Positions 1-39,546 of a DNA stretch of 39,546 nucleotides are shown here, one piece after another; within the stretch, counting starts at the first letter, position 1; the number at the start of each line of letters is the position of its first letter. Source of the DNA: a bacterium (lineage in GTDB: Bacteria; Patescibacteriota; Saccharimonadia; Saccharimonadales; SZUA-47). The notes under the pieces are model-generated. The model did no database searches. It was not told the DNA's origin and saw nothing but the letters and a program-made list of their open reading frames with translations. The position numbers were made by a program, and so were the translations under genes. Location: NCBI GenBank assembly GCA_030427365.1, contig JAUHWW010000007.1, forward strand, positions 1 through 39,546, written 5' to 3'.

Positions 1-50
1 GAGTTTAGGTAGTATGTAACACCCTTTGAGTTTGTGTGCTTGTAAGCCAT
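1..50 (-). CDS. partial small conserved-looking protein, N-terminus only
   Basis: A minus-strand frame starts at the ATG at 50 and runs off the left edge of the window. The 16 visible residues begin MAYKHTNSKGVTYYLN. This resembles, from memory, the start of small CPR proteins with a K.TNSKG..YYL opening, but I cannot name a family. A possible -10 (TACTAT on the minus strand) lies about 30 nt upstream, with a purine-rich GAGGTGAAAGGGG stretch between. Only the start is visible, so function and length are unknown. Confidence 0.45.
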   Translation of the reverse strand, partial: MAYKHTNSKGVTYYLN

Positions 51-143
51 AGCTTAGTAGCCCCTTTCACCTCTTACTTGATAGTAACCTCACCATACTC
101 TGCCCGGATAACACTTGTCAAGCTGTTAGCACGGTTTTCTATA

Positions 144-161
144 ACAGATAATCATATCTGT
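144..161. repeat. perfect 7-bp inverted repeat in the first intergenic region
   Basis: ACAGATA and TATCTGT are separated by ATCA. The repeat lies between the partial minus-strand gene at the left edge and the plus-strand gene at 303. It could be a regulator site for either promoter or a small hairpin. No U-run follows, so it is not a terminator. I see nothing else convincing in 51-302. Confidence 0.35.
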
Positions 162-302
162 AAGCCGAAAGTTGTGAACAATAACAGAGAAAATCGCTTG
201 CGAAAATCACGGATATTGATTACACTTGTGCTTATTACAAGGTAACAACAACTCAGGGTTTACTTCGTGAGAGTAGACCGTGAACAGAAGGATAGGTGGG
301 AA

Positions 303-995
303 ATGGACTTTTCGAACCGCGACAATCGACCAGGTCAGGCAGCTGCCCCGCAGCAAAATACTATGCCGGCTTCAAATGATCGACCAGCTGCAAAGCGTGG
401 CATGAACATGAAAGGTGGCATGTTCGGCAAACTAGGGCCTATTGTCATGCTCTTTAGTGTTGCAATTATTGCTGCTGCACTCATTATTGCATTAGTACTA
501 AATAACGGAGATGATGACAGCAATAACCTGGAATCCAAGCTCATTAACCGTGATCAGTACCAGGCCGTCTTCCTTGATAGCCAAGATGGGCAAGTCTATT
601 TCGGTAAAATGGCTGTCTACAATAATGATCTCTACATACTGAGCGACATTTTCTACGTACGTGTCGAAAACCCGATTCAGCCACAAGGAACTGAAGCACA
701 GCAGCCAAATATTAGCCTCGCGAAGCTTGGTAACGAGCTACATGGCCCTGAAGACGTCATGTTCATCGCAAGAGACAAAGTACTTTACTGGGAGAACCTA
801 AAAGATGATGGTCAAGTCGTCACTGCTATAACGAACTTCAAGGCAAACGGTAGCCAGACACCTACGCCAGCTCCACAGCAACAAACCGAAGATGAGACTG
901 ATGCTGATTCAGGTGCTGCGGGTACACAGCCAGAAGGCACACCGGCTCAGAACGACACTCCAACAGAAACAGAAACACCTACAACAACTCCGTAA
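303..995 (+). CDS. single-pass membrane protein with extracytoplasmic domain and Pro/Thr-rich tail
   Basis: A 230-residue protein of unknown function. Residues 1-45 are polar and rich in Pro, Gln and Asn. A single hydrophobic segment (about 46-68, LGPIVMLFSVAIIAAALI) anchors it. A compact domain of about 100 residues follows with a QVYFGKM...YILSDIFYV core, a pattern I associate with small exported CPR proteins. The last 45 residues are a Thr/Pro/Glu/Asp-rich linker. I chose the ATG at 303 because AAGGA lies 10 nt upstream; an in-frame GTG at 267 would add 12 residues with no better ribosome site. It ends at a strong bidirectional terminator. The membrane topology is firm; the function is not. 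Confidence 0.8.
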   Translation: MDFSNRDNRPGQAAAPQQNTMPASNDRPAAKRGMNMKGGMFGKLGPIVMLFSVAIIAAALIIALVLNNGDDDSNNLESKLINRDQYQAVFLDSQDGQVYFGKMAVYNNDLYILSDIFYVRVENPIQPQGTEAQQPNISLAKLGNELHGPEDVMFIARDKVLYWENLKDDGQVVTAITNFKANGSQTPTPAPQQQTEDETDADSGAAGTQPEGTPAQNDTPTETETPTTTP

Positions 996-1016
996 CCCAC
1001 GGGGTAACTAGAGTTA

Positions 1017-1049
1017 GAAAAACACCTCCTGACGTGGGAGGTGTTTTTT
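1017..1049. terminator. bidirectional intrinsic terminator between convergent genes
   Basis: AACACCTCC (1021-1029) pairs with GGAGGTGTT (1037-1045). Flanking A and T runs extend the stem and provide a U-tract in both directions. It serves the plus-strand gene ending at 995 and the minus-strand gene whose stop is at 1048-1050. Confidence 0.9.
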
Positions 1050-1662
1050 ATTGGCCTAAACGAATTGTCCGCTTGACGTACCAGTGATGAAGCCCATTGT
1101 AGAGAGCAAGTATCCCAAAAATAATCGCGGCAATAAGGCTAAAGCCAGCGAGATCTGGAGACCAGCGAGGGGCCACATAATTGAACTTATAAAACGATTC
1201 ATCAATCTCTTGCTCAGAGGTACCATTGGCTTCGATATATTCACCATTACACTGAGCTCTTGCTTGAATCTGCCCAGGTCCAAACTGTGCTGCACAAACG
1301 CGATCGGCGTCTAGTCGCACTGCTTCGTTCACCTTCGTCACTCTCGCCTTTTCAGCCTCAACCAAACGTTGGTAGGTTCCATTTAGCTGTATCGGCGGAT
1401 AGATGCCGTTCGGACCCCCTAGTTCGGTGTTCATATGCGAATATATATAATCACGCAGGTCGGTAAGCGCCTCCTCGACATCACCGCCCGCTGCATCAAC
1501 CGCCACCAGGCGATCAAAACGTTCAACAGCACCGTTGCTATTGCCTATCAGCCCGACAACAAATAATGCCAGAGAGACTAGCGTTAATCCTGAAAAAACC
1601 ACCGTTTTCAGCACTGCTCGTTGATCGACACGCTTCAAAGTAGAGACTTTTTTGTTTGCCAT
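1048..1662 (-). CDS. double-pass membrane protein with extracytoplasmic domain
   Basis: A 204-residue protein of unknown function. After a short basic N-terminus, a hydrophobic segment at about 20-42 leads to an outside domain of about 125 residues. This contains a conserved-looking LRDYIYSHMNTELGGPNGI stretch followed by PPIQL, and two cysteines. A second membrane segment lies at about 172-193, with a basic end. The outside region looks helical and could be a sensor or a structural module; I recognise no named domain. A TATAAT box ends 6 nt before the ATG, so the transcript is predicted to be leaderless. That box overlaps the stop codon of the upstream MFS gene. Confidence 0.8.
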   Translation of the reverse strand: MANKKVSTLKRVDQRAVLKTVVFSGLTLVSLALFVVGLIGNSNGAVERFDRLVAVDAAGGDVEEALTDLRDYIYSHMNTELGGPNGIYPPIQLNGTYQRLVEAEKARVTKVNEAVRLDADRVCAAQFGPGQIQARAQCNGEYIEANGTSEQEIDESFYKFNYVAPRWSPDLAGFSLIAAIIFGILALYNGLHHWYVKRTIRLGQ

Positions 1663-1668
1663 AACCGT

Positions 1669-1674
1669 ATTATA
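1669..1674 (-). promoter_or_regulatory. -10 box for a leaderless transcript of the gene at 1662
   Basis: The minus strand reads gggTATAATacggttATG: a consensus -10 and a 6-nt gap to the start codon. The AAAACGGGTA context is shared with the -10 region of the Mur ligase gene at 2927. Confidence 0.65.
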
Positions 1675-2878
1675 CCCGTTTTAATGCTGGGAAGCGCTGC
1701 GTCAACATCAACAGCCCGACTAACCCGACGATAATAAAACTATAGCGCAGGGTTGTCTCTGCAGCAGTGAAGTACATCGCAAAACCGAGCGCGAAACAAT
1801 ACGCACTCTTTGCAAGCCCAGTTATCATCTCAGCCCAAACAAGATAGACGATTCGATACCCCTCTTCACTATCGGCCGCATCATAAAACCCTTTAATAAT
1901 TGGCATGCGATAACCTAGTGCTATCGGCTCACCAAGCACACTCGCAGCAAGTGCGCCACCAAAATTATTGATACCTGCACGAATTGCATTCAACAGAACC
2001 TGCATGCCTGTGCCGTAGTGAAGGAGCGCACCGCCCTTCTTGCTATCAATGAACTTTCCGAACATTTTAGCGCTCACGATAGACACGCCAAGTGACAAGC
2101 CGATAATAAAGCCGATCTTGGCATACGCTCCTTCGCTAAAGACAACCACCCCCAGGAAAAATGGCCACCAAAGACCATTTGCAACATTAACAATGTTAAA
2201 TGAACTCAGTGATATAAAGTCCCGAGTATGCTTACGAAGCGGAAAGCCCTTGAACGTTATTTTCTGATGCACTTTCACCGGTTCATTAGTCATAAATAGT
2301 GGGATAAGAGAGGCAAGGAACACAGCTATCGCAAACACGAGCGTATATTCGGGGGCAAAAACCGTTGCGATCACGCCGCCAACTATCGGCCCCAGCGCAC
2401 TCCCTAGACGCTCAAACGTAAATAGCCAGCCAAGCTCTTTACCTCCGTGATCTTGATGCTTGATCTTCGAGAAATCAGTGTTGTATGCCACAAAAAATAA
2501 TCCGTTTGCAAGTGTGTAGAAAATCGCAATAATCATCAGCGGCCAGCCAACTGTTTCATACGAGATAAGTAGCCCGAGGAAGGCGATGAAAAGCAAATTG
2601 CTAACCGCAATCGAATGTTTAGGACCAATGCGCGCAATAATATAGCCGGCAATGTAAGAAACAGGTACTCGCAGCAAGAAGAATACACCGAAGAAAAAGA
2701 AGATTGTTTGTACATCTACTCCTTTGTCGTAGAGGAACACCGGCACAAAGATGCCCACGAGGCTAAACGCCAGCGAGCGCATACTCATACTAGTGTAGAT
2801 TTCGGCAAGTTCATCAAACTGTACTGACCGCCACGGATGACGATGAGAAATGAAGCTATGGATAATTTTTTTCAGCAT
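1670..2878 (-). CDS. MFS transporter
   Basis: A 402-residue polytopic protein with about 12 hydrophobic segments and the layout of the major facilitator superfamily. After an amphipathic N-terminus, helices begin near residue 30. A short basic loop (ARIGPKHS) between helices 2 and 3 resembles the family's GxxxDRxGrr loop in degenerate form. Glycine-rich helix 5 (GSALGPIVGGVIATVF) fits motif C of proton-coupled exporters. The central cytoplasmic loop lies near 200-215. The substrate cannot be told from sequence. It is transcribed towards the membrane protein at 1662 and divergently from the Mur ligase gene. No clear Shine-Dalgarno precedes the ATG. Confidence 0.85.
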   Translation of the reverse strand: MLKKIIHSFISHRHPWRSVQFDELAEIYTSMSMRSLAFSLVGIFVPVFLYDKGVDVQTIFFFFGVFFLLRVPVSYIAGYIIARIGPKHSIAVSNLLFIAFLGLLISYETVGWPLMIIAIFYTLANGLFFVAYNTDFSKIKHQDHGGKELGWLFTFERLGSALGPIVGGVIATVFAPEYTLVFAIAVFLASLIPLFMTNEPVKVHQKITFKGFPLRKHTRDFISLSSFNIVNVANGLWWPFFLGVVVFSEGAYAKIGFIIGLSLGVSIVSAKMFGKFIDSKKGGALLHYGTGMQVLLNAIRAGINNFGGALAASVLGEPIALGYRMPIIKGFYDAADSEEGYRIVYLVWAEMITGLAKSAYCFALGFAMYFTAAETTLRYSFIIVGLVGLLMLTQRFPALKRV

Positions 2879-2926
2879 ATTTGTGTTCGTTTGCTAGCTA
2901 CACTGTAACTCATTAGCGAAAACGGG

Positions 2927-2932
2927 TAAACT
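2927..2932 (+). promoter_or_regulatory. -10 box for a leaderless transcript of the Mur ligase gene
   Basis: TAAACT is followed by exactly 6 nt and the ATG at 2939. Transcription would start at or next to that codon. This favours 2939 over an ATG 6 nt earlier, which would lie upstream of the predicted transcript start. Confidence 0.6.
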
Positions 2933-2938
2933 ATGACT

Positions 2939-4228
2939 ATGCGAGTTTACTTTAGTGGAATAGGTGGGGCCGGTATTTCACCGCTAGCTTTGATTGCCCA
3001 TCAAGCGGGCTACGACGTAGCTGGATCTGATATGCAGGATAGTTCCTATGTTGCGAATTTACGCTCAAAAGGCATCCAGAATATTGTTATAGGACAATCG
3101 CGAGAAACAATTGCAGAGATCCACGAGCAACAACCGATTGACTGGTTGGTGCATTCCTCGGCAGTTCGAGAAGATAGCCCAGGCTACGCAGAAATAGCGT
3201 TTGCAAACGAAAACGGCATCAAGACAAGCAAACGCGATGAATTCATTAATAAACTGCTGCAAGACACTGGGCAAAAGATGATCGCTATTGCTGGCACGCA
3301 TGGCAAAACTACCACGACCGCCATGATGATATGGCTGTTTCGCGAGCTTGGTTTGCCACTTTCCTACTCACTCGGCGCGAAATTGTCATTTGGTGGCATC
3401 GGACAGTTTGATAAAGAAGCGACGTATTTTATCTACGAAGCCGATGAATACGACCGAAATTTTTTGAGTTTCTCGCCTGCTCTCAGCTTGATTACCGGTA
3501 TTGCTTATGATCACCCAGACATTTATCCAAATGAGGAAGACTACAATCAGGCATTTCGCGATTTCTTGGCGCAGTCTGACAGAGCCTACATCTGGGAGAA
3601 CGACGCTGACAAACTCGGCGTTACCACCACGGATAAAATTGGCGTGTTACGCAAAGAAGATTACGAAGGGTTTGCTGAAAGTCTTGTTGGCAGCGTGAAC
3701 CGTGAAAATGCGCGACTCGTCATGCAGGGCATGCAAAGTCTTGATGATAGTTTAGATATGACCAAACTCTCAGATATCATGGACCAATTCCCTGGTGTTT
3801 CGCGCCGCTTTGAGAAAATCGCTGAGAATATATACACCGATTACGCGCACACACCCGAGAAAATCATGGGCGCGATACAGCTAACACGCGAAATTTCCGA
3901 CAAAGTCGTTGTCGTATATGAAGGTTTGCACAACACGCGGCAGCACTTTATAAAAGAACAATTAGCCACTATGTTCGGCGGTGCCGAGCAGGTTATCGTT
4001 GTACCAAGCTACCGCGCCCGTGAAGATGAATCTCTCGAAGACCTCACGCCCGAAAAACTTTGCCACTTGATCAAAACGCCAGAAAACTGCCGGCCGGCCG
4101 AGCTGAACGACGAACTAAAGGATGCTCTCGCCGAGCTAAGCAAACAAAACCTCATTCTCTGTCTTAGCGCTGGCAGCGGCGGCAGCCTAGACGAATGGCT
4201 GAGAGCCAACTTTGTTGATAGTAATTAG
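2939..4228 (+). CDS. murC: Mur ligase, UDP-N-acetylmuramate--alanine ligase type (MurC/Mpl)
   Basis: A cytoplasmic ATP-dependent amide ligase of peptidoglycan synthesis or recycling, 429 residues. The N-terminal Rossmann domain opens with SGIGGAGISPLALI and ends its second strand in GSD, as in MurC and Mpl. The P-loop AGTHGKTTTTAMMIW lies near residue 117. The central domain has the metal/carbamate-region signature YDHPDIYP. The C-terminal domain begins at DYAHTPEKI, the Mur ligase DYAH motif. The N-terminus fits MurC, but Mpl, which recycles muropeptides, cannot be excluded because both share this architecture. No other mur gene is nearby. In an epibiont this enzyme could act on host-derived precursors (inference). 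Confidence 0.8.
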   Translation: MRVYFSGIGGAGISPLALIAHQAGYDVAGSDMQDSSYVANLRSKGIQNIVIGQSRETIAEIHEQQPIDWLVHSSAVREDSPGYAEIAFANENGIKTSKRDEFINKLLQDTGQKMIAIAGTHGKTTTTAMMIWLFRELGLPLSYSLGAKLSFGGIGQFDKEATYFIYEADEYDRNFLSFSPALSLITGIAYDHPDIYPNEEDYNQAFRDFLAQSDRAYIWENDADKLGVTTTDKIGVLRKEDYEGFAESLVGSVNRENARLVMQGMQSLDDSLDMTKLSDIMDQFPGVSRRFEKIAENIYTDYAHTPEKIMGAIQLTREISDKVVVVYEGLHNTRQHFIKEQLATMFGGAEQVIVVPSYRAREDESLEDLTPEKLCHLIKTPENCRPAELNDELKDALAELSKQNLILCLSAGSGGSLDEWLRANFVDSN

Positions 4229-4271
4229 CAAGATCGTAATAGGTGTTTAGCCAAGGCTCCCGAAAAGTTCA

Positions 4272-4293
4272 AAAGCAGATTTAAATCTGCTTT
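4272..4293. terminator. 22-nt perfect palindrome acting as bidirectional terminator
   Basis: The two 11-nt arms (AAAGCAGATTT and its complement) are directly abutted and followed by T-rich sequence on both strands. It lies between the convergent Mur ligase and pterin dehydratase genes. Confidence 0.7.
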
Positions 4294-4296
4294 ATA

Positions 4297-4557
4297 TCAG
4301 ACTTCGTCTATTTTTGCTGCTAGTTCGTGGTCTTTAACAGTGACCTTATGCTCGCTATGGGTTGTGAGCCAGATTTCTGCATAGCCCCAACCAAAATTAA
4401 TATCGGGATGATGGTTGGCTTTTTCTGCAAGTTCACCGACCTTGTTCACAAAGTCTAAAGCACTCGAAAAATCTTTAAACGTAAACCGCTTTTTCAGTGC
4501 CCTCTGCTCACGCTCATCTGGCCAGTAGTCCACCTCTTCCCACTTACTTGTAGCCAT
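4297..4557 (-). CDS. pterin-4a-carbinolamine dehydratase family protein
   Basis: An 86-residue protein matching the PCD/DCoH fold. The active-site signature HHPDINFGWGYAEIWLTTH carries paired histidines and the later Thr-His, and the family's C-terminal VKDHELAAKID follows. Known members dehydrate 4a-hydroxy-tetrahydropterins or serve as dimerisation cofactors. The ATG at 4557 sits inside the end of the NUDIX gene (11-nt overlap); a TTG 6 nt earlier is less likely. It is the last gene of a MazG-NUDIX-PCD operon, so a clean-up role for damaged nucleotides or pterins is a reasonable inference. No phenylalanine hydroxylase gene is visible. Confidence 0.85.
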   Translation of the reverse strand: MATSKWEEVDYWPDEREQRALKKRFTFKDFSSALDFVNKVGELAEKANHHPDINFGWGYAEIWLTTHSEHKVTVKDHELAAKIDEV

Positions 4558-5005
4558 ACTCAAGATACTTCTTTCCTTCTGCCCACGCTTCTAGTGTCGC
4601 TTTAACGGCTGGGATTGTGTTGTCCGGTAATTCATCAACCGCAAACCATGCAACTTCATCATGCATATGCGGCTCCGCGTTATGCACCTCACCCTGGTAA
4701 TTATTTACTTCGAAATACACATCGACCCATTCCATGTTTTCTTTATCGTTATTTTCTTCCACTGAATAGCGATGCACGGTGATAGCGTGCTCTAGGTCTT
4801 CAATCGCAACATCAATACCGATTTCTTCCTTCGCTTCTCGAACGGCGGCTGCGGAGAAAGATTCAGCGTGCTCGACCTTCCCAGAGGGCATACCATAATG
4901 TCCATTCATCCACTTGGTATTTGAGCGGAGGACTAAAGCGATTTTACCTTCTTCATTCCTCACAATCACAAAACTCGCAATGTGCGGATGCTGCGTGTCA
5001 TACAT
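4544..5005 (-). CDS. NUDIX hydrolase
   Basis: A 153-residue protein with a complete Nudix box at residues 42-64: G(x5)E(x7)REAKEEIGI, including the metal-binding REx2EE glutamates. The N-terminal HIASFVIVRNEEGKIALVLRS is the usual first strand pair of MutT-like enzymes that cleave nucleoside diphosphate derivatives. The substrate is unknown. Its ATG overlaps the stop of the MazG-like gene as TAATG, so translation is probably coupled. Two pyrophosphohydrolases in one operon point to nucleotide-pool sanitation. Confidence 0.9.
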   Translation of the reverse strand: MYDTQHPHIASFVIVRNEEGKIALVLRSNTKWMNGHYGMPSGKVEHAESFSAAAVREAKEEIGIDVAIEDLEHAITVHRYSVEENNDKENMEWVDVYFEVNNYQGEVHNAEPHMHDEVAWFAVDELPDNTIPAVKATLEAWAEGKKYLEYGYK

Positions 5006-5349
5006 TAGCGATTATCTCCTGATCCCTGCAGTTTGCCGCGCTTTTGGCGACTCGCTAATTTCTCGATGTTGAAGTCAGCAATGTCTTGCAATTCTATGTC
5101 TAGATATGCGGCGACTGTCGCGATATACCACAGCACGTCGCCAAGCTCCTTTTTCATATCCGCGACTTGCTCCTCAGTCATGTGGCCGTCGTTGTCACGA
5201 TAAATCTTCTTAAACTTTTCTGCTATCTCACCCGTCTCACCGATCAGTCCGAGGAGTTTTGTATAAAACGCCCGAGAGTCCACCGAACGCTCTGCCCCTG
5301 CGTCGGTTTCTGTCGATAAAGCCCTCTTCTGATACTCGTTAAACGTCAT
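5005..5349 (-). CDS. MazG-like nucleotide pyrophosphohydrolase
   Basis: A 114-residue all-alpha NTP pyrophosphatase. The metal-binding pattern is visible as LIGETGEIAEKFKK near residues 34-47 and KKELGDVLWYIATVAAYLDI near 65-85, the ExxE...ExxD arrangement of single-domain MazG/dUTPase-like proteins. It would hydrolyse non-canonical or excess NTPs to NMPs. It heads the operon. Its start is set by a strong AGGAGG 7 nt upstream of the ATG, unlike the leaderless gene on the opposite side of the same promoter. Confidence 0.88.
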   Translation of the reverse strand: MTFNEYQKRALSTETDAGAERSVDSRAFYTKLLGLIGETGEIAEKFKKIYRDNDGHMTEEQVADMKKELGDVLWYIATVAAYLDIELQDIADFNIEKLASRQKRGKLQGSGDNR

Positions 5350-5373
5350 ACTTTTACCTCCTCTTTCCTATCT

Positions 5374-5381
5374 AGTATACT
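5374..5381. promoter_or_regulatory. symmetric divergent promoter sharing a palindromic -10
   Basis: AGTATACT is its own reverse complement, so it provides TATACT on both strands. Rightward, TATACT (5376-5381) ends 7 nt before the MscS ATG at 5389, predicting a leaderless mRNA. Leftward, TATACT has TTGATT 16 nt upstream (plus-strand AATCAA 5396-5401) and leads to the MazG-like gene with an AGGAGG ribosome site. The two promoters should be mutually exclusive. Confidence 0.6.
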
Positions 5382-5388
5382 GGTGACC

Positions 5389-6300
5389 ATGCTTGAATCA
5401 ATCACTACTTTTCTGAGGGACGAGCTGCTCCCGGGTCTTGGTAACTTTACCAAAGAACACGGTGTACAGATACTCATTATTATTGGACTTACCTACATCG
5501 CACGTAAATTCGCGATGGCTTTCGTTGCAAAAGTTATCCGCAAGGCTATTGTTAGTGAAAAGTTCGCAACAGCACATGACGAGCGTCAGCGTGAGGACAC
5601 ACTCATCGGTATTACCAAAACGCCAATTCGCGTGGCTCTTTGGGGTATAGCCGGCATGTTACTTTTATCAGAGTTTGGCGTTAATACGGCGCCAATTATT
5701 GCCGGTGCAAGCATTGTTGGTGTTGCGCTTGGGTTCGGCGCGCAATCTCTCGTTAAAGACATGATCAGTGGAATTTTTATGCTGCTTGAGAATCAGTACC
5801 GCGTCGGAGACGTTGTCGAGCTTAACCAGACCGTTTCTGGCACTGTAGAAGCTTTCACCCTGCGTGAGACAATCTTGCGTGACCTCGACGGTATGGTGCA
5901 TCACGTTCCAAATGGTGAGATTACAATCGCCACCAACATGACGATGGACTTCGCGAACGTGAATCTTGATATTGGCGTGGGCTATGACGACGATATCGAG
6001 AAGGTAGAGAAAGTCGTGAATGAGGTGGGCAAAAAGCTTGCTGAAGACGAAAACTGGCAGGATGACATCCTTGAAGCCCCTCAATTCCTGCGAATAAATG
6101 AATTCGGTGATTCAGCCGTCATCATCAAGATTATCGGTAAAACAAAGCCGATGAAACAATGGGGCGTCACCGGAGAATTGCGCAAGCGCCTAAAGATTGC
6201 GTTCGATAAAGAAGGCATCGAAATTCCATTCCCACAAACCGTCATGCGAAGCGTCACCGAGCCAAAAAAACCGTCCAAGAAATCTACTTCGAAAAAGTAA
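5389..6300 (+). CDS. mscS: small-conductance mechanosensitive channel (MscS family)
   Basis: A 303-residue inner-membrane channel that opens under membrane tension to release solutes. Helices lie near residues 25-45 and 80-95. The pore helix AGASIVGVALGFGAQSLVKD near 100-125 carries the Gly/Ala packing pattern of MscS TM3. The beta domain (DVVELNQTVSGTVEAFTLRETILRDLDGMVHHVPNG) and the alpha/beta cytoplasmic cage follow. The C-terminus is a Lys/Ser tail. The ATG at 5389 follows a TATACT box by 7 nt. The 3' end overlaps the convergent fni gene by 17 nt. Confidence 0.93.
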   Translation: MLESITTFLRDELLPGLGNFTKEHGVQILIIIGLTYIARKFAMAFVAKVIRKAIVSEKFATAHDERQREDTLIGITKTPIRVALWGIAGMLLLSEFGVNTAPIIAGASIVGVALGFGAQSLVKDMISGIFMLLENQYRVGDVVELNQTVSGTVEAFTLRETILRDLDGMVHHVPNGEITIATNMTMDFANVNLDIGVGYDDDIEKVEKVVNEVGKKLAEDENWQDDILEAPQFLRINEFGDSAVIIKIIGKTKPMKQWGVTGELRKRLKIAFDKEGIEIPFPQTVMRSVTEPKKPSKKSTSKK

Positions 6301-7342
6301 CGCCTTTGAGTTGTTGAATACTATCGATATTTTGCAGTCCCATTGAGAACATAGCGATTCTTAAGCCCATTTTCCAGTTTTCTATCGTTTCAATAATTCG
6401 TTCGGGCGAGTCATCCATAGCAGCTTCAAGAAAAGGGACCGCGGCAGAAAACAAATCAGCGCCCAATAGCAGTGACTTGAGCCCGTCAACAGGTCCTCTT
6501 ATGCCTCCACTTGCTATTATAAGACCATCCTTATTAGTCTCATTTCTAGCTTTTGCTGACTGTTTAACAGACTCGTCTGTATCGATGCCGCAGTCTTTAA
6601 ACCATTCTGCAAATTTTTCGTTTCTAGCTCTTTCGGCCTCAACCCAAGCATAAGACGTTCCTCCTACTCCCGCAGTATCAACTCCAGCAACGCCTACTTC
6701 ATAAAGCCGTTTAGCAACATCATAAGAAATACCGTGACCTACTTCCTTAACAAACACCGGAACTGAAAGCTTAGAAGTAAGAGTAGCGATTTTACTAAGT
6801 AAATCTTCAAAGTTCGTGTCACCACCTGGCTGCAGCGCTTCTTGCAAAGGGTTAAGATGCAAATAGATTGCATCCGCTCGAATCATGTCGACAATGTATT
6901 GGTAACTTTCAACTGTATGACCATAATTCAGCTGTACCGCACCCATATTTGCGGCAATAAAAGCATTCGGTGCATATTTCCTCACCAGCTCAAAGGTTTC
7001 TTTTGCGTCTTCCTTCTCAATGCCTATCCTTTGGCTACCTACCCCCATCGCAACGCCACATTTTTCAGCTGCTTTCGCTAAGTTGGTATTTATCTTTCGA
7101 CCATGCTCAGAACCACCAGTCATTGAAGCTATCATTAGCGGAGACTGCAGTGCTTTTCCAAAAATTTTTAGCGATGTATCAACATCATCTAGGGCGATCT
7201 CTGGAAGCGCGTTGTACGGTAGACGATACTTTGAAAATACAGATGCGTCCGCCTGAGATCTTTCATCAAGACACAGTCTTATATGATCACCTTTACGCTT
7301 AGCTATACCTTCTAAGTTTTCGCTTTTCTTTTTATGCGGCAT
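6284..7342 (-). CDS. fni: type 2 isopentenyl-diphosphate delta-isomerase
   Basis: A 352-residue FMN enzyme interconverting IPP and DMAPP. Hallmarks are RKGDHIRLCL at the N-terminus, MIASMTGGSEHG (FMN/substrate loop), MGVGSQRIG, ANMGAVQLNYG, the LHLNPLQEALQPGGDTNF segment with the catalytic-region NxLQE pattern, KEVGHGIS, GVGGTSYAWVE and IASGGIRGPVDGLKSLLLGA (phosphate loop). Length matches the family. The start overlaps the end of the ispH-like gene by 11 nt, so the two are co-translated. No mevalonate or other MEP pathway gene is visible here, so the source of IPP is open. Confidence 0.95.
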   Translation of the reverse strand: MPHKKKSENLEGIAKRKGDHIRLCLDERSQADASVFSKYRLPYNALPEIALDDVDTSLKIFGKALQSPLMIASMTGGSEHGRKINTNLAKAAEKCGVAMGVGSQRIGIEKEDAKETFELVRKYAPNAFIAANMGAVQLNYGHTVESYQYIVDMIRADAIYLHLNPLQEALQPGGDTNFEDLLSKIATLTSKLSVPVFVKEVGHGISYDVAKRLYEVGVAGVDTAGVGGTSYAWVEAERARNEKFAEWFKDCGIDTDESVKQSAKARNETNKDGLIIASGGIRGPVDGLKSLLLGADLFSAAVPFLEAAMDDSPERIIETIENWKMGLRIAMFSMGLQNIDSIQQLKGVTFSK

Positions 7343-8390
7343 CTAACCATTCCCTGACTCGCTTTGATATTACCTCTTTGCTAACTCCTTTTAAGGGGAA
7401 TGTTGGTCGAGTAAGCGGCACATCAGCTTCATCCCCGCCCAACTTTTTAACAACTCTGCGTGTTATCTCATCCGGTGTAGAGGCAGAAGCGGTTACAGCG
7501 ATCCTACCGGATACGCTTGGGTCAATATCATCTTCATGTTCAACTGCGTGAACCAAAGTAGGCAAACCCTCTTCACTGATGATACCTCTCGCCAAGTTGA
7601 CGTAACTTCTACCATTTTTGGAGTTTGGGTCAGTCACAACAACAAAATGGTCAAGGATTCCGTTGTCATTAAGCAGTCCTCGAACTCCTTCCTGTCTTTC
7701 CTGAACAGCAAAGCAAACATCTCTGATAGCCACTCTCGCTACTCTAGCATTCGGCTCACGTAGAGCTATTTCTTGAGCGACCTGCTCTTTTAACTCAACG
7801 AGTTTTTTAGCAAGAAGCGTTGTTTGGCCAAACAGTCTATATCTTTCACGTCCGTCAATAAGCCTTGATGCGATGTCATCTGGGTTCTGGCCTAGCTCAG
7901 CATACTCCACATCTACAGGAGAAACTTCTCCGTCAACCGTATACTCTATATGCCCCATGGTACCTAAAACCTCGTCGTGAATAGAGCCACCTTTTCTCGG
8001 ATCCGACCCAACGAGGTATAGTAGTTTTTCGCCATTTTTTCTAGCACTCCAAACCGCCGCATGAGTACTTACGACAAGTGGACACGCTGCATCAAAAACC
8101 AAACCACCTCTTTCCTCTAAGTCTAATGAAACTTTTGGACTAGAGCCGTGTGCACTCAGTATTGCAATTGAGTTATTAGGTATTTGTGCGTAATCGTCGA
8201 CAAATACAACGCCGCGGTCCTCATGATATCTCGTTACATGTTCGTTATGAACGATATCGTGAAACCCAAAAACTCTTTCTATCCCATACTCGCGTGCGAC
8301 ATCTGACGCATAAGTTAACCCTAGGTGAGCGCGTTCCACGCCCTCGCAAAAACCAAAGCGAGAAGATTCCGGAGTTATTACAATATTCAC
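7332..8390 (-). CDS. ispH: IspH/LytB-like 4-hydroxy-3-methylbut-2-enyl diphosphate reductase
   Basis: A 352-residue protein. IspH uses a [4Fe-4S] cluster to convert HMBPP to IPP and DMAPP. All three cluster cysteines are present: C15 (FGFCEGVERA), C103 (DAACPLV) and C226 (VCFAVQERQ). Substrate residues are also recognisable: H48 (VHNEHV), H81 (SAHGSS), H138 with E140 (HDEVLGTMG), T190-T191 (GQTTL) and S257/N259. It is longer and more divergent than E. coli IspH, with an expanded C-terminus. The start is GTG; TATAAT ends 9 nt before it, so the leader is at most a few nucleotides. It is coupled to fni. A related reductase function is possible. Confidence 0.85.
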   Translation of the reverse strand: MNIVITPESSRFGFCEGVERAHLGLTYASDVAREYGIERVFGFHDIVHNEHVTRYHEDRGVVFVDDYAQIPNNSIAILSAHGSSPKVSLDLEERGGLVFDAACPLVVSTHAAVWSARKNGEKLLYLVGSDPRKGGSIHDEVLGTMGHIEYTVDGEVSPVDVEYAELGQNPDDIASRLIDGRERYRLFGQTTLLAKKLVELKEQVAQEIALREPNARVARVAIRDVCFAVQERQEGVRGLLNDNGILDHFVVVTDPNSKNGRSYVNLARGIISEEGLPTLVHAVEHEDDIDPSVSGRIAVTASASTPDEITRRVVKKLGGDEADVPLTRPTFPLKGVSKEVISKRVREWLDAA

Positions 8391-8399
8391 AGTCGAACT

Positions 8400-8405
8400 A
8401 TTATA
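8400..8405 (-). promoter_or_regulatory. -10 box of the ispH-fni operon
   Basis: TATAAT on the minus strand, 9 nt before the GTG start. This predicts a leader of about 2 nt or none, and no Shine-Dalgarno sequence is present. Confidence 0.5.
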
Positions 8406-8430
8406 TAACAGTCGGACCGACGTTTACACC

Positions 8431-9156
8431 TTAAAGTCCAAGTGTAGAGTCAGACGTGTCTTCTTCATTGAACGAGTCTGACGGATCGATAGAGTTTAGC
8501 GTTTCGTCAATCTCTTGGATGGTCTCATCCACGGTTTCACCGGTCGCAGGCGGTAACTCTTCTTCTGGAGCAGCCTGAAGTTCCTGTGCCCCTTGGATAG
8601 CATTGTCAGCTTCCTGAGCATTTTCATTCGTCGATAGATAGACAAAAACAGCAATACCACTTAACAGAAGCGCTGCAATGACCGTCACAATGATGCCTAA
8701 TTTCGCATTGTTGTGGTGAGAATGTGCTGCTGGCGCTCCAGGCTTTTGACTTTGAGGGGTGTCAGTCATTGGCTTCTGGTCTACGTCAGGTGAGGTATTT
8801 GATGTTTCAGGTATTTTCGCAGATGCCACAGCTGGTGCATCATTCACTGGTGGTGAATCAGACGGCGGTGTGTCTGCATGTTCCTCGATCTTCGCCATTG
8901 TAGGTGCTTGATCAGCAGCGGATGATTCTGGCTCTGGTTTCGGCGTATTTTCAGCGACGCCGTTATCCGGTTTAATCGTCGTTGCAGCTGGAGGAGTCGT
9001 TGGCGCTGCTGCTCCTGATTCAGGCATCGGTTCTGGAGCGGGTGCCGGCGGCTGCGTTTTCACTTCTATCTTTTCTGCGGCATCTGCTGCTGGCTCTGGC
9101 TTTGGTACTCCTTCAGTCTGTGGTTCTGGTTTCGGCCCGTCGTTATTCTCATTCAT
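8431..9156 (-). CDS. Pro/Glu-rich single-pass membrane protein
   Basis: A 241-residue protein of low complexity. Residues 1-150 are Pro-, Glu- and Ala-rich with many PEPxP-like repeats. A short His/Asn stretch (SHHNNAK) precedes one membrane helix near 152-174. The last 65 residues are acidic (EEDTSDSTLGL end). No signal peptide is visible, so the Pro-rich part is probably cytoplasmic and the acidic tail outside. AAGGGGG about 8 nt upstream supports the start. It follows the coiled-coil exported protein by 12 nt and is probably co-transcribed. Function unknown. Confidence 0.75.
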   Translation of the reverse strand: MNENNDGPKPEPQTEGVPKPEPAADAAEKIEVKTQPPAPAPEPMPESGAAAPTTPPAATTIKPDNGVAENTPKPEPESSAADQAPTMAKIEEHADTPPSDSPPVNDAPAVASAKIPETSNTSPDVDQKPMTDTPQSQKPGAPAAHSHHNNAKLGIIVTVIAALLLSGIAVFVYLSTNENAQEADNAIQGAQELQAAPEEELPPATGETVDETIQEIDETLNSIDPSDSFNEEDTSDSTLGL

Positions 9157-9168
9157 TTTCCCGCCCCC

Positions 9169-9906
9169 TTATTGCTCTGTTGGTGAGTTTACATTCGTAT
9201 CTGTAGCGTTGGCATCAGTTTCGTCATCATTCGTTTCGGTTTCGTCTGAGTTCACTCCCCCAAGCTGTTGCCTTGCCTCTACTAGCGCGGCTTTTACCTC
9301 AGTTTGCAGGAACGAGCGCAGCTCTTGCAGCTGCCGCTTTATGCGCGCACGATTTTCACGAATTTCCACTAGCGCGGCTTGGAATGCTTCCGGATCCGCT
9401 TCACAGTCAAACTCAGATAAATCTTTCAGTGTCGTAAGATAGTCGTTCATCTCCACTTCTAGAGCGTTCGCATCGTTTTGATAATCAATAACGACCTGCT
9501 CAAGTGTGGTTGTAGTGGCACCTGCGCTCTGCAGGCGAATAACGAGGTTTGATAGTTGTGCCCCGATGCGAGTATACGCAGCGACATAGGCATCGACTTT
9601 TGCTTGATCACCGTTAAGTAATGCTGCAAGTTTGTTTTGCGCCGCTTTGCACCGATTCGTGATGCGCCTCGCTTGAAACTCTGTAAGTTGTGCCTTACGC
9701 TTTTCTTTTATGGCCTCGAGCCGAGCTTCACGGTCTGGCGCACCATCTCCACGAGATGATGATTCCGCCGCGGTTGTCTCGCTTCCAACAGCATCAGGCG
9801 GCACAGGAGGCAGTTCTTCTTGAGCCGCTACCGGCAATACCGCGATGGCCGCTAATACGCCGACAATGGCCACAGTGATCCCTATTTTTATGCTTGCTAT
9901 GCCCAT
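9169..9906 (-). CDS. exported coiled-coil protein
   Basis: A 245-residue protein with a signal-peptide-like N-terminus: KIGITVAIVGVLAAIAVLPVAAQ, with a likely AXA-type cleavage before EEL. A short Pro/Thr-rich linker follows, then about 140 residues of charged helix (REARLEAIKEKRKAQLTEFQARRI onward) with heptad spacing, and an Asn/Asp/Thr-rich tail. The single mature-domain Cys pair (RCKAAQ and DCEADP) could form a disulfide. It resembles a periplasmic or surface spacer protein; no enzyme motif is present. AGGGAGA lies about 5 nt upstream of the ATG. Confidence 0.78.
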   Translation of the reverse strand: MGIASIKIGITVAIVGVLAAIAVLPVAAQEELPPVPPDAVGSETTAAESSSRGDGAPDREARLEAIKEKRKAQLTEFQARRITNRCKAAQNKLAALLNGDQAKVDAYVAAYTRIGAQLSNLVIRLQSAGATTTTLEQVVIDYQNDANALEVEMNDYLTTLKDLSEFDCEADPEAFQAALVEIRENRARIKRQLQELRSFLQTEVKAALVEARQQLGGVNSDETETNDDETDANATDTNVNSPTEQ

Positions 9907-9934
9907 GTCTCTCCCTTTATAGAATTCTTTGCTT

Positions 9935-9943
9935 ATTTTAGCA
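9935..9943 (-). promoter_or_regulatory. extended -10 promoter for the 9906 gene
   Basis: The minus strand reads TGC-TAAAAT about 30 nt before the ATG. The same TATGCTAAAAT element precedes the KefB-like gene at 21776-21784. This transcript has a normal leader with a ribosome site. Confidence 0.55.
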
Positions 9944-9962
9944 TAAGTACAATAGAGTACTG

Positions 9963-10757
9963 CTACTGAGCAATGGACAGTTGTTGACCTTGCATGACGA
10001 CAAGCCCCTCTTTAATCAACGCATCTACAACTTCCTGCAACCTATCATCGGCTGCGATGTCGTTCAAAACCATATTACGCTGGGCGGCACGGAGCACTTC
10101 ACCGCGGAGCTGACGCCGTGATCCTTCAAATTTAGACTGTTTTTTATGTGCTTTGCTTTTGCTAAGGCTCCCGAGCCCCTGTGACTTTAGGTAGGCGCCA
10201 TAGTCCATCATCGCCCAATAGAAATCACGTGGATTTTCTCGATCTAGAATCTCCGACAGCTTTTGTTCCAATTGTTTATCGTCAACCTGTTCTTCATTAT
10301 CAGCAAAAAACTCATGCAACATCACCGTTCGGATATTGGTTTCGATAAAGATATGCGGCTGGTTAAAACTGTACACAAGCACCGCTGCAGCGGTGTTATA
10401 GCCGACGCCTTTGAGCCGCGTGAGCGTAGCAATATCCTCGGGGAACGAGGTCATTTCGTTGAGCGCCTTAGCTGCTTCGTGCAGATATTTCGCCCGGCGG
10501 TTGTAGCCAAGGCCGCTCCATAGCTCTAACACCTTGGATAAATCGCTTATTGCAAGTTTTTTGCAATTAGGAAATTCGTTTATGAAGGCTTCATACTTTG
10601 GAATAACCCGGGGTACCTGCGTTTGCTGCAGCATAATTTCGCTAACAAGAATCTTATACGGATCAAACGACCCATTTGCCTCCGCAATGCGCCATGGCAT
10701 CTCTCGTCTATGCTGGTCGTAAAATCGCCATAACCTGTCTAAAAACGAATCTTGCAT
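9963..10757 (-). CDS. mutY: MutY-like A/G-specific adenine glycosylase lacking the Fe-S cluster
   Basis: A 264-residue helix-hairpin-helix DNA glycosylase. MutY landmarks are MPWR (20-23), VSEIMLQQTQV with catalytic Glu40, LWSGLGYNRRAKYLHEAA, and the HhH LKGVGYNTAAAVLVYSF. MutY removes adenine mispaired with 8-oxoguanine. Two departures are clear. The catalytic-loop Asp of the usual LDGNV is Glu here (FIETNIRTV). The four C-terminal cysteines of the [4Fe-4S] cluster are absent after MDYGAYLKS. There is no NUDIX-like 8-oxoG recognition domain. The start at 10757 sits 8 nt after a TATAGT box; a GTG at 10763 is less likely. Confidence 0.85.
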   Translation of the reverse strand: MQDSFLDRLWRFYDQHRREMPWRIAEANGSFDPYKILVSEIMLQQTQVPRVIPKYEAFINEFPNCKKLAISDLSKVLELWSGLGYNRRAKYLHEAAKALNEMTSFPEDIATLTRLKGVGYNTAAAVLVYSFNQPHIFIETNIRTVMLHEFFADNEEQVDDKQLEQKLSEILDRENPRDFYWAMMDYGAYLKSQGLGSLSKSKAHKKQSKFEGSRRQLRGEVLRAAQRNMVLNDIAADDRLQEVVDALIKEGLVVMQGQQLSIAQ

Positions 10758-10765
10758 TGACACTT

Positions 10766-10771
10766 ACTATA
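10766..10771 (-). promoter_or_regulatory. -10 box for a leaderless mutY transcript
   Basis: TATAGT on the minus strand ends 8 nt before the ATG at 10757; there is no Shine-Dalgarno sequence. Confidence 0.5.
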
Positions 10772-10785
10772 AAACAAACATATAT

Positions 10786-11505
10786 CTATCGAGTACGGAG
10801 TCGCTGTCTCGCGCTTTCAATAAACTTACGCTGTTCTTCACGTTCTACTGGAGTAAACCAGCCAAGCATCATCCTCAACTCTTCCATCCAACCATCACGA
10901 TCATCTACCTGGCCGTAGTTTCTTAAGCGATCCAAACTTTTTACGCGAGCCTTTAAATCAATATCTGCTCTCTTTCCGCCTAGTATTGATACTAGTTCGC
11001 TAAGTCCGTCAATTGCGAGCCCTGTTGGGTTCGTGTCAGGAGTGTACAAGCAATCTCTATAATCTACAGCTAATGTTGCAACGTCCCTTGCGAGCTGCTG
11101 TAATTTCTGTTCGGCAATCTTTACTTCGCTTGTTGTATCAAAGGATTGTTCTTGCAAGTGCATAGCGGCATGAGAGGCTTCAATCAAACCCCCTGTAATT
11201 GATGCAGTTCGATTTCTTGGCGAGTAACCTTGAGGGACCGAAATATGTCCTCTTTTTCTCACAAAACCTGCATATACGAGTGTGGAGCTATACCCAACAA
11301 TTCTATCTAAATTGGACTTTTGATGCGCCCTTTCTAAATCTCCGGGCAGTTCTACATGCACTCGAGATCCCGTAGGGTCAGGTTCCAGCGGGATTTCAAT
11401 AGTCACAGGTGCATTTTGTTCAACAAATTCAGGGGTCAATTCTAGCGCATGAGCAACATCCACTCCCACATCTTTTGATCTTTCAAAAATTTCACCTGTC
11501 TTCAA
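10786..11505 (-). CDS. hypothetical protein, TTG start
   Basis: A 239-residue soluble protein that I do not recognise. The first 60 residues are strand-rich and acidic (ALELTPEFVEQNAPVTIEIPLEPDP). The rest looks mainly helical, with a central ITGGLIEASHAAMHLQEQSF and a basic C-terminus. The TTG start is supported by AGGAGA 7 nt upstream and a TATAAT box further upstream, and no in-frame ATG occurs before residue 115. It lies between mutY and the PEGA/propeller gene, with its own promoter. Confidence 0.7.
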   Translation of the reverse strand: MKTGEIFERSKDVGVDVAHALELTPEFVEQNAPVTIEIPLEPDPTGSRVHVELPGDLERAHQKSNLDRIVGYSSTLVYAGFVRKRGHISVPQGYSPRNRTASITGGLIEASHAAMHLQEQSFDTTSEVKIAEQKLQQLARDVATLAVDYRDCLYTPDTNPTGLAIDGLSELVSILGGKRADIDLKARVKSLDRLRNYGQVDDRDGWMEELRMMLGWFTPVEREEQRKFIESARQRLRTR

Positions 11506-11565
11506 AGCTAACTCTCCTATATCGCAATTATACCTTTAGTCTAAGAGGGTGCAAGCATGAGCACG

Positions 11566-13554
11566 TTAGTAGAAGTAGCGGGAGCGGTTGCCCACGACAT
11601 CGATGATTTTCTGCGTTTTACCGTTATCCAGGCGCACGGCGTAGTCAGCTGATTCGCTGCCCGTCGTGATGCGGTACACGGCGTAGTTCTCGTTTATCCA
11701 TTTTATCGGGACTGATATGCCAGCCTCTGCAAGCACGGATGTTTCGTTCCCTTCGCTATCAGTGAGCAAAATTGTCCCTTTTCCGTCTCGTGATTCAACC
11801 CGCAAGGCGCTATCTCCATAGAATTCATAGTCACGCGTGGCATTAACTGCTGGCGCTTGTTCAAGTTCACTTACTTCGCCGCTACCAAGGTGTTGCTCGT
11901 ACCATTTGCGGTCCTCTGCGCTGAGCAGCAGTGTATTAGTATCACGATAGCCAATTGTCCAGACTTGAGCGTCAACAACCTGCTGTTTATTATCGCCATT
12001 TAACTCTATTGAATACAGCTTGGCCTGGCTTCGCGGCACCGCAAAGCTCGATACACTGTAGTAGACCTTGTCACCGATCAGTTCGACATCATTGAAGTAG
12101 TTGCTGCTAGCCAGCTCGTTTCGCTCGGTTGTCGCCGCGTTATAGACAAACACTTTGCTTCGCTGCGGGTTGCCTGCGCTGACGCCTTCTACCACGCCAA
12201 CATATACCAGATTATCGCCCTGCCAACCAATTATCTGTAACTGCTCTGAGCGTGCAACCCGTTTTTCCTCGCCGTTTTCTATCACGAACAGACCATCGAG
12301 GATAAACCCGCCACTGTTTTCCTCACCATCCCGCGAGGATATATATGCGATGCGGCTGCCATCATCATTCTGCACAGCAAATGGTATCTCACGCTCTTTT
12401 CCGCTGGCTTTTAGCACCAGCTCTTCGTTTTGAGCGTCGAGATCGATGGCGAACAAATCATATTCCCCACTTCTGTTACTGACGAAGGCATGCCGATAGT
12501 CTGGTACCATCGCAACATTAGTCAATTCTTGCTCCAGCTGGCTGACAGGAATTGTTTCTGTGCGGTAGCCGTCTGCAGTAATTTCCACCGTTGCTTCTGC
12601 TGATAAATCACTGATGATGAGAAGCAGCTCGCCTTCATCATTTACCCGCGCGATATCCTCACCACTTTGCGCTTTGGCATCTACAATGCGTGCATCGTCG
12701 GACAGCCATTGCCGCAAGCTGAACCGGTACTGAGCACCCGTGGCAACAATTTCTTGTCGCACACCTGGATTACTCCCAAGTCCGAGCGTGACGCTGCGAT
12801 CGACCTCAGCGTAGCCAAGCTTATTGATAACAAGTGACGTGTTACCAAGCTTCATGTCGCTAAAGACCGCTTCACCTTCTTCATTGGTGCGAACCTCTTT
12901 ATCAGCTAGACGCACAGGGATATTTTCGAGAGGCAAGCCGCTCTCTTGATTTGTGACCGTAACAGTTGCGCCAACGCGCATACCAAATAGGTTAAGCGCT
13001 GCGTAACGACTTGCTGGGATGGCTGCCAGCGCAACGACTCCGAGAAATAGTGCAACAAACGTCGCATTGCGAAGCTTCGTGTGCGTCCACCAGTATCGAA
13101 ATCCGCTTTTGATTTTTGCAATTACCGGGTGGCGCAAGGCTTTACGTTCTTTATCTTCAACCTTTGCAGCACTGGCTGCTGCAGCCTGTGCTGCGTGTGG
13201 ATCTGCGGGCGGCGCTTCTTCGCGCTCAAGTTTTAGTAATTCATCGACTTCTTCGTTCTCGTCTTTGGCTTGTTCTTCTAGATTCTCAGATTTTTCTGTG
13301 TTGTCGCTTGGTTCTTCGTCTTCAGCTTCTGATTCGTCAATCACTTCATCTTCAATAGGTTCATCTTCTTCTTTGAGGTCAATTGATTCATCATCGCTGG
13401 TTTCAGCGGATTCTTCTGGAGCTTCATCTTCTGTCGATTCATCCGTTTTGTCGCTAGCTTCTGCCTTTTCATCTTCGGCCAGAGCTTCCAGTTCTTTCTC
13501 ATCAATGTTCAATTCCTCGTCTGAGGTAATTTCAATTTTTTTATCTTTCGCCAT
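11566..13554 (-). CDS. membrane-anchored PEGA/beta-propeller protein with acidic cytoplasmic region
   Basis: A 662-residue protein in four parts. Residues 1-130 are extremely acidic (Glu/Asp/Ser repeats). A single helix lies near 165-190 (NATFVALFLGVVALAAIPAS). Then come a carboxypeptidase-regulatory/PEGA-like sandwich (VTVTNQESGLPLENIPVRL and GNTSLVINKLGYAEV) and a second such module. From about residue 355 there are WD40/TolB-like repeats (RHAFVSNRSGEYDLFAIDLD, SRIAYISSRDGEENSGG), a beta-propeller. The outside part probably binds cell-wall or host ligands; this is inferred from fold only. TAGAAT ends 7 nt before the ATG, predicting a leaderless mRNA. Confidence 0.8.
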   Translation of the reverse strand: MAKDKKIEITSDEELNIDEKELEALAEDEKAEASDKTDESTEDEAPEESAETSDDESIDLKEEDEPIEDEVIDESEAEDEEPSDNTEKSENLEEQAKDENEEVDELLKLEREEAPPADPHAAQAAAASAAKVEDKERKALRHPVIAKIKSGFRYWWTHTKLRNATFVALFLGVVALAAIPASRYAALNLFGMRVGATVTVTNQESGLPLENIPVRLADKEVRTNEEGEAVFSDMKLGNTSLVINKLGYAEVDRSVTLGLGSNPGVRQEIVATGAQYRFSLRQWLSDDARIVDAKAQSGEDIARVNDEGELLLIISDLSAEATVEITADGYRTETIPVSQLEQELTNVAMVPDYRHAFVSNRSGEYDLFAIDLDAQNEELVLKASGKEREIPFAVQNDDGSRIAYISSRDGEENSGGFILDGLFVIENGEEKRVARSEQLQIIGWQGDNLVYVGVVEGVSAGNPQRSKVFVYNAATTERNELASSNYFNDVELIGDKVYYSVSSFAVPRSQAKLYSIELNGDNKQQVVDAQVWTIGYRDTNTLLLSAEDRKWYEQHLGSGEVSELEQAPAVNATRDYEFYGDSALRVESRDGKGTILLTDSEGNETSVLAEAGISVPIKWINENYAVYRITTGSESADYAVRLDNGKTQKIIDVVGNRSRYFY

Positions 13555-13561
13555 ACTGCTT

Positions 13562-13567
13562 ATTCTA
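13562..13567 (-). promoter_or_regulatory. -10 box for a leaderless transcript of the 13554 gene
   Basis: TAGAAT on the minus strand, 7 nt before the ATG, within the 25-nt gap after the upstream gene. No clear -35 is visible. Confidence 0.45.
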
Positions 13568-13579
13568 ACAGAACTGGGT

Positions 13580-14707
13580 TTAAGCTGCTTCAGGAATAAC
13601 TTCTATGCTCTTGCCGTCAACTAAGACAGTACGACCAAGAATAAATGGAACTCTACCGGCAGACTTCTCGTCTTTAATGTATTTGTCTTGGATTTCACTA
13701 ACTATCTTATTTTTCTTCCTAATTGCTGCACCTTCAGGATCATTTAGCCTTGCAATTAGTGCCTGTGCTTTTTTGGCTTTATCTGATTTAGGTGTGACGT
13801 TAAGAATGCCTAATGCTTCCACCCGCTCTCTTTGTCTTTTTGCAACACCTTCTACGGTAAAGAGTCCCGTAGCCGCAAGCATTAACGCTTCATCTAAGAA
13901 GTTTGGATAACTTTTCTCTGCAGGCATGCCAAAGTATCGCTGTACGCTAGCTTCTACGGTAATAATGTAATCAATCATCTCAGGGTCTAATTGATAGAGC
14001 CCTTGCCCTATTGCGCGAAACCATCTGCCGTGTCTAAGTTCTTGACCACCTACTTTTTTATGAACCTTTTGACCTATCGGGTCAGACACCATCGCGAGGG
14101 CATCATGTGCATCAAACGTATCGAACTCTTGGGGGTCAGTAAATGCATTAACCGCAACCAGAGATTCAGTGTCTACGTCAATGCCATTCACATTAAGATC
14201 GGTCCGATTGATATGGGATTGACGTGAAGGTATGCCTCCCGATATATCTCCCCAATAGCCAATAGTCTGTCCGTGCGGGAACTCCTCGCTTGACCAGCGG
14301 AAAAGCCCTTCACTATAAACATCAGGAAAGGGCGCATAGAGCCTTCTTTGTTCGCCATGGTAGTGAATAATCCCATCTTCTGTGCCGCGGTTCATCAGTC
14401 CACCACGCTGCAAGACCGGCTCTGCGTCAACACTCCGCTCGCCAAACCAGCCTATATGAGTAACGTAGGAGGTTCTAACTTTATCTACAAGCTCCGGTGT
14501 AATTCTATCTTCGTGAGGCAAGTCTGCAGCGGTATACAGAACTTCAACTGGATCAAGCACACCGACGGTATTATCTGGAGACTCAAGTAGCCGCGCCCCG
14601 GGCCTCGTAGTCATATGTTTATCGAACGCAGCCTCAGCAACAGGCACAAGTTCGTGGGCAATCCTTGCTTCAAGTTCTGGATTATGTTCATAGAGTCTCT
14701 TTGGCAT
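13580..14707 (-). CDS. hypothetical protein
   Basis: A 375-residue soluble protein of unknown family. The N-terminal half is mixed, with histidine- and aromatic-rich stretches (YVTHIGWFGERSVDAEP, IIHYHGEQRRLYAPFPDVY, RWSSEEFPHGQTIGYWGDI). The C-terminal half is helical, with a Lys-rich SDKAKKAQALIARLND region. No signal peptide or membrane segment is present. The ATG is supported by AAGGAG 6 nt upstream and TATAGT before that. The repeated His/Trp motifs suggest an enzyme, but I cannot assign a reaction. Confidence 0.75.
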   Translation of the reverse strand: MPKRLYEHNPELEARIAHELVPVAEAAFDKHMTTRPGARLLESPDNTVGVLDPVEVLYTAADLPHEDRITPELVDKVRTSYVTHIGWFGERSVDAEPVLQRGGLMNRGTEDGIIHYHGEQRRLYAPFPDVYSEGLFRWSSEEFPHGQTIGYWGDISGGIPSRQSHINRTDLNVNGIDVDTESLVAVNAFTDPQEFDTFDAHDALAMVSDPIGQKVHKKVGGQELRHGRWFRAIGQGLYQLDPEMIDYIITVEASVQRYFGMPAEKSYPNFLDEALMLAATGLFTVEGVAKRQRERVEALGILNVTPKSDKAKKAQALIARLNDPEGAAIRKKNKIVSEIQDKYIKDEKSAGRVPFILGRTVLVDGKSIEVIPEAA

Positions 14708-14755
14708 GTACAGCTCCTTACTGAATACTATAACAGTTGCTGCTAATCCCTCTCT

Positions 14756-15181
14756 TTACAAATCATGCGCGACGCGCATCACAATTTGGATATAAGTCTC
14801 GACTTGATCGCGATCTAACGGTGTGAGCCACTCTCTCAAGGCTTGCCGCACGGCTGGCTCGGTCGTCTTGACCACCTCTTTGCCTTTCGCAGTTAACGAC
14901 AGTTTATGTACGCGTTTATCTTTTGCCTTCTCTGTATTATTCAATAAGCCTTTCGTAGACAGCTGATCCGCTAGCTTGGAAACGTATGGCTTGCTCACAT
15001 TCAGCTGCACCGCTAACTCACTGTGGCTAAGCCCTCCTGAGCTACATTGCTGCAAAGCACCAAGCGCTAACCACTCCATTAACGTCACATCATGTGGCTG
15101 AAGCGCAGCAGCCATAATATCCTTTGTCAGTCGATAGGCTTTGATCTTCGCCAGCATGACGCTATATGCAGTATGTTCCAT
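14756..15181 (-). CDS. MarR-family transcriptional regulator
   Basis: A 141-residue winged-helix regulator. Helix-turn-helix LSHSELAVQLNVSKPYVSKLADQLSTKGLL (about 54-83) and wing NTEKAKDKRVHKLSLTAKGKEVVKTTEP match MarR. The flanking N- and C-terminal helices form the dimer interface. TATAAT lies 11 nt before the ATG, with AGGAAG between, so the leader is very short. A 25-bp perfect inverted repeat at 16044-16068, upstream of the neighbouring membrane-protein promoter, is its most likely operator (inference from position and symmetry). Confidence 0.9.
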   Translation of the reverse strand: MEHTAYSVMLAKIKAYRLTKDIMAAALQPHDVTLMEWLALGALQQCSSGGLSHSELAVQLNVSKPYVSKLADQLSTKGLLNNTEKAKDKRVHKLSLTAKGKEVVKTTEPAVRQALREWLTPLDRDQVETYIQIVMRVAHDL

Positions 15182-15192
15182 AGACGCTTCCT

Positions 15193-15198
15193 ATTATA
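15193..15198 (-). promoter_or_regulatory. -10 box of the MarR gene
   Basis: TATAAT on the minus strand. The predicted start lies about 4 nt before the ATG and would retain only part of the AGGAAG ribosome site. Confidence 0.45.
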
Positions 15199-15216
15199 TT
15201 CAAAATCGAGGAAGCG

Positions 15217-15243
15217 GCACTATTCTTTTTGAGTGCCGCTCTG
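15217..15243 (-). terminator. hairpin between the 15966 gene and the MarR gene
   Basis: GCGGCACT and AGTGCCGC form an 8-bp stem around a 10-nt loop. The trailing U-tract is weak, so termination may be partial. Confidence 0.4.
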
Positions 15244-15264
15244 CTCGTCCCTGAATTGATCTGT

Positions 15265-15966
15265 TTAGAACATGTCTGGGTACTGAGCTTCAATGCCGCC
15301 TGCTAATGCATCAGCGATATCTTTCACCTGGTCGGCTGCTGCCGTCAGGGCAATGTATGTTCCTTCTAGATCACCCGAGTCGAGCGTATCTATGACCGCG
15401 AGAACTTTGTTCCTGTGATCAAGAAGCAGTGGCATCACGGCCTCTTTCGGCAGGTTTGGATTGGCGTTAGCAAAGAAGTTACTTGCTGCCTGACCGTAGC
15501 CGGCGAGGTCCTCTTTCGCCTGATCCATTGCCTGCTGATCATCATCACGCGCTCCTATCGTATAGTTTGCAAAGAACGTGATGTGCTGACGCCACAGATC
15601 AAGAAACTGACTTTCAGCGTCATCGCCGTAGACTGAACCAACGAGTGCGGCTACTTCTTTGGAATTTTCATCCAATGCGGCCTCTGCGGCCTCAAAATCT
15701 GGTGCCTCCAGATACGCGTTTCGCAGTGCAACGCCTGACAGATTGACGTGCTCCTGAAGTGCATTATTTAATCCGACGCGTAAACCAGCTGCTGCTGAAT
15801 CAACGCCCGAGTTCTCACTCGAACCGCTATCCGATTGCTGCGAGGTATTTGTATTCATGTCGTCATCGCTACCAGAATCTCCGATAACATAGCCGACCCC
15901 ACCACCCACTAGTAGTGCAACAACAGCAGTGATAAGTGCTGTCATGCCTGCGTGTGATTTTTCCAT
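15265..15966 (-). CDS. membrane-anchored helical exported protein
   Basis: A 233-residue protein. A hydrophobic, Gly-rich N-terminal anchor (about 8-29), an Asp/Ser/Asn-rich linker, then about 165 helical residues. The body has a repeated pattern typical of a helical-bundle secreted family I know only descriptively: LNNALQEHVNLSGVALRNAY, ALDENSKEVAALVGSVYG, FLDLWRQHITFFANYT and FFANANPNLPKEAV. Function unknown. AGGAG precedes the ATG by about 7 nt and TATAAT lies at 16012-16017. A MarR-type inverted repeat sits just upstream of this promoter, and the marR gene follows downstream, so MarR control is likely. Confidence 0.75.
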   Translation of the reverse strand: MEKSHAGMTALITAVVALLVGGGVGYVIGDSGSDDDMNTNTSQQSDSGSSENSGVDSAAAGLRVGLNNALQEHVNLSGVALRNAYLEAPDFEAAEAALDENSKEVAALVGSVYGDDAESQFLDLWRQHITFFANYTIGARDDDQQAMDQAKEDLAGYGQAASNFFANANPNLPKEAVMPLLLDHRNKVLAVIDTLDSGDLEGTYIALTAAADQVKDIADALAGGIEAQYPDMF

Positions 15967-16011
15967 TGTATTACTCCTTAATTTATTTATTGAGTAGGTA
16001 CATATTGACGG

Positions 16012-16017
16012 ATTATA
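16012..16017 (-). promoter_or_regulatory. -10 box of the 15966 gene
   Basis: TATAAT on the minus strand gives a leader of about 40 nt containing AGGAG. A TGTTAACA half-site lies just upstream at about 16029-16036. Confidence 0.5.
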
Positions 16018-16043
16018 CCCTTCTTGGCTGTTAACATTCTTAC

Positions 16044-16068
16044 AATTAGTTAACCTGGTTAACTAATT
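16044..16068. promoter_or_regulatory. 25-bp perfect inverted repeat, probable MarR operator
   Basis: Two 12-bp arms (AATTAGTTAACC and GGTTAACTAATT) flank a single T. It lies in the divergent region between the 15966 and 16199 genes, upstream of the minus-strand -10 at 16012-16017, and a related TGTTAACA sits in between. The TTAAC core fits MarR-family half-sites, and a marR gene is the next minus-strand gene. Confidence 0.65.
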
Positions 16069-16198
16069 TAAACTCTTTCTCTCTCGTTTATTTCCGCAAT
16101 TGTTTTAACAGTTTTTTGGTGAAGATTTTTACAGTGAAGTATTCACTTAATCGTCATGATGATAGTGTTCTCAAAAACAATAATATGACAGGAGTTAT

Positions 16199-16810
16199 AT
16201 GAAGAAAGAAGCAGGAGTAGCAGCTGGTGTTATCATCGCTGTTCTCGTTCTTATCGGGGCTGGAATCGGCCTATACTTTATAGCAACTAATGATGACGAT
16301 GAGGCAATGGAGCCAGAGACATCGCAGCAAGAAGTGTCTGAGCCGACACAAGAGGCTGAAGAAGAAACCGGCAGTAACATAGTCGAAACAGCGCAAGCAA
16401 CACCAAGCCTAAGTACCCTTGTCACTGCGGTTGTAGAAGCTGATCTAGCAGAGACGCTATCAGGCGATGGTCCGTTCACTGTACTTGCACCAGATAATGA
16501 TGCGTTTGCAGCAGCTATCGAAGAGCTCGACACGACTGCAGAAGAGCTGCTCGCACGTGAAGACCTCGCAGATATCCTCACCTACCACGTTATTGCAGGT
16601 AACGTGATGAGCTCAGACCTGGAAGATGGCGCGACCGTTGCGACGGTTCAGGGTGACACATTGACCGTCGAAATCACTGAAGAAGGTGTGTTCTTCGTCG
16701 ACCAGAATGACCGCAGAGCTATGGTGATGACAGCTGATATTGAGACCAGCAATGGTACCGTGCACATCATCGATAACGTCCTCTTGCCAGGCGACGGCAG
16801 CGGCGCGTAA
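16199..16810 (+). CDS. membrane-anchored fasciclin (FAS1) domain protein
   Basis: A 203-residue protein. A hydrophobic anchor at about 8-29, an acidic Glu/Thr linker to about 65, then one FAS1 domain. Its H1 motif is FTVLAPDNDAFAAAIEEL, the central LTYHVIAGNVMSSDL follows, and the H2-type end is NGTVHIIDNVLLP. FAS1 domains mediate adhesion to surfaces, cells or polysaccharide, so a role in host attachment is a fair inference for an epibiont. AGGAG lies about 6 nt before the ATG. It ends at a strong terminator. Confidence 0.92.
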   Translation: MKKEAGVAAGVIIAVLVLIGAGIGLYFIATNDDDEAMEPETSQQEVSEPTQEAEEETGSNIVETAQATPSLSTLVTAVVEADLAETLSGDGPFTVLAPDNDAFAAAIEELDTTAEELLAREDLADILTYHVIAGNVMSSDLEDGATVATVQGDTLTVEITEEGVFFVDQNDRRAMVMTADIETSNGTVHIIDNVLLPGDGSGA

Positions 16811-16833
16811 TACTAACCGCCGCCACGCACAAA

Positions 16834-16867
16834 TCACCCCTTCTGCGAGGAGGGGTGAATTTATTTT
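16834..16867 (+). terminator. intrinsic terminator of the FAS1 gene
   Basis: A 10-bp stem (16834-16843 with 16849-16858) around loop TGCGA, followed by TTTATTTT. Confidence 0.88.
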
Positions 16868-16872
16868 GTATT

Positions 16873-16902
16873 AAAAAGCCGACCCTTAGTTGGGTCGGCT
16901 TT
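16873..16902 (-). terminator. intrinsic terminator of the ncRNA-tRNA-small protein transcript
   Basis: An 11-bp stem (16875-16885 with 16892-16902) around a 6-nt loop. The U-run lies on the minus strand, so it ends transcription coming from the tRNA and the small protein gene. Confidence 0.85.
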
Positions 16903-16918
16903 GTTGAACTAGCTAGCT

Positions 16919-17068
16919 TCAAGCTAGGCTAGCGCACTCTTTGCACAATGACTTTCCGCCAGTGCCAGCACGCAGGTTTTCACGCTCAATATTGTTGCCT
17001 GTATTGCAATCAGTATTGTTGTGGTAAACCCACTGCTTGATAGAGTGCCAAGGTGAGCGTCTACCCAT
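16919..17068 (-). CDS. 49-residue Cys/His-rich small protein downstream of the tRNA
   Basis: It starts MGRRSPWHSIKQW. A compact metal-binding-like core follows: YHNNTDCNTGNNI, then GTGGKSLCKEC. One Cys, a CxxC pair and two His could make a zinc site. The TGNN...R.GTGGK.LC..C pattern looks conserved, but I cannot name a family; an HNH-like or zinc-ribbon fold is possible. The frame stays open upstream to an ATG at 17155 that uses the last A of the tRNA CCA (78 residues). That part forms hairpins and looks non-coding, so I prefer 17068, where only a weak GGGG precedes the ATG. It shares a transcript with the tRNA. Confidence 0.55.
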   Translation of the reverse strand: MGRRSPWHSIKQWVYHNNTDCNTGNNIERENLRAGTGGKSLCKECASLA

Positions 17069-17154
17069 GACTTGACCCCATTTAAATACTCTTACCAAGA
17101 GTTTAACGGAGAGTCGACCTACTCTCTCGTGAAGCATTACTATTAATGGCTTCA

Positions 17155-17232
17155 TGGGGTGACATACCGGATTCGAACCGGTGACCTTCTGGGATCCAGC
17201 CAGACGCTCTAACCAACTAAGCTAATGTCACC
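17155..17232 (-). tRNA. tRNA with G-1:C73 and anticodon GGA by position (anomalous)
   Basis: A complete cloverleaf on the minus strand. The acceptor is GTGACAT/ATGTCAC (17231-17225 with 17165-17159). The D-stem is GCTT/GAGC, the anticodon stem TCTGG/CCAGA, the variable loop AGGTC, and the T-arm ACCGG-TTCGAAT-CCGGT. Discriminator C73 and an encoded CCA (17157-17155) follow. G at 17232 can pair with C73, the hallmark of bacterial tRNA-His. The anticodon loop is CTGGATC, giving anticodon GGA (17197-17195), a serine anticodon. But the variable loop is short, unlike tRNA-Ser, and position 37 is U, whereas a purine is usual. It is either a divergent tRNA with unusual decoding or a tRNA used outside translation. 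Confidence 0.75.
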
Positions 17233-17236
17233 ATAT

Positions 17237-17418
17237 ATTGGGAAATAAAATAGACCCAATGGAGCGGTTATGAAAGGGCAACTACAAAGGTTTGTTGTTT
17301 ACACGCCTGGAGAGCGTGGACAATAAGCCCTTTGCATACCCGCACCATCGAGTCTATGACTCAAACACCTGATACTCCTTTGTAGTTTTTGTCTCTGCTT
17401 TTAAAGTACTTCCCCAGT
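17237..17418 (-). ncRNA. structured RNA with a predicted pseudoknot upstream of the tRNA
   Basis: The predicted start is about 17418, seven nt after a consensus -10. Helix A pairs 17386-17377 with 17290-17281 (10 bp, perfect). Helix B pairs 17346-17327 with 17279-17261 (about 17-18 bp with mismatches and one bulge). The order A-B-A'-B' makes them a pseudoknot or two mutually exclusive folds. Small hairpins fill the gaps: 17362-17350 (GAGUC/GACUC) and 17318-17302 (CACGC/GCGUG). A hairpin at 17260-17237 separates it from the tRNA. I could not match it to SRP RNA, tmRNA, RNase P RNA or a riboswitch class. It may be processed from the tRNA by RNase P. Confidence 0.55.
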
Positions 17419-17424
17419 GCCCTT

Positions 17425-17454
17425 ATTATATTGAAAAAAATGAAATATTGTCAA
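17425..17454 (-). promoter_or_regulatory. near-consensus sigma70-type promoter for the ncRNA-tRNA transcript
   Basis: TTGACA (17454-17449) and TATAAT (17430-17425) with an 18-nt spacer. It is the best promoter in the window, typical of stable RNA genes. Confidence 0.8.
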
Positions 17455-17464
17455 ATGCTGCGTA

Positions 17465-17560
17465 AAAGTAAAAAGCCTCCACAGATGTGAAGGCGTTTTA
17501 CTTGGATCCCAGAAGGGTTTTAAGCCGTAAAAACGGCTATTGCTATCCCTCACCAATAGA
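17465..17560 (-). ncRNA. small terminated RNA with 14-nt complementarity to the tRNA anticodon arm
   Basis: A predicted RNA of about 95 nt. It starts about 7 nt after a TATTAT box and ends at the hairpin 17494-17475 followed by UUUUU. It contains a small hairpin (AGCCG/CGGCU near 17522-17538) and an A-rich single-stranded stretch. In this stretch, 17516-17503 reads CCTTCTGGGATCCA, the exact complement of tRNA positions U33 to the variable loop (17198-17185). No function is known. A 64-residue frame crossing this region is probably fortuitous. Confidence 0.5.
17470..17494 (-). terminator. terminator of the small antisense RNA
   Basis: GCCUUCACA and UGUGGAGGC close over a tiny loop and are followed by UUUUU on the minus strand. 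It separates the small RNA from the next promoter. Confidence 0.8.
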
Positions 17561-17566
17561 GAAATA

Positions 17567-17595
17567 ATAATAGCAGTTCTTTTGCTTGTCGTCAA
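17567..17595 (-). promoter_or_regulatory. sigma70-type promoter of the small antisense RNA
   Basis: TTGACG (17595-17590) and TATTAT (17572-17567) with a 17-nt spacer on the minus strand. Confidence 0.65.
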
Positions 17596-17630
17596 TATTA
17601 TTTTAAAGTGCTCGTGTTTTTGTTTTTGTT

Positions 17631-17656
17631 AAAAAAATCCGAACCTAAATCCGGAT
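17631..17656 (-). terminator. intrinsic terminator downstream of aspS
   Basis: A 7-bp stem (AUCCGGA/UUCGGAU, one G-U pair) is followed by seven U on the minus strand. A TATAAT at 17718-17713 could start a separate RNA of about 75 nt ending here; its -35 is poor. I see nothing else in 17657-17756. Confidence 0.75.
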
Positions 17657-17756
17657 GACCTACTTACCGACTGGTTACGTTTGGCATTGAACAGTACCCT
17701 TTTATTGATTTCATTATACATGACTGTCAACTATTTATGACAAAGTATGTGTAGAG

Positions 17757-19502
17757 CTAGTTATCCACTACTCTTATGCTTAATTCATCGAGTAGTTTTT
17801 CTTCGACTCGACTTGGGGAGCCGGTCATGACGTCGACACCTGAGCCGTTTTTCGGAAAAGCGATGACTTCGCGAATGTTATCTTCGCTCATCAGCTCCAT
17901 AAACATGCGGTCGATACCGAACGCGCAACCTGCATGCGGCGGTGCACCATATTTGAATGCACCGATCATGGCGCCAAACTTTTCGTTCACGTAAGCTTCG
18001 TCGTAGCCGAGCACACTAAAGGCCTTGTACATGACTTCTGGGCGGTGGTTTCGGACGCTACCCGAGCAAATTTCGTAGCCGTTCATCACCATGTCGTACT
18101 GATCCGCGACAATGTTTTCTTTGTCTTCTCTATCAAACGCTTCTGCGCCGCCTTTTGGCATTGAGAATGGGTTGTGACCAAAGTCAAGCTTGCCATCTTC
18201 TTCTTCGTAAAAAGGAAAGTCGACAATCCAGGCCAGTGCAACAACCTCAGGATCTTTGAGCTCAAGCACGTCACCAAAATGACTACGCAAATCACCAAGC
18301 ACTTTGTTGACGACTTTTCGCTCGTCGCTGCCAAAGAAAATCGTATCACCGTCTTTCGCCGCTGTTTTTTCGAGGATTTTTGCGAGGTCTTCATCACTGA
18401 AAAACTTTGCAATCGCCCCGCCGGCTTTACCGCCTTCTACTGTCATATATGGCAGACCACCGGCGCCGGATTTTTTGGCGCGTTCGGTGAGTTTATCAAT
18501 TTCTGAGCGGCTAAATGATTTACTTACGGCAATTGCTTTTACAGCGCCTCCCTTTTCTATCGCGCCGGAAAACACCCCAAAACCGCAGTTTTTTAGCTCA
18601 TCAGTAAGGTCGACGAGCTCCATCTCGTAGCGTAGATCTGGTTTGTCAGATCCAAAACGATCCATTGCTTCTTCGTACGGAATGCGTGGCACGTCGTCGA
18701 ACAACAATTTCTTGCCAGCAAAATCGGTCACGAGTGACTTTATGAGTGGCTCTGTCATTGAGCGAACGATTTCACCATCCTCAACAAACGACATTTCTAA
18801 GTCGAGCTGGTAGAACTCGCCATACAAACGATCGGCCCGAGGATCCTCGTCGCGGAAACACGTCGCCATCTGGTAATACCGTGGTACACCGCCAACCATC
18901 AACAGTTGCTTAAATTGCTGCGGTGCTTGCGGCAGCGCGTAAAACTGACCTGGGTGCAACCGTGAAGGCACCAGGAAGTCACGCGCTCCTTCTGGAGACG
19001 AGTTCGCCAAAATTGGTGTCGTCACTTCGGTAAATTCATTTTCTTCCATGAATGCGCGCATCATCGAAAAGTATTCGGCACGCTTTTTCAGCATGTGCTG
19101 CATCTTATCGCGCCTAAGATCGAGATAGCGATATTTCAGGCGATGTTCCTCTGATATGTTTTGATCTGAGTTCACCTGTATCGGCAAAGCTTCTGATGTG
19201 TTGAGCACGCGAATTGACTCGACCATAATTTCGACATCACCAGTCGGAATGTTTGGATTTTTAAGCTCTGCTGCTCGCTCAGCGACACTGCCGGTCGCCT
19301 CAATGACATACTCATCACGCAATCCTTCTGCCAGCGTGAAGCTGTCAGAATCAGCATCAATCGTGAGCTGCACAATTCCTTTATGATCACGCAGATCAAT
19401 AAAAATCAGGCCGCCATGATCGCGGCGTGAGTTCACCCACCCTTGCACGAGTACTTTTTCGCCTTTTTGTTTTGTCGTTTCAATAGATACTGTTCGTTTC
19501 AT
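17757..19502 (-). CDS. aspS: aspartyl-tRNA synthetase, bacterial type
   Basis: A class II aminoacyl-tRNA synthetase charging tRNA-Asp, 581 residues. The N-terminal OB anticodon domain reads VQGWVNSRRDHGGLIFIDLRDHKG. The flipping-loop region SPEGARDFLVPSR and PQAPQQFKQLLMVGG follow. Class II motif 2 is YQMATCFRDEDPRADR and motif 3 ends GIDRMFMELMSE. The bacterial GAD insertion lies between. Whether it also serves tRNA-Asn cannot be told. I prefer the ATG at 19502, preceded by GGGGA, over 19514, which has no ribosome site. The long leader at 19515-19620 can fold into an extended hairpin. Confidence 0.96.
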   Translation of the reverse strand: MKRTVSIETTKQKGEKVLVQGWVNSRRDHGGLIFIDLRDHKGIVQLTIDADSDSFTLAEGLRDEYVIEATGSVAERAAELKNPNIPTGDVEIMVESIRVLNTSEALPIQVNSDQNISEEHRLKYRYLDLRRDKMQHMLKKRAEYFSMMRAFMEENEFTEVTTPILANSSPEGARDFLVPSRLHPGQFYALPQAPQQFKQLLMVGGVPRYYQMATCFRDEDPRADRLYGEFYQLDLEMSFVEDGEIVRSMTEPLIKSLVTDFAGKKLLFDDVPRIPYEEAMDRFGSDKPDLRYEMELVDLTDELKNCGFGVFSGAIEKGGAVKAIAVSKSFSRSEIDKLTERAKKSGAGGLPYMTVEGGKAGGAIAKFFSDEDLAKILEKTAAKDGDTIFFGSDERKVVNKVLGDLRSHFGDVLELKDPEVVALAWIVDFPFYEEEDGKLDFGHNPFSMPKGGAEAFDREDKENIVADQYDMVMNGYEICSGSVRNHRPEVMYKAFSVLGYDEAYVNEKFGAMIGAFKYGAPPHAGCAFGIDRMFMELMSEDNIREVIAFPKNGSGVDVMTGSPSRVEEKLLDELSIRVVDN

Positions 19503-19514
19503 TGTAATCCCCAT

Positions 19515-19620
19515 AGGAGTTATTTGACGTTGCTCTGATGTCGCCCAATAGCACTCTAGCCCGAGCAGCTAGCGCTGTGGGCGTCGATTCATATCAGATA
19601 GGTCAACGTGTCTCATCAGG
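19515..19620 (-). ncRNA. structured 5' leader of aspS
   Basis: The leader of about 105 nt can form one long interrupted hairpin. From outside in: ACGUUG with CAACGU, UCUGAU with AUCAGA, CGCCCA with UGGGCG, AGCGCU with AGUGCU, and a small apical stem. An upstream CUGAUG competes for the same AUCAGA arm, giving an alternative fold. There is no T-box consensus (no UGGNACC-type bulge) and no terminator. It may control translation of aspS. Confidence 0.5.
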
Positions 19621-19624
19621 GGTG

Positions 19625-19633
19625 ATTATAGCA
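19625..19633 (-). promoter_or_regulatory. extended -10 promoter of aspS
   Basis: TGC-TATAAT on the minus strand, immediately after the stop codon of the CNNM/CBS gene. The -35 region is weak (TTCAAG). Confidence 0.65.
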
Positions 19634-19634
19634 G

Positions 19635-20708
19635 CTACTTCTCTGCTTGAACAGCGGGCTGCGCTGATTTCTGTGACGCTCGGATGCCAGAGTGTTGTTG
19701 ATGCTCCTCGTCAGCAAGACTTTTGGCGACTTTGCGCAAGTCGTCATGCTCATCAAACTCATCGACAATCTCTTTGCCAATGATTTCTTCTAGCACGTCT
19801 TCGATGGTCAACACGCCGACAAATTCTTCAAAATTGTTGACCACTACGAACAAATGATGGCGAAGTTTCAGAAACGCTCTGAGCGCATGATCAAGTGACT
19901 GCTCTTCGTGGACGTAACGAACGTCTTTCTGCATGAGATCCTTTACTGTCTTACTTCCCTGCTCGCCGATGAGATCGTGCAAGTAGAGTGTACCGACAAA
20001 ATTATCATGCTTCTTGTCGGCAACGACCGGGAAGCGCGAGTGGCCTGATTTGTGCAATTCGTCCATAAGCAATGGGCCAACTTTGTCACCTTGCTCGACC
20101 AACGTAACGACCTTACGCGGTGTCATGACATCGCGAATTTTCTTATCGCCAAATTCAAGCACCTTGCGGATCATACGCGCCTCATCGGCAGCAATATCGC
20201 TGTTTTTTGACAATTCCTGGCCGTCAAACATTCGCTGCAGCTCTTCTTTGCTGTATATCACTTGCTGTTCGTTGCCAATCCACGCGCTAAATAAATGGCC
20301 GAGGCCGCGCGTCACAGGGCCCGTAAAGCGCATCAGCCTTGTCAGAACTGGGTGGAGCTTGGCTGCGGTCCAAATCACATTTTTCTTGATGTAGACCATC
20401 GGTAAGAGCTCGCCAAACAGCAAGATCACGATAGTCGAAAGCAACACCGCCAGAGCACCAGTGATACGTGAATTGACCAATACGACAATGGTGGTGTTTG
20501 CCAAAACGTTCACGATGAGAAGGCTCGACATCAACTCAAAACGCTGCGCATGCATGCTGAACACAAGCTTCGCGTTTTTGTCGCCAAACTGCGCTTTGCG
20601 CTTTAAATGATAACGATTTAATGAGAATATGCCGCTGCTGATCCCAGCACAAAGAGCCGATATACCCACAGCGCAGATAAGAACCAGAGCGTAAGCAAGA
20701 TCATTCAT
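19635..20708 (-). CDS. CNNM/CBS-domain membrane protein (HlyC/CorC-related)
   Basis: A 357-residue protein. A DUF21/CNNM membrane domain with about four hydrophobic segments covers residues 1-130. A cytoplasmic CBS pair (Bateman module) follows: IRDVMTPRKVVTLV...HSRFPVVADKKHDNFVGTLYLHDL and VKDLMQKDVRYV...HLFVVVNNFEEFVGVLTIEDVLEEIIG. Relatives move or sense divalent cations and may bind adenine nucleotides. The usual C-terminal CorC/HlyC domain is missing; a short Gln/Ala tail replaces it. Upstream in-frame ATG (20726) and TTG (20744) codons exist. I chose 20708 because GACAAT lies 6 nt before it and the hydrophobic region starts there. Confidence 0.88.
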   Translation of the reverse strand: MNDLAYALVLICAVGISALCAGISSGIFSLNRYHLKRKAQFGDKNAKLVFSMHAQRFELMSSLLIVNVLANTTIVVLVNSRITGALAVLLSTIVILLFGELLPMVYIKKNVIWTAAKLHPVLTRLMRFTGPVTRGLGHLFSAWIGNEQQVIYSKEELQRMFDGQELSKNSDIAADEARMIRKVLEFGDKKIRDVMTPRKVVTLVEQGDKVGPLLMDELHKSGHSRFPVVADKKHDNFVGTLYLHDLIGEQGSKTVKDLMQKDVRYVHEEQSLDHALRAFLKLRHHLFVVVNNFEEFVGVLTIEDVLEEIIGKEIVDEFDEHDDLRKVAKSLADEEHQQHSGIRASQKSAQPAVQAEK

Positions 20709-20714
20709 GTGACC

Positions 20715-20720
20715 ATTGTC
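20715..20720 (-). promoter_or_regulatory. possible -10 for a leaderless CNNM/CBS transcript
   Basis: GACAAT on the minus strand, 6 nt before the ATG at 20708. It matches the consensus at 4 of 6 positions. Confidence 0.3.
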
Positions 20721-20794
20721 GCGCATATGTAGCGCTAGGTGCAAGTAGGCATGAGATAGTAAACTATAGTTATAGAAGCTAAATAGAGGTTGGT

Positions 20795-21523
20795 ATGAAG
20801 CAAATCATTATTATTTCATTATTAGTTATCGGTATTATTGGCGGCGCCGTACTGCTGGGTGGCGGTGAAGACACCGCGGAAGGAACAGCATCAAACCATT
20901 TTTATGGACAGGAAACTGCTGAGGTGGTTATCACTGAGTTCGGTGATTTTGAATGTCCAGCATGTGCACAGTTCTACACTGTTTTCTCTCAGGTAAAAGA
21001 AGCTTACCAAGACGAAGTACGATTCGAATACAAGCACTTCCCACTCGTGCAAATCCATCCAAACGCAATTGCTGCTCACCGCGCCGCAGAGGCGGCAGGC
21101 AACCAAGGCAAATTCTGGGAAATGCATGATTTGCTGTATGAACGACAAAATGCCTGGCGCTCAACCGGCACGGCAAGCAACAATCCAGCAGAAATTTTTG
21201 AGGGCTACGCCGAAGAACTCCAGCTCGACCTTGAACAGTACCGCACCGATGTCCGCGCGAGCGAAACGATTAGCACAGTCAATGCCGACATTGCTGAAGG
21301 AAGAAATATAGGTGTCGAGAGCACACCAACCTTCCTGCTGAATGGTGAAATTATCTCTGATATAAACCAGCTTGCGACAGTCGAAGGCTTCAGCAGCTTT
21401 ATCGATGATGCACTAGCTGAAGCCAACGGTTCTGCTGGAAATGAAAACGCCGCCCCGGATGAAACCGAAGGCGACGAAGCCGTGACAAAGCCTGAAGACC
21501 AAGAAGCTGATTCAGCTAACTAA
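20795..21523 (+). CDS. DsbA-like thiol-disulfide oxidoreductase, membrane-anchored
   Basis: A 242-residue protein of the DsbA/Thioredoxin_4 family. A hydrophobic N-terminus (IIIISLLVIGIIGGAVLL) anchors it outside the membrane. The active site FECPAC places redox cysteines at 54 and 57, and the cis-Pro loop is ESTPTF near residue 172. The intervening helical insertion (HRAAEAAGNQGKFWEMHDLLY) is typical. It should oxidise or isomerise disulfides in exported proteins. A Glu/Asp-rich tail of about 30 residues follows the fold. The ribosome site is AGAGG, about 6 nt upstream. Confidence 0.92.
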   Translation: MKQIIIISLLVIGIIGGAVLLGGGEDTAEGTASNHFYGQETAEVVITEFGDFECPACAQFYTVFSQVKEAYQDEVRFEYKHFPLVQIHPNAIAAHRAAEAAGNQGKFWEMHDLLYERQNAWRSTGTASNNPAEIFEGYAEELQLDLEQYRTDVRASETISTVNADIAEGRNIGVESTPTFLLNGEIISDINQLATVEGFSSFIDDALAEANGSAGNENAAPDETEGDEAVTKPEDQEADSAN

Positions 21524-21612
21524 TAGGTCATAAATTCTCGCCAAGACTCCCGCTTGACGGTTACTTTGATGCGTTTTGTTTTGCTGCGCGGCGCAGATAT
21601 TTTTATTGGCAT
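21520..21612 (-). CDS. candidate 30-residue basic protein
   Basis: Convergent with and overlapping the end of the DsbA-like gene by 4 nt. The peptide begins MPIKISAPRSKTKRIKVTV and ends WREFMTY; eight Lys/Arg in 20 residues suggests nucleic-acid or ribosome binding. GGGGTGG lies just upstream of the ATG, and a good minus-strand promoter is at 21738-21766. However, the hairpin that probably terminates the DsbA-like transcript lies inside this frame, so coding is uncertain. Confidence 0.35.
   Translation of the reverse strand: MPIKISAPRSKTKRIKVTVKRESWREFMTY
21584..21607 (+). terminator. probable terminator of the DsbA-like gene
   Basis: CTGCG-CGG-CGCAG stem-loop followed by ATATTTTTATT. Confidence 0.55.
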
Positions 21613-21737
21613 GATGCCACCCCGTTACCCGACGGCACGCAAAATTTTCGCTACTTTGCGTACTTCGATTTTTGTTTAGGTTGTTTTTATCTTTTCGCTC
21701 GCAAGTCTCTCAATATAAGACTTCAAAAAGTACTTTT

Positions 21738-21766
21738 AGAATACCCCGAATCAATTTTCCCGTCAA
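21738..21766 (-). promoter_or_regulatory. minus-strand promoter in the DsbA-KefB gap
   Basis: TTGACG (21766-21761) and TATTCT (21743-21738) with a 17-nt spacer. The transcript would have about 120 nt of leader, with hairpins, before the 30-residue frame at 21612. It may instead be a non-coding RNA. Confidence 0.5.
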
Positions 21767-21775
21767 CACTTCTTA

Positions 21776-21784
21776 TGCTAAAAT
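21776..21784 (+). promoter_or_regulatory. extended -10 promoter of the KefB-like gene
   Basis: TGC-TAAAAT about 37 nt before the ATG at 21821. Confidence 0.55.
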
Positions 21785-21820
21785 TTAGATAATTTCACAA
21801 CACAAACATTACAAGGGCAT

Positions 21821-23518
21821 ATGGAACACAATTTATTCCTCGAACTCAGCAGTATTGTCGCCATAGGGACAGGTGTGGCACTGCTTATGCGCTTGCTGCG
21901 ACAGCCACTCATTATTGGGCACATCATTACCGGACTGCTCGTGGGACCAACTGTTTTCAATCTTGTAACTGAGAGTGAAACACTGACTGTTTTTTCTGAA
22001 ATGGGCATTGCTCTGCTGCTATTCCTGGTTGGTCTGGGGCTCAATCCACGTGTGATAAAAGAAGTCGGTAAAGTCGCAATCTTAACCGGCGTGGGTCAGG
22101 TCGCGTTCACCACCGGAATTGGCTACTTATTAGTGTCCTCACTGACCGACCTGTCAATTACCGCTACGCTTTATGTCGCGATCGGACTCGCCTTCTCCAG
22201 TACAATTATTATCCTCAAGCTTCTCAGCGACAAGAAAGAACAGACAAGGCTGCACGGAAAGATCGCGACCGGTTTCTTGCTCGTACAAGACATCCTGGCC
22301 ACCTTCGCTCTGTTATTCGTCAGCGCAAATTCAACTGGCGGGCTAAGCGGCAGCGACTTGCTTGACCTTGCGTTGAAAGGCGCAGTGCTTGTGAGTGGAC
22401 TCTACCTGTTTACTTCGGTTATCTTGCCAAGGCTCAACAAACTCATTTCTGGCTCACAAGAGATGTTATTCCTCTTCGCCATCTCGTGGGGGCTTGGCGT
22501 TGGTGCCATCTTCTCGGAATTTGGTTTCTCGCTAGAAGTTGGCGCACTGGCCGCTGGTATTGCTCTAGCGCAATTCCCGTATGCTCAAGAGGCTGCTTCT
22601 CGGCTGAAGCCACTGCGTGATTTCTTCATCGTTCTGTTCTTTGTTGTACTCGGCAGTGAACTCGACCTCAGTAATATTGCCGCTGTTTTGCCAGCAGCGC
22701 TGGTTCTCTCTAGCTTTGTATTGATTGGCAACCCGCTAATTGTTATGACGATCATGGGCTCGCTTGGCTATACGAAAAAGACTAGCTTCAAGACGTCACT
22801 CGCTGTCGCGCAAATCAGTGAATTCTCGCTGGTGCTACTCCTGCTCGCCCAGAAATCCGGTCAGATTGATTCGGAAACACTGTCACTCATGACAGTTGTC
22901 GGCCTAGTCACTATCGCGGTCAGTTCGTACGTCATTTTGTACGATGAAAAACTGTATCCGAAATTCGAGAAATACTTATCAGTGTTTGAACGCAAGAAAA
23001 CAAAGTCTGAAAAGCGCCCACGCGGAAATGAAATGCTCCTCTTCGGCTATAAAAAAGGTGGCCTTGAGTTTATCAAAGTGTTCAAAAAACTTGGCAAACA
23101 ATTCTCAGTTGTTGATTACGATCCAGAAGTTATCGAGTCGCTAGAAAAGCACGGCGTGCACTATCTCTACGGTGACATGACCGATCTTGAGCTACTGGAA
23201 GAAGCAGGTTTGGCCGATGTGAAGCTCGTCGTGTCAGTCGTGACTGACTTTGAAACCAACAAATTCTTGCTGCGAACACTTGATCAGCAGAATCCAAACT
23301 GCGTTATGATTTGCCACGCAGACGGCATCACCGAAGCAGCCGAGCTATACGAACTGGGTGCTGGCTACGTCATGTTGCCTCACTACATTGGTTCAGAGAA
23401 AATTGGCGCGTTCATAAAGAAAAGCGGCTTTTCTAAAACAGAGTTCCGCAAATTCCGTAATAAACACCTTGCCTATTTGCAGACTCACTTCTCAGAAGAA
23501 GAAACCAACGAACTGTAA
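21821..23518 (+). CDS. KefB/CPA2-type monovalent cation:proton antiporter with TrkA-N domain
   Basis: A 565-residue protein. Residues 1-375 form a CPA2 antiporter of 11-13 helices. The first helices read RQPLIIGHIITGLLVGPTVF and MGIALLLFLVGLGLNPRVIKEV, and GIALAQFPYAQEAASRLKPLRDFFIVLFFVVLGSELD is the usual second-half signature. After a cytoplasmic linker, a TrkA-N/RCK Rossmann domain starts at MLLFGYKKGGLEFIKVFKKLG and continues VDYDPEVIESLEKHGVHYLYGDMTD. Its GxGxxG is degenerate (GYKKGG), so NAD(H) binding may be altered. The likely role is K+/Na+ or pH homeostasis. AAGGG lies just upstream of the ATG. Confidence 0.92.
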   Translation: MEHNLFLELSSIVAIGTGVALLMRLLRQPLIIGHIITGLLVGPTVFNLVTESETLTVFSEMGIALLLFLVGLGLNPRVIKEVGKVAILTGVGQVAFTTGIGYLLVSSLTDLSITATLYVAIGLAFSSTIIILKLLSDKKEQTRLHGKIATGFLLVQDILATFALLFVSANSTGGLSGSDLLDLALKGAVLVSGLYLFTSVILPRLNKLISGSQEMLFLFAISWGLGVGAIFSEFGFSLEVGALAAGIALAQFPYAQEAASRLKPLRDFFIVLFFVVLGSELDLSNIAAVLPAALVLSSFVLIGNPLIVMTIMGSLGYTKKTSFKTSLAVAQISEFSLVLLLLAQKSGQIDSETLSLMTVVGLVTIAVSSYVILYDEKLYPKFEKYLSVFERKKTKSEKRPRGNEMLLFGYKKGGLEFIKVFKKLGKQFSVVDYDPEVIESLEKHGVHYLYGDMTDLELLEEAGLADVKLVVSVVTDFETNKFLLRTLDQQNPNCVMICHADGITEAAELYELGAGYVMLPHYIGSEKIGAFIKKSGFSKTEFRKFRNKHLAYLQTHFSEEETNEL

Positions 23519-23527
23519 TCGAACACG

Positions 23528-24109
23528 TTAGCTCTTATAAAGCTCGTTCTCGTCGATGTAATCCGCCACAGGTTGTGGCAGCCAGAGTGCTTTATCGTGA
23601 ATTTGCGCGCGAACGTCTGTGGAGGCGTGATGCGGCAGCGTGTTTGGGATAATCGCCACCGCAACACCAAGTGAACGGGCGTGGGTGGATATTTGCTGCT
23701 CTGTCAGCATGCTCCGTTCAGCGACAACGATGTAGTTCGGCGGTGTGATAATTGTCTCTAAACCGGGCCAGCTATCAGGAGACATGTGCAGAAACGTGTC
23801 TGCTCCCATAATGAAGTAGAGCTCACTGGCTTCGAACGCTACTCGCAGTTCAGGCAGCGTATGCTCGATTGTAAACTGGTCGTGATTTGACGTAAAAAGT
23901 TCTAGACCCTCTTTGTCCTCAACCGCGCGTTTCACCATCGTCTCCCGTTGCGTGACGGAAGCTTCAGGTTGTTTGTCGCCCCACGGACGCTTCTCAACCA
24001 TAAACTGTACACTGCTCAGTTCCAACAAGTCTTTTGCAGTGATGGCAAGCTCAATATGCCCATCGTGAACGGGGTCAAACGTCCCCGCATAAATCCCTAC
24101 TCGCTCCAT
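23528..24109 (-). CDS. nadD: nicotinate-nucleotide adenylyltransferase
   Basis: A 193-residue nucleotidyltransferase making deamido-NAD from nicotinate mononucleotide and ATP. The N-terminal GIYAGTFDPVHDGHIELA contains the (H/T)xGH ATP site. IMGADTFLHM and the C-terminal ASTDVRAQI (in place of the usual ISSTxIR) complete the family pattern. It is a salvage enzyme typical of small genomes. The ATG at 24109 is chosen because TATACT ends 6 nt before it and MERVGIYAGTFDP is the canonical start. The frame continues upstream, but that part overlaps the small Cys-rich gene. Confidence 0.92.
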   Translation of the reverse strand: MERVGIYAGTFDPVHDGHIELAITAKDLLELSSVQFMVEKRPWGDKQPEASVTQRETMVKRAVEDKEGLELFTSNHDQFTIEHTLPELRVAFEASELYFIMGADTFLHMSPDSWPGLETIITPPNYIVVAERSMLTEQQISTHARSLGVAVAIIPNTLPHHASTDVRAQIHDKALWLPQPVADYIDENELYKS

Positions 24110-24115
24110 ACAAAC

Positions 24116-24121
24116 AGTATA
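24116..24121 (-). promoter_or_regulatory. -10 box for a leaderless nadD transcript
   Basis: TATACT on the minus strand, 6 nt before the ATG at 24109, just after the stop of the small Cys-rich gene. Confidence 0.6.
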
Positions 24122-24129
24122 GCGCTCTC

Positions 24130-24288
24130 CTATTGTTCGAGTGGCATGCCTTCGCAACACTTTGTCTTGTAGTGACACTGAGGACATTCATAATGCCCAT
24201 GGACTGGATACAGAGGATAGTAGTCACACATTTCACAAAAATATTCCTCTGAGCAGGTTTTCGAGCGAGGCTGGTTATCGCTAGTCAT
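24130..24288 (-). CDS. 52-residue Cys-rich small protein
   Basis: The protein begins MTSDNQPRSKTCSEEYFCEMC and contains a CxxC pair (CEMC) followed by CPQC and KCC, enough for one or two zinc knuckles. It starts inside the stop codon of the preceding gene (ATGA overlap), so it belongs to the same operon and is probably translated by coupling. Its Cys spacing resembles rubredoxin-like or zinc-ribbon folds. Function unknown. Confidence 0.65.
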   Translation of the reverse strand: MTSDNQPRSKTCSEEYFCEMCDYYPLYPVHGHYECPQCHYKTKCCEGMPLEQ

Positions 24289-24476
24289 GTGCGTGTTACC
24301 TCAACTTTACACGACGGACAGGCGATGGTTGTATCCGTTAGAACCGCATCGACAGTGGCTTTGCAAAACGGACATGTGACGCAACGCATAAAGTCTTTCT
24401 CTTCCACGACAACGTCGGTTACATCACACAAACCGTTGCATTCCGCTTGTTGCTCCAGATACTCTTCAGCTGTCAT
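24285..24476 (-). CDS. 63-residue zinc-ribbon-like protein
   Basis: Cysteines occur as CNGLC, CVTCPFC and CPSC, consistent with a zinc ribbon (FMRCVTCPFCKATV...TIACPSCKVEV) preceded by an acidic helix. ATGA overlaps on both sides couple it to the 503-residue protein upstream and the 52-residue protein downstream. AGGAT about 7 nt upstream supports the start. It may bind RNA, DNA or a partner protein; no family is assigned. Confidence 0.75.
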   Translation of the reverse strand: MTAEEYLEQQAECNGLCDVTDVVVEEKDFMRCVTCPFCKATVDAVLTDTTIACPSCKVEVTRT

Positions 24477-25984
24477 GCAGCATCCTTTCTAAATAATCTC
24501 TCAGCGAAACTCATAGTCCCGTCCTCGTTTCCAGTATCTTCACCACAAGAGATATCTTCTTTGCACTTCTTACATTTTTTTGTAAGTGGCTGGAAATCTT
24601 TTCTAGTGTTCCAATGCCCTTTACTGCATTTAAATTTTAACGGCCCTTTTCCATCTCTACCTTCAGGAATAGTGTTTTCAGTTCCGTCAGCATTGCCGCC
24701 AAAAATATCCTGCATGCGAGGAATAGGGCCGTCAAAGGTCTCATTATTATCCGCTACCGAACTCGCAGCGCAGCCCCCATATGACCGTCGCTCTTTTGCA
24801 CCAGACTGTATGCTCATTGCGAGTTCGTAGTGGAGTTGTTGTGGATCAAAAGTCTGCATGTGATGAGCGGAATAAGCTACCGGCTGAGTCAGCTGTAGTG
24901 CTGTCATCTGGTTCCTCTTGAACAGGCCTTTTAGCTCTTCACGCATCCGCTCAATTGTTGCATAGCGCAACATTCTGTTCATTAAGCGTCCGTCCTGATC
25001 AGTAAACGAGTGTTTATTTGCTAGTTTAAATAACTTATTTCGATCATCTTCAGCCACATCAACCGCTTGAGAATAAATCGCCAGCGCTAGTTCTCGAAGC
25101 TGTGGCTGATTTCGGCCAGTTTGTATTGCCAAAGATAATGGCGCCCCGTAAGTCTCGAAATACCTTTGCAGAATTTGCATACTGTCTCTTCTATTCATGA
25201 ATTCAGTAACGGAATAGTCCTGCTGTTCATTACCAACTAGCTGTTTATGACGATTGCGAATCTTAGCATTTATTGCTTTGACTTCCTCATTGGTTGCAAA
25301 GCTACGGTGCATATAACGACTCCACAGATTTTCATCTGTATCGACAGGAATTTCTGTATCAAGCTCTTCACGATATATTTGTGAGATTGCTTTTTTAGAA
25401 CTATTTTTTATTGCAATTGTCCATGTTAATAGTCTTCCGTCATTCGTTTTTAGGTACACTTGCTCGACAGCCAGCCCAAGTCGCAGTCCCATATCTGTCC
25501 AGCGCTTTTTGTTTTCTCCTGTCAACTGTTTCTTTGGATCCATGCTAACTAATCGCAGCATTTCACCAGGCTGAAGATCATCAACCGCTTCAGCAACTAG
25601 TACATCTCCTGCGTCGCGCACTGCGAGCGGCTCAAGCTCTGAATCTTTTGTCGCGGCTTCAGCCGAAGCTTTCGCTCCCGAACCAACCAAATCGGTCATG
25701 AATTGACCATTTGAAGCGACCACGCGACCATCGACAAGCCGATGCTCGGATGGCGAATCAAAATAAAGCTTATCGCCAATCTCTTCATCAGTAATAAGTC
25801 CTTCTTCGACTGATGTTCTGTAATCATGAAAAGCGTTCTCACCTTCCGGTGTTTGCAACGGTCTCTCAATAGTCTGTTCAAGCATAAGCTGACCTAAATA
25901 TCGATAGGCGGCCAGTGACTCTGCATACATTTCTCTTTTTGCTCGTAGTTGTGGCTCTTGCTCGAGAACGGCTGCTGCGGCCAT
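24473..25984 (-). CDS. 503-residue unknown protein with C-terminal zinc ribbon, behind a riboswitch-like leader
   Basis: A soluble, mostly helical protein (Glu/Arg/Leu-rich) with no membrane segment. Residues 150-240 contain a mixed region (DLQPGEMLRLVSMDPK, GLRLGLAVEQVYLKTNDGRLLTWTI). The C-terminus holds a probable zinc ribbon, FKCSKGHWNTRKDFQPLTKK then CKKCKEDISC. I believe similar proteins recur in Saccharibacteria but know no function. The ATG follows an intrinsic terminator by a few nucleotides and has no ribosome site between U-run and ATG, so expression depends on readthrough. It heads an operon with two small Cys-rich proteins. Confidence 0.8.
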   Translation of the reverse strand: MAAAAVLEQEPQLRAKREMYAESLAAYRYLGQLMLEQTIERPLQTPEGENAFHDYRTSVEEGLITDEEIGDKLYFDSPSEHRLVDGRVVASNGQFMTDLVGSGAKASAEAATKDSELEPLAVRDAGDVLVAEAVDDLQPGEMLRLVSMDPKKQLTGENKKRWTDMGLRLGLAVEQVYLKTNDGRLLTWTIAIKNSSKKAISQIYREELDTEIPVDTDENLWSRYMHRSFATNEEVKAINAKIRNRHKQLVGNEQQDYSVTEFMNRRDSMQILQRYFETYGAPLSLAIQTGRNQPQLRELALAIYSQAVDVAEDDRNKLFKLANKHSFTDQDGRLMNRMLRYATIERMREELKGLFKRNQMTALQLTQPVAYSAHHMQTFDPQQLHYELAMSIQSGAKERRSYGGCAASSVADNNETFDGPIPRMQDIFGGNADGTENTIPEGRDGKGPLKFKCSKGHWNTRKDFQPLTKKCKKCKEDISCGEDTGNEDGTMSFAERLFRKDAA

Positions 25985-26023
25985 AAAAATACCCTCTTTC
26001 TCCGTCAGCGGGTAGAAAGAGGG
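25985..26023 (-). terminator. leader terminator (attenuator) before the 503-residue protein
   Basis: A perfect 10-bp stem (26023-26014 with 26001-25992) followed by TATTTTT running directly into the ATG. A terminator placed between promoter and gene is the usual expression platform of a transcriptional riboswitch. Confidence 0.8.
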
Positions 26024-26039
26024 CTTGAGTGATTCAATA

Positions 26040-26145
26040 CTTCTTTTCCTGCTCGGGAGACCGCTATTTCAGTTAGCGGGTGAACCAGCTCGGACTTTTA
26101 CCGTTGCGGCACAGCGCAGGAATTACACCTGACTTCCGGTTCGTT
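26040..26145 (-). ncRNA. cobalamin-riboswitch-like aptamer
   Basis: The core reads GCUGUGCCGCAACGGUAA (minus strand, about 26116-26099), very close to the B12-box consensus GCUGxCCCGCAACxGUAA. It is preceded by GGAA and a P3-like hairpin (26131-26117, with GGUG at the expected place) and followed by AGUCCGA. A P2-like helix pairs GAACC (26142-26138) with GGUUC (26086-26082). A 3' hairpin (26079-26061) could be the L13-type element. GCAGGAA (26052-26046) is complementary to the P3 strand 26122-26116, offering a switch. The GAAUACC consensus after AGUC is changed, so a variant ligand is possible. Confidence 0.6.
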
Positions 26146-26160
26146 TTTGTTTATTAACAC

Positions 26161-26174
26161 TCTACGTTTGTAGA
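26161..26174. repeat. small hairpin at the start of the riboswitch-like leader
   Basis: TCTAC-GTTT-GTAGA, 5-bp stem. A TATGCT box on the minus strand (about 26187-26182) is a possible -10 for the leader. Confidence 0.35.
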
Positions 26175-26238
26175 CTGCTAGTAGCATAGCACGAGCTTTA
26201 TACGCTAGATATAGTATTTTTTACCTACACAAACTTGA

Positions 26239-26244
26239 TAAAAT
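26239..26244 (+). promoter_or_regulatory. -10 box for a leaderless transcript of the 26252 gene
   Basis: TAAAAT ends 7 nt before the ATG. It lies divergent from the riboswitch-like leader. Confidence 0.55.
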
Positions 26245-26251
26245 ATCGAGT

Positions 26252-27391
26252 ATGCTCGCGAGACACAACCCTGAAGTTGAAATCTTGGAAAGCTTGCATG
26301 CGAATGCATCAAAACACGCAAATGCCTCAGATGGACTTTTTGTAGTCGATGAATTTGAGCCGAAAAGTATTCCAAGTTATATGAGACTTGGTGTTTCTTC
26401 AAGACACTACGAAAACATGCGTGCTATTGGTCATAGGCTACCTGCTAAACAGCTTGGCAGCATAGCTCCTTTTGTAGACCGACGAATTACAAACCTTGTA
26501 GCTGAGGACTATGAAATCACTGATCCTGAGCACCAAATAGCGCTCTCGACAGCTGGCGAACTTCTGTCTAACGGTTACAACGTGGCCTTGGGTCAAAGTC
26601 ATGGCAGCGGAGAACCTACTGATATTGCGTTCGATTTGGGAGTAAAGTCAATTCATCTCGAGCGAGCTGGGATAGAGCACAAGACTGCGATAATTCTGAG
26701 CAAGGGCTTCGACTTTTTGAAAATTAATACTGCTAACTTCACCATCGATCAAGGCGTGCTTCGAACAATCCTAAAGGGCTTAGGAATGAAAGTGGATCAT
26801 AATGGTCTTATACCGCTCCGCTCTTTTATCGGCGTAGTGGCTGATGCATCTTATTTTGTTATTCCAGGCACCGAATCTTTTCGAGCAATACGAGAAAGAC
26901 AAGCTGCTAAAATTAGAAACTTCAACGACGCAGTTGTTGAACTAATTCAGCAAGACTTAACACAAAAAGATGATAGAGATACTCGCGCAACTCTATTGTC
27001 TTTAGCACTAACAGGAACAACGGCAAAACCAATAGACGCCGCTGCGCTAAAAGAGGCAGAGCGACAGCTAGCTGGCGCCTATGAGTTCTTCCCTCCAATC
27101 GACACTATTCCAGATGGTACCGAAGTTTACGCTATAGGAAGAATCAACCATCGCGTAACTGAGTACCTTAAACATTGTTTCACATTTGCAAGTGGTATTG
27201 TTCTCGATGAAGACCCAGGCATGACAAGGCATGACATTAGACCAAAATTTATTGTTGTAAAAGACGCAGATGATGTCAGAAAAATAGGTGCTCAGCTCAC
27301 CGAAAGCCTTGACATATTGATGCCAGGAATAACCTTTGTTCAAGACATCAAACAAAATATTACTACTCCTCAGCAAAATGCTTCTTCATAG
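26252..27391 (+). CDS. hypothetical protein
   Basis: A 379-residue soluble protein of unknown family. The middle region (LSNGYNVALGQSHGSGEPTDIAFDLG, then HKTAIILSKGFDFLKI, FVIPGTESFRAIRERQ) loosely recalls PlsC-type acyltransferases in spacing, with a His near a Gly/Ser turn, but the HX4D motif is not clear. The C-terminus has mixed alpha/beta character and an Asn/Gln/Ser tail. No signal peptide or membrane helix is seen. It is monocistronic, convergent with uppP, and predicted leaderless. Confidence 0.75.
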   Translation: MLARHNPEVEILESLHANASKHANASDGLFVVDEFEPKSIPSYMRLGVSSRHYENMRAIGHRLPAKQLGSIAPFVDRRITNLVAEDYEITDPEHQIALSTAGELLSNGYNVALGQSHGSGEPTDIAFDLGVKSIHLERAGIEHKTAIILSKGFDFLKINTANFTIDQGVLRTILKGLGMKVDHNGLIPLRSFIGVVADASYFVIPGTESFRAIRERQAAKIRNFNDAVVELIQQDLTQKDDRDTRATLLSLALTGTTAKPIDAAALKEAERQLAGAYEFFPPIDTIPDGTEVYAIGRINHRVTEYLKHCFTFASGIVLDEDPGMTRHDIRPKFIVVKDADDVRKIGAQLTESLDILMPGITFVQDIKQNITTPQQNASS

Positions 27392-27454
27392 GAGAAACTT
27401 TACTCTTCTGTAGTTTTTCAGGTAGTTCCTGTCTAGTTCACTTTCTATGGATTT

Positions 27455-28222
27455 TTAGAGCAGGAAGAGGATGACGGCTAGCGCGAGCAAGAAACGATAG
27501 TACGCAAAGTATTTCAGGCCGTAGCGTTCAATCACGCCCAACAATATCTTGATAGCGAGTAGCCCACTGAGAAAGCTGACAATGATACCGGCGATAAGTG
27601 CTCCGTTTTCGACTCTCGTTTCGCCGTTGTTGGAGACGACTACGCCAAGTGCTGAGCCAGCAATAATCGGAATTGCTAGCAAGAATGAGAACCGAGCAGC
27701 CTGACGCCTAGAAAACCCAGAAAACAGGCCTGCAACGATAGTAATACCTGAGCGCGAGACGCCAGGAATAAGCGCGATCGCTTGCGCCAAACCCACCGTC
27801 AACGTATTTTTACGCGTAAAAGGGATATCTTTACGTGTTGCTATCTGATCGGCTACCAACATCAAAGCACCGACAATACTAAGAGATGCCGCGACAACTA
27901 TGGGTGACCGTAGCCATTCATCGATAACGCCACCGAGCAACAGACCAGCAACAGCTGCAGGCAGTGTGGCAATCACAATCAAACGAGCAAGTCGACCATC
28001 AGCGTTACGTGAAAAGAAGCTGCGAGCTAAACGAAAAATATCCTTCCGAAAGTACACGACTAATGCAAACAGCGTCCCAACATGTAGCATCACATCAAAG
28101 AGCAGATTATCTCCCGTTTGTAATGCTTCGCCTGCCAGCAGTAAATGCCCCGAGCTCGAGACCGGAATAAATTCGGTTAGTCCTTGGATCAAGCCAAGAA
28201 TAATTGCTTCAATAACCGTCAT
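27455..28222 (-). CDS. uppP: undecaprenyl-diphosphatase
   Basis: A 255-residue integral membrane phosphatase (BacA family) that regenerates undecaprenyl phosphate for cell-wall export. The conserved N-terminal GLIQGLTEFIPVSSSGHLLL contains the catalytic (E/Q)xxxE-type segment with PVSSSGHL. The second signature GVSRSGITIVAGLFSGFSRRQAARFSFLLAIP carries the RSG arginine. About 7-8 hydrophobic segments are visible and the length is normal. TATACT ends 7 nt before the ATG, predicting a leaderless mRNA. It follows the esterase gene by 18 nt. Confidence 0.96.
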   Translation of the reverse strand: MTVIEAIILGLIQGLTEFIPVSSSGHLLLAGEALQTGDNLLFDVMLHVGTLFALVVYFRKDIFRLARSFFSRNADGRLARLIVIATLPAAVAGLLLGGVIDEWLRSPIVVAASLSIVGALMLVADQIATRKDIPFTRKNTLTVGLAQAIALIPGVSRSGITIVAGLFSGFSRRQAARFSFLLAIPIIAGSALGVVVSNNGETRVENGALIAGIIVSFLSGLLAIKILLGVIERYGLKYFAYYRFLLALAVILFLL

Positions 28223-28229
28223 GCTTATC

Positions 28230-28235
28230 AGTATA
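28230..28235 (-). promoter_or_regulatory. -10 box for a leaderless uppP transcript
   Basis: TATACT on the minus strand, 7 nt before the ATG; it overlaps the end of the upstream esterase gene region. Confidence 0.6.
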
Positions 28236-28240
28236 CGCGT

Positions 28241-29068
28241 TTAACGATTCTTCAGAAATTCTACTGCTCGCTGGGTGCCCTCAGGCTGCGTATGCCACGG
28301 CCGAAGTATCCGCCAGTCTGGCCAGCGATGTTTCAGCTCAGGATACGTTTTTGTCGTCAGATTATCGCCAATAACCTCGCGCCAAATCTCACTCGTCTGC
28401 TCAAAACTCAGCCATGGAAAATCTGGCTCTGTCATCGCCGCCCCACCACCGAACTTTACTGTCTTATCCCTTTCTCCGTGCATTAAGAGCAGCCGCACAT
28501 CGCTTGACGTTGGTGATAGCTGTTTGCCGTTTTGCAGACCAGCACTTGAACCACTTGCAACACCGCCATCAAACGCATCAGGCTCTTCTGCGAGCAAGCG
28601 TTGTACCATCATACCTCCGTTTGAAAATCCAACAAGATACACCGGTACACCGTCGTATTCGATCTTAAAATCACGTGCAATTTTCGAAATAAATGCCACA
28701 TCATCTCTGCCTTGCGCCCAACCACTCCCGCAGCAGAAGCCAGCATTCCAGCCACTGCGCTGGTTTATTTTAGGCTTCGCAGCTTTTGGATAAATAACGA
28801 GATCACGATCACCAACCACATTATGCAAGCTGGTGTAATACCCAAATCGACGTGGGCTATCGGTAAAACCATGTAACCCAATAAACAGCGCTTCCGGCGG
28901 ATTTGCAGCATCGGCGGCGTTAACATAAAACTGGCGCTGCTCACCGTTGACATCAATCGTAATTGGAGATGCAAAAACAAGCTTACGGTCGCGGTGGCTA
29001 AGGCCAAACTGCCAGACAAGCAAACCAAGCAACAGAATTACTAAAACGGCAATAAGCAAATATTTCAT
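28241..29068 (-). CDS. membrane-anchored alpha/beta hydrolase, PHB depolymerase/LpqC-type esterase
   Basis: A 275-residue protein. A hydrophobic N-terminus (KYLLIAVLVILLLGLLVW) acts as signal or anchor. LHGFTDSPRRFGYYTSLHN leads to the oxyanion region. GWNAGFCCG with a Cys pair is characteristic of the PHB depolymerase/feruloyl esterase group. The nucleophile elbow is GFSNGGMM, the acid lies in HGERDKTV, and the catalytic His is in LKHRWPDW. It probably hydrolyses esters outside the cell; the substrate is unknown. The start at 29068 follows TATACT by 8 nt; a GTG 6 nt earlier is less likely. Confidence 0.88.
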   Translation of the reverse strand: MKYLLIAVLVILLLGLLVWQFGLSHRDRKLVFASPITIDVNGEQRQFYVNAADAANPPEALFIGLHGFTDSPRRFGYYTSLHNVVGDRDLVIYPKAAKPKINQRSGWNAGFCCGSGWAQGRDDVAFISKIARDFKIEYDGVPVYLVGFSNGGMMVQRLLAEEPDAFDGGVASGSSAGLQNGKQLSPTSSDVRLLLMHGERDKTVKFGGGAAMTEPDFPWLSFEQTSEIWREVIGDNLTTKTYPELKHRWPDWRILRPWHTQPEGTQRAVEFLKNR

Positions 29069-29076
29069 TCGCACGT

Positions 29077-29082
29077 AGTATA
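29077..29082 (-). promoter_or_regulatory. -10 box for a leaderless esterase transcript
   Basis: TATACT on the minus strand, 8 nt before the ATG at 29068; it overlaps the stop region of the PH-domain gene. Confidence 0.5.
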
Positions 29083-29084
29083 CG

Positions 29085-29576
29085 CTAGCCTTTATGTATT
29101 TCCTCGCTCAATGTTGGTGCGTCTTCAATTTGTAGCTGGTCTTCATTGTGACGAAGAACTCGCCCACGTGAACCGCTGGTTGTATAATTCCCACCGATAA
29201 GCGGCTCGACAAACTCGATAAAGCGTTCACCCTGCTCTTTGTCTACCTTCATGACGGTTAATGGCGTTTCGGAGTGGGCGAGCGTCATCGTCTGCGTGAC
29301 AATATGAGGATTATAAACAAGCGCCGCCACATCAGGATACCGAAACTCGACAACTTTTGACGTGATGAAGCGTTGGTCGGCAAATATTATACGCTGATTG
29401 GTCGCAGCCAATACACCATCGCTGTCCTGATGGAAACATTTCATCAGTCGCAATACGACCTCACCTTCATGTAAAACACTGCGTAATTTATCAACATCCT
29501 CTGAAGTTAATAAGTGTTTTAACTCATCATCTTCGTGAAAGTCTTTCGGTATATTAAAAGTTGGTTGATTCGTCAT
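29085..29576 (-). CDS. bacterial PH-domain protein
   Basis: A 163-residue protein. The central 100 residues (VVLRLMKCFHQDSDGVLAATN, QRIIFADQRFITSKVVEFRY, DVAALVYNPHIV) match bacterial pleckstrin-homology (YokE/bPH) domains, which form small beta-barrels that bind lipids or proteins. Short acidic helices lie at both ends. There is no membrane segment. AGGCAG lies upstream of the ATG, 9 nt after the YggT gene, so it is co-transcribed. Its position suggests work at the membrane, but its target is unknown. Confidence 0.75.
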   Translation of the reverse strand: MTNQPTFNIPKDFHEDDELKHLLTSEDVDKLRSVLHEGEVVLRLMKCFHQDSDGVLAATNQRIIFADQRFITSKVVEFRYPDVAALVYNPHIVTQTMTLAHSETPLTVMKVDKEQGERFIEFVEPLIGGNYTTSGSRGRVLRHNEDQLQIEDAPTLSEEIHKG

Positions 29577-29585
29577 ACTGCCTGG

Positions 29586-29909
29586 CTATCGTTTCTTACG
29601 AACTACTGTCGTCTCAGTTGGAGCGAACAAATCAATTAGGTAATAGGCCAACAATCCAATAAGTACGTAGACAAGTAGCGCGAAGAGCGTTGTAAACTCG
29701 ATCACCGCCCCATCAAGGTTAGCTGGTGTAAAAATACCCCGAAATGGCGCAATAATTTCACCAGATGTTTCGTAAATCCAATTCACGAAACCATTATCTG
29801 GATTAGCGCTGAATAATTTTAATAGGAAACGAAGTCCTAGTAGCGTACCGACAACGGCCAAAACAAGGTTGACCAACCCTGCAGCTACTCGCGCTAGTGT
29901 ATCTCTCAT
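29586..29909 (-). CDS. YggT-family membrane protein
   Basis: A 107-residue protein with two or three hydrophobic helices (LVNLVLAVVGTLLGLRFLLKLF; FTTLFALLVYVLIGLLAYYLIDLF) and the intervening FVNWIYETSGEIIAPFRGIF, the YggT signature with its conserved Pro-Phe. YggT proteins are small membrane proteins tied to cell division or osmotic shock in some bacteria. AAGGAG 7 nt upstream supports the ATG. The previous gene ends one base before it, so translation is coupled. Confidence 0.85.
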   Translation of the reverse strand: MRDTLARVAAGLVNLVLAVVGTLLGLRFLLKLFSANPDNGFVNWIYETSGEIIAPFRGIFTPANLDGAVIEFTTLFALLVYVLIGLLAYYLIDLFAPTETTVVRKKR

Positions 29910-29910
29910 A

Positions 29911-30210
29911 TTAATTCTCCTTCGTTTTTACTTGGTTTAAGACCACCCCGCCGAGTTTTTTCTTCTCTTTCGTCTCTCTTTTCAGTTCTGCTCGCTCCCG
30001 TTTTAGCCTAGCTAGCCGCTTACGCATGCGGTTTTTTTCCCGCGACTCTTGCAACATTCTCTTGATACGTTCCAAGACGACCCGAGCAAACCTCTCTCTC
30101 GTTCTTGCTTCTGGAGAAGCATCATTACCTAGAATGAGATTCCGCTCTCTGAGATCATCATCAGACTCGTCTTTTTCAAGTGTATAGGCTGGTTTAAGTT
30201 TTTCTGCCAT
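29911..30210 (-). CDS. small basic coiled-coil protein
   Basis: A 99-residue, very basic helical protein. From about residue 38, RERFARVVLERIKRMLQES followed by NRMRKRLARLKRERAELKRE makes a long Arg/Lys-rich heptad helix. It may bind nucleic acid or the membrane surface. First gene of a YggT/PH-domain operon. A weak GATCAT box lies 6 nt before the ATG, so it may also be leaderless. Function unknown. Confidence 0.7.
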   Translation of the reverse strand: MAEKLKPAYTLEKDESDDDLRERNLILGNDASPEARTRERFARVVLERIKRMLQESREKNRMRKRLARLKRERAELKRETKEKKKLGGVVLNQVKTKEN

Positions 30211-30317
30211 GAATATATGATCGCATCATCTTGCCATTGTCGCTGTAAGATTTATGACACCACCAAACCCGAGACACTTGAAGGTCACTGGTTAACAAGT
30301 AGCTCTGCTGCGAAACC

Positions 30318-32324
30318 TTAACGGTGTAGAGAAATTTTTGTACTTCTCGTTTTCGCGAGTAGAAAAGCAGTTGCTGCAATGATCGCGAGACCGATGACCG
30401 GTGCAGACACTGCACTCGATCCTGTCTCTGACAATGTATCTGAATCACCGAGCACTGACCCACCGCCAAGCCCATCATTCGTTGTACTCACACCAAGAAC
30501 ACTGCCCTGGTCGTCATCACTATCATTATCCCTCGTTGTGCTTGCACCAAGTGTAGCGCCTTCTTCGGCGTTATCAATTGTAACTGCTATAACATGGACC
30601 GATGTTGTTCCGCCAGTGAATGGATCTGATGTATCGCGCAAGCCTGAAGCATCACGAGCTGCAAGTCGAATTTGATAGTCTCCATCCGGATACGCAGTCG
30701 TGTCCCAGTCTTCACAGAGCAGTCCAACGACGTCAACAGACGTTGCAACGGTTCCCGAGATAGGAGTCGTGCACCAATTTACATCGTTCAATCTATCACC
30801 AGTATGGGTACCTCCATCGCTAAGATCTGTTGTTGAAGGATATAGCGACAAATTGTAATGCAATAGCTCTACGTCGTCAGTAACACTACCTTCTATGTCG
30901 ACTGCTCCACTCAGCACCGCGCTATCTGCTGGTGAAGTGATATCAACAATAGGTGGTTCCATATCGAGAATAAGTTCGCATTGTTCTGATATTTCACTCT
31001 CATTGCCTGCTTTATCGACAGCAATTACCGTGTAGTAGTACGGATTATTCCCAGGCGTCATATTTGCGTTATAGAACTCGGTTCCAGCTGAAACCTGTCG
31101 ATGTTTCTCGTTGAACTTCGTGCCAAACCAATAGTAATCAATGTTTGGATCAGTGCTTGCATCCCATACTATTCTTATTTGTGGTGAGTCAGTGTAACCA
31201 TTGCAGCCAATTTCTGGTGAGCTTGCGCTGTGACCTCCAAGGATTGATAGTCCAAGCACTTGACCAGGGTCTGTGTTGTCTACAATAAATTCACGGGTTT
31301 CACGGGTACCAAATAAATCATCGACAGGATTTATCACAAAGCAATGCATTCCATCGTTTAATTGGAGTGTATCGAGGGTTGCAGAAAAACTAGCGCCATC
31401 CCATGTGTATGAGTTGCTAAACCCATCTACATTGCCAAACACTGTATTGGTGTTTGCAGCACAGGTGCCTTCACGTACGGCCCATTGCACATTGTCCTCA
31501 TTTACTGAATCGTGATCGTTATATTCAGCAGTTAAGGCAACAGAACTTCCAGCCACAACTTCATTTTCAGCCGGAGCAGTAATCTCGAGCCGTTCTTTAA
31601 GCATATAGGCTCTATCATCTGTGTAATTGTTATTATCAGGTGGGTTATCAATTACAACGTATTGGCTGTTGGTGTCGTTGATAGTTATCGTACTTGATGA
31701 TAAATAATGATCTGAATAAATATGCAGCTCATTGAAATGGCTGGAGGTGCCATTGACGGTTAGAGTTGCAGTTCCCTGATCTACATTTATTGCATGCCAT
31801 CCACTACCTGATGTCGTGATGTTTTCGATGGTGACTGAGGATCCACCCGATAGTCCATTAATATTGACTCCCGACCTTGGCATATTAATAGTAGTTACAT
31901 TACTAATGTCTATATTTTCTGAGCCGTAGATCAATATTCCGTGGATACTTGTTCCGCTTGAGCCATCAATTATCACGTTATTTATCGTTACTCCGTCAGC
32001 ATCAACAGCACGTAAAGCTGCATTATTGCTATTTCCTGAACCAGGGCCTACAAACGACGCATTCATTGTGTGGCCGTTTCCTTCAAAAGTAGTTCCCGCC
32101 GGAATGTCGATCTTGGCGGTTAATGTACAGTCACCTTGGAGTGTCCAAGTGCCTGCACTGTCATCATCAATGCTACACCCGTTTATCACTGAAACTGCAG
32201 CATTTGCGCTTAGTGTCATGGCTGCAAGTGTTGCGAGGAGTAAACCGGCGAACAAGACCACCAGTTGCTTTTTATAAGTTTGGGCAAACGTCCGGATGAC
32301 GCCCACGCTCACGTGATATCTCAT
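30318..32324 (-). CDS. surface protein: beta-helix, Ig-like modules and LSETG sorting-like tail
   Basis: A 668-residue exported protein. The signal peptide is LVVLFAGLLLATLAAMTLSANA. Residues 50-240 are parallel beta-helix repeats (GVTINNVIIDGS, NIDISNVTTINM, SVTIENITTSGS). Ig/FN3-like modules follow (LEITAPAENEVVAGSSVALTAEY; VDITSPADSAVLSGAVDIEGSVTDD). The end has repeated VLG-S-T units, then LSETG, a hydrophobic helix and KTRSTKISLHR, the layout of a sortase substrate. The mature part could bind polysaccharide or a host surface. GAGGAA precedes the ATG. Confidence 0.85.
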   Translation of the reverse strand: MRYHVSVGVIRTFAQTYKKQLVVLFAGLLLATLAAMTLSANAAVSVINGCSIDDDSAGTWTLQGDCTLTAKIDIPAGTTFEGNGHTMNASFVGPGSGNSNNAALRAVDADGVTINNVIIDGSSGTSIHGILIYGSENIDISNVTTINMPRSGVNINGLSGGSSVTIENITTSGSGWHAINVDQGTATLTVNGTSSHFNELHIYSDHYLSSSTITINDTNSQYVVIDNPPDNNNYTDDRAYMLKERLEITAPAENEVVAGSSVALTAEYNDHDSVNEDNVQWAVREGTCAANTNTVFGNVDGFSNSYTWDGASFSATLDTLQLNDGMHCFVINPVDDLFGTRETREFIVDNTDPGQVLGLSILGGHSASSPEIGCNGYTDSPQIRIVWDASTDPNIDYYWFGTKFNEKHRQVSAGTEFYNANMTPGNNPYYYTVIAVDKAGNESEISEQCELILDMEPPIVDITSPADSAVLSGAVDIEGSVTDDVELLHYNLSLYPSTTDLSDGGTHTGDRLNDVNWCTTPISGTVATSVDVVGLLCEDWDTTAYPDGDYQIRLAARDASGLRDTSDPFTGGTTSVHVIAVTIDNAEEGATLGASTTRDNDSDDDQGSVLGVSTTNDGLGGGSVLGDSDTLSETGSSAVSAPVIGLAIIAATAFLLAKTRSTKISLHR

Positions 32325-32436
32325 AAGGTTCCTCGCAGTTATTTAACAACACCATATCATGATAATTACAATATTTCAAGCGTAGCGTTATGACGCAGCT
32401 ATTGTGATCAAGCGCAATGCACTAAAAAACTACTGG

Positions 32437-32445
32437 TGTTACTAT
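32437..32445 (+). promoter_or_regulatory. extended -10 for a leaderless LRR transcript
   Basis: TGT-TACTAT ends 6 nt before the ATG at 32452. Confidence 0.55.
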
Positions 32446-32451
32446 GGATCT

Positions 32452-32973
32452 ATGAAAAACATAGTCATCGTCCTTCTCGTGCTAATCACAGGTGTTTTCG
32501 GGTATATGCTACTCACAAGGGATACCGTCACGAGTCCAGGCACTATACCAAATAACGAAAACGAGACAACGGACCAAGATACTACTATTACTCCTTCTGA
32601 TGAAACGCTCGATCTTTCTGGGAGAGGGCTCTCAGAAATCGACAAAGATATCCTCGATAACAATAAGATTACAACCCTTAATGTAAGTAACAATAATCTC
32701 ACCGGTGCGCTTCCTGCCGAGATTCGGAAACTAACGAATCTAGAAGTGCTTATTGCGTCAGACAATAGTCTTACTGGCATTCCCGCTGAAATCGGTCAAC
32801 TGAGCAAGTTGAAACAAGCCGTTTTCTCTAATAACGACATTTCTGGGCTTCCGCTTGAGATTGGGAATCTGAAGAATTTAGAGACACTCGATTTGCGCGG
32901 CAATCCGAATGTTTCGACCTACGACATTGGTCTGCTACGACCGGAAATTCCGAACGCAGACATACTTTATTAA
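32452..32973 (+). CDS. membrane-anchored leucine-rich-repeat protein
   Basis: A 173-residue protein. N-terminal anchor KNIVIVLLVLITGVFGYMLL, an Asn/Thr/Asp linker, then about five LRRs (ITTLNVSNNNLTGALPAEIR; LEVLIASDNSLTGIPAEIG; LKQAVFSNNDISGLPLEIG; LETLDLRGNPNVSTYDIGLL). LRRs bind proteins, so this could be a host or partner receptor. The start is at 32452 because the -10 box lies just upstream and the signal region begins there. An in-frame ATG at 32404 would add 16 residues of unlikely sequence. The stop overlaps that of the RRM gene. Confidence 0.85.
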   Translation: MKNIVIVLLVLITGVFGYMLLTRDTVTSPGTIPNNENETTDQDTTITPSDETLDLSGRGLSEIDKDILDNNKITTLNVSNNNLTGALPAEIRKLTNLEVLIASDNSLTGIPAEIGQLSKLKQAVFSNNDISGLPLEIGNLKNLETLDLRGNPNVSTYDIGLLRPEIPNADILY

Positions 32974-33278
32974 TACTGTCTTCTGAAGCTGTTACCGCCA
33001 CGTGGCCTATTGTTACTTGAGCGACGCTCTTCTTGTGGTCTTGCTTGGTTCACAGTAATAGTTCGGCCACCAAATTCTTTGCCGTTTAGCTCTTCAATTG
33101 CAATTTGGCTTTCTTTAAGATCGCTCATCTCAACAAATCCAAAGCCTTTGGATCTGCCGCTCTCTCGGTCCTTAATGACTGTTGCGCTGGTGACGTTGCC
33201 ATAAGATGCAAACAATTCCTCTAGTTCTTTATCGGTTGTCGAATATGCTAATCCGCCGACGTATAGTTTTATTGCCAT
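32970..33278 (-). CDS. RRM-domain RNA-binding protein
   Basis: A 102-residue protein with a single RNA recognition motif: RNP2 LYVGGL (5-10) and RNP1 KGFGFVEM (about 44-51). A short Arg/Gly/Asn tail (RRSSNNRPRGGNSFRRQY) adds non-specific RNA affinity. It resembles the cold-induced Rbp proteins of cyanobacteria in length and layout. AGAGGAA lies about 6 nt upstream of the ATG. It lies divergent from a DEAD-box helicase, a natural RNA-remodelling partner. Confidence 0.95.
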   Translation of the reverse strand: MAIKLYVGGLAYSTTDKELEELFASYGNVTSATVIKDRESGRSKGFGFVEMSDLKESQIAIEELNGKEFGGRTITVNQARPQEERRSSNNRPRGGNSFRRQY

Positions 33279-33288
33279 TGTGTTTCCT

Positions 33289-33331
33289 CTCGGTTACTTT
33301 TGCTGATGCTTGTGAATACTTGCTAACCGAG
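33289..33331. repeat. 8-bp inverted repeat spanning the RRM gene promoter/leader
   Basis: CTCGGTTA (33289-33296) and TAACCGAG (33324-33331) are perfect complements. On the RRM transcript one arm ends next to the ribosome site. The best -10, TATTAT (33337-33332), would start transcription around 33325, leaving most of the other arm untranscribed. It is therefore either an operator or, with an earlier start, a hairpin that masks the ribosome site. Confidence 0.45.
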
Positions 33332-33449
33332 ATAATAGTTAGCTTTGATAAGACTAAGTATGACAACGGAGAGGTAATTGTTACCACTTGCTACGGCCAA
33401 CTATAGCAGCATGCTTCAGCTTCTCCTAAATGTATCTTCAATAGTAAAT

Positions 33450-33478
33450 TTGTGTCACTTTAGTGATTATGCTATAAT
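33450..33478 (+). promoter_or_regulatory. promoter of the DEAD-box helicase gene
   Basis: TTGTGT (33450-33455), a 17-nt spacer, and TATAAT (33473-33478) preceded by TGC. The transcript would start near 33485, giving a leader of about 100 nt. The stretch 33338-33449 shows nothing I can identify. Confidence 0.7.
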
Positions 33479-33492
33479 TAATACATTGTTTT

Positions 33493-33582
33493 AAATGAAT
33501 CCTGAGCAAACGTAGATACATTGACTCGATTTTCGTTACAGACAGTCAATATATCAACTATCTCGATAAGGATTCATTTTTT
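33493..33582 (+). ncRNA. structured leader of the DEAD-box helicase with attenuator-like hairpin
   Basis: Outer arms AAATGAATCCT (33493-33503) and AGGATTCATTT (33569-33579) are perfectly complementary over 11 bp, and T residues 33577-33582 run directly to the ATG. Inside, ATTGACT (33520-33526) pairs with AGTCAAT (33544-33550). The outer stem buries the only ribosome site (AAGGA) and ends in a U-run. It could block translation, terminate transcription, or both; it may respond to cold or to helicase level. Confidence 0.6.
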
Positions 33583-34794
33583 ATGTCTCATGTGTATAGA
33601 AGTCGGTCTCATAGTAGTGGCCGCACAAAGAAATTTAATACTAGGCGAAGCGGCGGCTCCCAAAAGCGGCACCCAAAAAAAGCCTACATTCACCCTTCTA
33701 AGTTTGTGCAGGCAGCCTCACCGGTTGCTGAAGAATTATTTACGCCGCAGCACACATTCGACGACTTTGCCGTTGCAAATCTCATAAAGAAAAATGTGCA
33801 AGCGATGGGCTTTACTGAGCCCTCACCAATCCAAGATCAAACAATCCCGAGAGCCCTCGAAGGCAACAGCATACTCGGCATTGCTGATACTGGCACGGGC
33901 AAAACCGCTGCATTCGCTATTCCCCTGCTGAACCGATTAATAACTGAGCCAGCGTCAAAGGCCATCATTTTAGCGCCAACCAGGGAGCTCGCTGAACAAA
34001 TTGAACAGCAATGTCGACTGATTGGAAAAGGCAGTGGTCTTGACGGCGCGCTTTTAATTGGCGGAACCTCAATGTCACGCCAGCTGCAAGAGCTAAAATT
34101 TAACCCCCGCATTATTATTGGCACACCAGGCCGGATCAAAGATCATTTGACTCGCGGGTCATTGAAGATTCATGATTGCAACATTGTTGTGCTCGATGAG
34201 GTTGACCGCATGCTTGATATGGGATTTGTCCATGACATCACCCACATCCTCAATCATGCGAAGGCTGAACGACAGAGCTTTTATTTTTCTGCTACCTTCG
34301 ATCATGGTGTTCGGAGGATTATCGACACCTTTACAAAAGAAATTGCGCACGTGTCCGTGAAGACTGGTGATACAAGCAAAAATGTCGAGCAGAATGTTGT
34401 TGCTCACACGTCGGCAAATAAAATCGATAAGCTGCATGATATCCTCATCGATGCAACAACCACAAAATCTATTATTTTTGACGATACGCATCGACTTGTC
34501 GAGAAGCTTTCGAAGGAACTGGCCGGCCGCGGATTTTCTGTGGAGGCAATCCATGGCGGTAAATCACAGTCACAACGCCAACGAGTGCTAAAACGCTTTA
34601 AGAATAATGACATCAACGTGCTAGTTGCAACGGATGTCGCAGCGCGTGGGCTGGATGTCACCGATATCACGCACGTTATTAACTATTCCCTCCCACAGTC
34701 GTACGATGATTATGTGCACCGAATTGGCCGCACGGGGCGCGCAGGAAAAATCGGCAACGCTTTAACCTTCGTTGAAAACGAGGCACCCCATTGA
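33583..34794 (+). CDS. DEAD-box RNA helicase (RhlE-like), DEVD variant
   Basis: A 403-residue ATP-dependent RNA helicase. A basic 35-residue N-terminus is followed by the Q motif region (FTEPSPIQDQTIP), motif I ADTGTGKT (101-108), Ia PTRELAEQI, TPGR, motif II DEVD, and motif III SAT. Domain 2 has SIIFDDTHRLVEKLS, VLVATDVAARGLDV (motif V) and HRIGRTGR (motif VI). It has no long C-terminal RNA-binding tail. Motif II is DEVD rather than DEAD, a conservative change. The likely role is RNA remodelling, possibly in cold or ribosome assembly. Its stop overlaps the TTG start of the next gene. Confidence 0.95.
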   Translation: MSHVYRSRSHSSGRTKKFNTRRSGGSQKRHPKKAYIHPSKFVQAASPVAEELFTPQHTFDDFAVANLIKKNVQAMGFTEPSPIQDQTIPRALEGNSILGIADTGTGKTAAFAIPLLNRLITEPASKAIILAPTRELAEQIEQQCRLIGKGSGLDGALLIGGTSMSRQLQELKFNPRIIIGTPGRIKDHLTRGSLKIHDCNIVVLDEVDRMLDMGFVHDITHILNHAKAERQSFYFSATFDHGVRRIIDTFTKEIAHVSVKTGDTSKNVEQNVVAHTSANKIDKLHDILIDATTTKSIIFDDTHRLVEKLSKELAGRGFSVEAIHGGKSQSQRQRVLKRFKNNDINVLVATDVAARGLDVTDITHVINYSLPQSYDDYVHRIGRTGRAGKIGNALTFVENEAPH

Positions 34795-35042
34795 AAAACA
34801 ATGCGAGATCATTAGTCATCCAGCAGCTGCGTGAAGCTAAGGTTAAGGAAAAACTTGCAGCAATGGAGAACGATGCGTCGCTGCACACAGTGAAAACGAC
34901 GTTTAATGCGAACTCTGAGCTTTACCCAGATAATCAGATGCCGTTTCGTGACAAACACTATGACTATTTGCTAAAGCATCCAGGAGTTGACCCAGATCAG
35001 TACCTAGCCAACTTGCGCTTGATGCTCAGGCGCTCAATCTAG
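34791..35042 (+). CDS. small helical protein translationally coupled to the helicase
   Basis: An 83-residue basic helical protein (SLVIQQLREAKVKEKLAAMEND; HYDYLLKHPGVDPDQYLANLRLMLRR). The TTG start overlaps the helicase TGA stop, and GAGG lies about 7 nt upstream, so it is co-translated with the helicase. The Arg/Lys-rich ends could bind RNA. I know no family. Coupling suggests it is a helicase partner (inference). Confidence 0.7.
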   Translation: MKNNARSLVIQQLREAKVKEKLAAMENDASLHTVKTTFNANSELYPDNQMPFRDKHYDYLLKHPGVDPDQYLANLRLMLRRSI

Positions 35043-35051
35043 ACAGCTTAC

Positions 35052-35807
35052 TTACACATCGGATGCATTATCGACTATAGGAGCATGGAGCCTGTAGGGA
35101 GTGAACCTCACAAATATATTCGTAAGGAACTTGTTCCACAGTCCGTGCGTTACTTCAATTTTTCCTGCCATCATAGCGTCATAGCCTAGCTGAGCAACAC
35201 TTTTTGGGTCTGCTCCTTTCGACTGTTTTGGCGCACTCGCTTCATCAAAAAAGTGCGTTTTTGTTACACCTGGATGGAGAGCAGTCACGGTAACATTAGT
35301 ATCTCGTAAATTATATGAAAGCGTTCTGCTCAGGCTGCGGACAAATGCTTTGGTCGCATAATAGACGGGCTGCGCAGGACCTGGCAAAAATGCAACTATT
35401 GAGGCGGTGTTGAGTATCCGTCCACTGTTTTTCTTTCTAAAATCTTTGCCAAAATAATGACATAGTTCCATAACGCTCACCATGTTGAGCTGAGCCATAG
35501 CGATGTTTCGCTCAATATCACCATCGAAAAAATCGGCAACATACCCAACGCCTGCATTATTAACCAAAATTTCAATATTTTCGTTTTTAAATGCTTCATA
35601 GAGCTTTTTTGCTGAGCCCGGCTTTGACAGATCGCATGCATAGAACTGAGCACTCACTCCATATACCTTCTTGAGCTTAGCAGACACTTTTTTCAATTCT
35701 TTCTCGTCTCTCGAACATAGAACGATATCATGGCCTTTTTCTGCCATTATCTTTGCAAGCTCCAGGCCAATTCCGCTCGACCCGCCGGTTATTAGTGCTT
35801 TTTGCAT
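35052..35807 (-). CDS. short-chain dehydrogenase/reductase
   Basis: A 251-residue NAD(P)-dependent oxidoreductase. The Rossmann cofactor motif TGGSSGIG (about 7-14) is followed by SRDEKE, where Arg suggests NADP(H). NNAG, the catalytic Ser in NTASIVAF, and YYATK supply the classical Ser-Tyr-Lys set. TALHPGVTKT is the usual PG motif. The substrate is unknown; acyl or carbonyl compounds are likely. The start follows a TGA-GATACT extended -10 by 6 nt. Confidence 0.93.
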   Translation of the reverse strand: MQKALITGGSSGIGLELAKIMAEKGHDIVLCSRDEKELKKVSAKLKKVYGVSAQFYACDLSKPGSAKKLYEAFKNENIEILVNNAGVGYVADFFDGDIERNIAMAQLNMVSVMELCHYFGKDFRKKNSGRILNTASIVAFLPGPAQPVYYATKAFVRSLSRTLSYNLRDTNVTVTALHPGVTKTHFFDEASAPKQSKGADPKSVAQLGYDAMMAGKIEVTHGLWNKFLTNIFVRFTPYRLHAPIVDNASDV

Positions 35808-35813
35808 AATCCT

Positions 35814-35822
35814 AGTATCTCA
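35814..35822 (-). promoter_or_regulatory. extended -10 for a leaderless SDR transcript
   Basis: TGA-GATACT on the minus strand, 6 nt before the ATG at 35807. The rest of the gap to 35929 shows nothing recognisable. Confidence 0.4.
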
Positions 35823-35929
35823 CACGCTATACGAGTAACGGTCGAGCAATATTACTTCATAGCTCTGGGTTCCACAACTGTACGATGAACCTGCGATGCA
35901 AGATGATATAGCCTGTAACAACGTAGTAT

Positions 35930-36850
35930 CTATATCGTGATCACTACGCTTCCCTTTTTTCGCCCAGTGTCAACATAGCGATTTGCTTCGACGATGTCGT
36001 CAATCTTGAACGTTCTATCAATTGTTGCAACCAATTTCCCCTCATCAAACATCTTTGCTAGTTCTTCAAGATCGGCTGACGATTCTTTTGCAACATCCAA
36101 GCTGTCTACGGTTACATATTTCCCACCCTCAGCTAAAAGACCGCTAGCTTTAGCCTTTGAGATTTTTCCTACTGCGTCAAAAACCACATCAAATTTTCCA
36201 CTTATCTTTTCAAGATCAGTCTCTTTGTAGTTATATACTTTTGAAGCGCCGAGTTCTTTTGTAAGTTTTATACCGTCTGGACCGCTCACAGCAGCCACTT
36301 GAGCCCCCAAATACTTTGCAACTTGCACAGCGGAAGTTCCGACTGCTCCAGTAGATCCATAAATCAGAACTTTCTTGCCCTTGCCAACTCCAGCTTTGCG
36401 CAAGAAATACAGTGCTGTATTGCCCCCAAATGGGATTGCGCTCGCTTCCTTAAAGCTAGCCTTCTTAGGTTTAAGAGCGATTGCTCGCTTGTCAGGTAGA
36501 GCACAGTATTCGGCAAATGCACCAAAGCTAAACCCAGCCATCGCGTACACTTCATCACCGACTTTAAATCGCGTTACTGAATCACCAACTTCTGTCACAA
36601 CACCTGCAAGTATACTTCCCTGAATACGCTTTGGCTTTCTAAGGCCTACCAGCAGACGAATAATGATTTTGCTGAGAAATCCTTTGACCCCGCTCCCACC
36701 GTCCAAAGCACGCATGCGGACGTCACCGGAATTAACCGTTGCTGCTTTTACTTGCACCAATATCTCATTGGGTTTTATTGTTGGTTTCGCAACCTCTTCA
36801 ACTGATAGCACCTCGGGTGCTCCATAGCCCTTTGCGATGACGGCTTTCAT
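35930..36850 (-). CDS. zinc-independent medium-chain dehydrogenase (quinone oxidoreductase-like)
   Basis: A 306-residue NAD(P)H oxidoreductase. The N-terminal GroES-like domain opens MKAVIAKGYGAPEVLSVEE. VTEVGDSVTRFKVGDEVYAM and ALKPKKASFKEASAIPFGGNTALYFL are typical of zeta-crystallin/QOR proteins. The nucleotide-binding loop is YGSTGAVGTSAVQVAKYLGA. No catalytic-zinc GHE motif is present. It may reduce quinones or enals. Its ATG overlaps the end of the tetR gene (4 nt), so the regulator and enzyme are co-expressed. Confidence 0.92.
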   Translation of the reverse strand: MKAVIAKGYGAPEVLSVEEVAKPTIKPNEILVQVKAATVNSGDVRMRALDGGSGVKGFLSKIIIRLLVGLRKPKRIQGSILAGVVTEVGDSVTRFKVGDEVYAMAGFSFGAFAEYCALPDKRAIALKPKKASFKEASAIPFGGNTALYFLRKAGVGKGKKVLIYGSTGAVGTSAVQVAKYLGAQVAAVSGPDGIKLTKELGASKVYNYKETDLEKISGKFDVVFDAVGKISKAKASGLLAEGGKYVTVDSLDVAKESSADLEELAKMFDEGKLVATIDRTFKIDDIVEANRYVDTGRKKGSVVITI

Positions 36851-37518
36851 ATTTTCTTCTCCTTCTTTTCTTTTGTTAGTAATTGATCAAGCGAATCTAA
36901 AATGAGCCCAAGCCCGAAATGAAAATCTTGAATCCCATCGTGTGATCCATCAATAATCGACAGTGACATGCCATGCATATAAGGATGGGTTTCTTTTGGG
37001 ATCATTGGCAAAAATTGCTCAGCGGCAGATTTAAACTCTGAAGGTTTAAGCGGAAAATTTTGACTCTGCAAGTTAAAACCATAGATGTAGCTATCAATCG
37101 TATTCCATGCGTAGTCTGTCATCCGGTATGAAAACCCTGCTTCTCGAAAGTACCCGACCGTCGTATCGATATATCGCAGCATATTTGGTCCCACGTTCAT
37201 TCCAGCTACAAATTCATGTGCCGCCCAGGGATGAGCGAGCAGCGTTTTTCTCATAATGTCTGCTCGCCGCCGCAACGCGTCTTTCCAATCGGTACATTCA
37301 TTAAGTAATGGAATTGTTGGGACAACTGCATCAACCATTGATGCGATTAGATCACGCTTGTTCACTATGTGGTGATACAGCGACATCGCTTCAACGTCCA
37401 AATTATCAGCAAGTTTCCTCATCGATAGATTTTCAATACCGTTTGCATCAGCTATGGTAATAGCTTCATCGACAATCTTTTGAAGTGATAGTTTATTTGA
37501 ACTAATTCGCTTGGACAT
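36847..37518 (-). CDS. TetR-family transcriptional regulator
   Basis: A 223-residue repressor. The N-terminal DNA-binding domain reads LSLQKIVDEAITIADANGIENLSMRKLADNLDVEAMSLYHHIVNKRDLIASM, a typical TetR HTH with a SLYHH recognition helix. The larger C-terminal helical domain is of the Tet-repressor C1 type and ends in a Lys-rich tail. AAAAGG lies upstream of the ATG. A 13-bp palindrome with extended symmetry at 37534-37554, between this gene and the divergent membrane cassette, is its probable operator. It probably controls both directions. Confidence 0.93.
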   Translation of the reverse strand: MSKRISSNKLSLQKIVDEAITIADANGIENLSMRKLADNLDVEAMSLYHHIVNKRDLIASMVDAVVPTIPLLNECTDWKDALRRRADIMRKTLLAHPWAAHEFVAGMNVGPNMLRYIDTTVGYFREAGFSYRMTDYAWNTIDSYIYGFNLQSQNFPLKPSEFKSAAEQFLPMIPKETHPYMHGMSLSIIDGSHDGIQDFHFGLGLILDSLDQLLTKEKKEKKI

Positions 37519-37533
37519 AAACCTTTTCCGTGA

Positions 37534-37554
37534 TAACCTTACAGTGTAAGTTTA
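37534..37554. promoter_or_regulatory. TetR operator-like palindrome
   Basis: CTTACA-G-TGTAAG (37538-37550) with outer bases also matching (TAA...TTA). A minus-strand TATAAA and a plus-strand TATAGT (37553-37558) overlap or abut it, so a bound dimer would cover both promoters. Confidence 0.7.
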
Positions 37555-37592
37555 TAGTAATAACTTTTTTATGCAAGTAGAAAGGAGCAATT

Positions 37593-37712
37593 ATGGACAC
37601 GTTATTTACGGCTGAAGCCTGGTCATCACCTGGCGGCGTCGGATTCTTTATAGTGTGCGTCGCGGTATTTTTATACCTGATCATAAACATCGATACTAAG
37701 AAAAAGAAATAG
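37593..37712 (+). CDS. 39-residue single-pass membrane peptide
   Basis: The peptide has one hydrophobic stretch (GVGFFIVCVAVFLYLIIN) between an N-terminal segment (MDTLFTAEAWSSPG) and a Lys tail (DTKKKK). AAGGAG about 6 nt upstream gives a strong start. It is the first gene of a three-gene cassette divergent from tetR. It may be a small subunit or regulator of the DUF4386-like protein. Confidence 0.7.
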   Translation: MDTLFTAEAWSSPGGVGFFIVCVAVFLYLIINIDTKKKK

Positions 37713-37722
37713 ACTAATTATC

Positions 37723-37881
37723 ATGAGCAAGAAAAATGATACGCGTCACTATCCCAAAGGAACCGGTCTTGCCTTCGGAATACTTTTCGGTGTTTTATTT
37801 GCTCTAGCGACGAGCAATAATGCTTTATTCGTTATTGGAATCGCTTTAGGTGCAGGACTAGAAACTACGTTTGCAAAGTAA
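37723..37881 (+). CDS. 52-residue small membrane protein with Gly-rich helices
   Basis: A polar start (MSKKNDTRHYPKGTG) leads to two hydrophobic Gly/Ala-rich stretches (LAFGILFGVLFALATS and ALFVIGIALGAGLETT). These resemble the glycine-rich helix pairs seen in small exported or membrane proteins. It begins 10 nt after the 39-residue peptide. No clear ribosome site is present, so translation is probably coupled. Function unknown. Confidence 0.65.
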   Translation: MSKKNDTRHYPKGTGLAFGILFGVLFALATSNNALFVIGIALGAGLETTFAK

Positions 37882-37919
37882 AGTAAAAACAGCAGATAAT
37901 GCTGAAAGTAAGGAGTACT

Positions 37920-38558
37920 ATGAAACTAACGACAGCAAAATTAACAGGATTGTTTTACTTAGGTTTAGCGGTCACAGGAGTATTTGCGTTCTTATTTGCA
38001 AGGGACCAGCTCTTAGTCGACGGAGACGCGGCGCAAACAACAGCCAATCTAATAAAGGATGAGACGCTTGCTCGCTATGGCATAGCCGCTGAAGTCCTTA
38101 TTGTCGGATTCCAGGCACTTGCGGCAGTGTGGTTCTATAAACTGTTCAAGAAAAAAGACAGCTTTACTGCTGGTCTCATAGGTGTTTTTGGTATGGTTAA
38201 TGCCGTTGTCATTCTTGCTGCTTCCGCCTTCTGGCTTATGGCGCTCAATACGGCGCTTGCTGGAGGCATGAGCTCATCAGTGCAAACGCTATTCGAAACA
38301 CACGATGCGCTTTGGGATGTCGGTGCGCTTTTCTTTGGTCTATGGTTGTTGCCGATGGCTTTTATGGCACGAAGAACGAACATGCCTCGAGTCATGGTCT
38401 GGTTTTTAGTTGCTGGCGGAGTTGGCTATGTACTATCCACTTTTACCGGCATATTACTACCAGATCAGACTGGTCTAACCGAAGCGCTGCCTATGCCAGC
38501 TAGTATTGGTGAGTTTTGGATGATTGGCTATCTTCTCTTTAAATCTGTAAAGGTGTAA
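37920..38558 (+). CDS. DUF4386-like polytopic membrane protein
   Basis: A 212-residue integral membrane protein with about six helices (LTGLFYLGLAVTGVFAFLF; LIVGFQALAAVWFYKLF; LIGVFGMVNAVVILAASAFW; ALFFGLWLLPMAFMARR). The pattern matches DUF4386-type proteins, which often lie near regulators in other bacteria. The ATG at 37920 is preceded by AAGGAG, 6 nt upstream; an upstream in-frame ATG at 37899 is less likely. It ends the cassette that faces tetR and is convergent with the VOC gene. Confidence 0.85.
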   Translation: MKLTTAKLTGLFYLGLAVTGVFAFLFARDQLLVDGDAAQTTANLIKDETLARYGIAAEVLIVGFQALAAVWFYKLFKKKDSFTAGLIGVFGMVNAVVILAASAFWLMALNTALAGGMSSSVQTLFETHDALWDVGALFFGLWLLPMAFMARRTNMPRVMVWFLVAGGVGYVLSTFTGILLPDQTGLTEALPMPASIGEFWMIGYLLFKSVKV

Positions 38559-38565
38559 TACGAAC

Positions 38566-38970
38566 TTACTGCCACTTGTTTCCATGTTCAAGTAGCTTTG
38601 GATATTCAGGCTGAAGTACGCAAAATTCGTTACCAAACGGATCAAACATAATCCAGAATTGAAAGCCCCGTTCGTCCATGTATTTGTGTTTCCTAGCGCC
38701 CAACTTCACTAGTCTGTCGGCCTCGGCATCTATGTCGTCAGATTCAATGTCTAGGTGCACACGGGTTTTGCAGGCCTTCTCTTCGGGCACCAGTTGAAGC
38801 AGTAATCGAATGTCGCTGCCAGGAATTTTTAGTCGGCGATATACAGTATCACTATTGCCTGTTGTTGGAAATCCTTCGAGCTCTGCATTGAATGCCTTAG
38901 AATAGAATTCTACAGCCTTATCAAAATCATTTACATCAATAGTTATATAGCAAATTCTACTCTTGTGCAT
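38566..38970 (-). CDS. VOC-superfamily (glyoxalase/bleomycin-resistance-like) protein
   Basis: A 134-residue protein with paired beta-alpha-beta-beta-beta units. SRICYITIDVNDFDKAVEFYSKAFNAE and RVHLDIESDDIDAEADRLVKLGARK open the two halves, and FQFWIMFDPFGNEFCVLQPE ends the fold, as in the VOC family. Members bind small metabolites or metals; the substrate is unknown. The start at 38970 follows a TATACT box by 6 nt; a longer frame would add 9 residues from promoter sequence. Confidence 0.9.
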   Translation of the reverse strand: MHKSRICYITIDVNDFDKAVEFYSKAFNAELEGFPTTGNSDTVYRRLKIPGSDIRLLLQLVPEEKACKTRVHLDIESDDIDAEADRLVKLGARKHKYMDERGFQFWIMFDPFGNEFCVLQPEYPKLLEHGNKWQ

Positions 38971-38976
38971 TTTCGA

Positions 38977-38982
38977 AGTATA
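38977..38982 (-). promoter_or_regulatory. -10 box for a leaderless VOC transcript
   Basis: TATACT on the minus strand, 6 nt before the ATG at 38970. Confidence 0.6.
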
Positions 38983-38984
38983 AC

Positions 38985-39012
38985 AAAACAAAAACACTAT
39001 GTTTCCATAGTG
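38985..39012 (-). terminator. terminator of the 39421 gene
   Basis: CACTATG (39012-39006) and CATAGTG (39001-38995) form a 7-bp stem closed by a GAAA loop on the minus strand, followed by TTTTTGTTTT. Confidence 0.8.
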
Positions 39013-39016
39013 CTTC

Positions 39017-39038
39017 AGCCCGCGGGCTTACCGGTAAG
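39017..39038. repeat. two overlapping 12-bp perfect palindromes
   Basis: AGCCCGCGGGCT (39017-39028) and CTTACCGGTAAG (39027-39038) share two bases. They lie between the terminator and the end of the 39421 gene. Function unknown. Confidence 0.5.
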
Positions 39039-39061
39039 CTTGGCTCGCCGCTGTGGACTAC

Positions 39062-39421
39062 TTACGAACTTTTATTGCTCCAATCCCTAACTAGCGATTC
39101 TGTTCTAACTTCAACAATATCTCGTCCAGATGCACTTTCAATAAAACTATATTCCTTGCGCAAGTCACTAATTCTCTTCCTTAATAAGTCTAGTCGATGA
39201 TGTGCTTCGCTTAGGCTGTCGTGTCCATCCCCGGTTATCTGATCTGCTGCTCTACGAATTAACATTCTGCCTTCTTTATCCATCATATCCTCTATATAAA
39301 GTAGACTCATGTAGTAGCTATTATTATAATCGGTATCGTTTTGTGAGCTTATAGTGTCGGCTAAATAATCAGCATAATCATATAGGCTAAATAAAAAGTC
39401 GTGTAGCTGTTTCGGATCCAT
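39062..39421 (-). CDS. hypothetical helical protein
   Basis: A 119-residue soluble protein, almost entirely helical and rich in Asp, Tyr and Arg (LHDFLFSLYDYADYLADTI; HHRLDLLRKRISDLRKEY). No cysteines, membrane segments or known motifs are visible. GATAAT ends 6 nt before the ATG, so it is predicted to be leaderless, and it has its own terminator, so it is monocistronic. Function unknown. Confidence 0.7.
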   Translation of the reverse strand: MDPKQLHDFLFSLYDYADYLADTISSQNDTDYNNSYYMSLLYIEDMMDKEGRMLIRRAADQITGDGHDSLSEAHHRLDLLRKRISDLRKEYSFIESASGRDIVEVRTESLVRDWSNKSS

Positions 39422-39427
39422 AGACCT

Positions 39428-39436
39428 ATTATCTCA
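39428..39436 (-). promoter_or_regulatory. extended -10 for a leaderless transcript of the 39421 gene
   Basis: TGA-GATAAT on the minus strand, 6 nt before the ATG at 39421. Confidence 0.5.
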
Positions 39437-39472
39437 TATTACAAGCCACGACGTTTACGTAGTGCTCATGCT

Positions 39473-39518
39473 TGGCTCCGGAGTGAGAAAGTTCTGTGAA
39501 CTTTTGCAAGGGAGCCCG
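39473..39518. other. nested hairpin near the right edge
   Basis: An outer GGCTCC/GGAGCC pair encloses AAAGTTC-TGT-GAACTTT (7 bp). It could be an RNA element or terminator of a gene outside the window. No coding frame is visible in 39434-39546. Confidence 0.35.
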
Positions 39519-39546
39519 CTCTTGAAAACTAGTTTTTCATAGATGC

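Follow-up and report, generated by a model that had tools for sequence, protein, structure and literature searches.

Few natural tRNAs combine the identity of one amino acid with the anticodon of another, and in a review of the subject, those described from bacteria are of the Pro or the Sec/Cys type (PMC11415595). Established examples are the dual-identity tRNA-ProX molecules of Streptomyces and Kitasatospora and the Sec/Cys hybrids, and there are reports of other mismatched tRNAs (PMC11415595). The locus considered here carries a tRNA with the anticodon GGA that resembles tRNA-ProX in joining the body or identity of one amino acid to the anticodon of another, in being encoded by an extra gene beside a complete tRNA set, and in having an unusual residue in the anticodon loop (A33 in ProX, U37 in the GGA tRNA). 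The two differ in that ProX combines Pro with Ala, Asn or Thr, whereas the combination here is His with Ser and no extra synthetase gene adjoins the tRNA. The GGA tRNA is also found in one genome only and lies next to an antisense-like RNA. With bacterial tRNA-His(GUG), it shares an encoded G-1, C73, an encoded CCA, and a class-I cloverleaf; unlike tRNA-His, it has GGA in place of GUG and a U at position 37, and the genome keeps a separate, normal tRNA-His.

The arrangement of the locus also recalls two kinds of RNA pairs. As in type I toxin-antitoxin systems, a small RNA that has a promoter to itself is adjacent to a perfectly complementary partner (14 nt). Here, however, the partner is a tRNA rather than a toxin mRNA, the two are arranged in tandem on the same strand, and the nearby ORF belongs to a family of soluble Cys/His proteins instead of encoding a small toxic membrane protein. 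In E. coli, the spacer of a tRNA precursor sponges the sRNA RyhB. There too an sRNA pairs with a tRNA transcript, but the match described below is in the anticodon arm of the mature tRNA and not in a spacer. A non-exhaustive search of the openly licensed literature returned no description of a His/Ser hybrid tRNA or of such a tRNA paired with an antisense RNA. The explanation of the locus that we favor, tentatively, is that a lineage-specific tRNA of hybrid identity has its anticodon arm masked by an accompanying antisense sRNA, with the neighboring protein gene as a passenger. If this is true, a bacterium with a reduced genome would offer a natural example of control over mistranslation or tRNA supply through base pairing to the anticodon itself.

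Organization of the cassette and its leader RNA

The window, meaning the whole stretch of DNA that was analyzed (39,546 nt), is an entire contig (C36) of a 935-kb genome in 40 contigs, and its gene content is that of an ordinary chromosome. An AdoCbl-II (cobalamin) riboswitch aptamer is present at positions 26081-26153 of the minus strand, with a score above the gathering cut-off. The cassette sits on the minus strand between the gene for AspRS (17757-19514) and a convergent fasciclin gene (16199-16810) and consists, in order, of promoter 1, a terminated RNA of ~90 nt, promoter 2, a rod with the option of a pseudoknot, the tRNA, an ORF of 49 residues, and a terminator (Table 1). A sequence-only reading had listed these parts, and all of them are present on this strand where it had placed them. 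Its description of promoter 2 as near-consensus is too weak, the match being perfect.

Table 1. Positions in the window of the predicted features of the cassette, and further copies of a separate structured element (positions within the named loci)
Feature	Position	Strand	Basis
Promoter 1 (predicted), TTGACG-17-TATTAT, TG before the -10 element, 10/12	17567..17595	-	consensus scan
Predicted sRNA, ~90 nt, strong terminator hairpin at its end	17466..17560	-	fold z -4.9 vs shuffles; terminator
Antisense stretch of the sRNA, CCTTCTGGGATCCA, perfect complement of the tRNA anticodon arm	17503..17516	-	inverted-repeat search, simulation
Promoter 2 (predicted), TTGACA-18-TATAAT, 12/12	17425..17454	-	consensus scan
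Structured leader RNA upstream of the tRNA	17232..17418	-	fold z -5.1 for the whole
Class-I tRNA, 77 nt plus encoded G-1 (17232), C73, encoded CCA, anticodon GGA, loop CUGGAUC (U37)	17155..17232	-	ARAGORN, Rfam
Anticodon-arm stretch of the tRNA, TGGATCCCAGAAGG, matched by the sRNA	17185..17198	-	inverted-repeat search, simulation
Spacer between tRNA and ORF, three small hairpins	17069..17154	-	fold z -2.3
Gene for the 49-residue Cys/His protein	16919..17068 (coding 16922-17068, stop to 16919)	-	ORF, conserved family
Terminator 3' of the ORF	16872..16903	-	inverted repeat and T run
Further copies of the tRNA-associated element	L010:1342-1439, L020:1352-1450, L019:1254-1352, L029:1805-1902, L016:1648-1749, L055:1647-1742		

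Promoter 2 is the only perfect match in the window, and none arose in 100 shuffles. Across the genome, there are 22 perfect matches of the TTGACA/TATAAT type compared with none in the reversed control, so this organism does use the perfect consensus. As a perfect sigma-70 promoter, promoter 2 would drive transcription of a precursor, and RNase P and 3' processing would then free the tRNA.

The rod (17244-17358) has a folding energy of -51.9 kcal/mol and a z score of -7.9 against shuffles, and the two arms of the pseudoknot (17280-17290 and 17377-17387) pair at 11 of 11 positions, as expected of the pseudoknot-capable RNA in the sequence-only reading. A repeat origin of the rod was rejected, as it has no second match in the genome, and its covariance model identified no locus beyond its own in 393 genomes. 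A search with an 18-mer from the 3' strand of the pseudoknot gave no match, and a loose pattern for the 5' strand gave 120 matches, all unrelated. Against the 4227 families of Rfam, the tRNA alone passes the gathering cut-off, with all scores for the sRNA and the rod far below it; identities as 6S RNA or tmRNA were rejected on the wrong layout and the absence of an Rfam match. The rod leader may serve as an element for processing or stability. We also observed that the 5' strand of the pseudoknot contains AAAGGAG (17381-17375), followed 6 nt on by a 4-codon ORF starting with GTG, and that a 26-codon ORF starting with ATG (17348-17268, minus strand) crosses the rod. On this sequence, a leader peptide or masking of a Shine-Dalgarno site within the leader RNA (17268-17381, minus strand) is possible.

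The tRNA and its identity

ARAGORN and Rfam concur on a full cloverleaf for positions 17155-17231. ARAGORN labels the tRNA as Ser from its anticodon, and the short variable arm places it in class I. We rejected an identity as tRNA-Ser(GGA): the molecule is of class I with a short variable arm and has C73 instead of G73, and the normal class-II gene is found elsewhere (locus L064). A reading of the anticodon loop as Ile(GAU) was likewise rejected, since it needs a 9-nt loop without U33, as was a tRNA intron, the cloverleaf being complete. The rest of the genome encodes class-II tRNA-Ser (GGA, GCU, UGA, and CGA) and tRNA-His(GUG), all normal, and the tRNA set is complete; the class-I GGA tRNA is therefore an extra gene. 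Its body is about equally near to tRNA-Ala(GGC) and to tRNA-His.

The ends of the tRNA are of the His type. Among tRNAs from the source genome, its relatives, and phages, G-1 together with C73 occurs in 12/12 tRNA-His and in no isoacceptor other than the class-I GGA tRNA, whose seven "Ser" entries in the sample are one gene seen in several loci. The G-1:C73 pair is a determinant of His identity in bacteria, and this identity depends partly on the anticodon as well (PMC9976931). The oddness that the sequence-only reading had remarked on comes down to His-type ends with a Ser anticodon for UCC and UCU and with U37, that is, the identity elements of one amino acid combined with the anticodon of another. 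By established identity rules, HisRS would charge a tRNA with such an acceptor end with histidine; because the anticodon contributes to His identity, this charging may be weak. On ribosomes, the charged tRNA would place His at Ser codons, although insertion would probably be poor because of U37. In 15 ORFs of the window, UCU and UCC together account for ~1.4% of all codons, so even weak use of the tRNA would touch most proteins.

Position 37 is a purine in 126 of 128 distinct tRNAs, and the GGA tRNA is one of the two with a pyrimidine. The other is a phage tRNA, which was retrieved by a search for the loop CUGGAUC itself. This class-I tRNA, from the phage contig IMGVR_UViG_3300037424_001375 (L116:2283-2358), has the same loop, GGA anticodon, and U37; its ends are not His-like.

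Complementarity between the sRNA and the anticodon arm

The sRNA contains a stretch of 14 nt that is perfectly complementary to the anticodon arm of the tRNA, as the sequence-only reading had noticed. In the predicted fold, this stretch is in the linker between two sRNA hairpins, and the terminator stem (17494-17475) lies within an inverted repeat with 18-nt arms. At spacings of 30-600 nt, no perfect inverted repeat in the window is longer than these 14-nt arms, and the runner-up has 12 nt. When upstream DNA was simulated with a first-order Markov model and compared with the real tRNA, a 14-nt complement arose in 0 of 5000 runs and the longest was usually 6-8 nt. The complementarity is not due to chance. 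Other complements of 13-14 nt, found among 105 tRNAs with their flanks, are in near-universal T-arm sequence. Folding the sRNA and the tRNA together gains ~11 kcal/mol and keeps the sRNA terminator.

Because the match is statistically real and falls on the anticodon arm, an antisense or capture relation between the two RNAs is plausible, and it is plausible from sequence that the sRNA captures or regulates the tRNA by antisense pairing. The upstream sRNA would expose its 14 nt, anneal to the tRNA or its precursor, and so block folding, modification, or use. Weighing against this antisense reading are the restriction to one genome, with covariation and conservation absent, and a U37 that is unfavorable for decoding. 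A bolder form, in which the locus is an RNA-only toxin-antitoxin system or stress switch, would have the His-charged, Ser-misreading tRNA as the harmful component and the sRNA over its anticodon arm as the antidote, making Ser-to-His mistranslation switchable; we consider this quite unlikely.

Some of the same observations could be explained by an extra tRNA, duplicated or horizontally acquired, that is decaying with a non-decoding loop, its 14-nt inverted copy having arisen by a template-switch mutation and without any regulation. U37 and a loop absent from other cellular tRNAs would fit such decay, as would a body that mixes features close to Ala(GGC) and His, the restriction of the locus to one genome, and the sharp ends of the 14-nt match. 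However, the cloverleaf stems, G-1:C73, and the encoded CCA are all intact and promoter 2 is perfect, features that decay would soon erode. We regard decay as a somewhat unlikely account, ranking below antisense masking.

It is also conceivable that the direction is reversed and that the tRNA or its precursor acts as a sponge, capturing the sRNA and releasing other targets of the sRNA. The strong promoter on the tRNA side and the stability of the duplex agree with this, but the genome has no second exact copy of the 14-mer and, at up to two mismatches, no further target except one site with two mismatches, which makes a sponge improbable.

Distribution of the cassette and its protein

The family members whose AspRS loci were examined keep AspRS but have neither a tRNA nor the cassette there. 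The DNA next to AspRS differs in each relative examined, judging by gene contents read from sequence; the slot is variable, and its occupation by the cassette is lineage-specific. A blastn search of the cassette against 60 relatives matched only tRNA sequence, and searches of phages and plasmids likewise gave tRNA matches only, the best annotated one being a phage tRNA-His. The rod and the tRNA were found in no other Saccharibacteria genome among those searched. Accordingly, these genomes yielded no locus that retains the tRNA without its companions, which would speak against a joint cassette, and none with all parts together, which would speak for it. A pattern for the class-I GGA tRNA is absent from 246 other genomes of the order, and a tighter pattern requiring pyrimidines also at positions 37 and 38 had 0 matches in 84,980 species genomes; a class-I GGA tRNA is present in two IMG/VR contigs.

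Anticodon arms are frequent targets of integrases. The 14-bp inverted repeats might accordingly be attachment or crossover sites, with the intervening 300 bp inserted or inverted, and a slot between AspRS and the fasciclin gene that is filled by different DNA in relatives would suit a recombination scar or invertible segment of this kind. Yet the 14-bp copies are inverted rather than direct, and a first look at the window ORFs revealed no recombinase; we consider this origin very unlikely.

The ORF downstream of the tRNA belongs to a real, conserved family with the consensus PWHSIK..VHHNNT.CNTGNNIERENLR.GTGGKPLC.EC (~50 residues), a mean column identity of 69% over 21 sequences, and invariant H8, H16, C21, C42, and C45; the Cys/His character given to it in the sequence-only reading is borne out. 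The family has a wide and patchy range that includes Alphaproteobacteria, Bacteroidota, Patescibacteria, and contigs of the viral collection. Its 20 other loci (L122-L135, L096-L100, and L070) are in 14 genomes, 5 viral-collection contigs, and 1 Saccharibacteria genome, and none of them has a tRNA near the family gene, apart from one tRNA-Arg ~1.4 kb off. Linkage of protein and tRNA is therefore local to the source genome, and a function directed at tRNA is unlikely. No family in Pfam or NCBIfam names the protein, the sole PHROG match is a marginal one to HNH from one relative (E 0.059), and the structure model has a pLDDT of 51. We read the gene as a passenger that belongs to a widespread, unnamed family.

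These results bear on the proposal of joint action by the sRNA, the pseudoknot RNA, the tRNA, and a protein responsible for cutting or modifying the tRNA. The single strand, tight packing, and shared terminator of the cassette would suit such cooperation, and an antisense or capture link between sRNA and tRNA is plausible, as discussed above. The protein, however, falls outside the matched set: its family lives without the tRNA in 20 loci, and no known nuclease or modification family matches it. Joint action of all four parts is highly improbable, and we place it last, with antisense masking favored over decay of the tRNA, a sponge, a recombination scar, and this four-part arrangement, in that order.

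A separate family of tRNA-associated elements

While testing the complements in tRNA flanks, we observed that partial tRNA copies occur beside many tRNA genes, where they adjoin a structured element of ~98 nt. One copy is in the window (39479-39546, plus strand, cut by the contig end), clear of the cassette. With a model based on six copies, 18 copies were identified in the source genome, and of 31 genomes of the order, 23 have the element; it has no match in Rfam. A tRNA is located within 400 nt of the locus centre for 21 of 30 fetched copies, compared with ~4% expected, and this count is a lower bound in that several loci are cut by contig ends. In an alignment of 46 distinct copies fitted to the structure, pairing holds in 95.6% of cells, and both sides have changed in 28 of 32 pairs, with shuffled and slid controls falling far below these values; a MAFFT alignment of six sequences already had 24/32 such pairs. 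Direct repeats of 15-53 nt flank 20 of 32 copies, whereas repeats at control spots never exceed 10 nt. The repeats are mostly tRNA sequence and abut the element exactly. From these sequence features, the family probably consists of small, structured mobile elements that use the D-arm or T-loop sequences of tRNAs as insertion sites. In addition, the 3' part of a tRNA and the terminator region downstream of it are duplicated 150-400 nt off in the human-gut phage MT835493.1 (L118:1497-1975) and in a Saccharibacteria genome (L046:1737-1918).

Follow-up and report, generated by a model that had tools for sequence, protein, structure and literature searches.

Our data suggest that a predicted small RNA may silence an adjacent, deviant tRNA through antisense pairing, a tentative reading to which we assign a probability of roughly 0.37. 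Both genes lie within a 39,546-nt stretch of a Saccharimonadales genome, referred to here as the window. We propose that this species-specific locus comprises two RNA genes. The first would encode a short RNA that has a promoter and a terminator to itself, while the second would be a unit of leader, tRNA, and small protein, in which the tRNA combines a histidine-type acceptor end with the serine anticodon GGA. If both genes are transcribed, the small RNA would pair by a 14-nt stretch with the tRNA or with its unfolded precursor, beginning at the open anticodon loop. The paired tRNA would then be barred from decoding, with a possible effect on translation, and perhaps also from charging. If the pairing works, the locus would provide a bacterial antisense RNA aimed at a tRNA anticodon as well as a natural tRNA whose acceptor end and anticodon disagree, and either of these, if true, would offer a handle on deliberate mistranslation. 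If the pairing does not work, antisense matches to tRNAs still need a lineage-specific null; tRNA fragments in either orientation pile up by tRNA genes of this lineage. Our literature search found no description of a small RNA pairing with the anticodon arm of a bacterial tRNA.

Read along the minus strand, the order is aspS (gene end 17757), a terminator-like hairpin (17656-17637), the small RNA unit, a second promoter, the leader, the tRNA, and a gene for a 49-aa protein (Table 1). As judged from the sequence, the promoters, the complementarity, and the deviant anticodon loop are all present. The small RNA has a promoter and a terminator of its own, as an antisense small RNA should, both recognized by consensus. 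The surrounding region (17430-17600) has a fold z of -5.86, and none of 200 shuffles was equally stable. Promoter, terminator, and a fold z of about -5.9 make plausible the minus-strand small RNA that the earlier note had proposed. Good promoters for both RNAs, together with a terminator for the small RNA, argue for antisense silencing. The leader is also predicted to be structured (17235-17425, fold z -4.45, 0/200 shuffles equally stable), and a search of 196 other genomes found nothing matching it at E <= 0.001. We observed two competing folds in the leader (17232-17420, minus strand): one is a long hairpin (UAGACUCGAUGG.../CCAUUGGGUCUA), the other an 11-bp pairing without mismatch (AACTACAAAGG/CCTTTGTAGTT), which was identified by eye. 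Only tRNA exceeded its gathering score in the Rfam search of the locus, with no other family doing so, and we therefore rejected a known RNA family for the locus as a whole. A T-box riboswitch was rejected as well: Rfam gave 10 matches up to E = 5 for 16850-17760, and the T-box model was not one of them.

Table 1. Features of the small RNA and tRNA locus, in window coordinates.
Feature	Position	Strand	Basis
Small RNA promoter, sigma-70-like, TTGACG-17-TATTAT	17567..17595	-	10/12 consensus bases; TG before second hexamer
Predicted small RNA, ~90 nt, ends inferred	17470..17562	-	Between promoter and terminator; fold; no match spanning the stretch elsewhere
14-nt antisense stretch of the predicted small RNA	17503..17516	-	Exact reverse complement of tRNA U33-G46; unique in genome
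Intrinsic terminator of the small RNA	17475..17494	-	8-pair stem, 4-nt loop, TTTTTACTTT tail
Promoter ahead of leader and tRNA, consensus TTGACA-18-TATAAT	17425..17454	-	12/12 consensus bases
Structured leader ahead of the tRNA, ~190 nt	17232..17420	-	Fold; 196 other genomes searched, no relative
Additional class I tRNA of deviant type, anticodon GGA, CCA encoded; G-1 (17232) paired with C73	17155..17231	-	ARAGORN, Rfam
Target stretch in the tRNA, U33 to G46	17185..17198	-	Exact match; 10/14 bases common to His relatives, 10/14 to Ala relative
Gene for a 49-aa small protein, behind the tRNA	16919..17068	-	Relatives in viral contigs and one genome of the order
Likely terminator after the 49-aa gene	16877..16902	-	By eye: GCCGACCC-AACTAA-GGGTCGGC-TTTTT; absent from terminator scan

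We found that the 14-nt complementarity between the small RNA and the tRNA anticodon arm is exact, as the earlier note had claimed: plus-strand positions 17503-17516 read TGGATCCCAGAAGG, the same letters as minus-strand tRNA bases 17198-17185. By standard numbering the matched bases are U33 to G46, which bears out the claim that the stretch is antisense to the anticodon, the 3' anticodon stem, and part of the variable loop. No other match of at least 11 nt to the deviant tRNA exists on either strand of the 39.5-kb window. Across the 935,495-base genome, the 16-mer around the stretch recovers itself, the tRNA (with two mismatches, at both ends), and one unrelated site with three mismatches. When the 869-nt intergenic block was dinucleotide-shuffled 20,000 times, five shuffles held a match of at least 14 nt to the tRNA in either orientation, at least four of them antisense. 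A stretch that is perfect, unique in the genome, and this rare in shuffles argues for antisense silencing. The earlier estimate of chance, well under 1 in 1000, stands for a single locus (5/20,000) but not after multiplication over 40 tRNA genes (ARAGORN calls in the fetched loci of the window's own genome, G000), which raises it to approximately 1%. Over some 40 tRNA genes, a 14-nt match by chance is uncommon, but it is not impossible.

Coincidence is a reading that we regard as quite possible, if short of probable, and only a little less likely than silencing: the small RNA, or merely two hairpins and a terminator, would share 14 nt with the tRNA by chance and have another role or none. A reader of a whole window compares a great deal, which adds to the 1% figure, and matches in either orientation look meaningful because the anticodon arm forms an inverted repeat of its own. 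The absence of visible conservation for the small RNA among 391 other genomes of the order points the same way. Coincidence accounts less well for the match being the only one of its kind in the window, and for the position of the stretch, which is 272 nt away from its target and enclosed by a promoter and a terminator. We also considered, and rejected, an invertible switch formed by the pair of inverted 14-mers, since inversion would not rebuild a tRNA half (by eye).

We asked whether the target is a tRNA of ordinary identity. It scored 65.6 bits against the Rfam tRNA model, and ARAGORN labels it tRNA-Ser from its serine-codon anticodon, GGA. The long variable arm and G73 of tRNA-Ser are both lacking (the variable loop is 5 nt, and base 73 is C). 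The G-1:C73 pair of tRNA-His is present and all eight acceptor pairs are formed, while the anticodon is GGA and not GUG. The genome already encodes a class-II tRNA-Ser(GGA) (locus L082) and a normal tRNA-His(GUG) (locus L072). In bacteria, G-1:C73 is the main histidine signal and suffices to shift histidine acceptance onto a tRNA-Ala minihelix, with a contribution from the anticodon, whereas serine identity comes primarily from the variable arm, with G73, according to the available text of PMC9976931. Because G-1:C73 is present and the serine arm and G73 are absent, histidine would be a likelier amino acid than serine for the deviant tRNA, should it be charged at all.

When 392 genomes of the order were searched for this tRNA, 127 of them, counting the window's own, had matches at E <= 1e-7, and the best 29 fetched related loci of these 127 genomes comprised 21 tRNA-His(GUG) and 8 tRNA-Ala(GGC). 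Base by base, the deviant tRNA is identical to two tRNA-His(GUG) of relatives at 64/78 positions and to one tRNA-Ala(GGC) at 63/78. It shares the G-1:C73 end with the former and, in the 5' half of its anticodon arm, TCTGGCTGG with the latter. The deviant tRNA differs from both in its solitary position outside any tRNA cluster, in the 190-nt leader ahead of it, and in its anticodon loop, which is new: CTGGATC (CUGGAUC), with anticodon GGA, compared to TTGTGGT in tRNA-His and CTGGCAG in tRNA-Ala. A pyrimidine at position 37 (U37) occurs in this tRNA alone among the 179 distinct tRNAs in fetched loci. The loop has changed more than the tRNA body. Two acceptor pairs are changed on both sides relative to tRNA-His with pairing preserved; with its folding kept in this way, the tRNA does not resemble a decayed pseudogene, which argues for antisense silencing. 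So does the placement of the antisense stretch, which covers exactly the abnormal part of the tRNA (loop CTGGATC, U37). On the other side, ordinary tRNAs of the lineage have 10 of the 14 target bases as well, which counts against silencing. A phage origin of the tRNA was rejected: a phage tRNA-His is 77% identical, but tRNAs of the order are closer, and no tRNA was found near the relatives of the 49-aa protein in five viral contigs.

We calculated whether the predicted pairing is energetically favorable. The 14-mer duplex has a predicted energy of -26.2 kcal/mol. Opening the whole tRNA target would cost 7.2 kcal/mol and opening six loop bases only 0.1. The predicted cofold of small RNA and tRNA gains -10.2 kcal/mol, compared to -1.4 +/- 1.7 kcal/mol for shuffled small RNAs, none of 300 being as good. 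That the predicted pairing beats all 300 shuffled small RNAs, with a loop that opens for 0.1 kcal/mol, argues for silencing of the tRNA. Against this, pairing of the tRNA with itself scores as well (-10.5 versus -10.2 kcal/mol; GGATCC is a palindrome), and raw duplex energy is unspecific, at -54.2 for the deviant tRNA compared to -53.2 for the next of 64 tRNAs, with 6/2,000 shuffles equally low. The earlier note had reasoned that A-rich flanks between two hairpins leave the stretch accessible. The sequence context is as described, while the accessibility holds only in part, several of the 14 bases being paired. In the predicted ensemble of the small RNA, the unpaired probability is 0.01 for CC, 0.74-0.82 for UUCU, 0.08-0.12 for GGG, 0.32-0.40 for AUCC, and 0.92 for the last A, and opening the stretch would cost 5.6 kcal/mol. 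A stretch that is partly folded in the small RNA, combined with the 7.2 kcal/mol for the whole tRNA target, weighs against antisense silencing.

We next consider conservation. A 241-nt query containing the small RNA gave no match across the stretch in any of 98 other genomes; in 41 of the 98, other parts of the query were matched at E <= 0.1, the best of these matches being promoter-like. Promoters resembling that of the small RNA do exist in other genomes of the order, and we rejected this similarity as homology of the small RNA because other sequences stand downstream of the matches. A 93-nt query was run against 391 other genomes of the order; none had a match spanning the stretch, and 3 had 18- to 25-nt matches (E 0.003-0.009) that fail to span it. 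The deviant anticodon arm, allowing at most one mismatch, was found in 2/391 other genomes, at loci without a tRNA, and a pattern for a tRNA carrying this arm retrieved nothing from viral_contigs or genome_contigs. Among the 29 related tRNA-His and tRNA-Ala loci the anticodon arm varies, with no small RNA there for comparison, and none has at least 10 nt antisense to its anticodon arm in the fetched flanks. These loci thus neither mirror changes in the tRNA nor strictly amount to the refutation that the earlier note had set out. What counts against the proposed silencing is that our searches found no second genome with the small RNA-tRNA pair in which selection on the pairing could be seen.

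To place the match in the context of its lineage, each tRNA was compared with its own flanks in two near genomes and six others (124 tRNAs, 8 genomes); the six-genome part contributed 48 tRNAs from 30 fetched loci picked by best tRNA score. Sense copies of at least 14 nt were found within 400 nt of 29/124 tRNA genes. Antisense matches, the window's included, reached at least 13 nt at 6/124 and at least 14 nt at 4/124, while none of 2,480 shuffled flanks reached 13 nt. The null model behind the earlier estimate of chance was, by this comparison, too simple. Pieces of tRNA are plainly being scattered around tRNA genes in this lineage, and the 14-nt match therefore weighs less as evidence of function. 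The other five antisense matches (13-15 nt, perfect; L030, L127, L026, L207, L208) lie 11-55 nt downstream of their tRNAs and cover tRNA positions 40-61, mostly the T arm.

Since tRNA fragments in both orientations recur near tRNA genes of the lineage, a functionless copy is a live rival. The stretch would then derive from the tRNA arm by inverted copying and trimming, or would have templated the loop change, and would do nothing. Consistent with copying after the change, the bases within the stretch that set this tRNA apart from its relatives are matched too. We consider such a relic rather unlikely, though not much less likely than coincidence. The window's match is the only one of the six that is upstream of its tRNA and on the anticodon loop, and by eye no similarity remains past 14 nt, while sense copies reach 28 nt and imperfect ones 64 nt. 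The abrupt stop at 14 nt also speaks against antisense silencing.

Trans-encoded antitoxin small RNAs of type I toxin-antitoxin systems include IstR-1/TisB, OhsC/ShoB, RalA/RalR, and OrzO/ZorO. Like these, the small RNA proposed here has its own promoter, adjoins its target gene, and has short perfect complementarity to it. The complement here is to a tRNA and theirs is to an mRNA leader, and here the toxin is only a candidate. An RNA-only toxin-antitoxin pair, in which a tRNA charged with histidine through G-1:C73 would misread serine UCU/UCC codons and be checked by an antisense RNA covering its anticodon, strikes us as a long shot.

The direction of control could also be reversed, with a tRNA-like RNA of remodelled loop acting as a decoy that titrates the small RNA from other targets, as the stronger change in the loop than in the body might suggest. 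There is a precedent in Escherichia coli, where a tRNA transcript, 3'ETS-leuZ, can titrate the small RNA RyhB by base pairing; in the available text of PMC6191717, a spacer excised from the tRNA precursor does the pairing and not the tRNA itself, whereas here the anticodon arm of the mature tRNA would do so. This difference, and the absence from the genome of any other site within two mismatches of the 16-mer, hence of an obvious target to spare, make a sponge very improbable in our view. Silencing of the tRNA by the small RNA, our preferred reading, also resembles the CreT RNA toxins in that a small RNA would remove a tRNA from use. As described in the available text of PMC8501985, CreT toxins sequester a rare tRNA via the codons of a mini-ORF, under the control of a CRISPR-like guide; here the means would be direct antisense pairing.

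We also examined the origin of the block and the gene behind the tRNA. In genome G005, a relative of the window's 233-aa gene (15265-15966) directly follows aspS and the block is missing, and in genome G001 another gene follows aspS (both by eye), so the block is an addition or a local replacement. Its absence between aspS and the 233-aa gene relative in G005, with the other gene in G001, supports antisense silencing. The 49-aa protein is real, judging by its relatives, which share 73-77% identity in five viral contigs and 50% in one other genome of the order. No tRNA lies near it in the five viral loci or at the locus of the 50% relative, so its position directly behind a tRNA is seen only here; a weaker relative (30%) has a tRNA-Leu approximately 1.3 kb away. 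The protein matched no Pfam or PHROGs family, and it has conserved H and C residues (VYHNN..C..GNNIE...GTGGK.LC..C).

Several further observations were made in the window and across the order. A structured element of approximately 95 nt, termed R1 (GTGAG-hairpin-CGCAAGG...AAACTTGTTT...CGGGGTCGC-hairpin), is found within incomplete tRNA gene copies that lie in direct orientation next to an intact tRNA; the copies are broken at the D/anticodon-arm junction, in the anticodon loop, or in the T loop (e.g., L122, around 3100-3540; L155, 1300-1636; L178, 1300-1640; L184; L030; L130). Eleven R1 copies have three hairpins in common, with compensatory changes at 17/22 predicted pairs. Of 60 genomes of the order, counting the window's own, 38 had matches to the R1 model, with up to 20 in a single genome, and a tRNA gene was present at 27 of the 30 best fetched R1 loci. 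Rfam matched only tRNAs in 12 tRNA loci, most of which carry R1-bearing copies. The exact R1 pattern occurs in 14 stretches of genome_contigs, 11 of them titled Saccharibacteria, Saccharimonadia, or Saccharimonadales and the others Patescibacteria, Parcubacteria, and uncultured bacterium (one each), and in none of viral_contigs. As to the nature of R1, a tRNA-targeting mobile element, an intron-like RNA, and recombination sites are all candidates. Perhaps the nearest parallel is the rtT repeats behind E. coli tyrT, which copy the 3' end of the tRNA; our literature search found no description of tRNA-linked repeats in Saccharibacteria. The only R1 match in the window is at 39482-39546, with none at the small RNA-tRNA locus. 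A second insert type, unlike R1 (GTTCGCTA...TATTCCCG), occurs in 3' tRNA copies at L014, L136, L141, and L128, where it precedes a copy of tRNA positions ~57-76. In the window's own genome, tRNA-Asn(GUU) was not called among the fetched tRNA loci, possibly owing to a contig gap; a sister genome has one (L020). Finally, the window contains an AdoCbl-II (cobalamin) riboswitch (26081-26153, minus strand; 41 bits against a cut-off of 36.5) approximately 100 nt before a 503-aa gene (25984-24473), which is unexpected in so reduced a genome.
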